A stretch of 42,605 nucleotides of DNA from a virus, in the IMG/VR virus record IMGVR_UViG_3300033149_004289, positions 1-42,605 of that record. One strand, written 5' to 3'. Positions 1-42,605 of this stretch are shown one piece after another (positions within the stretch are counted from its first letter, which is position 1; each line of letters opens with the position of its first letter). The notes under the pieces are model-generated. The model saw only the letters and a program-made list of their open reading frames with translations, was not told where the DNA came from and made no database searches. The translations under genes and the position numbers were made by a program.

Positions 1-330
1 CAGCTAAAACAACGTACGATTAAAGAAGATGACATTTCTTCTGATGAATTGCAAAAGCTTAATGAATTAATGAATCGATACAAAGAACTAAAAGAAATTA
101 AGGATGGAACTGATATGGAGATGAAAGTTGTATTGGAAAATATACAAGAAATACTTGCTGGTAGGAGTGTTAAGACACCTGAGTATAGCATATCTTATGT
201 TCCAGAAAAAGAAGTTGTTACTTATCCAAAAGGGAAACTTGAGAAGCTGATAGATCCAGAGTTGTTAAAACAGATTGCTCAGACTAAGAAACATGGGGGG
301 TATTATAAGATAACTATTAAGGAGGATTAG
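1..330 (+). CDS. C-terminal part of a PD-(D/E)XK (YqaJ/Cas4-like) nuclease, 5' truncated by the window edge
   Basis: The frame is open from base 1 with no upstream start, so this is the 3' end of a longer gene; 109 residues are visible. It starts with a long charged helix (repeated L/E/K heptads, about residues 17-55), then a short beta segment and a run resembling the tail of YqaJ-type phage exonucleases (Y-S-I-S-Y-V, a Lys/Leu-rich helix, then a final K-I-T-I strand). The nuclease gene cut off at the other end of the window (42100-42605) lacks exactly such a C-terminal extension, so the two are probably one gene. It ends 1 nt before the next start, so they are co-transcribed. The assignment of this half rests on resemblance and context. 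Confidence 0.55.
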   Translation, partial: QLKQRTIKEDDISSDELQKLNELMNRYKELKEIKDGTDMEMKVVLENIQEILAGRSVKTPEYSISYVPEKEVVTYPKGKLEKLIDPELLKQIAQTKKHGGYYKITIKED

Positions 331-331
331 T

Positions 332-505
332 ATGCGTGCGTATGTTTATAGAGGTAGGAAAGATAATGAACTTTATAGATATGTAGCAGATGGGACTAAC
401 TATGTTGGAAAGGCTGAAGTATATATATTGCAGAACATGAAAGGTGAATACAAGTATGTTCAGAAACATTTATTTGATAAATATTTTGAGGTGTTGAAAA
501 AATGA
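332..505 (+). CDS. Small hypothetical protein (57 aa)
   Basis: ATG at 332 follows AAGGAGGATTAGT, a near-perfect ribosome binding site that overlaps the upstream stop codon. The product is 57 residues, rich in Tyr and Lys, with no membrane segment. Its stop overlaps the next start (ATGA at 502-505), indicating translational coupling. I do not recognise the family. Confidence 0.7.
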   Translation: MRAYVYRGRKDNELYRYVADGTNYVGKAEVYILQNMKGEYKYVQKHLFDKYFEVLKK

Positions 506-942
506 GAGTAATTGGGAAGGTTGAGGGGGTTGATGATAAATATATTCAAGTGAGAATACTAACTGGGATTGTGCCTGATTATGGAAGTATTGTATATATC
601 AGGTGCAATCCAAATATGAGAACTACAAATCAAAATTCTTTGTATTGGCTATTTTGCACTTATGTTGGGGATGCACTTGGGTTATCGCCTGATGAAGTGC
701 ATGAAGGTTTTAAGATCAATATCTTGGGTAGTGGTAAAATGATAAACGGAATATTTTTCAAATTTAATAAAAGTACTAAAGCTTTAACAAGAGATGAATT
801 TATTGAATATTTTGAACGTTGTAATGAACTTGCAATAGAGTTGGGAGTTGATACTGCTCCTTTTTGGAGACAGTATGAGAAGATAAAAGAATATGTATGG
901 GAAGTTAGAGAAACAGAAACAAATTTTAAGAACCGATGTTAA
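502..942 (+). CDS. NinB-like recombination-associated phage protein (146 aa)
   Basis: The N-terminal third is a small beta-rich segment. It is followed by R-T-T-N-Q-N-S-L-Y-W-L and a helix with S-P-D-E-V-H-E, then K-S-T-K-A-L-T-R-D-E-F-I-E-Y-F-E-R and E-L-G-V-D. This pattern (RT-x-x-QN-x-x-YW, then HE, then ST-x-x-L-T-x-x-EF-x-x-Y-x-E-x-x-x-x-x-A-x-x-LG) is typical of phage NinB-type proteins, which bind single-stranded DNA and act in recombination; the function is known for the family, not shown here. Translation is coupled to the preceding gene by ATGA. It could also be an uncharacterised relative without the NinB role. Confidence 0.5.
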   Translation: MRVIGKVEGVDDKYIQVRILTGIVPDYGSIVYIRCNPNMRTTNQNSLYWLFCTYVGDALGLSPDEVHEGFKINILGSGKMINGIFFKFNKSTKALTRDEFIEYFERCNELAIELGVDTAPFWRQYEKIKEYVWEVRETETNFKNRC

Positions 943-961
943 GTTAGTGTAGGAGGATAAG

Positions 962-1192
962 ATGACATTCAAAGAAAAGAAAGATAAGATTTATAATTAT
1001 CTCACAGATTGCATGCAGGATAATCCAGATTTTACAGCGAAAGAATTAAATTCTATAGCGGATAAATTTAATTTAAAGAGAAAAGAGATGTTGCAAATTT
1101 TAGTTTTATTTCACAATGAAGGGAAATTATTTTTAACTGCAAATGCAAATGGGGATTTTGAATGTAGCTTAAACATTAAAATTTTAGATTAG
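962..1192 (+). CDS. Small hypothetical protein, possible winged-helix fold (76 aa)
   Basis: Strong ribosome binding site (GTAGGAGGATAAG) before the ATG. The protein has an amphipathic helical N-terminus with F-T-A-K-E-L-N-S-I-A and L-K-R-K-E-M-L-Q-I-L, then a Gly/Asn turn and a short beta pair. The helix-turn-helix plus wing-like order suggests a DNA-binding mini winged helix, but this is only a fold guess. No family recognised. Confidence 0.65.
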   Translation: MTFKEKKDKIYNYLTDCMQDNPDFTAKELNSIADKFNLKRKEMLQILVLFHNEGKLFLTANANGDFECSLNIKILD

Positions 1193-1251
1193 ATAAGGAG
1201 GTGTAATATAAAAGTACACGAAAATTAAATTTTATAAACAAGGAGGAGAAA

Positions 1252-1473
1252 ATGAATAGTGCAAAATATATAGTTGTGTATACAAGTGAAAAGGGGCAAG
1301 AATTTAGATTTTTTAATGATAGAGATGAGGGGGCAAACTTCTTTTTTGACTTAATACAAATGCGTGATGAGAATAATATTCCGGGGATAGTTTATTTTTG
1401 TGAGGTGACAGCAGCAGTTTTGACAGGCGTTAAGTCTATGCCTAAAAAAATAGGAGGAGAAAAAAATGTATGA
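1252..1473 (+). CDS. Small hypothetical protein (73 aa)
   Basis: ATG preceded by AAGGAGGAGAAA. The product starts with an alternating beta pattern (Y-I-V-V-Y-T) and contains F-F-N-D-R-D-E-G-A-N-F-F-F-D-L, then a short C-terminal basic tail. It overlaps the start of the disrupted small gene at 1466. Not recognised; one of a run of small accessory genes. Confidence 0.65.
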   Translation: MNSAKYIVVYTSEKGQEFRFFNDRDEGANFFFDLIQMRDENNIPGIVYFCEVTAAVLTGVKSMPKKIGGEKNV

Positions 1474-1629
1474 TGATGATTTGAAAGAAAATTAAATTTA
1501 TTTAAAACTAATATTTTTAATAATAATTTAGATGCTTATAATAAAGTTATTGATTCAATTAATAAAAGTAATTTATCTGTATTTGATTTTATAGAAGATA
1601 TAAAGGAGGTTTTAAAACAAAAATATTAA
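1466..1629 (+). pseudogene. Small gene broken by an apparent one-base frameshift
   Basis: An ATG at 1466 has a good ribosome binding site (TAGGAGGAGAAAAAA) but reads only nine codons (M-Y-D-D-D-L-K-E-N) before TAA at 1493-1495. In the -1 frame an uninterrupted, typically AT-rich coding stretch runs from about 1480 to the stop at 1627-1629, with no ATG, GTG or TTG start. One extra A in the AAAATTAAA stretch would join them into a protein of about 54 residues, ending D-F-I-E-D-I-K-E-V-L-K-Q-K-Y. I see no classical slippery heptamer, so mutation or sequence error is more likely than programmed frameshifting. Confidence 0.5.
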
Positions 1630-1645
1630 ATTTTGGAGGCATAAG

Positions 1646-1873
1646 ATGGGACAAACTAATAAATTGAATATGTTTAAACATGATTTAAGGAATTTGCTAA
1701 GAAAATATAATGCGGAAATTGAATTTGTTTTTGATTATGGTTATTGGGGGACATGGTTAAAAGATGAAAGATTTGTGGTAAGATTTATGAATGAAGATAT
1801 GGATTATCTTTTAACAAAAGGTTATGCTATTAATGGAGATAATTTAGAAGTTAGTGGGAGGAAAGAAAAATGA
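1646..1873 (+). CDS. Small hypothetical protein (75 aa)
   Basis: ATG follows TTGGAGGCATAAG. The 75 residues contain an aromatic patch (F-D-Y-G-Y-W-G-T-W) and an acidic-basic C-terminus. The stop overlaps the next ATG (ATGA at 1870-1873), so the two are translationally coupled. Not recognised. Confidence 0.65.
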   Translation: MGQTNKLNMFKHDLRNLLRKYNAEIEFVFDYGYWGTWLKDERFVVRFMNEDMDYLLTKGYAINGDNLEVSGRKEK

Positions 1874-2040
1874 AAGTTGAAGTTATGGTTGGTGTAATTA
1901 ATGCTAATTGGCGAGTTTTATCTAAGTTAGGATCACATGTCATTATTAATGACAGTGAAGTATATTGTTATGATAAAAATTATAATAAAGTTATTCTTGA
2001 TTATTCTACTTTAAAAAGAATTTATAAGGAGGCATTATGA
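1870..2040 (+). CDS. Small hypothetical protein (56 aa)
   Basis: Too short for usual ORF cut-offs. The ATG at 1870 overlaps the preceding stop, and GGGAGGAAAGAAAA just upstream supplies a ribosome binding site. The protein has a beta-rich pattern (V-E-V-M-V-G-V-I-N) and ends Y-K-E-A-L. The ribosome binding site of the next gene (AAGGAGG) lies inside its last codons, which supports a coupled operon. No family recognised. Confidence 0.6.
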   Translation: MKVEVMVGVINANWRVLSKLGSHVIINDSEVYCYDKNYNKVILDYSTLKRIYKEAL

Positions 2041-2111
2041 GTGAAGCAGGATTTTGGATAGTTGTAATTTTATTTCTGTTTCTTTTAATTACATTATTGG
2101 GCGATAAATAA
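2037..2111 (+). CDS. Membrane micropeptide (24 aa)
   Basis: ATG at 2037 overlaps the previous stop (ATGA) and is preceded by AAGGAGGCATT, an ideal ribosome binding site. The 24-residue product is one hydrophobic helix (W-I-V-V-I-L-F-L-F-L-L-I-T-L-L) flanked by S-E-A-G and G-D-K, so it should sit in the inner membrane. Its stop abuts the next ATG at 2112. The signal is the combination of strong initiation, overlap and a clean membrane helix; the role is unknown. Confidence 0.55.
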   Translation: MSEAGFWIVVILFLFLLITLLGDK

Positions 2112-2444
2112 ATGGATATAAAAAAAGCGGATTTGGTATTCCAATCTATATTGAATAGTATGAATATTAAATTTACTACCGAATATCGGTTTTGTGACAC
2201 ACGAAGATGGCGTGCAGATTATTATTTACCAGATTATATGACGTTGGTTGAGATTGAAGGGGGGGCATGGGTAAATGGCCGGCACACCAGGCCTTATGGC
2301 TATGAAAATGACTGTGAGAAATATAACAAAGCAACATTAATGGGGTTTAAGGTTATTCGCTTTACAACAACTATGATTAATAAGAGGCCTGGATATGTGG
2401 TAGGCGTTTTAAGAGAAATTAAAGGAGAGGTTGATGAAGATTAA
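2112..2444 (+). CDS. Vsr/DUF559-like phage endonuclease (110 aa)
   Basis: The central block R-R-W-R-A-D-Y-Y-L-P-D, then L-V-E-I-E-G-G-A-W, then R-H-T-R-P-x-G-Y-E-N-D-C-E-K-Y-N-x-A, and finally G-F-K-V-I-R-F-T fits a family of short phage endonucleases with the restriction-endonuclease-like fold. The D of R-A-D and the E of E-I-E-G are the expected metal ligands. Related proteins are annotated as Vsr-like or DUF559 nucleases and are thought to act in recombination or repair. The length is complete for the family. It overlaps the thioredoxin gene downstream by 11 nt and belongs to the early DNA-metabolism run. Confidence 0.7.
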   Translation: MDIKKADLVFQSILNSMNIKFTTEYRFCDTRRWRADYYLPDYMTLVEIEGGAWVNGRHTRPYGYENDCEKYNKATLMGFKVIRFTTTMINKRPGYVVGVLREIKGEVDED

Positions 2445-2706
2445 GATTATAGATTTTTATAGTGATAGTTGTGTCCCTTGCAAGAGGGTTGATGAACATT
2501 TAAAGAATATTATTGATAAATATGATTTCATTGAACTTGAAAAAGTTAATGTTGATAATGAAACGCATCCATTAATGAATTTGGTTACAGCATTGCCTAC
2601 GTTGGTTGTCTTAGATGAAGGTGGTAATATTATTGAAACAATTGTTGGGGCTTTGCCTTATAACAAGTTACGAGGGGAATTGTTAGGGGCTGCTAATGAA
2701 AGTTGA
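2434..2706 (+). CDS. Thioredoxin-like protein (90 aa)
   Basis: Thioredoxin fold: I-I-D-F-Y-S-D-S-C-V-P-C-K at residues 5-17 gives the redox-active CxxC (C13-V-P-C16), and the cis-proline loop is seen as A-L-P-T-L-V-V-L. It is slightly shorter than bacterial thioredoxin and resembles phage thioredoxin/glutaredoxin-like proteins that may reduce ribonucleotide reductase or assist a polymerase. ATG at 2434 is preferred over the TTG at 2431 because AAAGGAGAGG then has normal spacing. The stop overlaps the metallophosphoesterase start at 2696. No ribonucleotide reductase is visible in the window. Confidence 0.85.
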   Translation: MKIKIIDFYSDSCVPCKRVDEHLKNIIDKYDFIELEKVNVDNETHPLMNLVTALPTLVVLDEGGNIIETIVGALPYNKLRGELLGAANES

Positions 2707-4561
2707 TAGGGATACTTGGATGAGAGCAAACGTAATATATAATGAATATTTAAGACTTGAGCATACACCAATTTCGCGAGCAAAATTGTCTAATTTACTT
2801 GGTGTTAGTGATAGATTAGCGGGGAATATTTTATTTGCTATTGAGAATAAGAATATATTAAAATTTGATCCAGAGATATTTTCAACAAGCCATTCTACTG
2901 TTGAATTATGTTTTGGTGATGTACATATTCCTTTCCAGGATGACCTTGCTATCCAAACGATGTTTGGATATTTGGAAGAAAATAATATTATCCCCAATAT
3001 TATTATTATTCTTGGGGATTTGATAGATTTTTATAAAATATCTTCGTTTGTTAAAGACCCTAAAAAAAAGAGTGTGAAAGAAGAAATTGATTTAGCAAAG
3101 AAATTTCTATATGATTTACGTGAGTATTTTCCTGATAGTAAGATTGTTTATAAAAATGGGAATCACGAATGTGTTACGTGGGATACAGAAATATTGACTA
3201 AAGATGGTTGGAAGTTGGCTAATGATATTACCCAAGATGATGATGTCGCCCAGTTTAATTTAGATACTGGGGTTATATCTTTTGCCAAACCTATTAAAAT
3301 AAGCAAATATGATGTTGATAAAACCGTTACAGTTAAGACTAATCAAGGGTTGGAAAAGGTTACATTAAATCATTCTTTGGTTGTTGATAATAAGAGGGTT
3401 AAAGTTAGTGATATAATGCAGAATGGGTTTACTCAGTTGCAACAGCGGTTTGCTGGGGATTTAGCGATAGAATATCGTGGTAAGTTGAATTATTCTGATG
3501 ATTATTTAAGACTATTAACATGGGTTATAATGGATGGAACTTGGTGGATAGCAAGCGAAGGCAAGATGAGAGTCCAGTTTAAATTATCAAAACAGAGAAA
3601 GATAGAGTCTTTAAAAAGACTTTTAAAGAGATTAAATATTCCATATACGTTTAAACCAGCAACAAAATGCAAGATGAATAAGTTACAACCTTATATGATA
3701 AGAATATATGGCAAGTATGCAAGAAAGATTATCAATGATTTGAATAGAACGAAGGAATTCCCGAGAGATTGGGCATTTAAATTGACTAAAAAACAATTAT
3801 TGTCAATTGTTGAAACTATTGGGGCAACTGATGGGAGGCAACATTATAATCATGTAGTATGGACATCGATTAGTAAAAACAATATTGATGTAATTCAGTT
3901 GGCTTGTGTATTTAATGGAATACCTTGTAAATATACTAAAGTAAAGCATAAAGGTGGATTTAAGAGTGATAAACAACTATATAGGGTTAGCATTTACCCA
4001 AATGGTTTGTTTTCTTCGCATGCAAGTTTTTCTGTTGCAAAGGAACCTGATACGGTTGTTGCTATTACAATGCCTAAAGAAACTTTGATAACCCGTGTAG
4101 ATGGCCGTGTAAATTTTACTGGCAATAGTAGAATGCAAAAGTATTTAATATCACAAGCAAAAGAAATTTATGATTTGGTTGAGGATTTACTTCAGGAAAA
4201 ACTTAATCTTAAAGAATTGAATATTGAATACAAAATAGTACCGTTTAAGATTGGGAACTTGTGGCACTTGCACGGGCATGAGAAAGCAGGTGGCAGTTAT
4301 AATCCTGAGTATATTACCAATGTAATGTGGAAATATATTCATGATAATTTTATTGTTGGGCATTTTCATAGAACGCAGGAGAAGATATTTAAGAGAATAG
4401 ATGGGAGAACGTATTGGGGGGGGGCGGTAGGTTATTTAGCGGGTGAGATGGAGTATGCGATTCTTAATAATTGGTCACAAGGTTTTGCGATTATTAAGTA
4501 TGATGATAAAGGTAATTTTAGGGCGGAACTTAAAAAGGTATATGATGGAAATGTATATTAG
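2696..4561 (+). CDS. Metallophosphoesterase interrupted by an intein (621 aa precursor)
   Basis: The host protein has an N-terminal helix-turn-helix-like segment (about residues 8-55) and a calcineurin-like metallophosphoesterase domain. The metal-binding motifs appear in order: G-D-V-H (74-77), G-D-L-I-D (107-111), G-N-H-E (155-158), then after the intein H-L-H-G-H and G-H-F-H. Residues 159-477 are an intein inserted directly after the catalytic G-N-H-E, so the precursor should be inactive until splicing, which would rejoin G-N-H-E to S-R-M-Q-K-Y-L, the normal family sequence. The spliced enzyme would be about 302 residues. Phage relatives are proposed to act on DNA ends or nucleotides; the substrate is unknown. 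ATG overlaps the thioredoxin stop. Confidence 0.9.
   Translation: MKVDRDTWMRANVIYNEYLRLEHTPISRAKLSNLLGVSDRLAGNILFAIENKNILKFDPEIFSTSHSTVELCFGDVHIPFQDDLAIQTMFGYLEENNIIPNIIIILGDLIDFYKISSFVKDPKKKSVKEEIDLAKKFLYDLREYFPDSKIVYKNGNHECVTWDTEILTKDGWKLANDITQDDDVAQFNLDTGVISFAKPIKISKYDVDKTVTVKTNQGLEKVTLNHSLVVDNKRVKVSDIMQNGFTQLQQRFAGDLAIEYRGKLNYSDDYLRLLTWVIMDGTWWIASEGKMRVQFKLSKQRKIESLKRLLKRLNIPYTFKPATKCKMNKLQPYMIRIYGKYARKIINDLNRTKEFPRDWAFKLTKKQLLSIVETIGATDGRQHYNHVVWTSISKNNIDVIQLACVFNGIPCKYTKVKHKGGFKSDKQLYRVSIYPNGLFSSHASFSVAKEPDTVVAITMPKETLITRVDGRVNFTGNSRMQKYLISQAKEIYDLVEDLLQEKLNLKELNIEYKIVPFKIGNLWHLHGHEKAGGSYNPEYITNVMWKYIHDNFIVGHFHRTQEKIFKRIDGRTYWGGAVGYLAGEMEYAILNNWSQGFAIIKYDDKGNFRAELKKVYDGNVY
3170..4126 (+). 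mobile_element. Intein with LAGLIDADG homing endonuclease (319 aa)
   Basis: The inserted segment begins with Cys in C-V-T-W-D-T-E-I-L-T, the classical splicing block A. It has a block B-like V-T-L-N-H-S (His at intein residue 68) and ends F-T-G-N before a Ser nucleophile in the C-extein. Between the splicing blocks lie two degenerate LAGLIDADG motifs, L-L-T-W-V-I-M-D-G (115-123) and L-L-S-I-V-E-T-I-G-A-T-D-G (210-222), both keeping the metal-binding Asp, so the endonuclease may still be active. The penultimate residue is Gly instead of the usual His, a known but less common variant. Boundaries follow from restoration of the host motif. Confidence 0.9.
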
Positions 4562-4584
4562 AATGTATATTAGTAGGAGGACTT

Positions 4585-5040
4585 ATGATTTTTGAAGAAA
4601 CATTGCCTGAAGAATTAAAAAGGTTAGGGTTTAGAGGAGTAATCGCTTATGAAGCAGTTTTCTATTCAGGGGTTAAAAAAACGAGAAAAAGATATTGTAT
4701 TATTACTCTTGAAAAAAATGAAGATGAGTACATATATCATATATATGTGGCGTATAGAAGTAAGAATGGAGCGTTAAGATCTTCACATGTTTATGATTTG
4801 TTTATTTATGATATAGATATCCCAGGTTTTCATTTAATATCTTGCCCATCCATTTCGGGGGTCAATGAATTAATAATATATGTTGATAAAGATGGGGATT
4901 TTAAAGTTTTTGTTGAATGTGAAACAACATTTGAATTTGGGTTGAAAGAATTAGGTAATATTGAGAAGATATCGGGATTAAGGCTGTGGATGATTGATAA
5001 TGTAGAATACAGGAAAGGTCTTTTAAAGAAATTTAATTAA
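4585..5040 (+). CDS. Hypothetical protein (151 aa)
   Basis: ATG preceded by TAGTAGGAGGACTT. The product is a mixed alpha/beta protein with many Tyr and Ile residues and a beta-rich middle (Y-I-Y-H-I-Y-V-A-Y-R). No signal peptide, membrane helix or recognised motif. It is the last gene before the late promoter, so it probably belongs to the upstream operon. Confidence 0.7.
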   Translation: MIFEETLPEELKRLGFRGVIAYEAVFYSGVKKTRKRYCIITLEKNEDEYIYHIYVAYRSKNGALRSSHVYDLFIYDIDIPGFHLISCPSISGVNELIIYVDKDGDFKVFVECETTFEFGLKELGNIEKISGLRLWMIDNVEYRKGLLKKFN

Positions 5041-5042
5041 AC

Positions 5043-5060
5043 TTGTGATTTTTTTCACAT
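5043..5060. promoter_or_regulatory. Operator-like inverted repeat overlapping the late promoter -35 box
   Basis: TTGTGA-N6-TCACAT spans the -35 box. Two further copies of the same motif with the same N6 spacing (TTGTGA-N6-TCACAA) occur at 37773-37790 and 37793-37810. A dimeric regulator binding here would occlude the -35 element. Confidence 0.5.
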
Positions 5061-5071
5061 TATGTTATAAT
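5043..5071 (+). promoter_or_regulatory. Probable late (virion operon) promoter
   Basis: TTGTGA at 5043-5048, a 17-nt spacer and a perfect TATAAT at 5066-5071 form a sigma70-type promoter. It lies between the stop of the preceding gene (5040) and the portal start (5101). Transcription would begin near 5078 and drive the structural genes. Confidence 0.7.
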
Positions 5072-5100
5072 TCCTCTGTATTATATACAGGGGGATCTTT

Positions 5101-6951
5101 TTGTCTAAAAAGAAAGATAAATCAATCCAAAGTGTTTATGCGAAGTTGTTGAGACTTGAACGTATCTCAATAGAGAAAGAAGATAAAATTAAAAATAATT
5201 GGGAACGATATGAAAATTTCTTTTTAGGTGCTCATTGGGATAATTCAAGTAAAACACCTGTCTATACTTATAACTCTTCTGGTACACGTATTATGTTGCG
5301 TGATTTTGATGATGATAATTTACAAGTTAAAATGCCTAAACGAACTCAGAATGAAATTTGGATACAGGTACAAAGTGAATTAGCTTTATATGTAAAGCAG
5401 AATTATTACATACAGGTAATGCCACGTTCTTTTAGTGATGATGTAAAAGAAAAGGCTTGGAAACAAAACTTGTATTTACGTTCTGTGTTGAGAGATGATT
5501 TTCTTGTTGAAACTTTACGTATGTTTCAGGATATTATCCTGTTCGGTACTGGATTGTTTAAGATAGTTAAAGTAAATGTTAAAGAACATGATGTACCGTT
5601 TAGAGTAATTAGAGTGTCACCGAAGGAAATTAGCATTGATCCTAACGTAGATAGATTTGAAGATATAAATTGGATTATACATAATATTGAAAAATATATT
5701 TTTGAATTAAAAGATAAATATCCCGATACGTTTAAGGTTGAAGCTGAGTTAGATGATTATTCTGTTATTAAAGTCAAAGAGTTTTGGGTCAAAGAAAAGA
5801 ATGTGTGGAAGCGTTATTTGGTTTATGGTGGCAAAATATTAAATGAAAAAGAGGCTCAAGAAGTTGAGTATCCTTATCATCCGTTCGCTTGGTTTACTGC
5901 GAATATGCGTGTGAAAGGTGCATGGGGGATAAGTGAAGTTGAGCAGATTTTAGAGTACCAAAAAATGATAAATAAGAGATTGTCTCAGTATGATTACTAT
6001 CTTAACTATCTTGTTGTGCCTGCTGTTAGTGTTGATGGTAATCTTGATCCTAATGAGGCGAAAAAATTTCCAATCAAGGCTGGTGAATATTACGTTACAA
6101 GAGGTGGACGTGGTGTAAATGCAATTTCATTACAACAGGCTCCTGAAAGTTATTTCCATAATAGTATAAATATTGCAAGAGATAGTATGCAAAGAACTAC
6201 AGGTGTTACACGTGTTGTTGAAGGAATGAATGAACAAGGTGTATATTCAGCAAAGCATTTTGCAAATATATATGAAAGTGCTATAACAAGGTTGAAACTT
6301 AAAGAAGTTTTTTATAAAAAAGGATTTAGAGAATTAGGCAGAACGTTGCTTAAGTGGGGGGTTGATTATTTAGGTAAAAGTGGATATTTTATTATATATG
6401 ATGAAAATAAGGATAAAGATGTTAAAGTTACATCAGACGATTTAAGGTTTGAAAGAATGGAAGTTAAGATGTTTACTTCGGATGCTAACTTACTTGATCC
6501 ACTTACAAGGATTGATTACTTAATTAAGATGAAGCAGTATGCCCCTGAGATTGATAGCAAAGAAATCATTATGGCTACTGAAAAACTATTCCCAACTTAT
6601 TTTACCGAAGAATATATTGATGCAATTAAGAAGCAGATTGAAATGGATAGAGATAAAGTTAATAGTGCTTATCAACAAATGAAACAAGCGAAACAACAGA
6701 AGGCAGAAACCCCTCAAATGCCTTCCCAACCACCAGCTGGGGGTGAACAAACCCCCGCTGAAGCTGGTGGGATAGTTGATCAAACTTTAGAAATACTTAA
6801 GCCGCTGATTGATGAGTTAATACAGAGGGGGAATAAAGAAGAAGATATAATTAATTCACTATCTCAAGCGATACAAGTTGAAATACAGAAAGGGATAAAT
6901 GATCCGAATCAAATTGCTAAAGATATAGAAAATATTATTAGGGGAGGCTAA
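5101..6951 (+). CDS. Portal protein (P22-like, 616 aa)
   Basis: Forms the dodecameric ring through which DNA is packaged. Recognisable portal features include an early N-N-W-E-R-Y-E-N-F-F-L-G segment, the core R-V-S-P-K-E-I-S-I-D-P, and W-G-I-S-E-V-E-Q-I-L-E-Y-Q-K-M-I-N-K-R-L followed by a long helical stem. The C-terminus has a Gln/Pro-rich linker (about residues 535-560) and a helical tail. The start is TTG at 5101, served by CAGGGGGATC; no ATG is better placed. Length is normal for podovirus portals. The scaffold gene follows after 2 nt. The C-terminal linker is encoded by a strong DNA hairpin (6730-6770). Confidence 0.9.
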   Translation: MSKKKDKSIQSVYAKLLRLERISIEKEDKIKNNWERYENFFLGAHWDNSSKTPVYTYNSSGTRIMLRDFDDDNLQVKMPKRTQNEIWIQVQSELALYVKQNYYIQVMPRSFSDDVKEKAWKQNLYLRSVLRDDFLVETLRMFQDIILFGTGLFKIVKVNVKEHDVPFRVIRVSPKEISIDPNVDRFEDINWIIHNIEKYIFELKDKYPDTFKVEAELDDYSVIKVKEFWVKEKNVWKRYLVYGGKILNEKEAQEVEYPYHPFAWFTANMRVKGAWGISEVEQILEYQKMINKRLSQYDYYLNYLVVPAVSVDGNLDPNEAKKFPIKAGEYYVTRGGRGVNAISLQQAPESYFHNSINIARDSMQRTTGVTRVVEGMNEQGVYSAKHFANIYESAITRLKLKEVFYKKGFRELGRTLLKWGVDYLGKSGYFIIYDENKDKDVKVTSDDLRFERMEVKMFTSDANLLDPLTRIDYLIKMKQYAPEIDSKEIIMATEKLFPTYFTEEYIDAIKKQIEMDRDKVNSAYQQMKQAKQQKAETPQMPSQPPAGGEQTPAEAGGIVDQTLEILKPLIDELIQRGNKEEDIINSLSQAIQVEIQKGINDPNQIAKDIENIIRGG

Positions 6952-6953
6952 TT

Positions 6954-7712
6954 ATGGCTGATGATTTTAATTTTGATGTTGATTTAGACATTGAGGGAAC
7001 TGAAGTTGCAGAAGAAGAAAAAGATAATGCAACGACAGCCTCACAAGAAAGCGATTTACCATATCCTGTCATGGAAGAGGGTGATGGTAAATTTGTCAAA
7101 ATTCCTGTCGATGAGTTTGAAGAACTTAAGCAGGGTTCTATGCGTGCTGAAGATTACACTGCTAAAACACAAACTGTTAGTGCTTTGACTGAAAAGTTAA
7201 GGGAAACTATTGCTGCTCTTGAAGGCGATTTGCAAGACAGCGAAGGGAATGATATCAATGTTGATGATGTTGATTTTAATAATCCTACTTCGGCTGAAGA
7301 TTTGCAGAAGAGAATTGAAGAGCTTGTTAATGAACGGGTTGCTCCTGTTTATGAGGCAGAAGCACGAAGGGCTATTGAAGAAGAAACAAAAGCCTTCAAA
7401 GAGAAATATTCTTTTATTTTTACTGGTGATAAACAGAAAGATGATGAGATTATGAGCCAGATTTATTTAACTGCAGCAACATATTCTCATAGTGATGGTT
7501 CCCCACTTTCACTTGAAGAAGCTTTTGCGGTGGCATTTAAGGATGATTTGCTAAATACTACTTCTTTGTTAGTGCAGAAAGAACGGGAAAGGCGTAAATT
7601 ATGGGGTGCTGAGGCAAATACTAATACTGGTGCTAATGAACCTGTTGTTGCTTCAGAAGAAGATGCAGACAGAGCATTTCAAGAGAAGTTGATGGCATTG
7701 AGGGGATACTAA
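6954..7712 (+). CDS. Capsid scaffold protein (252 aa)
   Basis: Acidic, Glu/Asp-rich, predicted helical, and located between portal and major capsid protein, as expected for a scaffold. The segment F-V-K-I-P-V-D-E-F-E-E-L-K-Q-G-S-M-R-A-E-D-Y-T is typical of phage scaffold-type proteins, and the C-terminus has basic residues (R-E-R-R-K) that usually contact the coat. The ribosome binding site is GGGGAGGC. Expected to guide procapsid assembly and then leave or be degraded. Confidence 0.85.
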   Translation: MADDFNFDVDLDIEGTEVAEEEKDNATTASQESDLPYPVMEEGDGKFVKIPVDEFEELKQGSMRAEDYTAKTQTVSALTEKLRETIAALEGDLQDSEGNDINVDDVDFNNPTSAEDLQKRIEELVNERVAPVYEAEARRAIEEETKAFKEKYSFIFTGDKQKDDEIMSQIYLTAATYSHSDGSPLSLEEAFAVAFKDDLLNTTSLLVQKERERRKLWGAEANTNTGANEPVVASEEDADRAFQEKLMALRGY

Positions 7713-7731
7713 ACTAATATAGGAGGCTACT

Positions 7732-8997
7732 ATGGCTGACAATCTTATTCAATTATATAGTGAATTGGCACAACCGTATTTAGAGGTTGTAAAAAATACC
7801 TTTTATGAAGGTTCAAATATTCTTGACTTGATACTTAAGAAAAGAGCTGTTAAACTTGGGAAGACAGATTTGCTAAAAAATTCTACAATAAAATTACCAA
7901 CTTATTCTGGTTATGAAAAGAAAATCTTTATTGATAATGATGTAGCTCTTTCTGATGATGAGGCCATCAATGGGATTTGGAAGAATGTAAGGGATGAGAT
8001 AACTCCTTATGAACATGAAGTTAGTGGGATAACAGGTAAGGTTTTGCCTGCTAATATTAATCTTGCTGTTAGCATTACAAAAACAAAACTTCAAATAATC
8101 GAAGATTTGTTTAGAGCAAGAAAAGATCAGGAACTTAAACGGGCTATCAACCAGGATTTGGCTAAATTTAAAGCAGATTTAAAGTTTGGGTTGGCTTATG
8201 CTATTTACAATGGCCTTGGTGGTGATGATCCAATGTTTACTGATTATAACGGATACTACACATATCCACTTACATTGCCAAACGGTAGTACTGTAAATAA
8301 GCCTTCAAGACGACAGATTGAAGGTATCTATACGTTTGTGTTGAATAGAAATGCAACCAAATTGTATGGTATTGATACTTCTGTAAATAAGTTTTATAGA
8401 CCAGAGTTCTTTGATTTTGTAACACAAGCTAATTATCCATTTGGTTATGATGCTAAATTTGGCAGTGGTATAACAAAGGCAAGCGAATTACTTGATACTT
8501 CTAATTCTATGACAGCAGGTGTACCTGTAATAATCGATATACTTTCGCAGGTTATATCAAGTATGACTATTGATAATAAGAGACCTGATGTAATATTATG
8601 TAGACGTGATATGTATCAACTGGTTGTAAGAGCAATGAGGGCTACTGAATGGCAGTTGACAGACAGTGCTAAGGAAGTTGAATGGTTGGTTAAGGCTGGT
8701 TATAAAGATCAGATAGTGATTGATGGTGTGCCTATTATACCAGATGATACAAAGAGAAAACATAGGGATGGTACATATACTTATGCTTGTCCTGCAAATG
8801 CATTTTTAGTGCTTGACTTGAGCCAGATTGAATTTGAAGCTCATAAGGATTATAACTTTATCAGCACAGATTGGGAGAAATCACCAACTGTAATTGGTGA
8901 ATATATCAAGCAGTTTGATGCTACTGTTAGGTTTAGTGTTGCTAACAGAAATAAGCAAGGGCTTGTTCAGTTTGGCAATATTGATATGAATGCGTAA
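7732..8997 (+). CDS. Major capsid protein (421 aa)
   Basis: Position after the scaffold, strong ribosome binding site (TAGGAGGCTAC), length of 421 residues and composition identify the coat protein. It begins with a long helix (L-I-Q-L-Y-S-E-L-A-Q-P-Y-L-E-V-V-K-N-T-F-Y-E-G), followed by a beta-rich extended region, resembling the P22-type coat with an HK97 fold. An insertion of about 50 residues with Y-T-Y-P-L-T-L-P-N-G may be a surface domain. It should be the most abundant virion protein. Confidence 0.85.
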   Translation: MADNLIQLYSELAQPYLEVVKNTFYEGSNILDLILKKRAVKLGKTDLLKNSTIKLPTYSGYEKKIFIDNDVALSDDEAINGIWKNVRDEITPYEHEVSGITGKVLPANINLAVSITKTKLQIIEDLFRARKDQELKRAINQDLAKFKADLKFGLAYAIYNGLGGDDPMFTDYNGYYTYPLTLPNGSTVNKPSRRQIEGIYTFVLNRNATKLYGIDTSVNKFYRPEFFDFVTQANYPFGYDAKFGSGITKASELLDTSNSMTAGVPVIIDILSQVISSMTIDNKRPDVILCRRDMYQLVVRAMRATEWQLTDSAKEVEWLVKAGYKDQIVIDGVPIIPDDTKRKHRDGTYTYACPANAFLVLDLSQIEFEAHKDYNFISTDWEKSPTVIGEYIKQFDATVRFSVANRNKQGLVQFGNIDMNA

Positions 8998-9008
8998 GGA
9001 GGTAACTT

Positions 9009-9743
9009 ATGAGACTGTATAGAGGTGATATAAGTAAATATTATACTGAAGAGGTGTGGCCATTAGGTGCTATATCTCAGCAAGATGGCAATGTCTACAA
9101 ATTTGTTAAAGCAACAGGTGAAGCAAAGATTAAGAAATATGATGCTGTGCTTGTAGATGTTGATAATACTGCTACACTTGCTTCATCTACTGGTGATAAG
9201 ACTATTGTAGGTGTTGTGCCTATTGATGTATATATTCCAGCAAGTACTACTTATTACTTTTGGGTTCAGATTGATGGTGTAGCTGATGTAGCAACAACTG
9301 AAAATAATACTACTGATGTTACTGGCAAACCGTTAGTACCATCTTCAACTGCGGGGTCTGTTGCTCAGTATAGCAATAGTTTTGATGCTGCTTCCGATGG
9401 TGCACCTACTGATGCTGAATTGCAGGCTGGATTTGAAGATATACTTGAACAAACATTTTGGGCGTTGAAGGGGTTGGATGCTGTTGGTTATTCAGATGCT
9501 GATGTTATTGGGGATGTTGATGCTACTGTAAGTTACACTCATTCTACTACAACTGTAAGCGGTTCTGGGACTTATTTTACAAGGTGGTTTGTAGTTGGTG
9601 ACATAATAAATATCGCAGGGACAGATTTGACAATTACTGGCATTACGGATGATGAAACTATGGCTGTGAGTGGCGGCAGTGTAGATATAGCAAGTACAAA
9701 TAATTTCACAAGAAAAAGAAAAGTTGTAACCGTAAAGGTTTAG
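9009..9743 (+). CDS. Head decoration or minor capsid protein (244 aa)
   Basis: Directly downstream of the coat gene with AAGGAGGTAACTT as ribosome binding site. Residues 1-150 are rich in Ala, Thr, Val and Asp, with the pattern seen in head-decoration proteins (repeated beta strands, I-V-G-V-V, Y-F-W-V-Q-I-D-G-V-A-D-V). Residues about 175-235 carry the motif T-V-S-G-S-G-T-Y-F-T-R-W-F-V-V-G-D-I-I, a small beta module also seen in phage tail proteins. It probably caps or ornaments the capsid. The exact family is not certain. Confidence 0.6.
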   Translation: MRLYRGDISKYYTEEVWPLGAISQQDGNVYKFVKATGEAKIKKYDAVLVDVDNTATLASSTGDKTIVGVVPIDVYIPASTTYYFWVQIDGVADVATTENNTTDVTGKPLVPSSTAGSVAQYSNSFDAASDGAPTDAELQAGFEDILEQTFWALKGLDAVGYSDADVIGDVDATVSYTHSTTTVSGSGTYFTRWFVVGDIINIAGTDLTITGITDDETMAVSGGSVDIASTNNFTRKRKVVTVKV

Positions 9744-9750
9744 CCTTTAC
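9732..9750 (+). repeat. Small stem-loop around the stop codon of the decoration gene
   Basis: GTAAAGG and CCTTTAC form a 7-bp stem with loop TTTAG containing the TAG stop. It is followed by AAAAAA, not a T-run, so it is not an intrinsic terminator on this strand. It may stabilise the coat-decoration mRNA segment. Confidence 0.4.
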
Positions 9751-9772
9751 AAAAAAGGTCTTAGGTTAGACA

Positions 9773-9794
9773 AGGGTGGGCTACACCCCACCCT
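9773..9794 (+). promoter_or_regulatory. GC-rich hairpin in the leader of the 9815 gene
   Basis: AGGGTGGG-CTACAC-CCCACCCT is a perfect 8-bp stem, unusually stable for this AT-rich genome. It ends 10 nt before the GGAGG of the next gene. No T-run follows, so it is more likely an mRNA stability or expression-step element than a terminator. It could lower transcription beyond the capsid genes. Confidence 0.5.
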
Positions 9795-9814
9795 CTGTAT
9801 TTATGGAGGTAATT

Positions 9815-10111
9815 ATGAGTGCTAAAGATTTGCTTATAAGAGCAAGAGCAAGAAGCAATCTACCAAATAAGAAAAAGAGGAAGGGTTGGATACAACAAGC
9901 AAATATGGGAGTTAATCACGATATTCCAGCAGGTACTTTTTTGAAAAAAGCGGAAGAAATTGTTAGAATTATGTTAAAACTTACTAAAGGCGATGTTGGA
10001 CATGCAATAAGAAAAGTGGTGTTTTACATAAACAGAGCTGGTGGTAATCCACCTAATGCAAAAGAAGTCAAAAAGGCATTGAAGATTTTACAAGAAAGAA
10101 ATAAAAAATAA
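9815..10111 (+). CDS. Small basic virion-operon protein (98 aa)
   Basis: The ATG at 9815 is chosen because GGAGG at 9805-9809 is correctly spaced; the same frame is open further upstream but only through the hairpin leader. The protein is Lys/Arg-rich with two predicted helices and contains R-A-R-A-R-S-N-L-P-N-K-K-K-R-K-G-W and G-G-N-P-P-N-A-K-E-V-K-K-A-L. Its location suggests a head-associated or DNA-contacting protein. Family not recognised. Confidence 0.6.
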   Translation: MSAKDLLIRARARSNLPNKKKRKGWIQQANMGVNHDIPAGTFLKKAEEIVRIMLKLTKGDVGHAIRKVVFYINRAGGNPPNAKEVKKALKILQERNKK

Positions 10112-10146
10112 TTTTACAGGGGAGGCATGAATATGGGGGAGGTAGT

Positions 10147-11271
10147 ATGCGGATATTAAGTTTAGGGATCAATGATATTACACAACCTGTTGATGGATTG
10201 CCTATGTATTTATCTTATTTTGATGAATATTGCACTAAGATGGGTAATAAGTTGTTACATATCAATTTAATTCCAAACAGAATAAAGAAAGATGATGGGA
10301 AAGTAGAGATTAAAGATTTACCAATAAGTGGGAATAGAGTAATAAATGTATATAGTCCATTTCTATTTTTTGATGATTATTCTGATGTATATAAATATAT
10401 TAAAGCGGTAGGGGTTTATGATAGGGCATTAATACAATTTAAACCTGATATTATATTTATGCATGATTGGATGTTTGTTCCTGTTGTATCGATGTTTAAA
10501 AAGAAAACTCCTATTGTTTATTTTGCTCATTTGTTTAATATAGGGCTTGCTAATGTGATTGGTTATGAACCAAGTTCACTTATTCTTAATTCTGAAACAA
10601 TAGGTATGAATAAATATGCTGATGTTATTATTTGTAATAGTGAAAGTGAAATGAATGATATAAATGAAAAATTCCCGCAAACAAGTGGATATAGTTATTG
10701 GGTGCATTTAGGTGTAGATAAGCAGAAGTATGATTATTCTCCTGCAGTTGATAGTAATGTTGTTTTGTACTTAGGCAGGCTTGATCCTCAAAAGGGAATT
10801 GCTCAAATGCTTGAGGATTTTGGCAAAAATGAAATAAAGTTAAAAGAATTAGGGCTTGAATTATGGATTGCAGGGGATGGTTATCATTTTCCTGAAGTTG
10901 CTAAAATGCATTTCAATGGACAGGTTAAGTATTTAGGGCAATTGAGAGGGGGTGATAAGATTGAAGTAATAAAAAAAGTGAAGTATATGATATTCCCTTC
11001 TGTATATGAACCATATGGATTAAGTCTTAATGAAGGTTTAAGTATGGGGAAGATTTGTGTTGCTACGAATGTAGGGGGGCATGCTGAACAAATCAAGAAT
11101 AATAAGAATGGTTTTTTAGTAAAAGATTTTAAGTTATTTGAGAAAATTATTGAGTTAGAAAATAAAAACAAAAAGCAATTAATTAAAGTTATGAAGATGG
11201 CACGTGAAACTGCCAATAATATTGAGGAGCATTTTAAGACTTTATGGAGGTTATTGAATGAAGTTTTATGA
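10147..11271 (+). CDS. GT-B fold glycosyltransferase, GT4/glycogen synthase-like (374 aa)
   Basis: A nearly complete two-domain GT-B enzyme. The N-terminal domain begins M-R-I-L-S-L-G-I-N-D-I and has I-I-F-M-H-D-W. The C-terminal domain has V-V-L-Y-L-G-R-L-D-P-Q-K-G-I, E-L-W-I-A-G-D-G and P-S-V-Y-E-P-Y-G-L-S-L-N-E-G-L-S-M-G, containing the E-x7-E signature of retaining GT4-type transferases that use nucleotide sugars. It sits between capsid and adaptor genes and overlaps the adaptor start by 14 nt, so it is co-translated with virion proteins. It may glycosylate a virion protein, phage DNA or a host surface sugar; nothing here decides which. The ribosome binding site is GGGGGAGGTAGT. Confidence 0.85.
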   Translation: MRILSLGINDITQPVDGLPMYLSYFDEYCTKMGNKLLHINLIPNRIKKDDGKVEIKDLPISGNRVINVYSPFLFFDDYSDVYKYIKAVGVYDRALIQFKPDIIFMHDWMFVPVVSMFKKKTPIVYFAHLFNIGLANVIGYEPSSLILNSETIGMNKYADVIICNSESEMNDINEKFPQTSGYSYWVHLGVDKQKYDYSPAVDSNVVLYLGRLDPQKGIAQMLEDFGKNEIKLKELGLELWIAGDGYHFPEVAKMHFNGQVKYLGQLRGGDKIEVIKKVKYMIFPSVYEPYGLSLNEGLSMGKICVATNVGGHAEQIKNNKNGFLVKDFKLFEKIIELENKNKKQLIKVMKMARETANNIEEHFKTLWRLLNEVL

Positions 11272-12388
11272 AGCATTGGAATGGCTCAGAAGTGATTTAG
11301 ATGACGACAATGAACTTAATTATTTTTTTACAGATTTACAATTAAGTAATTTTCTTGTAAGAGGTTTGCAAGAAACTAATGATAGATTATTAACTGCTCA
11401 TCGTTATCAGTTTATTATTCTTAATCAATATAAAGATGTTTATGATTTAAATCCAGATTTTATAAAAGCGATTCATATATATGACGTGAAAAATCAAACA
11501 GATATAGATTGGAATGAATATGCAAGTATGTTTGCTGTTGGCAATAAAACAACTGCTGTTGCTTATACTGGATATTTAAGGCGAATGAAAATTGACGATG
11601 CAAGACAAAAAATTTATTTTTCAGAACTGCCTGATAGTGATAATGATTATGCTTATACTATTTCTTCTAATGACTTATCTTCTACTCCTTCTACGATTAC
11701 GATAACGGATACTACTAATAGTTTTTCACATTGGTTTGATCCTACGTGGGTTATTATTGAGGGTTATGCGTTAAAGGTAGTAAATATAGATGATATTGAT
11801 AGCACGACTAAAAAACTATATATAAGTGAACAGATTGCTTTAACTAATGATGATGTAGGAATTAATGTCAACTCTGGTGAATTAAAAGAAGTTAGTATAG
11901 TTATAGATTATTATTACCAACCTGCAAAAGATACGTATCTATATAAAGCAACTGGTACTATAACTCTTGAAGCGGGTGAAACAACGTTGGATGTAAGTGT
12001 TAGTCCTTTGAGTAATGGTATTAATGTTGGTGATTATATTTTTATTGAGGATTATGGAGCAAGGGAAGTTATTGGTATAGATGACAATAATTTAACAGTT
12101 ACGATTGAAGAAGAATTTAGTGATGTATTACCTGCTACAACAACAATGTATAGATATTATGTTATAAAAGCACAGGAGGATTTACCTGTTCCTGTAGAAA
12201 TACAGGATATTGTATTACAATATGCTAAATATTACGCAATGTTGCGTTCTGCCGATCTTAATGCAAATAATCAATTAGCGATAGTGACGCGATTAATTGA
12301 AGATGAGAAACATAGACAGTTACAGGAAATAGTTAACAATAGGATGTTAGACGTACAGAAGGATGTATGGGGTGGTTTATATGGCTGA
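11258..12388 (+). CDS. Head-tail adaptor / tail accessory protein (376 aa)
   Basis: The N-terminus (F-Y-E-A-L-E-W-L-R-S-D-L-D-D-D, then helical L-S-N-F-L-V-R-G-L-Q-E-T-N-D-R-L) and the C-terminal helical part (I-Q-D-I-V-L-Q-Y-A-K-Y-Y-A-M-L, then a long amphipathic helix) are like P22 gp4-type connector adaptors. The middle (about residues 130-290) is a beta-rich Thr/Asp/Ile insertion, which makes the protein longer than simple adaptors. It overlaps the glycosyltransferase gene by 14 nt. It probably extends the portal ring and anchors the nozzle protein encoded next. Confidence 0.6.
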   Translation: MKFYEALEWLRSDLDDDNELNYFFTDLQLSNFLVRGLQETNDRLLTAHRYQFIILNQYKDVYDLNPDFIKAIHIYDVKNQTDIDWNEYASMFAVGNKTTAVAYTGYLRRMKIDDARQKIYFSELPDSDNDYAYTISSNDLSSTPSTITITDTTNSFSHWFDPTWVIIEGYALKVVNIDDIDSTTKKLYISEQIALTNDDVGINVNSGELKEVSIVIDYYYQPAKDTYLYKATGTITLEAGETTLDVSVSPLSNGINVGDYIFIEDYGAREVIGIDDNNLTVTIEEEFSDVLPATTTMYRYYVIKAQEDLPVPVEIQDIVLQYAKYYAMLRSADLNANNQLAIVTRLIEDEKHRQLQEIVNNRMLDVQKDVWGGLYG

Positions 12389-15300
12389 GAATATAAGGAT
12401 TAATTTATCGCAAATCAAAGGGATGAATGTCAAACAGTTTGCACACGCAAGCAACGAAGTTGTCAAATTAGTTAATCTAAAGCCTGCTGATAATGGACTT
12501 GAGCAGAGGAATAGTAAGCAGAAGTTATTGGATAAATCGGTATTAGACACTAAAGATTTTGAAAAAAATTATCCCTTTATAAGGCGATTAAATATTCAAG
12601 GAGTTCAGTTTAGATTTATAGATGATACAAAGTTTATTGTTTACAATGTAAATTCACTAACATTAGTGGATATTTATGGTAATGTGTATGATACTTATAA
12701 CATAAGTGAATATGGTTTATCAGCGTTTAAAGTAAAACTTGGTGTCAGCTCTGATAGAACTGAAATTTATTTAAATTGTATTAGATGTGATGTAGATAAT
12801 GATAGATTAGAGTGGGTTATATATGCTTTTAATGTTAATGATAATTCAATATCTTTAATAAAGAATAGTGAGGAAGATTTTATTTATCTTGAATATATAT
12901 TACTTAATAGCGATTATCCTTTTTATACGTATAATAATTTTTATGATAAGGATACTGATTGGGCAATGATTGTATATGAATTACAAACTAATGGAACCCC
13001 TGAATATGAATTTGGAATATATGCATATAATTTGGAAGAAAAATCTGATTTAATTGTTAAACATACACATAATGAGAATGATGGTTATTATATGAGCGGG
13101 ATTTTTTCACCATATTGTGAAGTAATATCGGATTCTGTACATACTTTTTATACTTATGTTATTGATGGAGGTAGCAAATTTAGATATAATGTTTTTACCA
13201 GTAGTGGTTTTTCATCATATGAAGATCATCAATTAATTCCTGGGACTTTTTATAGTGAGGGGACTTATTATTTTGGGGATAATTGGTTGATTTCTATAGG
13301 GGCAGAGACGTATAAAATTTATAAATTAGATTTAATTTATGCAAATTATTCAACTTATGGATTAAACAAGCCATTGCCTTACAAATCAAATCACTGGAAA
13401 ATTTTTATAGATTACAGATGGGAAAATCAAGTTGTGTTATTCACTTTTAATAATAGTCCAAATAATTTCTATTTATTGTCTGATGTTGATGATAATGGCA
13501 ATTTAAATTTATCACCTATTTTTATAAATGCGAACGATGAAAATTATAGGTATATTGCATTAAATTCAAAATATATAATTTTTTCACAGGATATTACTCC
13601 TTATAATTTAGAAATATATTCTTTAATATCGATTATAAGATATAATGTATATTTGTCCAGTTTTAAAACTGGTTTGGACAATCTTGGTTATTTATTATAT
13701 CTTAAAAATAACATTCTTATTCGTGGTCATACACAAATAGTTGAAAATGGAGATATATTTTTAACTAAATTTAGGGATTTATTTATAGTTAGCAGGGAAG
13801 ATCCAGAAGGGGATGTGTCTGATATATTAGGTTTAAGACGTCCTATTACTGTTATTAAAAATAAGACCGATTATCATGATGATGATACAGATTTTATTGC
13901 TTATGATTATGATCCACAAACTAAATGGATATATAATGCTAAACTGATAAGAAAAGATGGTGATATTGGCAGATTGAATAAATATGGTTTTGATGGGGAT
14001 ATCCGTTCTGCTTGGTATACAGATGATGGTAAACTTCGTATGGTTGTTACAGATAACACTAGTGGCAATTATCCGTTTGATTATAGTGATAATGTAGAGC
14101 AAACTGCTTCATTTGGTTCTGATATTGCAAGTGTATGTAGAGCGTATGGTAGGTATGTGGCAGATACTACAACATCACTTTCAGGAGCAAGAACAATAAC
14201 AGGGTTTCCATCATCGAGTGATATCATGAAAGTTTGGGCTAATATTTGTTTCAATGATGGTTCAAAAGACTGGGATTACTTTTTAACATTTTCTTATTAT
14301 TCTTCTTTTGATGAATATTATATTAATATATATTCTTACGATGGGACTACATTAACTAATCTTTTAGCGTTGCAAGATAATGATATATTAGATTTCTATC
14401 CACTATATTTAATTAATTCTGGTAATTATACCAACAACTGGCAAGATGGGGCTTATTTTATAGTTGCTATTCTGCGAACGGATGGACTTTATTATTTAAA
14501 AGTTAAGTTTAATGTAGCAAATACATTAGAGGCATTAAATTATACGAAAGTGTTTGATATGCCTAATCATAACTATACTAAGTTATCTGGTAGGTTTCAA
14601 GAATTTGAGACCGCACAAAATTATTTTGATTATAATTCAGTGTGGGTATTTAATGAAGATGAAGCAGAGGAAATAGCATTTACTATGCAATATGATGATA
14701 CTGATGGCTCGGTTATTGTTGATAATACTGAAGTGTTAGATAAATTCCATAAGAGTAAATTCCCGCAGTTTGATGAAGGAATACTTGATATTGCTGTTAG
14801 GCCATTCAGGTTTGAATATCCTATCAACAAGTCTATTAATACCCCAGTTAGGCCTTATTTTAAGATAGGCACTACAGATACGGTTTTAATAAACACACCT
14901 TCTGATCCTACTTATGATTACAGAGAAAACTTTTATACAGTGCCTGTGCTGAAAAATAGTATAGTGCCAATTGACTTTGATAATAGAATAGATTTTGATC
15001 CTATTAAGTCAATAGATAGTGAAGCTGGGACAATGGTAAGACACTTACACTGGTTATTATATGTATTGCCTTTGCCTGCGATTGATGCTTCAGCTGATGG
15101 ATTAATGTTGTGTAAAGGTTGGTATAATGATAAAGGGGTTTATGAAGTTAAATCTTATGGTTGGAGTCAGACTGGTAAAGTAGATGATTTGATTATAAAA
15201 ATGTTTAATCCTAACGATTTTACGGCTGATAATGTAATTATTTATAATGCTTCTTCAGGGAATTCTATTTTTATTTGGGATAAAAATCAATTTGAACATC

Positions 15301-16817
15301 ATACAAAGATGACAAATCTTATTAATACTACTGATACGGAATATAATAATACTAAGATTGCGAATGAAGATTATGGGGGGTCTGTTATATTTAGCACTGA
15401 TACTTATAGTAATGGTGAGGTTGAGAATGCTTTAGTGACTGAAAGTTTTGATTTAAAAGCAAATACGGAGTATAGGTTAAAATTTAAAGTTAAGGCAGGG
15501 GCAGATGGGGGGTTAGTAGTAAATGTGTATAAGGGAAGTGTTGGAGATACTAATAATTTAATAGACACATATTCAATTGATGTTACAACGAGTTATCAGG
15601 ATATTGAGTATATATTTAGTTTGCCCAATGATGGTAAATATTATTTTGCTTTTGTTTTACAATCTACGTTTAATAATTATACGATTAGTGCGATGAATTT
15701 ATTTATCAATTCTGATTTTACTAAACAGATACAATGGTCGTTGTATAGTGATGAAAAATTTGTAATAACTGATTATGTAGAACATAACGGTATTGGGGTA
15801 TTCGCTGATAATTTGCATAATTCTGTTTATTTTACTGCTGGTGGAATTATGTATATAGATAAAGGAAATGCATTATTACTTGCAAGTCCAATATCACTAA
15901 ATAGTTTTGATTATGGTGTTGTTGTTGGTAGTGAAAAACAAGTTATTCTTGTACAAGGGATTGAAAGTAATGTATTTAATACACAAGTATTGTTGAACAA
16001 TGGAGTAGACAATAGATATAATATTAGTGCTGTTAATAGAAATGCGGTTATTTATAATAATTCTGGGATATTTTTATTTAGGGATGGCGAGTTATTTAGT
16101 ATTGGGGATAATATTTTGCCTTATATACAAAATATAAATGACCGATATGTTACTATTGATCCTGTTGAAAATAAGGTTTATGTTAATATAGATTTGGAAG
16201 CAACAGGCAGACTTGATGTAGATTTTTTAGGAACAGATAGAGATATTTATTTAACCAATGGTTTTGCTGTATATGATTTGAATGTGAAGAGTTGGTATAT
16301 ATATGCTTATGAAGACGATGGGTTATCAAGCGGATTTGTTAGTTTTATCCCGTTTTTAAACAGGGTTGTTGGGGACACTGGTGATGATATAGCGATATTG
16401 GAAGTTAATGATAATACACAAAGAAGCAATGATTTAACTACTGAAAGGATACCAGTTTATATTTTGTTGCGTGAAATGAGTTTTGGGAACCCTATGTATT
16501 TAAAAAAGATACAAAGGATTATAATTGATAATTTAACGTTAAGGGGTTATAATGATATAAAACCTACAGATTATGTGAATATTAAATTTTACCAGAATTT
16601 AGATACTTATCATAAAGATGATAGAGTGTTAAAAGAAATTACGTTAACAAATTTTAAGTATACAAGTATGGGGATACCTATTGATGTAAATGTTTACACT
16701 GGTGCGATAGGTATTCTTATGGCAAGAACGGTAGATAATTACAATCCTAAAATTGTATTTAAAGACTTGATATTAACCTTGCAACGCAAAGTAAATAGAA
16801 AGCAAGGAGGTTGGTAA
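12381..16817 (+). CDS. Very large tail nozzle/hub-like structural protein (1478 aa)
   Basis: The start is ATG 12381 (GGGGTGG just upstream); an in-frame ATG at 12363 is possible. The protein is almost entirely beta-rich, with many Asn, Asp and Tyr. Its C-terminal 300 residues have repeated blade-like strands (such as G-I-G-V-F-A-D-N-L and N-G-F-A-V-Y-D-L-N) and finish with M-S-F-G-N-P-M-Y-L-K-K-I-Q-R-I-I-I-D, similar to the last part of podovirus nozzle/stabilisation proteins (T7 gp12, P22 gp10 type). Those are usually 450-800 residues, so this version carries large insertions. Order after the adaptor supports the assignment. Confidence 0.6.
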   Translation: MAENIRINLSQIKGMNVKQFAHASNEVVKLVNLKPADNGLEQRNSKQKLLDKSVLDTKDFEKNYPFIRRLNIQGVQFRFIDDTKFIVYNVNSLTLVDIYGNVYDTYNISEYGLSAFKVKLGVSSDRTEIYLNCIRCDVDNDRLEWVIYAFNVNDNSISLIKNSEEDFIYLEYILLNSDYPFYTYNNFYDKDTDWAMIVYELQTNGTPEYEFGIYAYNLEEKSDLIVKHTHNENDGYYMSGIFSPYCEVISDSVHTFYTYVIDGGSKFRYNVFTSSGFSSYEDHQLIPGTFYSEGTYYFGDNWLISIGAETYKIYKLDLIYANYSTYGLNKPLPYKSNHWKIFIDYRWENQVVLFTFNNSPNNFYLLSDVDDNGNLNLSPIFINANDENYRYIALNSKYIIFSQDITPYNLEIYSLISIIRYNVYLSSFKTGLDNLGYLLYLKNNILIRGHTQIVENGDIFLTKFRDLFIVSREDPEGDVSDILGLRRPITVIKNKTDYHDDDTDFIAYDYDPQTKWIYNAKLIRKDGDIGRLNKYGFDGDIRSAWYTDDGKLRMVVTDNTSGNYPFDYSDNVEQTASFGSDIASVCRAYGRYVADTTTSLSGARTITGFPSSSDIMKVWANICFNDGSKDWDYFLTFSYYSSFDEYYINIYSYDGTTLTNLLALQDNDILDFYPLYLINSGNYTNNWQDGAYFIVAILRTDGLYYLKVKFNVANTLEALNYTKVFDMPNHNYTKLSGRFQEFETAQNYFDYNSVWVFNEDEAEEIAFTMQYDDTDGSVIVDNTEVLDKFHKSKFPQFDEGILDIAVRPFRFEYPINKSINTPVRPYFKIGTTDTVLINTPSDPTYDYRENFYTVPVLKNSIVPIDFDNRIDFDPIKSIDSEAGTMVRHLHWLLYVLPLPAIDASADGLMLCKGWYNDKGVYEVKSYGWSQTGKVDDLIIKMFNPNDFTADNVIIYNASSGNSIFIWDKNQFEHHTKMTNLINTTDTEYNNTKIANEDYGGSVIFSTDTYSNGEVENALVTESFDLKANTEYRLKFKVKAGADGGLVVNVYKGSVGDTNNLIDTYSIDVTTSYQDIEYIFSLPNDGKYYFAFVLQSTFNNYTISAMNLFINSDFTKQIQWSLYSDEKFVITDYVEHNGIGVFADNLHNSVYFTAGGIMYIDKGNALLLASPISLNSFDYGVVVGSEKQVILVQGIESNVFNTQVLLNNGVDNRYNISAVNRNAVIYNNSGIFLFRDGELFSIGDNILPYIQNINDRYVTIDPVENKVYVNIDLEATGRLDVDFLGTDRDIYLTNGFAVYDLNVKSWYIYAYEDDGLSSGFVSFIPFLNRVVGDTGDDIAILEVNDNTQRSNDLTTERIPVYILLREMSFGNPMYLKKIQRIIIDNLTLRGYNDIKPTDYVNIKFYQNLDTYHKDDRVLKEITLTNFKYTSMGIPIDVNVYTGAIGILMARTVDNYNPKIVFKDLILTLQRKVNRKQGGW

Positions 16818-17623
16818 TGGCTTATGGTAGTTTATGGGAAGGTTATGATAATATAAGCAAACAAGACCAATTGATAATTGGCTGGGAACATTGGAAAAGG
16901 ACAGGTGAAATACCTGAACAGGTAGATGAAGCAGTTGGTGATAAATTAAGAATGCTGATTAAAGCATATAGAAGTAATCCATATTTCGCAAAATATATGG
17001 ATGAAAGAATGTTAAAGGATAAACCTAAACCTAAAAATTTTAATAAAGAGAAAGCAAAAAAACTTTATAAATATTGTAGTTATTATAAAAAATATGGCAA
17101 GTTGCCAGATGATATTCCAGATGATTGGCGTAAAACAATGGAAAATATTATTAAAAGTGGTAACTTAAATAGGGTACTTGAAAAGAATAAGGAAAATTTA
17201 GAATTATTAAAAAATAATGCTTGGTCATTATCCTGGGAGGAAAGAAATAAATTTGTTGATGATTTATTGAAAAAAGCACAGGCGGTTGGTAGTGTGAAAA
17301 CTGCTAAAGCAAAGAATGTAGTAAGTGAAATAGAAAATAAAATAAAACAGAGATTGTTGAAACAAATGAGTAATAATCCTGTTATTACTTCTTATGGAAC
17401 AAGAGAAAAAATATTAACACGAACATTTAGCATTCCTGAATCAGAAACCACCAAGCCACCTACTAATAATAATTTATCTAATACTGGTATATCTCATTCA
17501 TCTGGCGGGCATACTGGTGGCGGTTTATCTGGTGGTAGTTCATCTGGTGGTAGTTATAGATATCCGAGCTATTCGAGTTATCTGAGTTATTCGAGTTATC
17601 CGAGTTATCCAAGTTATTTTTAG
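16817..17623 (+). CDS. Virion-associated protein with Gly/Ser and Tyr-Ser-Pro repeat tail (268 aa)
   Basis: ATG 16817 overlaps the preceding stop and has AAGGAGGTTGG; the TTG at 16811 is less likely. Residues 1-200 are charged and helical. Residues about 215-250 are low-complexity Gly/Ser/Thr, and the last 20 or so residues are a 9-bp-periodic run of S-Y-P and S-Y-S triplets ending P-S-Y-F. The following gene begins with the same repeat. Role unknown; perhaps an ejection or tail-tip protein with an adhesive or flexible tail. Confidence 0.65.
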   Translation: MAYGSLWEGYDNISKQDQLIIGWEHWKRTGEIPEQVDEAVGDKLRMLIKAYRSNPYFAKYMDERMLKDKPKPKNFNKEKAKKLYKYCSYYKKYGKLPDDIPDDWRKTMENIIKSGNLNRVLEKNKENLELLKNNAWSLSWEERNKFVDDLLKKAQAVGSVKTAKAKNVVSEIENKIKQRLLKQMSNNPVITSYGTREKILTRTFSIPESETTKPPTNNNLSNTGISHSSGGHTGGGLSGGSSSGGSYRYPSYSSYLSYSSYPSYPSYF

Positions 17624-17712
17624 AGGAGGTAAATATGTTAAGTTATCCGAGTTATTCAAGTTATTTTGATACAAATGCTTATAATCCTTTGAGTTATTCG
17701 AGTTATGAGAAT
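17560..17712 (+). repeat. Degenerate 9-bp tandem repeat (AGTTATYCG) spanning two genes
   Basis: Units close to AGTTATCCG and AGTTATTCG occur in three clusters: about 17570-17620 (end of the first gene), 17640-17665 (start of the second) and 17690-17705. In frame they encode S-Y-P and S-Y-S. The clusters flank the stop, ribosome binding site and start between the two genes. Confidence 0.75.
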
Positions 17713-17895
17713 TCGCTTAATTATAAGCAGAAGAGTAGTAACAAAAAATATGGCAGTTATTTTGTCAATGCAATGAGGAAGGTGTTGCTAAAAAAAGGGG
17801 CAAATTTAAATACTGGTAAGAGTGGGACAAAGAACATTAGTTCTTTTAATCCACAAGCGTTTGATTTAGGTAGAGTTTTAGAAAAATTGAAGTAG
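17635..17895 (+). CDS. Small protein starting with the Tyr-Ser-Pro repeat (86 aa)
   Basis: ATG follows TAGAGGAGGTAAAT. The product begins M-L-S-Y-P-S-Y-S-S-Y-F, nearly the C-terminus of the preceding protein, and has a second short repeat (L-S-Y-S-S-Y) near residue 20. The rest is basic, ending L-G-R-V-L-E-K-L-K. The repeated DNA on both sides of the gene boundary suggests that the two genes arose by slippage or duplication within one repeat tract. Function not recognised. Confidence 0.6.
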   Translation: MLSYPSYSSYFDTNAYNPLSYSSYENSLNYKQKSSNKKYGSYFVNAMRKVLLKKGANLNTGKSGTKNISSFNPQAFDLGRVLEKLK

Positions 17896-17907
17896 GGGGT
17901 GAATAAA

Positions 17908-19329
17908 GTGGTTAATTATACAGGTAACGAGAAACTTTCAGATGTAGATGTTAAACCGCTTAATATAGGAGTTTCATTCATTAAATCAGATAATAATTCG
18001 AAGAATATTTCAGCAGAAGAGCTTAAGCAACAGGATAAAGCATATTCTGTTGTAAAAGAAGTTATTGCTAAGGATTTATATAGAAATGACATATCTATCC
18101 CACAAGACGAAATAGATTTTGCGGTTTCATCCCCACGATTAAGAAGCGGGGTAACCTCAAAAGATAATGCATATATAAGTGAGATTATAAGAGGTGCGAC
18201 TGAGGTTAAAGAGGTTGAAACACCTGATGGTAAAGTTCCAGTTTATGTGAAGAAGGAAGAAGAGATAATAAAAAAGGGTGATAAAAAAATAAAACAAACA
18301 GTTTATAATTATGCTTTTATTACTAAAAATGGCACTTATTTTAATACATTCGTTAAAACCTTACCAGATAAGAAAGAACCACCTACAGATGATACTACTA
18401 AAACCTCTAATACTACTAAAATTCCTCCTGCATATATACGCAAAATAGGGTATGCTAAAGCTGCTTTAAAATTGCCCACATTAGAAAAAACTCTTTCTAA
18501 GAAACAAAAGCATGAATACAAGGCTATTACTGCAACATCGAAAGGTTGGATGGATGCACGATATGGTTCTGGAGTTGGTGGGGCTTTAGCTAATTTAGCA
18601 TTGATGTATTTTACTGGGAAGGCAAAAGATAAAAAGTTTGCAAGGGAAGAAGCAGCGAAAGTTGTTCCTGAACTTGAAAATACTGCAAAAAAATATAGGC
18701 AAGAAAAAGAAGCAGTTAATAGTTTACTTGATTTTGGCAAAATAAAGAATAAGGTTTACTATTTAGGTAAAGACAAACAATACCATACTGCAAGTTTAGA
18801 CTCTAAAACTACAAATAAATATAAAACAATACTGAAAAAGATTGGGGTTGATCCTAAGATGGTTGATACAGTTAACAAACAATTGCAAACTGCTAATACT
18901 CCAGAAAGCAGAAAACAAGCATTGAAAAATTTGCAGATGATAAATAGGATCATAAATACATGGTATGATGAAACTATTAAGAAATATGAAACTGATGTTG
19001 AAAAATTAAAGAAGTTTGCAGAAGGCAAAGGAGGTTTACCTAAAGATGTTGCAAGTTTTGAAGTTACCAGAGAAGGAGTGAAAAGGCCTTTAACACAGGA
19101 AGAAAAAAGTAAGGCAACATATCAAATGCTTTTGCAGAAGGCAAAATTGCAGGCTCTGCTTGATAAACTACAAAGTACTGGTTTAAAGAATGAAAAAACA
19201 AAAGCAGAAATAGCAAGGATTAAATCACAAATAAATCAAATAAATGCAAAAACAAAAGCAATCAAAGAAGGCAAAATGTCAAGTGCTGATGAATTTATTA
19301 AAACATTTATGGAAGCATTAAAGAAATAA
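17908..19329 (+). CDS. Putative internal virion (ejection) protein (473 aa)
   Basis: No ATG fits. AGGGGGTGA at 17894-17902 best serves the GTG at 17908; GTG 17899 in the same frame is an alternative. The protein is Lys-rich and mostly helical with coiled-coil-like stretches, notably residues 330-470, and a short Thr/Pro linker near residue 155. Between the tail and the large ejection-like gene, this fits the multi-gene ejection cluster of podoviruses, but I recognise no specific family. Confidence 0.55.
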   Translation: MVNYTGNEKLSDVDVKPLNIGVSFIKSDNNSKNISAEELKQQDKAYSVVKEVIAKDLYRNDISIPQDEIDFAVSSPRLRSGVTSKDNAYISEIIRGATEVKEVETPDGKVPVYVKKEEEIIKKGDKKIKQTVYNYAFITKNGTYFNTFVKTLPDKKEPPTDDTTKTSNTTKIPPAYIRKIGYAKAALKLPTLEKTLSKKQKHEYKAITATSKGWMDARYGSGVGGALANLALMYFTGKAKDKKFAREEAAKVVPELENTAKKYRQEKEAVNSLLDFGKIKNKVYYLGKDKQYHTASLDSKTTNKYKTILKKIGVDPKMVDTVNKQLQTANTPESRKQALKNLQMINRIINTWYDETIKKYETDVEKLKKFAEGKGGLPKDVASFEVTREGVKRPLTQEEKSKATYQMLLQKAKLQALLDKLQSTGLKNEKTKAEIARIKSQINQINAKTKAIKEGKMSSADEFIKTFMEALKK

Positions 19330-19338
19330 GAGGGGATT

Positions 19339-22300
19339 ATGGCGAAAGCAAAAAATATTAGCTCTTTTTTAACAGAAGAACAGCTAAAGAAACTTGCTGA
19401 AATTGTTGCAAAAGATCCTGAAAGATATTATAACCAGAGTAGGCTATTTCTTGAACTTGAAAGTGCAATTAATCCTGAACAGGCAAAATTATTAAACGTT
19501 ATTCAGTCTACTGCAAAAGCATATCTTCCTAAAGGGTATGAATCCAAAAAAGCAAGTGAAGTATTTGAGAAGTATCCGCAGATAAAGGAAGCTGTTGAAA
19601 AAGATCCTAAGAAAGCATTTAAAATACTGTACCAAATGTATAATACCCGTAAGTTTGATAAAGAAGCTCCGTATTTGGTTCCACTTATGGATTATACAAA
19701 GGCGAAACTTTTACAAAAAAATATAGATCCTACTGATGTAATAGAAAAGAAAGGGACTGTTAAAAAGACTTGGGAGTTTATTGGCAATGTATTACAGTTG
19801 CCTGCAAACCTACTTGCAGGTGCTACACAAAAAACTTTAAAACTTACATCTGGTAAAAAACCAGTTGCTCCTGTCAAATTATGGGGAGGTAGTTGGAGTG
19901 ATGTAATACATAGTGAGTATATTAAAAAACATCCAGAATTGCTTGATATAATTAGAAAAGTTGCAATGAATGAACAATTAACAAATAAAGAATTAGAAAA
20001 ATATAAAAAAATGCAAAAAACTACAATGTGGGGTGGGTTAGCTGGTGATGTGATTCTTGACCCGTCAAATTTGGTAGGTGGGGTTGCAACAAAATTAAAT
20101 AAGTTTAAAAAAGCATTAAAAACTGTAAAGACTGGGACAGAACTTTCAACGAAAGCTAATAAACTTGTTTCAATTGCAAATGCTTCTATTGATATAGCAA
20201 AAGGGATGAAAAAAGTAGGAGCTGCGAAGAAAATTTTAAGATCAAGCGAAAGGATATTGGATATACTTGGGGATACAAGCAAACTTGACAAATCTGCTAA
20301 AGCTGTAAATAAAATTGCTAAAGCAACACAAGAAGTAGAAAATATAAAGCAAGCATTAAAAACAGTTGATAAGATTAAAGAAGCAAAAAGATTATTAAAG
20401 AATATAACAAAAGCTCAAAAACGTCTTTATGAGTTTGATAAAGCAATAAAAGCAGTTAAAACAAGTAAAACAGCAAGAAAGGCAGGTGAGTTTGCTGAAG
20501 TTGTTGAAAAAGGAAGCAAAGTTGTAAGCAAACCTGCGATTACAGGAAGCAAATATTTAAAAGGTAAACTTGCTGGATTAAGACGTCTTTTTATTTCAGA
20601 TTTTGCACGTCCACTTGAGAATATAAAAGAACAAGCAAAGATTGTAGAAAATGTATATAAATCTATAACAAACAAGGCACAACAGGATATTCATGCTATG
20701 TTAAAAGCAGTTGCAAAAAAACATAAAATGAAAGTTGATGATATAAGTAAAATTGCAACAGATTTTATTGAAAAAGGAGAAAAAGCAAATATTCCTAAAT
20801 TAATAGCAGAAGATTTAAAACCTTTAAAGGATTACTATTCTGATTTTAATAGGCATTTAATAATACAAGAAGCAATAGCAAATGCTAATTATACTCCTAT
20901 TGGTATGAGTGAAAAGAAAATTAGTGAGTTTAGAAAGATTATCAAACCTCTTAAGGGGTTTGATAGACTTAACAACGAAAACAGATTGCTTTTTGAAAAG
21001 GCTTATAAAAAAGCATTTGATTGGCTAAAAGATAATTATACACCAAAACTTGGCAGTGATTTGTTAGTTGAAACTTCAAAAGCTGATAACATAGCAACTG
21101 CTGTAGAGGAATATTTACATCACACAATTACTGATGATTTTAGAAAATACCTTGAAGCAATAGACAAATCTCCTACAAAGCAAAAGGCTACTAAATCAAT
21201 TAAATTTGGTTTTCAAAAATTAAGAAAACTGGATGCACCTGTTAGCGAAATAAATAAGCTTGCTGAACAAGGTAAATTATTTGAAGGATTTAAAGGAAAA
21301 GTATTTGAAGAAGACTTAAGAAAACTTACACTTGCAAGAGTTGCTAAAGGGACTAAGTCTGTTTTTTATAACAAATTTATAGACAGCTTAAGGGAGATGG
21401 TTAAAAAGAACGAAGGCAAGTTGTTTTTAAAGAAATATAAAAAAGGTTATGTAAACATAGCAAAATACTTAAAATTAGATGAACCTGTATTTGCTCCTGA
21501 AGATATCGCAAAAACGTTAGAAATACTTAATAATCCTGTTAGATTTAAAGGGGTATTAAAACAGGTATTTAAACTTTATGATACAACATTATCATTTATT
21601 AAAGGTATGCTTACGGTTGGGTCATTACCTAAAGGTGTGTCGTTTTTTACAAGAAACATGGTAGGGAATATATTTAATTCTTTGCTTTCGGATGTTAGTA
21701 CAGCATCTCTAACTAAAGGCTGGGCTTTAGCATTGAGACTTATGAAAAACTCTGAAGCGGTTAAATCTTTTGTAACGAAGAATGGTAAAGTTTATACAAT
21801 CAAAAAAGTTGCTCAACTGCTCAGGGAACATGGTATTTTAGAAGGGGAATTTGCAACTGAAATATTGCAAGATATAGAGACTTCGGGGAAGGCTTTAAAA
21901 AGAGTGGGGGGGAAGATATTGCTTGCTCCTCAAAAAGCAGGTGCTAAGCTAAATGAATTAATAGAAAGCCATGCTAAGATAGGTTTGTTTATTGGTGCTT
22001 TAATTGATGGCAAACCTCCTGTTGAAGCAGCACGGGAGGTTAAAAAGATATTGTTTGATTATAGTGATCTAACTACATTTGAGAAGCAAGTGATGAAAAG
22101 AATAGTACCATTCTGGACATGGATGAGGAAAAATATAGGTTTACAATTAGAAAAAATGCTTACAAAACCTTATTCAAGAGGTTATAGAATTATAACTAAA
22201 GCAGAAAGAGATATTAAGTCTCAGAAAGAAACTATAATTAACCCTAATTATAAAACTGGATTTCTTGCAAATAAAAACGCTTTGGTTTTGTGGAAAGATC

Positions 22301-23022
22301 CTGTTAATAGAAAGGCTTTATTGTTTATGCTGGATGGTTTTACACCTAATTACGATTTAAATGAGATAATAAGAATTCTTAAAAATCCACAGCAATTTGC
22401 TTCTGAAAATATTAATCCAGTTTTAAATATGCTGTTAGGTGCTATATTTGATTGGGATGTTGAGAAAAAGCGTCCTTTTACAGAATTACATGGGAAGAAA
22501 GTAGGATTGCCTGAAGCATTATTTAACAGACTTATTAAATTATCGCCTTTTTATAGATTGTGGAGTAACAATATTTTTGGTTTAAGAGGTAATGCAAAAA
22601 GACTTGATATATTTAATCGGATTAATACATTGCCTGAAAAGTCAAGACTGCAAAAAGTGATGTCCTTGCTTATTGGTACGCCTTTGGATTATGATGAACG
22701 ATATGCAAGAATTATTAAAAACAGAAACGAAAAACAGGAGTTGTTTAGACAAATAAGTTTAGCTCTTGCTTTGTTGAAAAAATTTAGGGCTAAATATGCT
22801 GGTAATAAATATCCTAAAAAGGATATGAAAGAAATAGCTCAAACTATACTTAATATATATAATGCTATTCAAGGTGGTATGAAAGCAGGTTATATAACAG
22901 CTCGAGATAAAAGGCTTATATCTTACTTCAAACGATTGTTAATAGACTTTGCTAAAACTGATGCAGGGTATAAACTACGTGCGGGTTTACTGAAACCCGG
23001 AGACTTAAAGGGGACTAAATGA
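19339..23022 (+). CDS. Large internal virion/ejection protein (1227 aa)
   Basis: A long Lys/Ala-rich helical protein. Around residues 895-935 it contains L-F-D-Y-S-D-L-T-T-F-E-K-Q-V-M-K-R-I-V-P-F-W-T-W and then R-K-N, a motif shared by many large podovirus internal virion proteins and polyvalent phage proteins. A hydrophobic stretch near residue 755-800 could insert in membranes. Such proteins are ejected before DNA to form a conduit across the envelope. The N-terminal 150 residues show no transglycosylase motif. The stop overlaps the fibre start (ATGA). Confidence 0.65.
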   Translation: MAKAKNISSFLTEEQLKKLAEIVAKDPERYYNQSRLFLELESAINPEQAKLLNVIQSTAKAYLPKGYESKKASEVFEKYPQIKEAVEKDPKKAFKILYQMYNTRKFDKEAPYLVPLMDYTKAKLLQKNIDPTDVIEKKGTVKKTWEFIGNVLQLPANLLAGATQKTLKLTSGKKPVAPVKLWGGSWSDVIHSEYIKKHPELLDIIRKVAMNEQLTNKELEKYKKMQKTTMWGGLAGDVILDPSNLVGGVATKLNKFKKALKTVKTGTELSTKANKLVSIANASIDIAKGMKKVGAAKKILRSSERILDILGDTSKLDKSAKAVNKIAKATQEVENIKQALKTVDKIKEAKRLLKNITKAQKRLYEFDKAIKAVKTSKTARKAGEFAEVVEKGSKVVSKPAITGSKYLKGKLAGLRRLFISDFARPLENIKEQAKIVENVYKSITNKAQQDIHAMLKAVAKKHKMKVDDISKIATDFIEKGEKANIPKLIAEDLKPLKDYYSDFNRHLIIQEAIANANYTPIGMSEKKISEFRKIIKPLKGFDRLNNENRLLFEKAYKKAFDWLKDNYTPKLGSDLLVETSKADNIATAVEEYLHHTITDDFRKYLEAIDKSPTKQKATKSIKFGFQKLRKLDAPVSEINKLAEQGKLFEGFKGKVFEEDLRKLTLARVAKGTKSVFYNKFIDSLREMVKKNEGKLFLKKYKKGYVNIAKYLKLDEPVFAPEDIAKTLEILNNPVRFKGVLKQVFKLYDTTLSFIKGMLTVGSLPKGVSFFTRNMVGNIFNSLLSDVSTASLTKGWALALRLMKNSEAVKSFVTKNGKVYTIKKVAQLLREHGILEGEFATEILQDIETSGKALKRVGGKILLAPQKAGAKLNELIESHAKIGLFIGALIDGKPPVEAAREVKKILFDYSDLTTFEKQVMKRIVPFWTWMRKNIGLQLEKMLTKPYSRGYRIITKAERDIKSQKETIINPNYKTGFLANKNALVLWKDPVNRKALLFMLDGFTPNYDLNEIIRILKNPQQFASENINPVLNMLLGAIFDWDVEKKRPFTELHGKKVGLPEALFNRLIKLSPFYRLWSNNIFGLRGNAKRLDIFNRINTLPEKSRLQKVMSLLIGTPLDYDERYARIIKNRNEKQELFRQISLALALLKKFRAKYAGNKYPKKDMKEIAQTILNIYNAIQGGMKAGYITARDKRLISYFKRLLIDFAKTDAGYKLRAGLLKPGDLKGTK

Positions 23023-24500
23023 AGTTTGAAGGATTTAATTTTAATATATTTGGCATAAAAGATTTTAACATCTTAAGTGCTTTTAAAAGTTTGATAAAAC
23101 AGAGTGCTCTTATCAGAGATGATTTGCAAGAAAACGAAACTAAAATTAATGATAATACAAGACAATTGCAAAATCATATAAAGGATGAAATAACAAAAAC
23201 TAATAAAGTACACGGAATAAAACAAGGAACTGGTGGGCAGTTTGATGCAGACAAATTGGATGGATATGAGGCTGATGACTTTCTATTAAAAGCAGATTAT
23301 AATGCAATGTTATTAACTGCTTTTTTAACGGATACTAATTCTGACGTATCGGGATACTATTATTATACGTATATATCTGAACCTGCTTCGTCTACATTAA
23401 CGATAACAAATATAGAAGTAGGTAATAATCAAATTTTGTTTAGTTTTATAAATGACAATGATGAAGGTTTGCCTACTATATTAGCAAGTGGTAATTACAT
23501 AGCACGTATTGTTGCGAATAAAACAAATAAAAAAATGACTATAAAATTAAAATTTGCTTTATATGAAAGGGATAGTTCGAACGGGGATGAAACGTTAATT
23601 TTAGAAAGTAATGAATCAGAAGATTTATTAACTTCTAACGAAGAGCGTATTATTACTGCTTATTTGCAAGATGATTATCTAATTTCGATAGGCAATAGGC
23701 TTGTTTTTAAATTAATTGCTAATGTTACTGGAGCGGGGGGATTAACAACAGATGTTACTGTTTATTTAGGGGATACAGATGATAGCAGATTTGCTTTAAA
23801 CACTACAACTTCATCTTTTAAAGAAATTTTTGCATTAGAGGACTTGAGTAATGTTGATGATGAAGTAATTTTAACAAAATTAAAGAATGTGGATGGTAGT
23901 GGGAGTGGATTAAATGCAGATATGTTAGACGGTTTTCAAGCAAGTAGTTATTACAATCCCGTTGCAGGGACTTTATTAAGTTTGGATAATAATGCAAAAT
24001 TTCCAAACTCTGTACTTTATACAGGTAGTGGGAACGGTTTAGATGCAGATAAACTTGACGGGCAAGAAGGAACTTATTATGCGGATAGTAATCTATCTAA
24101 TGTTGATGACAATACAATACTTGACAAACTGAAAAGCGTAGATGGTGCTGGTAGCGAACTTGATGCTGATTATGTAAGAGGACTTCCAGCAGATTTTACA
24201 AATTCAAAAAACACAAATGGATATACAAAATTGCCAAACGGGATAATTATCCAGTGGGGGAAAATAAATGGAACTTCCGATGGGGGGTACATTGGTGTAG
24301 ATGTTACTTTTCCTGTTGCTTTTCCTAATACAGTATTATCAATTCAAGTAACACCAAAAGATATCTCTGGTGCAGGGAAGGCTGAAATAGGAACATATAA
24401 ATATATAACTAATGAAAGTTTTAGATGTTATGTAGAAATGTCTAACAATTTAGTTGATGGAGTAACTTTAGAAGGTTTTTGGTTAGCGATAGGTTACTAA
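23019..24500 (+). CDS. Tail fibre protein (493 aa)
   Basis: Receptor-binding fibre. It has repeats of the type D-A-D-K-L-D-G-x-x-A-x-x-F/Y (first at residues 76-90, then twice near 300-350 and a degenerate copy near 395), common in fibre shafts. The C-terminal tip has G-Y-T-K-L-P-N-G-I-I-I-Q-W-G, V-T-F-P-V-A-F-P-N-T-V and a final W-L-A-I-G-Y, the classic gp53-like fibre tip. The N-terminus (first 60 residues, helical) probably attaches to the tail. A beta domain at 110-270 is an additional module. The chaperone-like gene follows. Confidence 0.85.
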   Translation: MKFEGFNFNIFGIKDFNILSAFKSLIKQSALIRDDLQENETKINDNTRQLQNHIKDEITKTNKVHGIKQGTGGQFDADKLDGYEADDFLLKADYNAMLLTAFLTDTNSDVSGYYYYTYISEPASSTLTITNIEVGNNQILFSFINDNDEGLPTILASGNYIARIVANKTNKKMTIKLKFALYERDSSNGDETLILESNESEDLLTSNEERIITAYLQDDYLISIGNRLVFKLIANVTGAGGLTTDVTVYLGDTDDSRFALNTTTSSFKEIFALEDLSNVDDEVILTKLKNVDGSGSGLNADMLDGFQASSYYNPVAGTLLSLDNNAKFPNSVLYTGSGNGLDADKLDGQEGTYYADSNLSNVDDNTILDKLKSVDGAGSELDADYVRGLPADFTNSKNTNGYTKLPNGIIIQWGKINGTSDGGYIGVDVTFPVAFPNTVLSIQVTPKDISGAGKAEIGTYKYITNESFRCYVEMSNNLVDGVTLEGFWLAIGY

Positions 24501-24513
24501 AGGAGGTAAAGAT

Positions 24514-24909
24514 ATGAAATACGGTGTTTTTAACGAAAAAGGCTTGCCGAAAGCGTTTTATGATAGCGAAATACATAAAATCATACCGAGTAAAGCAATA
24601 AAAATTACAGACGAACAATGGCAGAATTTAATAACAGGCAATAAAATTTTAAAAGATGGACAAGTGATTGATGTGACGGATAAAGTTTGGGATGACACAC
24701 AACAAGATTGGATTGATAAAGCAACTTGCGATTGGTATTTAAAACAGGAACAGATAAAAAAATATAAAAAGAAAATCAAAAAAGCAAGGCAGTATATATT
24801 GCAAGCACAAACTTATGTATTAGACAATGATAAAATACAAGCACGTATAAACAAATATAAAAATGCAATAGTAGAATATAAAAACAAAATAAAGGAGTTA
24901 AGAGAATGA
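24514..24909 (+). CDS. Tail fibre assembly chaperone-like protein (131 aa)
   Basis: ATG preceded by AAAGGAGGTAAAGAT, directly after the fibre gene. The N-terminus (Y-G-V-F-N-E-K-G-L-P-K-A-F-Y-D, then I-P-S-K-A-I-K-I-T-D-E-Q-W-Q-N-L) is the usual pattern of phage tail-fibre assembly proteins, followed by a Lys-rich coiled coil of about 60 residues. It probably helps the fibre trimerise. The stop overlaps the next start. Confidence 0.65.
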   Translation: MKYGVFNEKGLPKAFYDSEIHKIIPSKAIKITDEQWQNLITGNKILKDGQVIDVTDKVWDDTQQDWIDKATCDWYLKQEQIKKYKKKIKKARQYILQAQTYVLDNDKIQARINKYKNAIVEYKNKIKELRE

Positions 24910-25226
24910 CAGTTGATGAAAAGATAAGGATGCACGAAGCAAATTGTTTAGAAAAGAGGCAGAGTGAATTGGAAATAGTGAGGCATGATATTGAAGAACT
25001 AAAGAAAAAAATAGATTTATTATTAGAAAAAGAGGAGGCAAAGCTGATGTCAATAATGGAGATGGGCAAAGAAAATGCCGAATTAAGAATGCGACTTGAG
25101 AACCTTGAAAAGAACTTTGAGGAACGCAAACAAGATAACAGGGCTGCTATATCTTTGAGTATAGCGATTATTAGCGTTATAATGAATATATTAGTTTTAA
25201 TCTTTAAAATCAAGGGGGCAATATGA
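24906..25226 (+). CDS. Holin-like coiled-coil membrane protein, XhlA type (106 aa)
   Basis: Residues 15-80 form a strong coiled coil (E-E-L-K-K-K-I-D-L-L-L-E-K, L-R-M-R-L-E-N-L-E-K-N-F), and residues 84-103 a single membrane helix (A-I-S-L-S-I-A-I-I-S-V-I-M-N-I-L-V-L-I). This is the layout of XhlA-like lysis proteins. Starts in ATGA overlap with the chaperone gene and overlaps the next small membrane gene the same way, within a compact lysis cassette. Confidence 0.65.
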   Translation: MTVDEKIRMHEANCLEKRQSELEIVRHDIEELKKKIDLLLEKEEAKLMSIMEMGKENAELRMRLENLEKNFEERKQDNRAAISLSIAIISVIMNILVLIFKIKGAI

Positions 25227-25327
25227 TTGATAAAGATAATGATTTTCAGTTTGTTTCAGGGATTATTGTTACTCTCATTATAGGATTATTTGTGTTAACA
25301 CTTGCAAAGTGTGTAATGGGGGTTTAG
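25223..25327 (+). CDS. Small membrane protein of the lysis cassette (34 aa)
   Basis: Short gene with ATG overlapping the previous stop (ATGA at 25223-25226) and ribosome binding site AAGGGGGCAAT. The product is one membrane helix (G-I-I-V-T-L-I-I-G-L-F-V-L-T-L-A) with an acidic N-terminus. The gap to the next ATG is 1 nt. It may be a second holin component or an antiholin. Confidence 0.6.
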   Translation: MIDKDNDFQFVSGIIVTLIIGLFVLTLAKCVMGV

Positions 25328-25328
25328 T

Positions 25329-25553
25329 ATGAATATAAAATGGTTAAGCAGAAAATTATTTGCTTTTGTTACATTGTTTATAATAGCGGTTTATTTTAAA
25401 TATATTGATAAACTTAGTGATCTATATTTTACTATTATTATACTTGTAAATTATATTACATACTTATACGTTCAAGGTAAGATAGACTTACAGACTTCAA
25501 CTATAGATACTCCTTATTTTAAGTATAAAAAGGAGGATAAAAATGAGACCTAA
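25329..25553 (+). CDS. Holin (74 aa)
   Basis: N-terminal K-W-L-S-R-K-L-F-A-F-V-T-L-F-I-I-A-V-Y-F, a short Lys/Asp turn and a second membrane helix (Y-F-T-I-I-I-L-V-N-Y-I-T-Y-L-Y-V) are typical of two-helix phage holins; the N-terminal W-L-S-R-K-L is common among them. It overlaps the transglycosylase gene by 11 nt. Expected to form the inner-membrane lesion that releases or activates the endolysin. Confidence 0.7.
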   Translation: MNIKWLSRKLFAFVTLFIIAVYFKYIDKLSDLYFTIIILVNYITYLYVQGKIDLQTSTIDTPYFKYKKEDKNET

Positions 25554-26082
25554 GTTTGATAAAAATGAAGTGATTAATATGATTGTGGATGTAAGTAATG
25601 AAAATAAAGTGGAACCTGCAATAATGCTTGCTATTGCAGAGCATGAAAGTAATTTTGATCCACTTGCAAAACGGTTTGAACTTAATATTTATCGCAGGTT
25701 AGCAAGCGGGACTGGTTGGCTTGGCGAATTCTCAGGGCAAGTTTTAAAATATTCAAGGTTGCGTAAGGTTAGTTTTGATACGGAAGCAGCTGATGAAAGT
25801 TTTAGTTACGGATTGTTCCAGATTATGGGTTTTAATTTGAGGCATATGAATTACAATTATCCCGATTTGTCTTCATTTCTTTACGATATTCCAGAGCAAT
25901 GTTTATATGCAATTGCTTTTGTTAAAGATTTGTTAGGCAAATATGATGACTTAAAAGATGTGTTTAGTGTATATAATTCAGGTAAGCCTTATGGCAAGAA
26001 TGGAAGCGGTAAAATATATGCAAATAATGTAATGATAAAATATAAAAAATGGAAAGAGAAAATAGGAAAAGGAGAAATATAA
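25543..26082 (+). CDS. Endolysin, SLT-type lytic transglycosylase (179 aa)
   Basis: Soluble lytic transglycosylase fold: A-I-A-E-H-E-S-N-F-D-P at residues 30-40 with catalytic Glu35, F-S-Y-G-L-F-Q-I-M-G, and V-F-S-V-Y-N-S-G-K-P as the third motif. It cleaves the MurNAc-GlcNAc bond of peptidoglycan. There is no signal peptide, so release depends on the adjacent holin. A segment between the first and second motifs (about residues 40-85) is a little longer than usual. Ribosome binding site AAGGAGGATAAAA. Confidence 0.85.
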   Translation: MRPKFDKNEVINMIVDVSNENKVEPAIMLAIAEHESNFDPLAKRFELNIYRRLASGTGWLGEFSGQVLKYSRLRKVSFDTEAADESFSYGLFQIMGFNLRHMNYNYPDLSSFLYDIPEQCLYAIAFVKDLLGKYDDLKDVFSVYNSGKPYGKNGSGKIYANNVMIKYKKWKEKIGKGEI

Positions 26083-26399
26083 TGCAGATAATTATAGTTG
26101 CATTCTTAACGGGTTTGTTATTAGGTTTTGGTGGTGGGTTTTATACTGGTTATAAAACAACAGAAAAAACAATTATAAACAACATTCAGCAAAAACAGAA
26201 TACTGAAGTTAAAAATTACAATAGGATAACTCAACAGCAGATACAAGAAGTTATTACATACATAGATACAAAGAAGAACTTACACTTAGTAAAAACTAAC
26301 TACATCACTAACTATATAACTAACTCAACTGTTGTAACTAACTTTATTACTAATACATCAACAACCAATAAGACAGGAGGTTTAAAATGGCTCAAGTAG
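26082..26399 (+). CDS. Spanin-like single-pass membrane protein (105 aa)
   Basis: ATG 26082 is preferred (AAAAGGAGAAAT upstream, overlapping the endolysin stop). N-terminal membrane helix (I-I-I-V-A-F-L-T-G-L-L-L-G-F-G-G-G-F), then a predicted helical periplasmic region and a Thr/Asn/Ile repeat region (T-N-Y-I-T-N, encoded by TAACT-like repeats) near the C-terminus. Position after the endolysin matches an inner-membrane spanin of Gram-negative phages, though no separate outer-membrane lipoprotein partner is visible. Confidence 0.5.
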   Translation: MQIIIVAFLTGLLLGFGGGFYTGYKTTEKTIINNIQQKQNTEVKNYNRITQQQIQEVITYIDTKKNLHLVKTNYITNYITNSTVVTNFITNTSTTNKTGGLKWLK

Positions 26400-27106
26400 G
26401 CGAAAGTGTTACTGGATACAGAATAAGTGATAGCCCAGCATTATCTATACCAGTAATAGGCGATACGATAAAATGGCTTTACAATCCAGATATTCAAAAT
26501 GCAAGACAGAATGCTTTTAAGAAAGCAGAAGAACTTGTAAACAGCCAGGAGGAACTTACAAAAACATTACAACAAGCTGCAAAAAAATATCCTAAGTTTA
26601 GGGATATAATGATAAAGCAGGGGTATATGACCCCTGATGGTAAGATTAATTACCAAAAAATGGTTGATACTGGATATTTAAAGCACTTAAAAAATATGAT
26701 GAAGGATGCTATAACTCAAATAGATGCAAGCATAAATAAACAAGCGGCATTACAAACTGCTAAATCCCCTGCTGGTATATCCAGTACTTCAATGGCAAAC
26801 TTAAAGCGAAAGGCTTTACTTGATACTCAACGCAAACTATTACAACAATATGCAAGACAAGTAAAAGGAGAGAGGGAGAGTGCATACCAGAAAGCATTAG
26901 GTTTAGGTAGTATGATGGCTTCCAAAGAACAGCAGGATTTTATAAATAAATATAACTATATAATCAATAGTAAGAAAAGCGATATAGCCAAGAAAAGAGA
27001 ACTTTATAATCTTGCGGCTCAATATGCAGCAAGTCAATCAAAAGGGATATTCCAAGATCCAGAAAAACTCCTGCAACTTGCTGGAACAATAGCTAAAATA
27101 GTTTAA
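26387..27106 (+). CDS. Putative virion/ejection-associated protein (239 aa)
   Basis: Ribosome binding site ACAGGAGGTTTAAA; overlaps the spanin-like gene by 13 nt. The protein is helical, rich in Gln, Lys and Ala, with coiled-coil regions (about residues 40-110 and 140-180) and a short hydrophobic N-terminus (A-L-S-I-P-V-I-G-D-T-I). The composition resembles podovirus DNA-transfer proteins. It is the last gene of the late operon. Function is inference. Confidence 0.55.
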   Translation: MAQVGESVTGYRISDSPALSIPVIGDTIKWLYNPDIQNARQNAFKKAEELVNSQEELTKTLQQAAKKYPKFRDIMIKQGYMTPDGKINYQKMVDTGYLKHLKNMMKDAITQIDASINKQAALQTAKSPAGISSTSMANLKRKALLDTQRKLLQQYARQVKGERESAYQKALGLGSMMASKEQQDFINKYNYIINSKKSDIAKKRELYNLAAQYAASQSKGIFQDPEKLLQLAGTIAKIV

Positions 27107-27111
27107 AACAA

Positions 27112-27143
27112 AAGCAGGGTAATAAACCCTGCTTCTTTTTTTT
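27112..27143. terminator. Bidirectional intrinsic terminator between converging operons
   Basis: AAGCAGGGT-AATAA-ACCCTGCTT is a perfect 9-bp stem. On the plus strand it is followed by C and eight T; on the minus strand by TTTTGTTTT. It ends both the virion operon and the leftward replication operon. Confidence 0.9.
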
Positions 27144-27558
27144 ACCAACCTAATTCATTACTTAAAGGAGTATTAGCATTAGCATTATAATCAAGTCTAC
27201 CACCTTGTTGTGGTTGGTATTGCTGTGGTTGTGGTTTAGGTTGTGATAACTGTGGTTGGTATTGTTGTGATAACTGTGGTTGGCATTGTTGTGGTAATGG
27301 TTGTGGTTGGTATTGCTGTGGTTGTGGCTGTTGCTGTCTATTGTATACCTGATAAGGTTGGTTAGGCACAAATTCATAGACAGTGTAATCATCGCCATAT
27401 TTTCCTTTCTGTCTTTTCCTTGCAACAAATAATGTCACATTTTTCCTACCTTGTTTTAATGCCTTATTTGCCACTGTCCTAAACTTGTCAAGATTAATGC
27501 TAACCTTAATAACTCCATTTCTGTCAAACCCCATACCAACATAAGTCTTGTTCTGCAT
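27142..27558 (-). CDS. Protein with Pro/Gln-rich tail, possibly nucleic-acid binding (138 aa)
   Basis: Residues 1-65 form a beta-rich basic domain (V-G-M-G-F-D-R-N-G-V-I-K-V-S-I-N-L-D, then T-L-F-V-A-R-K-R-Q-K-G-K-Y-G-D-D-Y-T-V-Y). Residues 75-118 are a repetitive Q-P-Q-Q-Y tract encoded by imperfect GTTGTGG/GTTGGTATTG repeats. It ends N-E-L-G-W. Last gene of the replication operon. A small beta domain plus flexible tail recalls phage single-strand DNA-binding proteins, but the motif evidence is weak. Ribosome binding site AAAGGAGGTATAT. Confidence 0.6.
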   Translation of the reverse strand: MQNKTYVGMGFDRNGVIKVSINLDKFRTVANKALKQGRKNVTLFVARKRQKGKYGDDYTVYEFVPNQPYQVYNRQQQPQPQQYQPQPLPQQCQPQLSQQYQPQLSQPKPQPQQYQPQQGGRLDYNANANTPLSNELGW

Positions 27559-27594
27559 ATATACCTCCTTTATTATAGTTTATCTTATTATCCA

Positions 27595-27626
27595 AAAGTA
27601 AAATAAAACAATATATATTTTACTTT
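27595..27626. repeat. 10-bp inverted repeat between the helicase and the Pro/Gln gene
   Basis: AAAGTAAAAT and ATTTTACTTT form a perfect 10-bp stem with a 12-nt loop in the 78-nt gap between genes. It is AT-only and lacks a clear T-run, so it could be an operator or a weak attenuator rather than a terminator. Confidence 0.5.
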
Positions 27627-27636
27627 GAATTAAACT

Positions 27637-28941
27637 CTAAAAGTTTTCACCTAAGTCTGGGATATACTCAAACTTTGTATACTCTCCTATCCATCCAACT
27701 CTAATTATCCCTGTGGCACCGTCTCTATTTTTAGCGACAATCCATTCTGCTTTTCCTTCATCATCAGGCAATATCTCATTAGGGTCTTTGTAATATGCAG
27801 GTCTGTGTAAAAACATAACAAAGTCTGCTTCTTGTTCTATTCCCCCACTGCTTTTTAAATCAGACAATCCTGGTCTATGTGTTGACCTTGCGTGAACTTC
27901 TCTGTTTAGTTGGTGCATAAGCACTATAGGAATATCTAATTGTTTACGCAAGTCAGATAAATGTCTAACAGTATCTTCTATTTCGTATGCTTTATTTTCA
28001 AAATGTTTTGAATTGCGGATATGAGTTAATTGATCTATAAATACTATATTTATATCATATTTATATTTCATCTTTTTTATTTCTTTTAGTAAATCAATTA
28101 ATTCTATTGTATTGCTATCTATTATATAGATAGGTAATGATTGTATATATTCTCTAACTTCTATAATTTTATTAAATTCATCTTGAGTTATTGTTCCTTG
28201 CTGGATAGCAGATAAAGGGATTAATGATTTGAAAGACAACATTCTGTTTAGATTTTCGCTTGCTGTTGTTTCCAGATAAAATATCCCAACTTTTGTTCCT
28301 TGTTCTGCCATATTCAAAGCCATGTTATTAACGAATGCTGTTTTCCCCATCGCAGGTCTACCAGCAATTACGTACAATCCTGATTTCCAATCATTTGTAT
28401 AAGTATTAAGATCCTTAAAATTGCTTTTTACAGGGTATATAAACTCTCCTTTCATTTTCTTTTCAAGTATTGTGATGTTATGTTGTAGCACTTCAGCAAT
28501 ATCAGTTTCTTTTATATCATTTTCTTCAACTGTTTGCATAAGAATATTTTCTAATTGTTTAATATCTTGTTCATTTGTTACATCTATACTTTTAAGTTGT
28601 ACTTCCACTTCTTTAGTTTTTAAATAAATGTTCCTTAAGTAATAATACATATGCAGAGTTTTACAAGCATGCGTATATATGTTTCCTACTAAATTACTTA
28701 TATCTGGCAATGTATGTAATATTTTCTCCAAACCATCTCTTTTTGCTCGTAATTGTATTGAGAGAGTGACTAAATCGATTGGTTTGGAAGTTAATATATT
28801 ATTTTCGATAAGTTTAAATAACTCTTGATGCTCAGGATTATAAAACCATTGTGCTTTTAAGTCTGTTAAGAATAATAAATCAGGAGTTTCAATTAATCTT
28901 TTGATAATCTGTTTTTCTAAGTTTAAATCATATAGTTTCAT
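27637..28941 (-). CDS. dnaB: Replicative DNA helicase, DnaB-like (434 aa)
   Basis: Hexameric helicase that unwinds the fork. The N-terminal helical domain is residues 1-110; the RecA-like domain has the Walker A G-R-P-A-M-G-K-T at 194-201, the Walker B region I-V-F-I-D-Q-L-T, M-H-Q-L-N-R-E-V, and S-S-G-G-I-E-Q-E-A-D-F-V-M-F-L-H-R-P. The start at 28941 (M-K-L-Y-D-L-N) is preferred; an open frame continues upstream to 29052 but through the preceding gene. Overlap with that gene is 14 nt. Length is normal for phage DnaB. Confidence 0.9.
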   Translation of the reverse strand: MKLYDLNLEKQIIKRLIETPDLLFLTDLKAQWFYNPEHQELFKLIENNILTSKPIDLVTLSIQLRAKRDGLEKILHTLPDISNLVGNIYTHACKTLHMYYYLRNIYLKTKEVEVQLKSIDVTNEQDIKQLENILMQTVEENDIKETDIAEVLQHNITILEKKMKGEFIYPVKSNFKDLNTYTNDWKSGLYVIAGRPAMGKTAFVNNMALNMAEQGTKVGIFYLETTASENLNRMLSFKSLIPLSAIQQGTITQDEFNKIIEVREYIQSLPIYIIDSNTIELIDLLKEIKKMKYKYDINIVFIDQLTHIRNSKHFENKAYEIEDTVRHLSDLRKQLDIPIVLMHQLNREVHARSTHRPGLSDLKSSGGIEQEADFVMFLHRPAYYKDPNEILPDDEGKAEWIVAKNRDGATGIIRVGWIGEYTKFEYIPDLGENF

Positions 28942-29359
28942 TTTTATCTTCCAGAATTTGTTTCTCTTTATCAGATAATTTATTCCATAATTCAACATAC
29001 ATATTCCATTTTTCTCTTGGTATTGTATTTTTAAATAAGTAAAATAAGTCACTATATTGTTTGGCTTCCTTTTTTATTGTAACTGGTTTTATTTTACCTT
29101 GTCTTTTTAATTCAAAAACAATTGCTTGAAAATTTTTCAACAACATTTCAAGACACATTCTATCATGATAAAACTTACTGCTTTTCATATACTCCCAAGC
29201 AGATATGACTAAATTAGCATTATAGTTCGATATTTCTGCAAGCTTATTAATGATAGCCCAATCCTTTGCTACTAATTTAACAGGAATTTCATTATAGAAG
29301 AAGTCTTTTATTCGATTAAGATTGTTTAATTGAACGTCGTTTAGTTTTCTTCCTCCCAT
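28928..29359 (-). CDS. Hypothetical replication-operon protein, possible helicase loader (143 aa)
   Basis: Helical, Lys/Asn-rich, located immediately upstream of the helicase with a 14-nt overlap, the usual place of a loader or initiator. Contains A-W-E-Y-M-K-S-S-K-F-Y-H-D-R-M-C-L-E-M-L-L-K-N-F and a C-terminal W-N-K-L-S-D-K-E-K-Q-I-L. No ATPase motif is present, so it is not a DnaC-type loader. The role is suggested only by position. Ribosome binding site AGGGAGGCATTGA. Confidence 0.55.
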   Translation of the reverse strand: MGGRKLNDVQLNNLNRIKDFFYNEIPVKLVAKDWAIINKLAEISNYNANLVISAWEYMKSSKFYHDRMCLEMLLKNFQAIVFELKRQGKIKPVTIKKEAKQYSDLFYLFKNTIPREKWNMYVELWNKLSDKEKQILEDKNETI

Positions 29360-30044
29360 TCAATGCCTCCCTAATTCTTTTACTTGCAAAATCTTTGACA
29401 AGTTGTTGTTTATTTATTCCACAATTACTTATTCCACAAGTGGTTACGTATATACCATATTCAATAGCAAATGCCATCGATAAAAAAAATATAAGCATAA
29501 ATAATTGCTTAGGCAAATGAAAAAGGATAGCAAGCATATCAAACATAGTAAGCTCTTTTTGACTGTTTGTCTGGCTTTCGTTAATAAGCCTTCTCTTTTC
29601 TCTTCTTAATTTTGCTATTTGATTATTAATTTGCTTTGTTCTGTAATAATAGATAGCATTAGTGCGTTGTAGGTATTGTTCGTTAAGCCTAAGCAAGTTT
29701 TCAATCTGTTTATCTATCCTTTTTAATTCATTTATATTGTTTTGTAATAGTTGATTATTTATTTCTGCTTGGTTACTAACGTTGCTAACTGCAGTGAGTG
29801 TATAACCTATACTTGCAAGTATTGAAAATGAAAGTGTGATGATATAGGCTATAAGCATTTGTTTTAAATGCTTTTCTTTCCACTCCTTCAAGCTTACTAC
29901 TTTTAATAGTTCGATAGCCCCTGCCAACACGGCAAAGGCTATCGATTTAAGGAGGGTTGTGGAAAGAGAGAGAAACATATTAATTGAAAGTGAAGTTGAA
30001 ATTAATATTAGTAGTATATTAGTTATTGTTTTGATTGTTTTCAA
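29316..30044 (-). CDS. Multi-pass membrane protein with cytoplasmic coiled coil (242 aa)
   Basis: The likely start is TTG 30044, with GAGGGTACAAC upstream. Predicted membrane helices lie near residues 8-25, 30-48, 66-85 and 170-195. Between the third and fourth is a long coiled coil (N-N-Q-L-L-Q-N-N-I-N-E-L-K-R-I-D-K, residues 95-150). The tail is strongly basic (R-K-K-T-K-R-R-S-I-K). It overlaps its neighbours at both ends, so it is an integral member of the replication operon. It might tether replication to the membrane or act in superinfection exclusion; no family recognised. Confidence 0.65.
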   Translation of the reverse strand: MKTIKTITNILLILISTSLSINMFLSLSTTLLKSIAFAVLAGAIELLKVVSLKEWKEKHLKQMLIAYIITLSFSILASIGYTLTAVSNVSNQAEINNQLLQNNINELKRIDKQIENLLRLNEQYLQRTNAIYYYRTKQINNQIAKLRREKRRLINESQTNSQKELTMFDMLAILFHLPKQLFMLIFFLSMAFAIEYGIYVTTCGISNCGINKQQLVKDFASKRIREALNGRKKTKRRSIKQS

Positions 30045-30816
30045 GTTGTACCCTCAATCTTTTTATAAATTCCACTTTATCATTATAACTCATTCTTTCA
30101 TTATAGTCAATATTTGAAGGTAATATTTGAGCTTTTTGCATTGAAACGACAATTATATCCGCCAGTATGCTAAACACTGTTTTCTTATTTTCGCCAAGTT
30201 CTTCCCATCGTTTAGCTTTAAAGCTTTCTATTAAGGCTTTAACATCGGAATTATCTAAGAATCCGTGTTTTACAAACCATATAACCAACTGTTTCTCTTC
30301 GTCAATTTGTGGTTGAGATTGAGGTTCAATTACTTCAACTTCAATCTGCCTTTGTTGAGGTTGTTGGTGTTGTGGTTCCTGCTTCCCATATTCATAATCC
30401 ATATCCACTTCTTCAGCACTTACTTCACCCCATGCCAACATATCAGATATGGCTCTGTTTTTTGCTCTTGTTTCTGCCGTTGTTCGTGTTTCGTGCTCTG
30501 TTCTCCGTTTGCCTTTTTCAAATTGACTACAACTACCTAAACCTACCACAAATTGCCCATTCGGTGCGGTTGCTTTTGCTTTGATATGGTAGGTTACTTC
30601 ACCTGTACGTGGATTTACTTCTCTGCGTTCCTCAATTACATCAATTGATAGCCCAAACACAATCGCTAATTTTCGCCAGTAAGATTTTTTCTTAAACTCC
30701 TTGCCTTGTATCATTACAGTATCTTCTGGCTTTATAAGAGATTGTAATAACTTTGCTCTTTCTTGTATAAGCGAAAGAGCCTTTTCTGGTTTAACGATTA
30801 ATTCTTTATCTGTCAT
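30019..30816 (-). CDS. Rad52/ERF-like single-strand annealing protein (265 aa)
   Basis: Residues 35-140 match the pattern of phage and archaeal Rad52-like annealing proteins: I-Q-G-K-E-F-K-K-K-S-Y-W-R-K-L-A-I-V-F-G-L-S, then A-P-N-G-Q-F-V-V-G-L-G-S-C-S-x-x-E, then T-E-H-E-T-R-T-T-A-E-T-R-A-K-N-R-A-I-S-D-M-L. A Gln/Pro-rich linker (150-175) joins a C-terminal helical domain. It probably anneals complementary strands for phage recombination, with the PD-(D/E)XK nuclease as a possible partner. Ribosome binding site AAGGAGGCAAAC. Confidence 0.65.
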   Translation of the reverse strand: MTDKELIVKPEKALSLIQERAKLLQSLIKPEDTVMIQGKEFKKKSYWRKLAIVFGLSIDVIEERREVNPRTGEVTYHIKAKATAPNGQFVVGLGSCSQFEKGKRRTEHETRTTAETRAKNRAISDMLAWGEVSAEEVDMDYEYGKQEPQHQQPQQRQIEVEVIEPQSQPQIDEEKQLVIWFVKHGFLDNSDVKALIESFKAKRWEELGENKKTVFSILADIIVVSMQKAQILPSNIDYNERMSYNDKVEFIKRLRVQLENNQNNN

Positions 30817-31319
30817 GTTTGCCTCCTTATAAGGTCTCTAATATTTATAAAATTGCCTTTGATGTTTAGTTGAGGTGGTTGAGGTGTATGATAGTGCCAA
30901 AAAAAGTCTTGTATTTTTTCTCTCTCTATTTTATAGAGAGAGGTTTGCCCTAAAAAAAGCCAGTGTTCTTTTGCTGCCTCATGTTCTAAAGAACTTTTAA
31001 CAAACAATAATGTATATTCTTTAATTTTTACTAAATTTTCATCGATTATATTTATCTGATATATATCGTCATTACTCAGAAAGATATCCACATCATAATC
31101 TATTATAAAATTCCCAGCAGGGGTTATTATAGATAATGCATGTGCCTTTAGTGGGATCGCAAATTGTTCTATATCTTCTGCTACCAAACCATCTGTCCAA
31201 CGATCGCTTGGAATATTCATCCACCATACGTAAATATACTCCCGTGTTTCAGGATTAAATAGTTTCTCATTTGGTTTAAGATTGTATTTCTCAATACCTT
31301 TGATCCAGTGTATTGCCAT
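30813..31319 (-). CDS. Hypothetical protein (168 aa)
   Basis: Mixed alpha/beta protein with several Trp residues (I-Y-V-W-W-M-N-I-P-S-D-R-W) and no membrane helix. The ribosome binding site is a weaker GGGGGTAAAGT. The stop overlaps the annealing-protein start. The coding DNA contains a perfect 10-bp palindromic stem at 30920-30942. Not recognised. Confidence 0.65.
   Translation of the reverse strand: MAIHWIKGIEKYNLKPNEKLFNPETREYIYVWWMNIPSDRWTDGLVAEDIEQFAIPLKAHALSIITPAGNFIIDYDVDIFLSNDDIYQINIIDENLVKIKEYTLLFVKSSLEHEAAKEHWLFLGQTSLYKIEREKIQDFFWHYHTPQPPQLNIKGNFINIRDLIRRQT
30920..30942. repeat. 10-bp perfect inverted repeat inside a coding region
   Basis: CTCTCTCTAT-TTT-ATAGAGAGAG. It resembles the palindrome TCTCTATATATATAGAGA in the promoter at 33047-33064, so it may be a related protein-binding site placed within the operon. 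Confidence 0.5.
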
Positions 31320-31326
31320 ATCTACT

Positions 31327-31530
31327 TTACCCCCTAAATTTTATTTTATCATTTTCAATTACTATACCTATGTTTTTTTTCTTTATTTTTTCAAGAATAT
31401 ACTCTGCCATTGCGTCAAATAATGCATGCTTTTTAATTCCTAATCTTTTAGCATATGCAGTCAACTCATCGACTGCTTGAGTTCTAAAATGTACAGCTGT
31501 ATAGCCGTAATTGTCCCTCTTGTATGCCAT
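31327..31530 (-). CDS. Ribbon-helix-helix (CopG-like) DNA-binding regulator (67 aa)
   Basis: A short beta strand (T-A-V-H-F-R-T) is followed by two helices (A-V-D-E-L-T-A-Y-A-K-R-L-G and K-K-H-A-L-F-D-A-M-A-E-Y-I-L), the standard ribbon-helix-helix plan; the dimer inserts the strand in the major groove. Being dimeric and symmetric, it is the best visible candidate for binding the paired palindromic operators of the window. Ribosome binding site AGGAGGTTAAT. Confidence 0.7.
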   Translation of the reverse strand: MAYKRDNYGYTAVHFRTQAVDELTAYAKRLGIKKHALFDAMAEYILEKIKKKNIGIVIENDKIKFRG

Positions 31531-31539
31531 ATTAACCTC

Positions 31540-32334
31540 CTACTTTATATTATATTTAACTTTACGTTCCCACTCTTTATATACCTTTTTATATTTCAAC
31601 CCGTGGTACTTAAAATCTTTTAATGATGATATGTATTTAGATAAATATTTGCTTATAATATAAGCATTAACCTGTTCATATTTACCACCTGCAAGTAGCA
31701 TATCATCGCTTATAGCAAAACCTATCCACCTCAATATTTCCCATACTGTTGTATGATAATATTTACTCAATGTTGGCGAAAGAAAAATATAACAAGAAAT
31801 AGTAAATCCTTCAACTGTTTCTATATCCTCATCAGGATAACACTGAACATATGTTTCATAGTCGTATACCATTATCCACATAGGATCTTCATAAGAACTA
31901 ATAAAATCCCCTATAGTATAGGAATTACTGGATAATTTGCTGTACCCTTCTTTAGTTAATACTGGTTCCAATACACTTACTGGTAATTCATACATATCAA
32001 TAACTGTATGCAAAATTTGTAAAATTTTCTTCCTGCTTACTACGTATCTATTGTTTTTCTTTCCCCTTACAATATAAGTGTTGCTCCATACCCACACTAT
32101 ATCATTATTCATATCTGAATAAAACCCTATTTTGTATTCTTTACCTTTATACCAGTGTGAAAAATACCCTGTAGGGGCTGGATGCGTAAGTCTGTATTCC
32201 CTTTTTACTTCTTTTATGTAAGCAAGATGAGAGCATATAAGATAAGTTAGATACGAAACTACCACCAAAATTCCCCAAACAAGAGAGAATATGTTTGCTA
32301 TTCTTTTGTTTCTTTCCTTGATTTTATCCTGCAT
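31540..32334 (-). CDS. Membrane-anchored hypothetical protein (264 aa)
   Basis: A single N-terminal membrane helix (residues 12-35: I-F-S-L-V-W-G-I-L-V-V-V-S-Y-L-T-Y-L-I) is followed by a Tyr-rich soluble domain with beta strands and a basic C-terminus. The positive residues before the helix predict that the domain faces the periplasm. No family recognised. Ribosome binding site AAGGAGGGTATT. Confidence 0.6.
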   Translation of the reverse strand: MQDKIKERNKRIANIFSLVWGILVVVSYLTYLICSHLAYIKEVKREYRLTHPAPTGYFSHWYKGKEYKIGFYSDMNNDIVWVWSNTYIVRGKKNNRYVVSRKKILQILHTVIDMYELPVSVLEPVLTKEGYSKLSSNSYTIGDFISSYEDPMWIMVYDYETYVQCYPDEDIETVEGFTISCYIFLSPTLSKYYHTTVWEILRWIGFAISDDMLLAGGKYEQVNAYIISKYLSKYISSLKDFKYHGLKYKKVYKEWERKVKYNIK

Positions 32335-32345
32335 AATACCCTCCT

Positions 32346-32927
32346 TTATTTTTGTTTAAAACATAAAAAATAATACTCAAATTCATATCCTTCTATTTTG
32401 CCGTCTATCCTAACAATAGGATAGGAGTCAGAAAGATTTAAATATAGTTTCTTAAATATTAATCCTTTGATTTTACTAAGCTCAACTATATGCTTGTGGT
32501 TAAAACAATGATATTGGTAAATTGTCATTAATAATTTATCTATTGGATAAGCAGATATTAAGTAATAAGAAGAAATATCAATTTGTTTAGGAAATTTTTC
32601 TTCATTTAGAATAACAGATTTCCAATCAGGATATCTAATGCCGGATTTTTCTAATTCTATCGCTGGTATTATATTTCCAGCGACCCCCATATTTTCTATT
32701 TCTTGCTTCCCATTTGGAAAACCTACGTTATTAATATCAAGTAGCATATTCTTCTCCATTTCTTGATTCATTACAGCCGTGTTTATTTTTACCACAACCA
32801 TCCTTTTCCCATCCGTTGCTATTATTTTTTTATTTTCTAATAAGGCATATTTACAAGCTTCGTTATAATCATCTTTTTTATTAGTACAAATTCTAAGTAA
32901 TTTCAATAAATTCTTTTTTGCTTTCAT
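32346..32927 (-). CDS. Sliding clamp-like (DnaN-related) protein, short form (193 aa)
   Basis: Contains A-T-D-G-K-R-M-V-V-V (residues 37-46), matching the A-T-D-G-H-R of beta clamps, and R-Y-P-D-W-K-S-V-I, matching the clamp motif Y-P-D-Y-x-x-V-I. Bacterial DnaN has about 366 residues in three domains, so this has at most one and a half domains and would need to oligomerise or act as a modulator of the host clamp. Start at 32927 with AAGGAGGGAAAT; the upstream in-frame ATG overlaps a micropeptide gene. No phage polymerase is present. Confidence 0.55.
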   Translation of the reverse strand: MKAKKNLLKLLRICTNKKDDYNEACKYALLENKKIIATDGKRMVVVKINTAVMNQEMEKNMLLDINNVGFPNGKQEIENMGVAGNIIPAIELEKSGIRYPDWKSVILNEEKFPKQIDISSYYLISAYPIDKLLMTIYQYHCFNHKHIVELSKIKGLIFKKLYLNLSDSYPIVRIDGKIEGYEFEYYFLCFKQK

Positions 32928-32941
32928 ATTTCCCTCCTTAC

Positions 32942-33019
32942 CTATTCTTCTACAAACAAGAAAAGCAATATATAGCATATTACAAATAATTCCACCCAGA
33001 AAAACCAGTTTTCTTGCAT
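32942..33019 (-). CDS. Membrane micropeptide at the head of the replication operon (25 aa)
   Basis: ATG 33019 is preceded by TTAAGGAGGTATTT, one of the strongest ribosome binding sites in the window, and follows the candidate promoter at 33049-33077. The peptide is one hydrophobic helix (L-F-V-I-C-Y-I-L-L-F-L-F-V) with W and F residues at its N-terminus and an acidic end. Being first in the operon, it will be highly expressed. Function unknown. Confidence 0.55.
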   Translation of the reverse strand: MQENWFFWVELFVICYILLFLFVEE

Positions 33020-33048
33020 AAATACCTCCTTAAATTTTAGCAAATCTC

Positions 33049-33077
33049 TCTATATATATAGAGAAAATAAATGTTAA
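33049..33077 (-). promoter_or_regulatory. Promoter for the leftward replication operon
   Basis: On the minus strand TTAACA (33077-33072), a 17-nt spacer and TATAGA (33054-33049) precede the micropeptide gene by about 30 nt. The -10 overlaps an 18-bp perfect palindrome TCTCTATATATATAGAGA (33047-33064), which could be an operator. A near copy of the arrangement lies at 40895-40925. Confidence 0.55.
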
Positions 33078-33128
33078 GATGTAGTAAAAAATGAGTTATT
33101 TTTTAGTTATTTTTTTAAATAAGATTTT

Positions 33129-33157
33129 TTGACAAGATGTAATGTAAAAGGTATAAA
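33129..33157 (+). promoter_or_regulatory. Candidate rightward promoter facing the accessory operon
   Basis: Consensus TTGACA (33129-33134), 17-nt spacer, TATAAA (33152-33157) on the plus strand. The start would be near 33164, inside the first terminator hairpin, and transcription would run antisense to the 33230-33622 gene. It may make a very short hairpin RNA or an antisense transcript. Confidence 0.45.
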
Positions 33158-33218
33158 AAAAAGAGGCAAGGCTTAACACCTTACCTCTAAAAAAAAAGGC
33201 AAGGTCTAATGCCTTGCC
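33150..33218 (-). terminator. Tandem intrinsic terminators of the accessory operon
   Basis: On the minus strand, GGCAAGG-N7-CCTTGCC (33218-33198) is followed by nine T. A second hairpin, AGAGG-AAGG paired with CCTT-CCTCT with one internal mismatch (33188-33162), is followed by a seven-T run. Together they insulate the accessory operon from the replication operon. Confidence 0.85.
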
Positions 33219-33229
33219 CCTTTGATTTT

Positions 33230-33622
33230 TCATTCCCAAACTGTCGGAAAACCTGCTTCTTTCCAGGCTTCCCAAATTTTTTCTTCATTAACTTTTCTTT
33301 CAATTTTTGCCCATTTTATTTCATCTGTAGAAGGATCGCGGCCACAAGTAACTATTTCTTCTACAAAATCATTTAACTTACCGTTACTTGTCGTAACGGT
33401 AAGAGAGTTTCGGCAGGAAAATAATCCAGTTTCTCTAGCTTGCTCTTCGCTTAAGATAAAAGATACATCACTCTTTATCCCATCTATTTCCCCTTGTATT
33501 TTTCCAAGGGGGAGATTTATTTTTAATTCCTCTCTTATTTTATCTACACCTTCAAGCCCTATCTCTTCTTGGTTTAGAGAGATAGCAAATCCATAGTTGA
33601 AAAACCTTATTCTAAAATACAT
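33230..33622 (-). CDS. Hypothetical accessory protein (130 aa), hairpin-rich gene
   Basis: The start at 33622 follows AAGGAGGGTGGT; an open frame continues upstream but without such a site. Product: M-Y-F-R-I-R-F-F-N-Y-G-F, an acidic middle, a Cys-Arg motif (L-F-S-C-R-N-S) and a C-terminal helix rich in E, K and W. The coding DNA holds perfect stem-loops, for example 33377-33403 (11-bp stem, 5-nt loop), 33490-33511 and 33559-33585. G+C is visibly above that of neighbouring operons. Not recognised. Confidence 0.65.
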   Translation of the reverse strand: MYFRIRFFNYGFAISLNQEEIGLEGVDKIREELKINLPLGKIQGEIDGIKSDVSFILSEEQARETGLFSCRNSLTVTTSNGKLNDFVEEIVTCGRDPSTDEIKWAKIERKVNEEKIWEAWKEAGFPTVWE

Positions 33623-33719
33623 ACCACCCTCCTTGAATTTTTTGGCTCGCCGTTGCCCCAGGTTGCCAAGCCCAGGGACGGTTGGTGTGAAGGAAGGAGC
33701 ACCAACCACTCCGTTTGTG
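33623..33719 (-). repeat. Intercistronic stretch with 8-bp hairpin
   Basis: Between the 33720 and 33230 genes, GGTTGGTG (33680-33687) pairs with CACCAACC (33700-33707) across a 12-nt loop. The stretch is GC-richer than typical intergenic DNA here. No T-run follows. Confidence 0.5.
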
Positions 33720-33998
33720 TTATAACTCCAGATTGCCAAGCAATTTAACATCTGAAGTATAACTCTTGCTACCACTTCTGCGAACGTAGCCGTATGTTCG
33801 CAGAAAGTGATACCACTTCCTGGCTACGAAGTTGTCCACATCGTGCCCATTCAGTGCGTCTACAGGAGTATTTTCAAGCAGGAATGCGATGATATGCACT
33901 TCCTGCTTCCAGTCTGGCAAGTCCGCTTTACGTAGCCGGACTCGCCCGGAATAGTAGTGCTTCCAGACATGAAGCACTACCTTCTCTGCCCATTTCAT
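33720..33998 (-). CDS. Hypothetical basic protein, possible helix-turn-helix (92 aa), hairpin-rich gene
   Basis: Ribosome binding site AAGGAGGTTAGTA. The protein has K-W-A-E-K-V-V-L-H-V-W-K-H-Y-Y-S-G-R-V-R-L-R-K-A-D-L and ends W-Y-H-F-L-R-T-Y-G-Y-V-R-R-S-G-S-K, basic and aromatic, suggestive of DNA or RNA binding. The gene contains four strong inverted repeats: 33776-33805 (10 bp), 33876-33908 (9 bp), 33920-33942 (6 bp) and 33954-33980 (10 bp), plus an alternative pairing of 33785-33791 with 33822-33828. Confidence 0.6.
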   Translation of the reverse strand: MKWAEKVVLHVWKHYYSGRVRLRKADLPDWKQEVHIIAFLLENTPVDALNGHDVDNFVARKWYHFLRTYGYVRRSGSKSYTSDVKLLGNLEL

Positions 33999-34049
33999 TA
34001 CTAACCTCCTTATTATAGATTTATAGATTTTAAAGATAAATATAAATGC

Positions 34050-34080
34050 AGTAGGGGTTAAGCCCCTACTTGATTTTTTA
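34050..34080. terminator. Intercistronic hairpin, terminator-like on the plus strand
   Basis: AGTAGGGG-TTAAG-CCCCTACT (34050-34070), followed on the plus strand by TGATTTTTT. On the minus strand, the direction of the genes, the T-rich tail is weak. It could stop antisense transcription more than operon transcription. Confidence 0.5.
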
Positions 34081-34836
34081 GTCTACGTTCCCATCTGTCG
34101 GGAACGGATGGGACAGGAGTAAAGCTTGTCCCTTGTCTAACCACCCATGATAAGTGGAGTGATCGTAAGAGACTATAAAAAATTCTCCTGCTTCATTATT
34201 ATTAATTATAATAACTTCATTATCTTTTTTAATTCGTAGAAAATTACCTCTTCTAACTACTAATTTGTGATTAAAGAGCACAACTGATCGCTCTTCAATC
34301 AGAAATTCATCAGCATTTAGTGAAACATCTTTTAATTCCCCAAAAGTCAAAGATAAACTTCCCTGACTTTCTTTTTTATTCTCATCCCAATTTACGCAGT
34401 TTTTTATTTCGAGAAAGCTTTCTGATCTTTCTCGATACAAATCTCTTGTTTTTTTTAAATCAAAAATGATGAATTCTTTATAACGATGTAGATTCTTCCA
34501 CAAATCTACATCGTCAACAGCACACCAGCCAATTCCCAATATAGCTGGTTTTTTGAACGAAAAGATGTACTCTTTAAGTTCATCTGACCGCCCTCGAGGA
34601 AGCGGGAATTTCAACCCGCTTCCTGTTTCATAAATAGTCAACTCCCCCATGAGAGAGTGATCTACCAGAACTGAAACCGCTTTTTCAGTTTCTACCGAAA
34701 AAAGCGGTTCGTACGGACTATTGTTTAGCCCGAATGCGGCAGGCTTAAAGAAGTAATAGCATCCACTCCTTCTTGAACTTCCCAGCCTACGAATTATTCT
34801 CGTAGGCTTCTCAATAACTTGTACCAAATCTCTCAT
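34078..34836 (-). CDS. Hypothetical accessory protein (252 aa), hairpin-rich gene
   Basis: Ribosome binding site AAGGAGGGTATT. No recognised domain; the C-terminal half is beta-rich (S-V-V-L-F-N-H-K-L-V-V-R-R-G-N-F-L-R-I-K) and the N-terminus basic (R-I-I-R-R-L-G-S-S-R-R-S-G). Perfect inverted repeats in the coding DNA include 34086-34106, 34343-34370, 34410-34434, 34484-34513 (11 bp), 34597-34624 (10 bp), 34669-34690, 34675-34709 (11 bp, overlapping the former) and 34784-34808 (9 bp). About 34150-34280 is free of them. The protein reading frame is intact across all. Confidence 0.65.
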   Translation of the reverse strand: MRDLVQVIEKPTRIIRRLGSSRRSGCYYFFKPAAFGLNNSPYEPLFSVETEKAVSVLVDHSLMGELTIYETGSGLKFPLPRGRSDELKEYIFSFKKPAILGIGWCAVDDVDLWKNLHRYKEFIIFDLKKTRDLYRERSESFLEIKNCVNWDENKKESQGSLSLTFGELKDVSLNADEFLIEERSVVLFNHKLVVRRGNFLRIKKDNEVIIINNNEAGEFFIVSYDHSTYHGWLDKGQALLLSHPFPTDGNVD

Positions 34837-34874
34837 AATACCCTCCTTAAGTTTTTTTGTTTTCTTGCTTCCTC

Positions 34875-35207
34875 TTATTCCTCGTAAGGCACTTTAGGAT
34901 ACACCTCAAGTGCCCATTTTTTCACCAATTCTCTCGCTTCATCGTATGAGGAAGCGAGACAAAAACCTCGCACCTCCCTTGAGCCTTCATGCTCATTAAA
35001 AAAGTAGGGACACACACGATTGTCTGAAGTAGGTAGCTCGTGAGCACAACACTCACTCCAGCAGTCTTCCAGATCCTCTTCCATGATCTGAAGGGCTGTT
35101 TTCCTGTCAAAAGCCCTCTTGACTGAGACGATAAGCCCATCATCCCAGCCAAAATCACGGGAAAAATTCCCGTAACCTTCGAAATAAAAGAATTTTTGTT
35201 TTAACAT
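34875..35207 (-). CDS. Hypothetical Cys-containing accessory protein (110 aa), hairpin-rich gene
   Basis: Ribosome binding site AAGGAGGGTTCT. An acidic protein with four Cys (E-D-C-W-S-E-C-C-A-H-E-L, R-V-C-P-Y-F, G-F-C-L-A-S-S); the C-x3-CC-x-H and later Cys could bind a metal, but spacing is not that of a known zinc finger. Inverted repeats: 34888-34914 (7 bp), 34932-34959 (9 bp), 35070-35090 (6 bp), 35092-35117 (6 bp) and 35157-35173 (7 bp with 3-nt loop). Not recognised. Confidence 0.6.
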   Translation of the reverse strand: MLKQKFFYFEGYGNFSRDFGWDDGLIVSVKRAFDRKTALQIMEEDLEDCWSECCAHELPTSDNRVCPYFFNEHEGSREVRGFCLASSYDEARELVKKWALEVYPKVPYEE

Positions 35208-35240
35208 AGAACCCTCCTTTTTTTATAATGTCTAAATATC

Positions 35241-35347
35241 AAAAAAAAAGACGGTCTACAAGCAAGAGTATGTACTCTCGCTTGCAGACCGCCGTCTGCG
35301 TGCCGGCCGTGCTATTTGTTATCCGCCGCACGGCTGGCGGTTTTTTT
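35241..35347. terminator. GC-rich bidirectional terminator / structured element
   Basis: On the minus strand an 18-bp stem (35253-35270 with 35273-35290; two positions are G-U in RNA) is followed by GTC and nine T, a strong terminator. On the plus strand an 11-bp stem (35302-35312 with 35328-35338, one wobble) is followed by GG and seven T. Between them CAGAC-CGCC-GTCTG adds a third stem. With three stacked stems and high G+C it could also be a structured RNA that regulates read-through inside the accessory operon. Confidence 0.75.
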
Positions 35348-35723
35348 ACTTACACCACTTTTGTAACCACTCGGGGGTATCTTCCGAGTGGTACTGTTTG
35401 AAATTAAATCTAAGCTCCGCGAAGGAGCTCTTTTTTCTCAGAAAAGCCCCTATTGTGTGAGACAAATTTTCATGTCTCACGCACTCCATTCGCAACAAAG
35501 CCAAGAGGACATCAATTGTCCTCTTTGATATCTCCAGTTCCTCACCTGATTTACTCAGCCAAGCGAGGAACTCTTCTGCGATAGAGGGGATATGATCCCC
35601 TCCGTCAACAGGATAGTCACTGAACACTCCTTTTTCCCTCCCGCCTTGTTCAATGACAAGGTCGGTAACCATCCCCACGTAGGGATGGCCTGAATCCCAT
35701 TTTTTAATATAAATTTTCACCAT
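35346..35723 (-). CDS. Hypothetical accessory protein (125 aa), hairpin-rich gene
   Basis: Ribosome binding site AAGGAGGCTGTT. No recognised domain; the middle is helical (I-A-E-E-F-L-A-W-L-S-K-S-G-E-E-L-E-I-S-K-R-T-I-D-V-L-L-A-L-L). The most hairpin-dense gene of the window: 35366-35392 (9 bp), 35413-35429 (6), 35457-35480 (8), 35503-35525 (9), 35536-35572 (8), 35584-35602 (8 bp, 3-nt loop), 35644-35661 (6) and 35669-35688 (7). The stems follow each other with few gaps and have unrelated sequences. Confidence 0.65.
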   Translation of the reverse strand: MVKIYIKKWDSGHPYVGMVTDLVIEQGGREKGVFSDYPVDGGDHIPSIAEEFLAWLSKSGEELEISKRTIDVLLALLRMECVRHENLSHTIGAFLRKKSSFAELRFNFKQYHSEDTPEWLQKWCK

Positions 35724-35785
35724 AACAGCCTCCTTATATGCATAGTAATCCCTTTACTGAGGGAACAGATTCCAGCAGAACAGGA

Positions 35786-35965
35786 TCATTTATATCCTGC
35801 CCGCCTGTAAACCCCCGCCAAGGTGGGATGGCCGTCGGTTGCCTCCCACTCTTCTCGGTATGCTTTTGCCATACCGAGAGTGATCCATTCTTGCGGAGTC
35901 AGCCCGTCGAAGTGACGAGCCAACTCCATCAACATTCTCTCTTTTCTTATATAACTTGCCTCCAT
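35786..35965 (-). CDS. Small hypothetical protein (59 aa), hairpin-rich gene
   Basis: ATG 35965 follows AGGAGGGTGTT and the frame is intact to TGA at 35788-35786. Product begins M-E-A-S-Y-I-R-K-E-R and contains L-T-P-Q-E-W-I-T-L-G-M-A-K-A-Y-R-E-E-W. A longer open frame on the plus strand here has no ribosome binding site. The gene contains a 9-bp stem (35854-35878, extendable to 11 with wobble), and its stop lies beside the stem CAGGAT/ATCCTG (35781-35799). Confidence 0.6.
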   Translation of the reverse strand: MEASYIRKERMLMELARHFDGLTPQEWITLGMAKAYREEWEATDGHPTLAGVYRRAGYK

Positions 35966-35974
35966 AACACCCTC

Positions 35975-36484
35975 CTATGCAAATTGATTAAACATTGATA
36001 AAGTCTCTCTTGATTCGTGCTTGTTTCTATAATCATAAGTACTCTTTATACTACGTTTAGATGTGAAACCCATTGTGAATCTTATTATATCAAGATTGGA
36101 TTCTATTAATCTTTTATTTGTTTGAATAGTTACTGATAATTTATTAGAAATTTCTTTTATCTTCTCTCTAATGACCAGGATCTCATTTACAATTTCTTCA
36201 GGAAAATAATTTACTATATCCGAAAGTTTTATAGAAGGATCAAAACCAAAAATATTAGAAAGTAAAAACACAGTATCCCTTCTTTCCTTTTCAAGTGTAT
36301 CAATGTATGACACAATCTCTTCCTCTACAGAATTTATGCGATTTAACGCTTTTAAATCCACATCTTTTAATGCATCATACTTACAAAGCTCAATTTCATA
36401 CAATTGAGAAAGATTGTCTAATTCTTTTTCAAGTAATACCTTAAACTTTTCAACATATGTAGTTGTACTATCTTGCATTTTCAT
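35975..36484 (-). CDS. FlgN-like flagellar export chaperone (169 aa)
   Basis: Helical throughout with the FlgN layout: a first helix (F-K-V-L-L-E-K-E-L-D-N-L-S-Q-L-Y-E-I-E-L-C-K-Y-D-A-L), the segment V-D-L-K-A-L-N-R-I-N-S-V-E-E-E-I-V-S-Y-I with L-E-K-E-R-R, a Leu-Ser turn (I-K-L-S-D-I-V), and a last helix N-K-R-L-I-E-S-N-L-D-I-I-R-F-T-M followed by S-T-Y-D-Y. In bacteria FlgN holds the hook-filament junction proteins FlgK and FlgL before export. As first gene of the accessory operon it may titrate these proteins or alter motility. Composition is AT-rich and not hairpin-rich, unlike the genes after it. The identification is by pattern and should be confirmed by profile search. Confidence 0.65.
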   Translation of the reverse strand: MKMQDSTTTYVEKFKVLLEKELDNLSQLYEIELCKYDALKDVDLKALNRINSVEEEIVSYIDTLEKERRDTVFLLSNIFGFDPSIKLSDIVNYFPEEIVNEILVIREKIKEISNKLSVTIQTNKRLIESNLDIIRFTMGFTSKRSIKSTYDYRNKHESRETLSMFNQFA

Positions 36485-36500
36485 CCTCCTCCTTTTTTTT

Positions 36501-36521
36501 GAGAGTTTTGTTCAAACTCTC
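36501..36521 (-). promoter_or_regulatory. 5' leader hairpin of the accessory operon
   Basis: GAGAGTTT-N5-AAACTCTC, a perfect 8-bp stem, lies just upstream of the AAAAAAAAGGAGGAGG of the FlgN-like gene. It is followed by A-runs on the minus strand, so it is not a terminator. It may protect the mRNA 5' end or affect ribosome access. Confidence 0.5.
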
Positions 36522-36525
36522 TATA

Positions 36526-36555
36526 TTTATAGATGCAATTACCGTGCCAACTCAA
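36526..36555 (-). promoter_or_regulatory. Candidate promoter of the accessory operon
   Basis: On the minus strand TTGAGT (36555-36550), an 18-nt spacer and TATAAA (36531-36526) precede the leader hairpin and the FlgN-like gene. The -35 is imperfect. It is the only reasonable sigma70-type site close to the gene. Confidence 0.4.
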
Positions 36556-36833
36556 TCCTTGTGAAACCTGTAACTTGTGTAAATATAAGCAGTATAACGA
36601 GATAAAAATTTTAGTAAATTTTAAATGCACAGTTATGCACGCACTATTTTGTATGCAATTTGCACAAAATGCACACACAAGTATTGCAGTGTTTGCAAGT
36701 GTCTGTATGTGTTTAGTTGTGTATCTACCTATATATATGTTATATGTACGAATAGTTTTTTAGTTAGCCCTTTTGTATGCAAGTTGTATATATATGCAGT
36801 TTGAGTATATATACAAGTTGTATATATATATAA

Positions 36834-36865
36834 GTTGAGGGTATGAAATTTGCCATACCGCTCAA
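36834..36865. repeat. 12-bp imperfect stem in the control region
   Basis: TTGAGGGGTATG pairs with CATACCGCTCAA around an 8-nt loop, with one mismatch. It lies between AT-rich GTATATATA repeats and the TGTGTCA operators. Confidence 0.55.
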
Positions 36866-36877
36866 CCTATTTTCAAC

Positions 36878-36912
36878 TGTGTCAAAATGACACAGTGTGT
36901 CAAAATGACACA
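36878..36912. promoter_or_regulatory. Two tandem copies of the operator TGTGTCA-AAA-TGACACA
   Basis: Identical 17-bp palindromes at 36878-36894 and 36896-36912, centres 18 bp apart. TGTCAA half-sites recur three times at 38633-38659, just before the terminase genes; the last is an exact TGTGTCA. A stem ACTGTTATA/TATAACAGT follows at 36913-36937. Likely binding sites of a dimeric regulator or initiator. Confidence 0.65.
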
Positions 36913-37091
36913 ACTGTTATACGTAGAATATAACAGTCACAACATAAGCAACAACAAGCAACAACAGCATATACAGCAAGCATGCAGCAACAAAACACTA
37001 CTTATTACAAAAACTCAAAAAGCAAAAAAAATCTAAAAAAATTTTTCACACAACAAAAAAACACACAAAAACACACTCCCAAAATCTACAA

Positions 37092-37133
37092 GTGTATACA
37101 AAAGTATACACCCAACTGTATACAAAGTATACA
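37092..37133. promoter_or_regulatory. Paired GTATAC operators
   Basis: GTGTATAC-AAAA-GTATACAC (37092-37111) and TGTATAC-AAA-GTATACA (37117-37133). Two near-identical palindromes side by side, with an A-only centre, suggest cooperative binding of a dimeric protein. Confidence 0.6.
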
Positions 37134-37189
37134 ATTTTCCTATGCACAATACTCTATGTGCAAAATGCACAATTATGCACTGTGCAATT

Positions 37190-37204
37190 GTTAACTCAGT
37201 TAAC
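37190..37204. repeat. Palindrome GTTAACT-C-AGTTAAC
   Basis: A 15-bp perfect palindrome in the control region, preceded by several TGCAC/GTGCA motifs (37144-37188). Possible regulator site. Confidence 0.4.
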
Positions 37205-37424
37205 CTAAAGGTTGACAATCCAAAAATCAAGTATCCAACAAGCAATATTGAACTGCACAAACAGTATTACACAAGTATATACACCACAAGTATTTACAGA
37301 AGAGTAAAAAGGAGGGGGTATAACCAAAGTGTATACTTAAAGCTTTATATAAAACGTTATATAAACCCCCACGCTAACACAACATAAAACACTCAAGCTA
37401 TATATAACTACACAAAGTTACGAA

Positions 37425-37531
37425 CCAGGCTATATACCAAGGATCATACCAAAAGCAGCAAACAAGGCTTAAACACTACTTAAAAACTACCTAGAAACAG
37501 GCTAAAATAAGACTTAAAAACAGGCTAAAAT
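37425..37531 (+). repeat. Iteron-like direct repeats (core CAGGCTA)
   Basis: AAACAGGCTAAAAT occurs exactly at 37495-37508 and 37518-37531 (23 bp apart, about two helical turns). Shorter copies with CCAGGCTA lie at about 37425 and 38557. Direct repeats at helical spacing near AT-rich DNA resemble initiator-binding iterons. Confidence 0.45.
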
Positions 37532-37772
37532 TAAAGGTTCTAAAAAAGGTAAAATTATAGGTTTTATAACTTATTGCTATATAAAAACTTACAACAAAAG
37601 GTTTTAAAAACACTATGTTTTAAGGCATAGTTTAAGGTTTAAATCAATAAAATATACACAAGCAGGGTATAGAAACCGCCAGGGAAAGCGAGAGAGGCAA
37701 ATTTTAAGGGTTTTAAACACTAAAACCTCAAAAATCAAGGTTTACAATAAAACCACTATAAAAACATAAGTA

Positions 37773-37810
37773 TTGTGAATACTCTCACAATCTTGTGAAA
37801 TTTTTCACAA
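37773..37810. promoter_or_regulatory. Two operators TTGTGA-N6-TCACAA, matching the late-promoter operator
   Basis: Copies at 37773-37790 and 37793-37810, with centres exactly 20 bp apart, so on the same DNA face. The second doubles as a possible -35 box: TTGTGA, 17 nt, TAGACT (37816-37821). The same motif overlaps the promoter at 5043-5071. Confidence 0.65.
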
Positions 37811-37930
37811 GCAGGTAGACTATTATTAAGTGTTCAGCATAGCCAGCTGGATAATAAGACTAAGCTCGGAGCAAAAAGACATCTTAGTTATTTAAAATTA
37901 GTCATTAAGCAAGAATGTATTGACTACGGA

Positions 37931-37955
37931 GATATCTTGTAATTTACAAGATATC
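37931..37955. repeat. 25-bp palindrome with 12-bp arms
   Basis: GATATCTTGTAA, one T, TTACAAGATATC. The arms are perfect. With a 1-nt centre it is more likely a protein-binding or cruciform site than a terminator. Confidence 0.6.
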
Positions 37956-38082
37956 TATTGTCTAATAAGCCATATTATTATACACTCTGTCTTTATGACT
38001 CTTTTTTATAACTTTATTAATCTTAACTATGCTTGTATTAAGTTGTACTATAAACCATAAAATAGCTATATACTGAAGGTTA

Positions 38083-38123
38083 TATATAATATATAATATA
38101 TAATATATAATATATAATATATA
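38083..38123. repeat. 7-bp tandem repeat TATATAA (five copies plus partial)
   Basis: Five uninterrupted TATATAA units followed by TATATAG. A tract this AT-rich melts easily and could serve as a DNA unwinding element; slippage is also likely. Confidence 0.7.
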
Positions 38124-38238
38124 GCTTAATATATAAGCTTAGTATTTTAGTAAAGCTAAAGTAGTTTTTTTAGTAGAGCTGAAGTAGTATTATAAATCCT
38201 TATAGAGTATAGCTAAAGTAGTATAACGGATTTACAGT

Positions 38239-38287
38239 CTTATTACACCTTATAGGGTTTAACTACGAAGTATAACGGTGTAATAAG
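38239..38287. repeat. 11-bp stem with 27-nt loop
   Basis: CTTATTACACC (38239-38249) pairs perfectly with GGTGTAATAAG (38277-38287). GTATAACGG occurs before and inside the structure. Part of the control region. Confidence 0.5.
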
Positions 38288-38423
38288 CCTGAATAATAAT
38301 ATTTATATATAAAATATACTAGCTGAGTATTAAGTTTATATATAATATATACTTAACCTATAGTTAAACCAAGAGTTATAATTAAACTGTCAGTAAACTA
38401 AACATCTAAACCAATGCTTAAAA

Positions 38424-38494
38424 AAGTTAGTCTAAACTAACTTATGCACAATTTTTGTGCATTGTATCAAGTATAGATTTTGCTTACAGCAAAA
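38424..38494 (+). promoter_or_regulatory. Three consecutive stem-loops upstream of the terminase genes
   Basis: AAGTTAG/CTAACTT (38424-38443), ATGCACAA/TTGTGCAT (38444-38462) and TTTTGC/GCAAAA (38478-38494) follow one another. None has a T-run, so they are not terminators; they may be a leader RNA structure or protein sites. Confidence 0.4.
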
Positions 38495-38678
38495 ACTATG
38501 CCAACTTTACAATGACAGTGAAAACTTTGTATAAAACATGAGAATGATATACAATAACCAGGCTAATAACTATAGGTTACAAGGTATATAAATCATGGTA
38601 GTAAAAAGTGTGTTAATTTGCCTTGAAAACTATGTCAAAACTGGTGTCAATTGTGTCAATAATTGATATGCCTAAAAT

Positions 38679-38707
38679 TTGCAATATTTTTTATTTCATG
38701 TTAAACT
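38679..38707 (+). promoter_or_regulatory. Candidate promoter of the terminase genes
   Basis: TTGCAA, 17-nt spacer, TAAACT, with transcription starting about 23 nt before the small terminase ATG. Both boxes match consensus at four of six positions. TGTCAA half-sites lie just upstream (38633-38659). Confidence 0.4.
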
Positions 38708-38736
38708 ATATCATAAAACTATGCCAAGGGGGCATT

Positions 38737-39345
38737 ATGTCTGATGTTTATAACAAAGAAGTGTTATGTAGTTATAACGGTAAAAAAATTTTAGTTACAA
38801 CGGCTCAAAAGAAAAAGATAGACACTTATCTTAAATACTTCCGTGAAGGCTATCCAAAGATGGAGGCTATGAAAAAGGCAGCAGAAGATCTTGGTTTAGA
38901 AACTACGTCTATCAAACGAATTATCTACCACAAGCGATTGAGAGAACCGATAAGTTTCCTTGAACGGACTGACGGTAAGGCTAAAACAAAATACGATGTT
39001 GCTAAACATACTACGATGAAAGATATCGCTACAGTTTCAGATATAGTAAGTATTGCTTGGATTGTTTCGCAACTTAAGGAAATCTATGACTCCACTCCTG
39101 ATGACAAATTGAAAAAAGATATTCTTGTAGCTCTTGCTAAACTTAATAGCCAATATGCTGATGTTCTTTCTAATGACTTAGAACGGATTAGAAAAATGAG
39201 TATGGCTGAATTGATTGAAGAAGCTGTTGACTTGCTTATTCAATTATCTGGTAATGAATTTGCCGGGGAAGTAGTTAAGGCTATGTTTAAAGAATATCTT
39301 GAGAAGTTTAATGATGATATAGTTGAGAGGCAAAACAATGATTAA
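38737..39345 (+). CDS. Terminase small subunit (202 aa)
   Basis: Directly precedes and overlaps the large terminase. ATG 38737 has AAGGGGGCATT; the open frame continues upstream without a ribosome binding site. The N-terminal domain has a helix-turn-helix-like region (Y-P-K-M-E-A-M-K-K-A-A-E-D-L-G-L-E-T-T-S-I-K-R-I), followed by a helical oligomerisation region (D-I-V-S-I-A-W-I-V-S-Q-L-K-E-I-Y-D). It should recognise the packaging site and stimulate the large subunit. Length and layout are normal. Confidence 0.75.
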   Translation: MSDVYNKEVLCSYNGKKILVTTAQKKKIDTYLKYFREGYPKMEAMKKAAEDLGLETTSIKRIIYHKRLREPISFLERTDGKAKTKYDVAKHTTMKDIATVSDIVSIAWIVSQLKEIYDSTPDDKLKKDILVALAKLNSQYADVLSNDLERIRKMSMAELIEEAVDLLIQLSGNEFAGEVVKAMFKEYLEKFNDDIVERQNND

Positions 39346-40846
39346 TTTTAAAAATTTTAACCTTAAAAATACAACTGAATATACTGTTTCTAAATATTTT
39401 CTTATTACTAATGAGATAAAGAGACGACTTAATGATAAAATATTTCAGGTGAAACTACTTCCTTATCAAAAAAAGTTTGTTAAATCTACAAGTAAAATTA
39501 CTATGTTGCTTGGTGGTAACCGAAGTGGCAAAACTTTTAGTGGTGTTATAAATGTTGTGTTGGCTGCTTTAGATTTACATCCTGTTATTAAACTTGGTGA
39601 AAATGCTGTGATTTGGATTGTTGGGTTGGATAGGGTTAATCATCTGTATCCTGTATTAATGCCTTATGTGGAATTGTTTATACCGCCTTACATGATTAAA
39701 AGAATTGACAGAAAAGATAGTATTATGGAATTAACTAATGATAAGGTTATATATTTTAAGTCTTGTGATTCTGGTGTTAGTAAATTTCAATCCGCTGCTG
39801 TTGACTTAGTATGGTTTGATGAGGAGCCGCCTTATGATATTTGGCGTGAAACTTATATGAGAACAATTGATAAAGCTTCACATATTTATATTACTATGAC
39901 TCCTACAAATGGTATTTCATGGAGTTATAAAGAAATATTTCAGAAGAAAGATAAAGATAAAGACTATAATGTTATAACTGCTACAACTTTCCAGAATTCT
40001 TATTTACCTAAATCGGAAATTGAGAGACTTGAAAAAGAATTAAGCGAAGAAGAAAGGGAAATGAGACTTTACGGTGGCTACATAGATTTAGGTGGTAGAA
40101 GAGTGTTTGATAGAAAAACATTTAGTTATATTATTAAGACTTTGAAAGACCCTATATTACAAGGGGACTTAGTTAATTATAATTTTGTTACTAACGAAAA
40201 TGGAATGGTTAAAATTTATGAAAAATATAAACGGGATGCATATTATGTATTGGGTGTTGATAGTTCTGAGGGGATAAATGATCCAACTGCTATGATAGTG
40301 ATGGAATATCTTAATGGACGAATATCTGTTGCAGCAGTAGTAAATGCCTTAGTAGGAACAGAATATATTCATAAGATTATGCTTCAATTAGCTGCTTTAT
40401 ATAATTATCCGCTTTTGATCATAGAGCGAAACTCGACGGGAGCTTCCGTGATTGAAAGGATTAAATATGACTATCAGGGATTGATTTATGTCGAAGAACG
40501 ATATAATGAATATGGAGAAGTAGTGACTAAAAAACTTGGTTGGCGTACTGACAGATTTACTAAATCTAAACTTGTTATCGACTTAAAAACATTTTTACTT
40601 GAACACAAAGTTAATGTGCATGATAAATTAATTTGGAAACAAATTAAAGATTATACTCAAGATGATAAAGGTAGGTATAAGGGACTTGAAGGGCATGATG
40701 ATTTAGTAGTAGCATTTGCTTTATGTGTACAGGCTATGACGTCTGAACAGTTTTCGGTAAATTTGAGACGTAGTGAAAATACATTATTAAAAAACGATTT
40801 AGTACTAAAACAAAGACAGGAAATAAATAAATGGTTTGATTATTAA
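39338..40846 (+). CDS. Terminase large subunit (502 aa)
   Basis: Packaging motor with ATPase and nuclease domains. Walker A G-G-N-R-S-G-K-T at residues 59-66, Walker B V-D-L-V-W-F-D-E-E at 155-163, and the coupling motif T-M-T-P-T. The RNase H-like nuclease has V-L-G-V-D-S-S-E-G (Asp308), L-I-I-E-R-N-S-T-G and a C-terminal G-H-D-D-L-V-V-A-F. ATG 39338 is preferred (GAGAGG at 39325-39330) over the TTG at 39323. It overlaps the small subunit by 8 nt. Confidence 0.92.
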   Translation: MINFKNFNLKNTTEYTVSKYFLITNEIKRRLNDKIFQVKLLPYQKKFVKSTSKITMLLGGNRSGKTFSGVINVVLAALDLHPVIKLGENAVIWIVGLDRVNHLYPVLMPYVELFIPPYMIKRIDRKDSIMELTNDKVIYFKSCDSGVSKFQSAAVDLVWFDEEPPYDIWRETYMRTIDKASHIYITMTPTNGISWSYKEIFQKKDKDKDYNVITATTFQNSYLPKSEIERLEKELSEEEREMRLYGGYIDLGGRRVFDRKTFSYIIKTLKDPILQGDLVNYNFVTNENGMVKIYEKYKRDAYYVLGVDSSEGINDPTAMIVMEYLNGRISVAAVVNALVGTEYIHKIMLQLAALYNYPLLIIERNSTGASVIERIKYDYQGLIYVEERYNEYGEVVTKKLGWRTDRFTKSKLVIDLKTFLLEHKVNVHDKLIWKQIKDYTQDDKGRYKGLEGHDDLVVAFALCVQAMTSEQFSVNLRRSENTLLKNDLVLKQRQEINKWFDY

Positions 40847-40894
40847 ATACATAACGAACAAATTACAAAAAAATATTTTCTTTTTAACGCTATT

Positions 40895-40925
40895 TTAACT
40901 TTTATTTTCTATATATATATATAGA
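40895..40925 (+). promoter_or_regulatory. Candidate promoter with AT palindrome before the kinase gene
   Basis: TTAACT, then TTTATTTTCT and an ATATATATATAGA tract, nearly the same string as the minus-strand promoter at 33077-33049. The possible -10 is TATATA (40918, 17-nt spacer) or TATAGA (40920, 19-nt spacer). It precedes AAAGGAGG of the kinase gene. Confidence 0.5.
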
Positions 40926-40951
40926 AAAATAAAGGAGGATGAGGATACAAA

Positions 40952-41602
40952 ATGATTAAAGTATATGAATTTTGTGGGATGATTGGCTCTGGTAAAACTT
41001 ATATTGCTAAAAAAATGATGAACGAAACAAGAACTAATGTTGTATATTTGCCTTTTGCTAAAAGGCTGAAAGAATACTTGAGTGTATTAGATGTGTATAA
41101 AAATTTCCCTGTAGATGTAGATGAATTGTTTTCTTATCAGAGATGGCTAAATCTACTTGAAATGATTAATAAAGATGGTGTGATAGAATTGGATATTGGG
41201 GCTTATGATAAATTTAAACGATTGTTTTGGGAAAGATTTTTTGATGTAAAACCTAAGAATGTATCAAGATTTGTTATGCAGTTATTTGGGACAGATTTTA
41301 TTAGAGGTTACGATGAAAATTACTGGACGAAGACAGTTGTCAATCAGATAAAAGATTTGGTTGATAAAGGTGATTATGAAGTATATATTGACGATTATCG
41401 ATTCTTTAATGAAGATTTAAAATTCCTTGATGATGGTAAAAATATAATTGTTGAGAGAATTAAAGTTGTAGCTGATAAAGAAACCATCTTAAGACGATTG
41501 ATGATAACAGAATCTGAATATATGGATATTTTAGGACATAGAAGTGAACAATATATCATTTATGACTTATTGCCTTATGACAGAATTATAGAAAATAATT
41601 GA
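40952..41602 (+). CDS. Deoxynucleoside monophosphate kinase-like protein (216 aa)
   Basis: P-loop G-M-I-G-S-G-K-T at residues 9-16. L-F-G-T-D-F-I-R-G-Y-D-E-N-Y-W matches the Q-x-x-G-T-x-x-x-R segment of phage dNMP kinases, and D-D-Y-R-F-F-N-E matches the D-V-R-F-x-N-E motif. It would phosphorylate dNMPs recovered from host DNA to dNDPs. The ribosome binding site is AAAGGAGGATGAGG. It starts a small operon with the membrane protein and nuclease genes. Confidence 0.7.
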   Translation: MIKVYEFCGMIGSGKTYIAKKMMNETRTNVVYLPFAKRLKEYLSVLDVYKNFPVDVDELFSYQRWLNLLEMINKDGVIELDIGAYDKFKRLFWERFFDVKPKNVSRFVMQLFGTDFIRGYDENYWTKTVVNQIKDLVDKGDYEVYIDDYRFFNEDLKFLDDGKNIIVERIKVVADKETILRRLMITESEYMDILGHRSEQYIIYDLLPYDRIIENN

Positions 41603-41613
41603 GGAGGGTATAT

Positions 41614-42087
41614 ATGTTTGGTAAAATGTTTGATAAGTTTGTAGATTGGCTGCTATCTTTCAGGCCAATTGAAAGGCTGATTGTTATTATTGGTTATATT
41701 TTTACTTATGTTATTAGAAAAAAAACGCATATTGACATTAAATTGCGGTTTCCAGATTTGTCATTGGAGATGAAACGAGTATTAGTTCCAGCTTTTGAAT
41801 ATAAGGATGAGTTAATATTTTTTAGAGTGCCAACAAAAGAGTTAATACTGGTCAAGGATCGTCATATATCTTCGTTTGATAAGCAAATAGATAAGTACTT
41901 AATATCTGTTGGTGCTTATATTGCCGATGTTTATTTTAAAGAGAAAGGTATTAAAGATGTTTCTCCAGAGAAATTTGCAAAGCATGCTAATTTAAAAATG
42001 AGTAGTGAGTGGGTACTTATGCTTGACAGAAATAATAATATTAGATATATAGATTTGCTTGGTAATTTTAGTTGGGATAAAGTATAA
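41614..42087 (+). CDS. Membrane-anchored hypothetical protein (157 aa)
   Basis: ATG 41614 is chosen for TTGAGGAGGGTATAT. One membrane helix at residues 20-38 (I-E-R-L-I-V-I-I-G-Y-I-F-T-Y-V-I), then a basic R-K-K and a soluble alpha/beta domain with a V-P-A-F-E-Y-K-D-E-L strand. Not recognised. Confidence 0.6.
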   Translation: MFGKMFDKFVDWLLSFRPIERLIVIIGYIFTYVIRKKTHIDIKLRFPDLSLEMKRVLVPAFEYKDELIFFRVPTKELILVKDRHISSFDKQIDKYLISVGAYIADVYFKEKGIKDVSPEKFAKHANLKMSSEWVLMLDRNNNIRYIDLLGNFSWDKV

Positions 42088-42099
42088 GAGGAGGATAAA

Positions 42100-42605
42100 A
42101 TGTTAGGTGAAAAGATACATAAGGCACTGCTTTATGAATATGAAACTGAAGAATTAAGAAATTACTTAGGCATATCTCAGATAGGATATTGTGCTTTGAA
42201 AATAGCAAGGCAGTTTTATGAGCGTGAGAAGACAGACTTGGATTCATCTATATTGCTTAAATTTTTAACAGGGACTGCAACGCATGAAAAGTTGCAGACT
42301 TTACTCTGGAAACATAGAGGGGAATTGGATGACTTTAGATGGATTAGGAAAGAAAAGGGTGTTACTATTAATACCTCATCTGGGTATCAATTACATGGAC
42401 ATTTAGATTTGCTTTTTGAAACTAATAACGGGGAAGTTATAGCAGATTTTAAGATTGTTAGTTATGGGGCTTTTAAAGCATTGAAGGAACCACATCAACA
42501 TTACAAAGATCAATTATATCTTTATGGGTATGGTGCAGGTGTTGAAGATTTGTTGTTGGTTTATATCAACAAAGATGATGGTAAATTTAAGGAGTTTAAG
42601 TTTAA
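42100..42605 (+). CDS. PD-(D/E)XK nuclease, Cas4/RecB/YqaJ-like, 3' truncated by the window edge
   Basis: 168 residues are visible. It begins with a helical region containing I-S-Q-I-G-Y-C-A-L-K-I-A (Cys as in Cas4-type nucleases), G-T-A-T-H-E-K-L-Q with the conserved His, then the core G-H-L-D-L-L-F-E and I-A-D-F-K-I-V giving the catalytic D...D-x-K, and H-Y-K-D-Q-L-Y-L-Y-G-Y-G as the Q-x-x-x-Y motif. It probably degrades one DNA strand for recombination with the Rad52-like protein. The C-terminal extension is missing and is likely the fragment at 1-330. Ribosome binding site AGAGGAGGATAAA. Confidence 0.8.
   Translation, partial: MLGEKIHKALLYEYETEELRNYLGISQIGYCALKIARQFYEREKTDLDSSILLKFLTGTATHEKLQTLLWKHRGELDDFRWIRKEKGVTINTSSGYQLHGHLDLLFETNNGEVIADFKIVSYGAFKALKEPHQHYKDQLYLYGYGAGVEDLLLVYINKDDGKFKEFKF

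Follow-up and report, generated by a model that had tools for sequence, protein, structure and literature searches.

The window analysed here is the whole of a 42.6 kb virus record with ~31% GC, which comes from a dsDNA phage. Its structural genes form a podovirus-like set (SU10-type portal, terminase and tail fibres), and the phage also encodes a DnaB helicase, a RusA-like resolvase and P0009 (30019-30816), which we take to be a Rad52-like annealing protein from a recognised motif together with a weak PHROG match. No close relative of the phage was found in any collection searched, the best terminase match being 34% and the best DnaB match ~30%. A series of leftward genes runs from 36.5 kb to 27.1 kb, beginning beside a 2 kb non-coding region (36.5-38.6 kb), and genes 2-7 of this series (P0006, P0001, P0003, P0002, P0004 and P0005, in that order) make up a block rich in hairpins, which from its position is probably an early operon, transcribed leftward. 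The GC content of the block is 42%, compared to 31% for the phage. The block is known from one uncultivated genome record. The features of the block and its flanks are as follows.

35975-36484, minus strand: upstream neighbour P0008, 169 aa, FlgN-like coiled coil (Pfam FlgN, 5e-12; fold z 0.6)
35786-35965, minus strand: ORF P0006, 59 aa, with AGGAGGG upstream; first hairpin at 35895-35927 (fold z -5.4)
35346-35723, minus strand: ORF P0001, 125 aa, 8 scored hairpins
35249-35340, minus strand: intergenic 11 bp hairpin, then a 20 bp near-perfect hairpin with a T run (fold z -7.95; terminator scan)
34875-35207, minus strand: ORF P0003, 110 aa, 6 scored hairpins
34078-34836, minus strand: ORF P0002, 252 aa, 11 scored hairpins (fold z -6.9)
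34597-34624, minus strand: example of a perfect hairpin within P0002, 10 bp, loop 8
34483-34514, minus strand: example of a perfect hairpin within P0002, 12 bp, loop 8
34050-34070, minus strand: intergenic 8 bp hairpin after P0002 (fold and terminator scans)
33720-33998, minus strand: ORF P0004, 92 aa, 6 scored hairpins
33680-33707, minus strand: non-coding 8 bp hairpin between P0004 and P0005
33230-33622, minus strand: ORF P0005, 130 aa, 4 scored hairpins; start at 33622, the mechanical ORF extending to 33775
33377-33403, minus strand: example of a perfect hairpin within P0005, 11 bp, loop 5
33158-33222, minus strand: paired terminator-like hairpins at the end of the block (fold z -6.78; terminator scan)
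32346-32978, minus strand: downstream neighbour, RusA-like resolvase gene, with a weak structure excess (fold z about -2; -2.2)

The strong, terminator-like 20 bp hairpin occupies 35249-35293 in mid-block. On the same strand no clear promoter lies behind it, and a promoter scan gave matches no more frequent than chance. The position of this hairpin inside the block suggests regulated read-through, antitermination or attenuation. Within P0002, two overlapping perfect stems of 8 and 11 bp at 34669-34709 are mutually exclusive, in the manner of an attenuator. None of the six block proteins has a significant Pfam, PHROG or NCBIfam match. A single-sequence structure model of P0003 (pLDDT 70) suggests a beta-beta-alpha arrangement occurring twice, with all fold matches to the model insignificant, and the AlphaFold model of P0002 (pLDDT 33) gave no usable fold.

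Upstream of the block, P0008 is the first gene of the leftward series and its match to FlgN, a flagellar chaperone family, exceeds the family cut-off; this may be a coiled-coil coincidence or may mark a flagellum-directed phage protein. Beyond it, ~2 kb without convincing genes (36530-38600) separates divergent gene sets and carries many short direct repeats and palindromes, including tandem TGTGTCAAAATGACACAG at 36878-36912, GTATAC repeats at 37089-37133 and an ATATATA array at 38082-38123, and the region looks like a control or origin region. At the other end of the window, a 621 aa protein encoded at 2696-4561 has metallophosphoesterase-type matches to phage proteins of Rheinheimera, Klebsiella and mycobacteria.

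A preliminary description of this DNA had listed 19 inverted repeats in the block, and all 19 were recovered at the positions given, although some stems are 1 bp longer than described and the repeat at 35536-35572 consists of an 8 bp perfect outer stem around a 21 nt loop, extended by G-U pairs. The repeats had been placed in coding DNA, which holds for all of them except the intergenic 33680-33707. The excess itself was correctly recognised and its size underestimated, stems with G-U pairs having gone unlisted (for example 35895-35927, 35119-35152, 33246-33273 and 34343-34370). When imperfect stems are included, the block contains 32-43 hairpins, or 11.7 per kb, 18x the density in shuffled DNA.

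The claim that these stems lie far above chance was borne out, as codon-preserving shuffles did not reproduce a similar stem density. Perfect stems, defined as at least 8 bp with a loop of 3-15, number 17 in the six coding sequences, compared to 1.4 in synonymous shuffles and 0.46 in codon shuffles (sums of per-gene means). Scored hairpins number 38 in the same sequences, compared to 14.6 +/- 3.0 after synonymous shuffling (maximum 23 in 150 trials) and 9.1 +/- 2.8 after codon shuffling (maximum 18). The sense-strand folding z-scores of the six genes against synonymous shuffles are -3.5, -6.6, -6.9, -4.7, -5.0 and -5.4. The structure excess is confined to the six-gene block, with sharp limits at the neighbouring genes: elsewhere in the window we found 0.4-1.5 scored hairpins per kb, versus 11.4 in the block. 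In a small survey for similar blocks (~812 kb of further viral and bacterial loci), no single kb held more than 4 perfect GC-bearing hairpins, versus 9 in the block. The stems are unrelated in sequence, as had been proposed, an 8-mer being shared in only 6 of 406 hairpin pairs; a repeat search returned mainly RBS repeats and no sequence common to the hairpins. We therefore rejected a dispersed palindromic repeat family of the RPE or REP/BIME type, and Rfam covariance models gave no match at gathering score.

The hairpins are absent from the places where ribosomes would load. None of the 181 nt within -15 to +15 of the six starts lies in a hairpin, compared to a region-wide coverage of 46% (35% with a stricter cut). 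There is no coverage between -40 and +9, after which it climbs steeply, from 3% at +10 to +19 through 20% at +20 to +29 and 60% at +30 to +39 to 92% at +40 to +49; judged from the coordinates, the first hairpin of each gene begins 18-38 nt past the A of the ATG. None of 5000 random re-orderings of hairpins and gaps gave zero overlap with the starts (0.28% did so with the stricter set), and simple rotation of the hairpins gave it in 0.7%. The P0003 start is overlapped by one weak G-U helix (35186-35218). An initiating 30S subunit needs single-stranded mRNA around the start, which matches the hairpin-free stretch seen here. The exempt start regions are our main evidence that the structure belongs to mRNA. 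In E. coli mRNAs, the region upstream of starts is generally open (PMC4619774).

The reading we prefer, at a probability of about 0.5, is that the six-gene block has been selected for local mRNA folding into near-continuous hairpins, with only the ribosome-binding and start regions left single-stranded. Selected mRNA structure is favoured because the excess survives shuffles that keep both protein and codon usage, and structure in mRNA, among the readings offered in the preliminary description, is favoured because all six start regions are exempt and because the folding resembles that of RNA phages. The transcript would fold locally throughout except at the ribosome loading sites, and ribosomes would load at each open start codon and unwind the hairpins while translating. 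A transcript folded in this way could be protected against ribonucleases that act on single strands, or against RNA-targeting defences of the host such as interference nucleases and toxin RNases, a benefit that we put forward tentatively; slower translation and fewer R-loops are other candidates. It is a more doubtful proposal that the block is a phage counter-defence achieved through codon choice, an RNA-phage-like mRNA armour in one accessory operon that exposes only its starts and works generally against RNases or RNA-targeting defence. A motif-avoidance scan for a particular RNase found nothing strong. RNase E is also able to cleave A/U-rich stretches left unpaired after a stem (PMC4619774), and the hairpins therefore need not stabilise the transcript.

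Selection for folding alone need not give the surplus of perfect stems over RNA phages (6.9 per kb versus 0.56 and 1.42 in MS2 and Qbeta). Fold-back template switching in DNA synthesis, perfecting near-palindromes in weakly constrained genes while stems at start sites were purged, would yield stems this perfect (9% mismatched pairs, versus 17-19% in MS2 and Qbeta), with unrelated sequences and in all three codon registers (13/11/7), yet we regard it as unlikely given what the arms themselves look like. The codon-usage fit is -4.48 and -4.52 for the arms, -3.91 for the linkers and -3.69 for the phage, and the 5' and 3' arms differ in their departure from phage usage by 0.000 +/- 0.156, both being worse than the linkers. 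Since the arms depart equally, copying with a fixed direction, from one arm to its partner, is disfavoured, as only one arm should then be odd; had the direction been random, we estimate that the average departure should be milder. In addition, the stems are GC-richer than their surroundings, which is not a product of copying: scored stems have ~53% GC and linkers 35%, although the scoring itself favours GC, and perfect stems, unweighted, average ~50%. Simple fold-back copying, which had been offered alongside mRNA structure, is thus disfavoured by the codon usage of the arms and by the GC-rich stems, and it gives no reason for a restriction to six genes.

Structure at the level of DNA, in which single-stranded hairpins or cruciforms would serve recombination or replication, perhaps via the adjoining RusA-like resolvase, has a still smaller probability. 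Both strands fold equally well, and a RusA-like gene lies downstream with the Rad52-like P0009 nearby. On both strands G-U helices are more frequent than chance predicts (11 versus 2.1 sense, 8 versus 1.1 antisense), and the G-U to A-C ratio in the stems, 20:10, matches that of shuffled sequences, 69:32. MS2, where RNA folding is certain, is also unbiased (16:17 for the pairs, 8 versus 7 for the helices), so this strand test lacks the power to decide between RNA and DNA. The combined sense-minus-antisense energy difference slightly favours the sense strand, to a degree also seen in MS2 and Qbeta. A role in DNA would give no reason for all six start regions to be exempt; in addition, the rest of the genome is free of such stems, and looped stems of 8-12 bp make poor cruciforms. 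We infer that the sense mRNA is the molecule that folds.

Rather improbable, too, is a recent capture of the block from some other element built this way throughout, such as one with an RNA genome or one from a thermophile, with the structure inherited and not needed. The sharp boundaries, the orphan proteins, the raised GC content and the RNA-phage-like folding would all fit such a history. Against it, codon positions 1 and 2 outside the stems look native (GC 0.43/0.31, compared to 0.41/0.30 in other phage genes; third positions are GC-richer, 0.35 versus 0.22), and the stems therefore look superimposed on ordinary phage genes. Nothing similar was seen in two AT-rich phage records, one with a thermophile host (L053) and one with a methanogen host (L054). 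No RNA-phage protein was recognised, and we rejected a Leviviricetes-derived segment after finding no maturation, coat or RdRp match among the six proteins in Pfam, PHROG and NCBIfam.

We give little credence to the in-frame insertion of short, sequence-diverse hairpin elements, with an outcome like that of Rickettsia palindromic elements or byps. GC-rich hairpins against an AT-rich background are what insertion would leave behind, but the hairpins share no common sequence and their lengths are not restricted to multiples of 3. They also lack the in-frame stops of bypassed inserts: no stop codon occurs in ~263 hairpin codons (chance ~1e-6), and so the hairpins in the block appear, from their codons, to be translated. 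An assembly or sequencing artefact is very improbable, for although a single uncultivated record with no second genome would suit one, six open frames with RBSs and unrelated hairpins are hard to obtain from fold-back reads or misassembly.

We also searched for relatives of the operon, using proteins of the window and one conserved segment as queries, and recovered none. No homologue was found among viral contigs with patterns of P0001, P0002 and P0005 or among genome contigs with a pattern of P0003, such scans reaching close relatives only, so that low-identity homologues may exist. In tblastn searches, no homologue of P0001, P0002, P0004 or P0006 was found in phages, nor of P0003 in plasmids, and P0002 had no homologue in 393 genomes. 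One weak match to P0002 (L027), presumably a DUF262-type protein when inspected by eye, was judged to be chance. Segments of P0009 are 61-64% identical in one viral contig and two Brevinematales-type genomes, which may be a weak hint of the host; a hairpin cluster was found in none of the loci reached through P0009 (17 viral, 2 Brevinematales-type). The small hairpin cluster at 34.2-34.9 kb in MW202795, the nearest terminase relative, was set aside as largely intergenic and terminator- or origin-like.

Pervasive folding of coding RNA is already known from RNA genomes; here folding of equal strength, with the starts spared, is seen within a single operon of a DNA phage, and in the limited open-access literature we found nothing describing such a block in a DNA phage. 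If the mRNA reading is true, the block would allow structure in the service of a genome to be told apart from structure in the service of a message. Its six genes offer a clean test object for relating hairpin tiling to decay, translation and escape from RNA-cutting defences, and hairpin density could become a simple statistic with which to find such operons among unclassified phage genes.

Among known systems, several place hairpins in early phage transcripts or within genes. The RNase III hairpins of the T7 early operon, like those of the block, lie in an early phage transcript. T7 RNase III sites are few and intergenic, and the T7 genome as a whole, unlike the block, has no hairpin excess (1.5 per kb, 0.9x shuffled); by the same measure lambda has 3.6 per kb (1.8x) and phiX174 2.4 (2.2x). 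The T4 gene 60 bypass and the mitochondrial byps share with the block hairpins inside coding sequence, whereas the block hairpins have neither in-frame stops nor a repeated element; we rejected translational bypass elements of either kind, as all frames are open through the hairpins. Rickettsia palindromic elements and REP/BIME sequences are likewise palindromes, the Rickettsia ones inside genes, as in the block, but they form families of repeated copies whereas the block stems are unrelated. The RNA virus genomes for which a pervasive folding-energy excess in coding RNA has been described (Simmonds 2004, as cited in PMC6563262) resemble the block in having such an excess without conserved sequence, and differ in that the block takes up only 33.2-36.0 kb (2.7 kb) of a DNA genome. 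The Leviviricetes MS2 and Qbeta, like the block, carry dense local hairpins in coding sequence far above codon-preserving shuffles: by one measure MS2 has 7.9 hairpins per kb (3.0x shuffled), Qbeta 8.3 (4.6x) and the block 11.7 (18x), and fold z divided by the square root of length is similar, at about 0.15-0.44 in the six genes and 0.27-0.33 in MS2 and Qbeta coding stretches. In contrast, theirs are RNA genomes that fold for packaging, replication and regulation, while the block is one operon of a dsDNA phage, without RNA-phage genes.
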